From a bacterium (GTDB taxonomy: Bacteria > SZUA-79 > Acidulodesulfobacterales > Acidulodesulfobacteraceae), in assembly GCA_021813595.1 (NCBI GenBank), contig JAKAKF010000076.1, positions 1-5,574 on the forward strand: a stretch of 5,574 nt of DNA, given 5' to 3'. Position 1 is the first letter of the stretch. Each line of letters begins with the position of its first letter. A program made the translations under genes and the position numbers. Below are positions 1 to 5,574 of this stretch, one piece after another. The notes under the pieces were generated by a model, which worked only from the letters and a program-made list of their open reading frames with translations, did no database searches and was not told the origin of the DNA.

Positions 1-112
1 TTTTAATTATAACGTAAATTATAAGTATTTACAATGTCAATACTTACGGACCATCCGGCGGATAAATCAGGCAATATTAATGTAAAAATATATCGTTTTG
101 AAATTGAAGCGT

Positions 113-265
113 ATGCCGTCTAAATCTAATTCGGATATTCTGATTAGAAATCTTTTGCCCGACGATTATAATATGACAAAAGCGGCTAAGACTATCGGAA
201 ATACGAAACAGTTTATCAGCTTCCTGGCAAAAAAGTTCGGGATTAAGAAACCGAGCAAGGCATAA
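113..265 (+). CDS. Small Fis-like helix-turn-helix protein, probably a gene fragment
   Basis: A 50-residue frame begins MPSKSNSD and contains DYNMTKAAKTIGNTKQFIS (residues 18-36) followed by KKFGIKK. This resembles the C-terminal Fis-type helix-turn-helix of sigma-54 activators and related regulators, where N-x-T-K-A-A is followed by a turn and a recognition helix ending near KKYGI. No good Shine-Dalgarno sequence precedes the ATG; there is only GAAG 3 bases upstream. The frame opens just after a stop at 83-85. An overlapping frame (34-123, 29 codons) ends inside it, so the pair may be a frameshifted remnant of one longer gene. A real DNA-binding mini-protein is possible, but a decayed C-terminus is more likely. 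The match is by eye only. Confidence 0.4.
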   Translation: MPSKSNSDILIRNLLPDDYNMTKAAKTIGNTKQFISFLAKKFGIKKPSKA

Positions 266-300
266 AAAGGAAAGAAAGTCTATCTGTATAATTTTATTAA

Positions 301-309
301 TGGTATAAT
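301..309 (+). promoter_or_regulatory. Extended -10 promoter of the decayed toxin-antitoxin pair
   Basis: TGGTATAAT is a perfect extended -10 element (TG at 301-302, TATAAT at 304-309). Transcription would begin near 316, leaving a leader of about 40 bases before the antitoxin. No good -35 is visible at 17-base spacing (TATCTG at 281-286), as is common for extended -10 promoters. The same TGGTATAAT occurs in front of ispF. Confidence 0.5.
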
Positions 310-356
310 AAATATAAGTTTAAAAATAAGTAGGTAAATATTTAACGGAGTAAAAA

Positions 357-545
357 ATACAGACGGTCAAAAACGAAGTTGCCAACCTTCTCAAACGCTT
401 GCCTGATAATTGCACTTTAGAAGATATACAGTATCATTTATATGCGATACAAAAAATTGAACGCGGATTGAAGGATGAGGAAGAAGGCCGCATTTACGAA
501 GAAAAAGAAATTGAAGAGAAAATGTCGAAATGGCTCGAAAAATAA
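357..545 (+). pseudogene. RelE/ParE-partner antitoxin with lost start codon
   Basis: The 62-codon frame reads TVKNEVANLLKRLPDNC, then TLEDIQYHLYAIQKIERGL, and ends EEKMSKWLEK. This is recognisably the short addiction-module antitoxin that accompanies RelE/ParE-type toxins. In the family, the N-terminal half mediates dimer and DNA contacts and the acidic C-terminal tail wraps the toxin. A GGAG at 347-350 stands 6 bases before codon 357-359, which is ATA rather than ATG. A stop at 351-353 leaves no canonical start upstream, and the next possible one is TTG at 399. The simplest reading is an ATG to ATA mutation that abolishes or strongly reduces translation. The rest of the frame is intact, so the loss looks recent. 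It overlaps the dead toxin gene by 16 bases. Confidence 0.7.
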
Positions 546-592
546 TCTGGACGTTAGAGGCCGCCGACTAACTTGAATTAATGTCCGGTTAA
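530..592 (+). pseudogene. RelE/ParE-family toxin remnant, early stop and deletion
   Basis: The ATG at 530-532 lies inside the antitoxin's tail and begins MARKIIWTLEAAD, a typical start of a ParE-like ribonuclease-fold toxin. Codon 14 (569-571) is TAA, where family members usually have a residue such as D followed by L-E. The frame then reads LELMSG and meets a second stop at 590-592. Beyond that no toxin-like sequence is visible before the next gene, so most of the expected roughly 90-100 residues are missing. The toxin cannot be functional, which would relieve the need for its antitoxin and fits the antitoxin's lost start codon. Confidence 0.7.
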
Positions 593-613
593 ACGGAAAC
601 ATGCAATTTATGT

Positions 614-642
614 TTGATTTTTGTATTTACGTATTATAAAAT
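614..642 (+). promoter_or_regulatory. Possible sigma-70-type promoter for the MazF-type pair
   Basis: TTGATT (614-619) and TAAAAT (637-642) are spaced by 17 bases in the AT-rich gap before the antitoxin gene at 688. A start near 649 would give a short leader. In such AT-rich DNA the match is weak evidence, and overlapping alternatives such as TATAAA at 635-640 exist. Family antitoxins usually autoregulate such a promoter, but no convincing operator is visible. Confidence 0.25.
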
Positions 643-687
643 ATATTAAATATATTCAATATTCGACAACTTGATAAAAGGCGAATT

Positions 688-882
688 ATGAGTACTAAAG
701 AATTACTTTTAAATGAAATAGAACATTGCCCGGAGCCTTTTCTTAACGAGGTTTTAGATTTTATGAATTTTTTAAAAACAAAATCTATTCAGGAAAGACT
801 TGAGACTACCGTTATAAGCGAATCCTCTCTTAAAAAAGACTGGCTTAAGCCTGAGGAAGATAAAGCATGGCAGAATTTGTAA
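688..882 (+). CDS. Antitoxin of a PemK/MazF-type toxin-antitoxin pair (DUF2281-like)
   Basis: This 64-residue protein begins MSTKELLLNEIEHCPEPFLNE and continues VLDFMNFLKTK, the helical pattern of small DUF2281-like antitoxins. It ends DWLKPEEDKAWQNL, an acidic, tryptophan-containing tail of the kind that occupies the toxin's active groove. The middle (about 31-50) is polar and probably flexible. The start is supported by AAAAGG at 676-681, 6 bases before the ATG. The gene overlaps the toxin by 16 bases, and its Trp61 codon (868-870) is nested in the toxin's ATGG. This implies translational coupling with the antitoxin made first. Autorepression of the operon is expected for the family but not shown by a clear operator. 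The role rests on resemblance and pairing. Confidence 0.8.
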   Translation: MSTKELLLNEIEHCPEPFLNEVLDFMNFLKTKSIQERLETTVISESSLKKDWLKPEEDKAWQNL

Positions 883-1199
883 AAGGCGATGTTGTTGTAG
901 TTCCTTTTCCTTTTTCCGATTTAAGCCATGCTAAAAGACGACCTGCCTTAGTTATTTCAAAATTAGACGGTGACGATTTAATCCTTTGTCAAATAACCAG
1001 TCAGACCGTTAAAGACAATTATGCGATTTCAATTAATAAAAGCGATTTTGAATCGGGAGATTTAAAACAATCGAGCAATATAAGGCCTAACAGGATATTT
1101 ACGGCCGACAGTCATATTATTCTTTATAAAATCGGTAATCTCACGAAAAATAAGGTCAATCAAATTATAGAAAGCATAGTTGAAATCATACGAAGATGA
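867..1199 (+). CDS. PemK/MazF-family mRNA interferase toxin
   Basis: A 110-residue protein with family hallmarks: KGDVVVVPFPFSDLS (6-20), the KRRPALVIS strand (23-31) with Arg25-Pro26, ILCQITSQ (39-46) and IRPNRIFTAD (72-81). Family members are small SH3-like-fold endoribonucleases that cut mRNA in the cytoplasm when the antitoxin is degraded. The basic RRP and polar T/S segments form the RNA-cleaving site. Length is normal and no key segment is missing, so it appears intact. A GAGG (853-856) lies 10 bases before the ATG within the upstream gene. Cut specificity cannot be read from the sequence. It probably works as a stabilisation module of the surrounding accessory region. Confidence 0.9.
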   Translation: MAEFVKGDVVVVPFPFSDLSHAKRRPALVISKLDGDDLILCQITSQTVKDNYAISINKSDFESGDLKQSSNIRPNRIFTADSHIILYKIGNLTKNKVNQIIESIVEIIRR

Positions 1200-1344
1200 A
1201 TTGCCTATAAAAAAACGGCAGACGTGACATTTTATACAAAATTAAAAATAGCGAGTATGCTGACTGATGGCCGGATTTTCACATAGGCATATTTTTCATA
1301 AGCATTAATACTCTTTAAAATTAATAACTTATAAAAAATCATAA

Positions 1345-1404
1345 CCGGACTCAAAATCCGGCGGGAGCAATCCCATGGGGGTTCGATTTCCCCCTTCGGC
1401 ACCA
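1345..1404 (+). pseudogene. 3' half of tRNA-Leu(CAA), probable attachment site
   Basis: The sequence folds as the 3' part of a class II tRNA. The anticodon stem is CCGGA/TCCGG (1345-1349 with 1357-1361) around loop CTCAAAA, giving anticodon CAA at 1352-1354. A long variable arm follows, GGGA-GCAA-TCCC (1363-1374). The T arm is GGGGG-TTCGATT-TCCCC (1377-1393), with a G-T pair closing the loop. The 3' acceptor strand is CTTCGGC, then discriminator A (1401) and an encoded CCA. The expected 5' acceptor strand (GCCGAAG) and D arm are absent upstream, where AT-rich DNA begins abruptly. It cannot make a tRNA. The break at the 5' edge of the anticodon stem matches the core site used by many tyrosine integrases. 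The E. coli leuX gene, also tRNA-Leu(CAA), is a known island target. Confidence 0.85.
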
Positions 1405-1413
1405 CTTATTTTA

Positions 1414-1437
1414 TAAGGTTCTCCGGTATTAACCTTA
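1414..1437 (+). terminator. Weak stem-loop after the tRNA-Leu fragment
   Basis: TAAGGTT (1414-1420) pairs with AACCTTA (1431-1437) around a 10-base loop. A run of five T (1449-1453) follows only after a gap of about 11 bases. It may be the degenerate terminator of the original tRNA-Leu gene, but the stem is AT-rich and the T run is too distant for a confident call. Confidence 0.2.
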
Positions 1438-1524
1438 ATCTTAATAACTTTTTGCTCAAGTCGGAGAAATTAAATGATTACTGCAATAATAGCGAATAGC
1501 GCCAATTAATTTGTCGTATTGTGC

Positions 1525-1559
1525 TGGTATTAATGCCAACTTAGTTAACAAAATGCCAA
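1525..1559. repeat. Imperfect palindrome plus direct repeat, possible activator site
   Basis: TGGTATTAATGCCA (1525-1538) is a 14-base palindrome with one mismatched pair. Its right part, AATGCCAA (1532-1539), recurs as AATGCCAA at 1552-1559, exactly 20 bases or two helical turns downstream. The block lies roughly 135-165 bases before the -24 element, a typical distance for a sigma-54 activator site. No regulator is identified. Confidence 0.3.
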
Positions 1560-1615
1560 GGTATTTCATTAAAATATAATTTTTGATATGCCTGCCGCCC
1601 TCTGAAATTTTAATT

Positions 1616-1635
1616 TTTATATCCGTTTATATCCG
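1616..1635 (+). repeat. Tandem repeat of TTTATATCCG (2 copies)
   Basis: TTTATATCCG occurs twice back to back (1616-1625 and 1626-1635), perfectly, with a period of about one helical turn. It begins about 77 bases and ends about 57 bases before the -24 element. It could be a same-face protein-binding site or a chance slippage repeat. Confidence 0.5.
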
Positions 1636-1679
1636 CTTTAGTCCCTAAAAATAAACCGATTAAAATATCATATACTTTT

Positions 1680-1720
1680 TAAATAATATTATGGCATAGA
1701 AATTGCTTTAATATTATTTA
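1680..1720. repeat. 11-base inverted repeat framing the sigma-54 promoter
   Basis: TAAATAATATT (1680-1690) and AATATTATTTA (1710-1720) are perfect reverse complements separated by 19 bases. The sigma-54 recognition element (1692-1707) sits inside that interval. A further copy of AATAATATT lies at 1745-1753. All arms are pure A/T, so chance is possible in this AT-rich region. The placement around the promoter makes a regulator site or local melting element conceivable. Confidence 0.4.
1692..1707 (+). promoter_or_regulatory. Sigma-54 (RpoN) promoter of the HD-GYP gene
   Basis: TGGCATAGAAATTGCT matches every defined position of the sigma-54 consensus TGGCAYRNNNNTTGCW. GG lies at 1693-1694 and GC at 1705-1706, with the required 10 bases between them. 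The predicted start is near 1718, giving a leader of about 78 bases before the ATG at 1796. Transcription would require RNA polymerase with RpoN and an ATP-using enhancer-binding activator. Confidence 0.85.
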
Positions 1721-1795
1721 TAATAATAAACATTTAAAAACCGTAATAATATTTTCCGCTGTTAATTTTGCTTAACCTGTAAAGATTTATATTTT

Positions 1796-3031
1796 ATGAT
1801 TAAAAAAGTGGATATAAAACAATTGGAAGTCGGAATGTATGTCGAAAAAATAGACCTTGCGTGGACGGACCATCCGTTCCTAAGGAACAGTTTTTTAATA
1901 AAAACTCTGGAAGCGATTAAAAAGCTATCCGATGCCGGAGTCCATACTGTTTATATAGATACGTCCAAAGGATTAGACGCTTATAACGCGCCCACAGAAA
2001 AAGAAGTTCTAAAAGAAATAGAGGAAAAAATAATCAATGTCGTATCGGATAAAGAATCCGAAGAAAAAGTAAAGAAAGTTGCCGGTTATAAAAAAACTTC
2101 GATATATAAAGAAATAAACGAGGCAAAAAAAATATTCAGGGAAACGACTGGCATTATTCGCAACTTTATGTTCGATGCGAGATTGGGCAGAAAGGTTGAA
2201 GTCGAAAGATTGAAACCCGCTATCGAAGATGTTTCTTCATCGCTTTTAAGATGCCCGGATGCACTTTTATCGTTATCGCGGATAAAACACAAGGATGACT
2301 ATACTTTTGAACACTGCGTTTCGGTATCGGCTATTCAGGTGTCTTTCAGCGCCTATCTAAATATGAACGAGCAGGATATATATAATTCGTGCATAGGGGG
2401 CTTTTTACACGACATAGGCAAAATTATGATGCCGGATTATATATTAAATAAGCCCGCCAAACTAAACGACGAGGAGTTCAGAATAATGAAAAGCCATGTC
2501 GTCGAGACTAAAAAAATTTTGGATGAGATTCCCGGGATAGAAGAAATAGCAAAACAAATTGCTTATCAACATCATGAAAGGTATGACGGGAGCGGCTATC
2601 CTTTAGGGCTCAAAGGAGAACAAATATCGCAAGCGGGGAAAATAGCCGCTATATGCGATGTTTACGACGCAATCACTTCGAACAGGATATACCACAAAGG
2701 CATTCCGCCTCATACGGCTCTCGGCAAACTCTTAGAATGGTCCGATTTTAATTTCGATAAGCTTTTAGTTGAACAATTTATAAGATTCATAGGCGTTTAT
2801 CCAGTCGGAACGCTTGTAAAATTAGAATCGGGGTTAATAGGAGTAGTCGTAGAACAAAATAACGGCGGCGCAAATTCTTTATTTCCTATTATAAAAATAT
2901 TCTATTCTTCAAAATACGGAAGATATATAAATGAATATCATCTCGACTTGTCAAAAGAAAATTGTAACAATAAAATCGTTTCCATAATTTCTGCTGAAGA
3001 AATAAATATAAATCCTATAAATTTATTTTAA
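1796..3031 (+). CDS. HD-GYP domain c-di-GMP phosphodiesterase with DUF3391 N-terminus
   Basis: A 411-residue cytoplasmic protein without signal peptide or membrane segments. Residues 1-60 (GMYVEKID, W23, DHPF, VYID) match the DUF3391 domain found in front of many HD-GYP proteins. A charged, probably helical linker follows (about 65-145). The HD-GYP domain (about 155-315) has FEH173, H205-D206 in FLHDIGK, H234, H259-H260 in HHERYDG, GYP at 267-269 and D288 in CDVYDAITS. The metal-binding set is therefore complete, and hydrolysis of c-di-GMP to pGpG or GMP is expected. The tail (about 330-385, IGVYPVGTLVKLESGLIGVVVE) is also common in this subfamily. The start is set by the DUF3391 match; its ribosome site is weak (TAAAG, 11 bases upstream). 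A perfect sigma-54 promoter lies upstream, suggesting control with motility, surface or nutrient responses. No terminator is visible in the 47-base convergent gap to the next gene. Confidence 0.93.
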   Translation: MIKKVDIKQLEVGMYVEKIDLAWTDHPFLRNSFLIKTLEAIKKLSDAGVHTVYIDTSKGLDAYNAPTEKEVLKEIEEKIINVVSDKESEEKVKKVAGYKKTSIYKEINEAKKIFRETTGIIRNFMFDARLGRKVEVERLKPAIEDVSSSLLRCPDALLSLSRIKHKDDYTFEHCVSVSAIQVSFSAYLNMNEQDIYNSCIGGFLHDIGKIMMPDYILNKPAKLNDEEFRIMKSHVVETKKILDEIPGIEEIAKQIAYQHHERYDGSGYPLGLKGEQISQAGKIAAICDVYDAITSNRIYHKGIPPHTALGKLLEWSDFNFDKLLVEQFIRFIGVYPVGTLVKLESGLIGVVVEQNNGGANSLFPIIKIFYSSKYGRYINEYHLDLSKENCNNKIVSIISAEEININPINLF

Positions 3032-3078
3032 CGCATATTTAAATAACGCTTTCTTTTTCTAATTTAATTAACGCCGGC

Positions 3079-4146
3079 TTAAAATCTAGCTCTTAGATAT
3101 TGTTTCGGCCATTCGATATCGACGCCGAGCTTATGCGCCGCCATAAGCGGCCAGTAAGGGTTTCGTAGCAACTCCCTGCCCATCTCGACCATATCCGCAG
3201 TTCCCGAACTCAATATGAAATCGGCAAACTCCGGTTTCGTAATGAGCCCCACTCCCGAAACGGCAATACCGGCCTTTTCCCTTATCTCTTTTGCGAAGCC
3301 GAGCTGGTAGCCGTAGTATATATTCATTTTGGCGTTAGGAGCGATACCTCCGGAAGAACAGTCTATTAAAGAAACTCCAGCTTCTTTCAGCATTTTTGCC
3401 AGAACAACCGCCGATTCAATGTCAAAACCTCCTTCTACCCAATCTACGGCCGAAATTCTTACGAATATAGGTTTGTTTTTCGGCCAGCCTTCGGATTTTA
3501 TAGCTTCTAATACTTCCAACAGCAGTCTTGCCCTGTTTTCTATGGAACCGCCGTACTTATCTTTTCTTTTGTTCGATAAAGGCGACAAAAACTCGTTTAT
3601 CAAATATCCGTGCGCGGCGTGTATTTCTATCAGGTCGAATCCGGCCTTATCGGCATTTTTTGCTCCGTTTGCGAAATCCTTTATAACCTTTTTAATATCG
3701 TTTTCATCCATTTCTTTCGGAACCGGATAATCTTCATTAAATGGAATAGAGCTTGGCCCGAGAACCTGCCACCCTCCTTCGTCCTGTTTTAGCGGGTTGT
3801 CTCCAAGCCAAGGAGCGTTTGTCGATGCCTTTCTTCCGGCATGCGCCAGTTGTATTCCCATTACCGACCCGCAGGATTTACAAAATTTTACCAGCGGGCT
3901 AAAAGCGTCAACCTGTTTTTCGTTCCATATTCCGGCATCATAAGGGCTTATTCTCCCCTCAGGGCTAACGCCGGTAGCTTCTACGATAATAAGTCCGACC
4001 CCGCCCACGGCTCTTGCTCCGAGATGCGCAGAGTGAAAATCTCCTATTACGCCGTCAACCGCGGAATACATACACATGGGCGCCATCATTATTCTGTTTT
4101 TTATTTTTATTCCGCCTATTTCTATAGGCTCAAAAAGCATTCTCAT
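3079..4146 (-). CDS. NADH:flavin oxidoreductase, YqjM/NamA-class Old Yellow Enzyme
   Basis: A 355-residue FMN-dependent TIM-barrel ene-reductase that would use NAD(P)H to reduce activated C=C bonds such as those of enones. It begins MLFEPIEIGGIKIKNRI and carries the signature of the class typified by Bacillus YqjM: Cys25 and Tyr27 in APMCMYS, QLAHAGRKA (99-107), His176 and His179 with Tyr181 in IHAAHGYLINEFLSPLSN, Arg230, and the FMN-phosphate segment MGRELLRNPYWPL (322-334). The end QYLRARF keeps the QYxR motif, whose arginine reaches into the neighbouring subunit in YqjM. AAGGAGGA lies 9 bases before the chosen ATG; a second ATG two codons later is less well placed. It is transcribed divergently from ispF, with an extended -10 promoter of its own. 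Physiological substrate is unknown; stress or quinone and enal detoxification are typical guesses for the family. Confidence 0.93.
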   Translation of the reverse strand: MRMLFEPIEIGGIKIKNRIMMAPMCMYSAVDGVIGDFHSAHLGARAVGGVGLIIVEATGVSPEGRISPYDAGIWNEKQVDAFSPLVKFCKSCGSVMGIQLAHAGRKASTNAPWLGDNPLKQDEGGWQVLGPSSIPFNEDYPVPKEMDENDIKKVIKDFANGAKNADKAGFDLIEIHAAHGYLINEFLSPLSNKRKDKYGGSIENRARLLLEVLEAIKSEGWPKNKPIFVRISAVDWVEGGFDIESAVVLAKMLKEAGVSLIDCSSGGIAPNAKMNIYYGYQLGFAKEIREKAGIAVSGVGLITKPEFADFILSSGTADMVEMGRELLRNPYWPLMAAHKLGVDIEWPKQYLRARF

Positions 4147-4155
4147 AATCGGCCG

Positions 4156-4163
4156 TCCTCCTT
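4156..4163 (-). promoter_or_regulatory. Strong ribosome binding site of the Old Yellow Enzyme gene
   Basis: On the minus strand this reads AAGGAGGA, 9 bases before the ATG at 4146-4144. It favours that start over the ATG at 4140. It is the strongest Shine-Dalgarno sequence in the window and contrasts with its absence before ispF. Confidence 0.75.
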
Positions 4164-4197
4164 CTTATTTTATTTAAACTTATTTACTACTTATCAG

Positions 4198-4206
4198 ATT
4201 ATATCA
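4198..4206 (-). promoter_or_regulatory. Extended -10 promoter of the Old Yellow Enzyme gene
   Basis: The minus strand reads TGATATAAT, with TG at 4206-4205 and TATAAT at 4203-4198. The start would fall near 4191, giving a leader of about 45 bases with a strong ribosome site. No clear -35 is visible. Its -10 lies about 33 bases from the ispF -10 on the other strand, so the two divergent promoters share their upstream DNA. Confidence 0.55.
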
Positions 4207-4233
4207 CATTTTTTACCGTAAAAAGCCTTGTTA

Positions 4234-4242
4234 TGGTATAAT
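4234..4242 (+). promoter_or_regulatory. Extended -10 promoter of ispF, predicting a leaderless mRNA
   Basis: TGGTATAAT is a perfect extended -10 (TG at 4234-4235, TATAAT at 4237-4242). Transcription would begin about 7 bases after the -10, at 4249 or 4250, and the ispF ATG is at 4250. The -35 region is poor (TACCGT at 4214-4219). Confidence 0.6.
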
Positions 4243-4249
4243 TATTTTA

Positions 4250-4753
4250 ATGGATAACATCAGAATAGGAAGCGGTTACGACATACACAAGTTTTTAGAA
4301 ATAGCGCTTTTTGAAAACGCCGCTAAAAAATTATATCTCGGAGGCGTATTAATAGAAGGGCATATAGGGGTTGCCGCCCACTCTGACGGCGACGTCGTGC
4401 TTCACTCGCTTACCGATGCTCTCCTTGGAGCCTTATCCCTCCCCGATATAGGCGTTCTTTATCCTGATAATCTTAAATCCACGAAGGGAATTAACAGTGT
4501 AGAAATAATAAAATACGCCTACGGTTTGGTAAAAGATAAAGGATACGGCTTAGTCAACGCCGATATTACTATTATAACGCAGACGCCTAAAATTTCCGCA
4601 TATAAAGAACAAATGACGGTTTCGATATCTTCCGCTTTAGGCGTCGATAAAACGCGGCTCAACATAAAAGGAAAAACGAAAGAAGGCCTCGACTCGGTCG
4701 GAAAGCAAAAAGCCATAGAATGCTTCAGCGTATGCCTGCTTTCTCATGAATAA
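4250..4753 (+). CDS. ispF: 2-C-methyl-D-erythritol 2,4-cyclodiphosphate synthase
   Basis: IspF converts CDP-methylerythritol 2-phosphate to the 2,4-cyclodiphosphate with release of CMP, the fifth step of the MEP isoprenoid pathway. The 167-residue length is close to the usual 155-165. RIGSGYDIHKF (5-15) supplies metal ligands Asp11 and His13, and AHSDGDVVLHSLTDALLGA (43-61) includes the third ligand His52. LPDIGVLYPD (64-73) and NADITIITQTPKI (103-115) follow the family pattern. The C-terminal segment KTKEGLDSVGKQKAIEC (142-158) departs from the common EGLGFTGRGEGIA: the usual R and E are K152 and K154. The ATG at 4250 has no Shine-Dalgarno sequence and sits at the predicted transcription start. 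IspD follows 20 bases downstream, probably in the same operon. Confidence 0.95.
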   Translation: MDNIRIGSGYDIHKFLEIALFENAAKKLYLGGVLIEGHIGVAAHSDGDVVLHSLTDALLGALSLPDIGVLYPDNLKSTKGINSVEIIKYAYGLVKDKGYGLVNADITIITQTPKISAYKEQMTVSISSALGVDKTRLNIKGKTKEGLDSVGKQKAIECFSVCLLSHE

Positions 4754-4773
4754 ACTTTCGCACCGGTAAAAAA

Positions 4774-5550
4774 ATGAAAAATTACGCCGTACTGCTTGCT
4801 GCGGGAACGGGTTCCCGGACGGGCGCCGCAATACCCAAACAGCTTATAAAAATTAACGGGAAAGAAATCATACTCCTCAGCCTCGAAATTTTTTTTAAAT
4901 CAAAAATTAATTTCGAAACGGTTATCGTAGCGACCCCGCCGCCGTCGGTTTTTAAATTTGACTGGAATAATTTTTTTAAAAAAAATCTCGGAAACGGCGA
5001 AATGGAAAAATTGCAGATAATAACAGGCGGAGAAACAAGACAGCGGTCGGTAGGTAATTCTATAAAATATTTAGAAAGTATTATTCCTCCTGCCGAAACG
5101 GAAAATGCCGTCGTTTTTATCCATGACTCCGCAAGGCCTTTCGTAACGGACGAAGAACTGCATTTATTGTTTCAGAAAACCGCCGCCGAAGGCGCCGCTT
5201 TTCTCTGTTCCGAAGTTACGGAAACTATAAAAGAAATTAACAATGGAGCAAAAATCGGAATTGTAACTGAAAACGCAACCGGAACCGCAAATCCGGAACT
5301 GAAAACGCTAAAAAGGGATAACTTGATATCCGCCAAAACTCCTCAGGTCTTCAGATTTGAAATTATAAAAAAGGCGCTCGAAAAAGCCGCGGGAGAAGAT
5401 TTTATATCGACCGACGACGTTTCTCTCCTCGAGAATTTAGGCTTAACGGCGGCGGCCGTTAAATCTACCGATTTTAACATTAAAATAACTTCGGCGCTCG
5501 ATATCGAGATAGCGGAACTTTTCTTAAGCAGATTCAAACAAATAGACTAA
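4774..5550 (+). CDS. ispD: 2-C-methyl-D-erythritol 4-phosphate cytidylyltransferase
   Basis: IspD joins CTP and methylerythritol 4-phosphate to give CDP-methylerythritol, the third MEP step. The nucleotide-binding loop LLAAGTGSRTGAAIPKQ (7-23) contains the expected Arg15 and Lys22. Other motifs are GGETRQRSV (85-93), FIHDSARPFV (115-124), ETIK (150-153), RDNLISAKTPQVF (181-193), STDDVSLLE (212-220) and FNIKIT (234-239) with Lys237. At 258 residues it is somewhat longer than the usual 225-240, with extra sequence around 60-77 and 156-180. The ribosome site before the ATG is weak, so coupling to ispF translation is plausible. The order ispF then ispD is the reverse of the common ispD-ispF arrangement, and the two are separate genes rather than an IspDF fusion. 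No convincing terminator is seen in the remaining 24 bases. Confidence 0.95.
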   Translation: MKNYAVLLAAGTGSRTGAAIPKQLIKINGKEIILLSLEIFFKSKINFETVIVATPPPSVFKFDWNNFFKKNLGNGEMEKLQIITGGETRQRSVGNSIKYLESIIPPAETENAVVFIHDSARPFVTDEELHLLFQKTAAEGAAFLCSEVTETIKEINNGAKIGIVTENATGTANPELKTLKRDNLISAKTPQVFRFEIIKKALEKAAGEDFISTDDVSLLENLGLTAAAVKSTDFNIKITSALDIEIAELFLSRFKQID

Positions 5551-5574
5551 TCCCGCATATAAGGCATCTTTTTT

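What the first reader, a model, noticed from the sequence alone, without database searches (positions are those of the whole stretch)
1345..1404. Orphan 3' half of tRNA-Leu(CAA) marks an integration boundary
The anticodon arm, long variable arm, T arm, 3' acceptor strand and CCA are all present, while the 5' half is absent. The break lies at the 5' edge of the anticodon stem, where tyrosine integrases often recombine. Toxin-antitoxin genes lie on one side and housekeeping genes on the other, as expected for an att site. This predicts an intact tRNA-Leu(CAA) and an integrase gene upstream of the window, with a 60-base direct repeat of this fragment.
Basis: partly seen in the sequence, partly recalled or inferred. 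Interest (0 to 1): 0.75.

Follow-up and report, generated by a model that had tools for sequence, protein, structure and literature searches.

The report
Genomic-island end at a leucine tRNA
A stranded back half of a leucine tRNA gene marks where a mobile DNA island carrying toxin-antitoxin genes inserted into a bacterial chromosome; this is an ordinary mechanism, but the island belongs to a family whose integrases sit beside many different tRNA genes.

Summary
Confirmed. Window 1345-1404 is the displaced 3' half of tRNA-Leu(CAA), one base off intact copies in near relatives; no 5' half is present. It is the far-end attachment site of a tyrosine-integrase genomic island, anticodon-subsite type. 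In G010 an intact tRNA-Leu(CAA) stands 34 bp before the point where chromosomal homology resumes (window 3063). In G001 the site holds intact tRNA, truncated integrase, cargo, the window's PemK-type pair, then the fragment. G026 has a full-length integrase beside the tRNA. The 78 bp before the fragment are an element-end arm, seen before Leu(CAA) 3' halves in 9 of 61 genomes, elsewhere before tRNA-His or tRNA-Lys 3' halves. Corrections: window and bin hold no intact tRNA-Leu(CAA), so that prediction rests on relatives; and 1405-3062, with an HD-GYP gene, is also absent from G010. Since 1405-1436 resembles the integrase-side arm, the fragment may join two tandem elements. Related integrases lie beside tRNAs of 20 anticodons (52 of 80 loci). 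Known mechanism, new family; low to moderate interest.

The parts
1266..1343 (+). Element end arm (P arm), 78 bp, holding the candidate integrase arm site GATTTTCACATAGG at 1274-1287
   Evidence: 17 rows aligned, window and its bin both counted; sequence model R1 finds further copies in related genomes; followed by 3' halves of tRNA-Leu(CAA), tRNA-His(GTG) or tRNA-Lys(CTT)
1344..1404 (+). Displaced 3' half of tRNA-Leu(CAA): anticodon arm, variable arm, T arm, 3' acceptor strand, CCA
   Evidence: 60 of 61 bases identical to intact tRNA-Leu(CAA) in near relatives; no complete tRNA found in the window
1405..1436 (+). Flank resembling the integrase-side (P') arm; possible junction of two tandem elements
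   Evidence: Bases 1405-1444: 31 of 40 identical to the flank of the intact tRNA in G011, 13 of 40 to that of the empty site G010
688..882 (+). Candidate antitoxin (DUF2281-like, below Pfam cut-off) overlapping the toxin gene
   Evidence: Pfam 3.9e-5, 24.6 bits against a cut-off of 26.5; 96.9% identical in the G001 island
867..1199 (+). PemK/MazF-like toxin gene of a type II toxin-antitoxin pair
   Evidence: Pfam PF02452 1.6e-11; 96.4% identical in the G001 island at the same place next to the arm
399..545 (+). Remnant of a second TA antitoxin-like gene; the toxin-like gene after it is cut short
   Evidence: 91.7% identical (48 aa) to the TA gene of the 815-bp element in G021; no Pfam match
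98..265 (+). Small ORF; its DNA 162-265 recurs in several islands
   Evidence: 93-96% DNA identity in L079, L095, L124 and 95% in own contig C144; no Pfam or NCBIfam match
1796..3031 (+). DUF3391 + HD-GYP-type gene, accessory: absent from the empty site of the closest relative
   Evidence: Pfam PF11871 1.3e-32, PF13487 1e-29; homology to G010 resumes at 3063
3079..4146 (-). Old-yellow-enzyme family gene (NamA-like), first chromosomal gene after the site
   Evidence: NCBIfam NamA 433.3 bits, cut-off 431; next to tRNA-Leu(CAA) in empty-site relatives
4250..4753 (+). ispF, chromosomal
   Evidence: TIGR00151 above cut-off; syntenic in relatives
4774..5550 (+). ispD, chromosomal
   Evidence: Pfam PF01128 3.8e-39; NCBIfam TIGR00453 below its cut-off; syntenic in relatives

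Best explanation
The fragment is the displaced attachment site (attR type) of a genomic island that a tyrosine integrase put into tRNA-Leu(CAA). The island carries its own copy of the tRNA 3' half, so integration keeps an intact tRNA at the integrase end and pushes the chromosome's 3' half to the far end, next to the element's end arm (1266-1343). Strand exchange most likely falls in the 7-bp anticodon loop, whose stem gives the paired core sites; GATTTTCACATAGG, present in the window's arm and in the integrase-side arm of relatives, is most likely the arm-type integrase site. Shown: fragment, conserved arm, TA cargo, occupied and empty sites in relatives, integrase beside the intact tRNA in relatives. 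Inferred: crossover position, arm-site role, and the presence of an intact tRNA and integrase upstream in this very genome. Also inferred, about even odds: the fragment is the junction of two tandem elements, the second now reduced to 1405-3062 with an HD-GYP gene.
For: Occupied site G001: intact tRNA-Leu(CAA) L079:12436-12522, truncated integrase 11829-12278, RloB/RloA-like genes (name recalled, not searched), the window's TA pair, arm, 61-base fragment, then OYE. Window 534-1262 is 93.8% identical to that island. Full-length 348-aa integrase beside intact tRNA-Leu(CAA) in G026. In 7 genomes (G002, G003, G006, G010, G016, G019, G027) tRNA and OYE are 53-170 nt apart (coordinates). Arm plus Leu fragment in 9 of 61 genomes, the window's own included; in G009 only 17 bases of the half remain. 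In G020 the fragment and the intact tRNA differ in the variable arm, as expected if the intact gene's 3' half came with the element. The motif stands 53-67 bases before the integrase in all 8 full-length members of one supported clade. By eye, P arm - tRNA-His fragment - P' arm - integrase start in one stretch in G002 (L232), a tandem junction. The own bin holds an intact family integrase at tRNA-Gln(CTG).
Against: No intact tRNA-Leu(CAA) or second 60-base copy in the window or its bin, and no integrase of the Leu(CAA) kind found there; bin contig C84 starts at window 1263. The bin also lacks tRNA-Leu TAA and CAG, so the absence says little. In G014 and G022 the intact tRNA and accessory genes are there but no fragment before OYE. 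The tandem reading is weakened because two empty sites (G003, G006) share TTTTATAAGGTTCTCC with the flank, and because the window has no second fragment near 3062 (by eye).
Confidence: 0.93

Rival explanations
1. The fragment is the 3' part of a split, permuted or intron-bearing tRNA gene and is joined to a 5' half at the RNA level.
For: The bin lacks an intact tRNA-Leu(CAA).
Against: Intact tRNA-Leu(CAA) stands at this locus in many relatives, occupied and empty. Several fragments decay: window one base off, G004, G001 and G011 altered, G009 and the second G004 copy cut to 17 bases; those of G025, G026, G020 and G021 are not visibly decayed. The upstream 78 bp also precede tRNA-His and tRNA-Lys 3' halves.
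Confidence: 0.02
2. The fragment arose by random duplication or deletion of the tRNA gene, not by site-specific integration.
For: No integrase recognised among the window's main ORFs; the window is short.
Against: The same arm-fragment junction with the same break recurs in 9 of 61 genomes and at other tRNAs, with integrases at the intact end in relatives.
Confidence: 0.02
3. The flank 1405-1436 is native chromosomal DNA and the HD-GYP gene entered next to it independently, so the fragment is a plain attR and not a tandem junction.
For: Empty sites G003 and G006 share TTTTATAAGGTTCTCC after the tRNA (23 of 40 bases identical to the window flank); empty site G016 is 26 of 40.
Against: The closest empty site G010 has none of it (13 of 40) while the flank of the intact tRNA in G011, on the integrase side, matches 31 of 40; a tandem P-core-P' junction exists in the family (L232, by eye).
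Confidence: 0.45

Closest known systems
tDNA-integrated genomic islands, anticodon-centred subsite (Islander; PMC4383910, passages read)
   Same: Intact tDNA at one end, displaced 3' tDNA fragment at the other, tyrosine integrase in the island, tandem arrays known; 2083 of 3919 Islander islands use the anticodon-centred site (as stated there)
   Different: Not in substance; hosts are MAGs, and several copies have lost the integrase or are short (815 bp in G021, under Islander's 2-kb filter)
Partial tRNA genes left by integration (PMC9897764, passages read)
   Same: Partial tRNA copy as a by-product of element integration
   Different: That survey concerns mainly Thermococcaceae
Archaeal pT26-2-type integrases with target diversification (PMC8371274, passages read)
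   Same: Related integrases use many tRNA genes (14 reported there for the Thermococcales ones)
   Different: There switching is said to stay within tRNAs with or without the long variable arm; here one supported integrase clade includes Leu(CAA) together with His, Lys and Gln. The Thermococcales ones are suicidal integrases that carry the att site inside their gene; here the integrase gene lies outside the att site

Membership tests
Genomic island integrated in a tRNA gene by a tyrosine integrase | Displaced 3' fragment matching the end of an intact tRNA | tested here: met
   60 of 61 bases
Genomic island integrated in a tRNA gene by a tyrosine integrase | Intact copy of that tRNA at the other end of the same element | tested here: inconclusive
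   Met on one contig in relatives G001, G004 and G021; not found in the window or its fragmented bin
Genomic island integrated in a tRNA gene by a tyrosine integrase | Tyrosine integrase gene in the element | tested here: inconclusive
   Present beside tRNA-Leu(CAA) in relatives; in the own bin an intact family member lies at tRNA-Gln(CTG) instead
Genomic island integrated in a tRNA gene by a tyrosine integrase | Empty site in related genomes | tested here: met
   7 genomes with tRNA 53-170 nt from OYE; homology to G010 resumes at 3063
Genomic island integrated in a tRNA gene by a tyrosine integrase | Excision and circular junction | not testable with these tools
   Needs DNA of the organism or raw reads
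Anticodon-subsite integrase class | Repeat starts at the 5' side of the anticodon stem | tested here: met
   Leu, His and Lys fragments all begin at or in the anticodon stem (by eye)
Type II TA pair, PemK/MazF kind | PemK-like toxin overlapping an upstream small antitoxin gene | tested here: met
   PF02452 above cut-off; overlap 867-882; antitoxin match below cut-off

The most novel reading that the evidence does not exclude
The window is one end of an integrase family that has spread over tRNA genes of at least 20 anticodons in one bacterial lineage (probably Ca. Acidulodesulfobacterales, inferred). Its DNA arm sites are kept within an integrase clade while the core is exchanged between tRNAs with and without a long variable arm. 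This would be a natural series for reading how integrases change target, with short TA-only passengers that keep the arm and so may be moved in trans.
Probability: 0.55. Interest if true: 0.5.

Novelty: new member of a known kind. Interest (0 to 1): 0.3.

Why it matters
The finding is a clean example of a known signature and explains a tRNA half that annotation might mistake for a gene. The integrase family behind it offers many related enzymes beside different tRNA genes, one clade of them with a recognisable arm site, useful for asking how integrase target choice evolves.

Tried and rejected
Split or permuted tRNA: rejected because intact copies stand at the same locus in relatives and several fragments decay. 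Rfam at E up to 1: no match in the window. Search of the own bin for the rest of the island: of 22 matches of window 1-1345 only C144 (162-265) and C84 (1263-1345) are strong; the other 20 have E of 0.003 or more. HD-GYP gene as a syntenic chromosomal gene: its best relatives among 31 genomes (46-47%), in G004 and G010, lie on other contigs than the tRNA-Leu site, and DNA matches to 1440-3060 are weak (best 68% over 292 bases). PADLOC: no match for the TA genes or the HD-GYP protein. The Phage_integrase family search over 61 genomes gave matches in 60, its list was cut, and it was too general to use. Literature: Williams 2002 (PMC100330) is not held; its content on integrase subfamilies is recalled only. 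By titles and abstract starts, searches (4 papers; 1; 1; 10 of 111 seen; 5; 5) show no paper on this island family; one search lists 10 of 39 papers naming Acidulodesulfobacterales. Tree limits: 57 of 80 integrase loci entered the tree, 23 dropped as short or with stops; one distant row (L218) is a long branch; quick method only.

Full report
Observation. No tool finds a complete tRNA in the window. Identity with intact tRNA-Leu(CAA) starts at 1344: 60 of 61 bases in the nearest relatives, 54-56 of 61 in more distant ones. The one differing base lies in the T stem; the intact copies of the family read GATTCCCCCC (one, L070, GACTCCCCCC), the window and its bin GATTTCCCCC. In tRNAs that place is normally a G-C pair (recalled), which fits a sequence no longer used as a tRNA.

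Own genome. The bin G000 (1.62 Mb in 228 contigs, 91% complete) holds the right part of the window as contig C84, starting at window 1263, with 7 mismatches in the 1658 bases compared. Its tRNA set, read from 37 Rfam matches of which 33 are over the cut-off, has Leu TAG and AAG but no CAA, TAA or CAG; one of the four matches below the cut-off is the fragment itself (C84, 15.1 bits), three were not identified. The bin is fragmented, so absence of the intact gene is weak evidence. The bin holds an intact relative of the integrase (59% identity) next to tRNA-Gln(CTG) on contig C78.

Relatives at the same locus. A search of 61 genomes, 30 of them of the window's family (G000-G029), and fetched stretches show the tRNA-Leu(CAA) site in several states. 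Empty, 7: in G002, G003, G006, G010, G016, G019 and G027 the tRNA and the old-yellow-enzyme gene are 53-170 nt apart. Arm plus fragment, 9: own, G001, G004, G009, G011, G020, G021, G025, G026. G001 has intact tRNA, truncated integrase, RloB/RloA-like genes (named from recall, not searched), the window's TA pair, arm, fragment and OYE within 6 kb; window 534-1262 is 93.8% identical to it. G021 has an 815-bp element with only a TA-like pair between intact tRNA and fragment. G004 has two arms in series after one intact tRNA. G011, G020, G025 and G026 carry arm plus fragment on one contig and the intact tRNA on another; G009 has the arm with 17 bases of fragment. Accessory genes after the tRNA but no fragment seen, 3: G014, G022, and G005, whose contig ends 3.2 kb after the tRNA. 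Other states, 4: G007 (tRNA, then IspF 211 nt on, no OYE), G017, G018 and G023. In the other 7 family genomes (G008, G012, G013, G015, G024, G028, G029) one search shows no match to the whole fragment above 85%. Integrases beside the tRNA: full-length in G026 (348 aa, Phage_integrase 1.2e-28), broken or partial in G001, G005, G011 and G022. In G020 the fragment and the intact tRNA differ in the variable arm, as expected if the intact gene's 3' half arrived with the element and the crossover lies before the variable arm.

Arms. The 78 bp before the fragment form a family: 17 rows aligned, window and bin both counted. The same arm stands before tRNA-His(GTG) 3' halves in G002, G005, G006, G007, G011, G015, G018 and G022 (cut short in G026) and before a tRNA-Lys(CTT) 3' half in G005; one copy in G022 (L123) is followed by something I could not name. 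A model of these arms, searched in 31 genomes (G020-G029 not among them), gave matches at E up to 0.01 in 15, several weak. On the integrase side the motif ATTTTCACATAGG stands 44-68 bases before the integrase, in 12 of 80 integrase loci at up to two mismatches, among them all 8 full-length rows of one supported clade (SH-aLRT 100); 8 of the 80 are cut at the contig edge and could not show it. I infer that it is the arm-type binding site.

What lies to the right. Homology to the closest empty site (G010, OYE 97.7% identical) resumes at window 3063 (94.9% over 78 bases); in G010 34 bases separate the tRNA end (C76:1956) from that point (L132:1921). So 1405-3062, including the DUF3391/HD-GYP gene, is accessory too. 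Its first 40 bases match the integrase-side flank of G011 at 31 and the G010 flank at 13. By eye, a P arm - fragment - P' arm - integrase-start arrangement is seen in one stretch in G002 at tRNA-His (L232). I therefore give about even odds that the window fragment joins two tandem elements, the second reduced to a remnant. Against this, empty sites G003 and G006 share part of the flank (23 of 40) and G016 26 of 40, and no second fragment lies near 3062.

Wider family. That the window belongs to Ca. Acidulodesulfobacterales is an inference from this. In 52 of 80 a tRNA on the same strand ends within 700 bp before the integrase; 8 are cut at the contig edge and 20 have none by ARAGORN; of 15 of these 20 whose upstream DNA was printed, several show a tRNA 3' half by eye, in either orientation. 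Random points in the same loci, at least 1.5 kb from the integrase, have such a tRNA in 51 of 8496 draws. The 52 cover 20 anticodons; adjacency is the evidence, and the displaced fragment was checked only for Leu, His and Lys. On a quick tree of 57 integrases, 45 with a named target, at least 31 changes of target are needed. Targets are also inherited: with unknown counted as a group, 34 changes against 42.6 in shuffles, as low in 0 of 200. Target switching in integrase families is known (PMC8371274, passages read); there it is said to stay within tRNAs with or without the long variable arm, whereas here Leu(CAA) falls in a supported clade with His, Lys and Gln, though its place inside that clade is open.

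Verdict. Its picture of the right-hand side needs correction, and its prediction of an intact tRNA upstream remains untested in this genome.

Noticed in passing
L090:14516-15417: An 815-bp element with only a TA-like pair between an intact tRNA-Leu(CAA) and its 3' fragment; perhaps a passenger moved in trans or a deletion remnant.
   Followed up: partly
window 162-265; L079:9061-9164; L095:8964-9065; L124:815-952: A short DNA stretch (about 104 bp, 93-96% identical) with a small ORF recurs in several islands, also at tRNA-His; no family match.
   Followed up: no
L142-L221: One integrase family sits beside tRNAs of 20 anticodons (52 of 80 loci); the arm motif follows one integrase clade, not one tRNA.
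   Followed up: partly
window 361-600: Decayed remnant of a second TA pair whose longer relatives are in G021 (L090) and G014 (L092).
   Followed up: no
L123 around 1215-1292: An arm copy followed by a sequence that is not a Leu, His or Lys 3' half and was not identified.
   Followed up: no
window 1304-1341 against L001: By eye, 6 of the 7 differences between the window and its bin over 1658 bases cluster just before the fragment.
   Followed up: no
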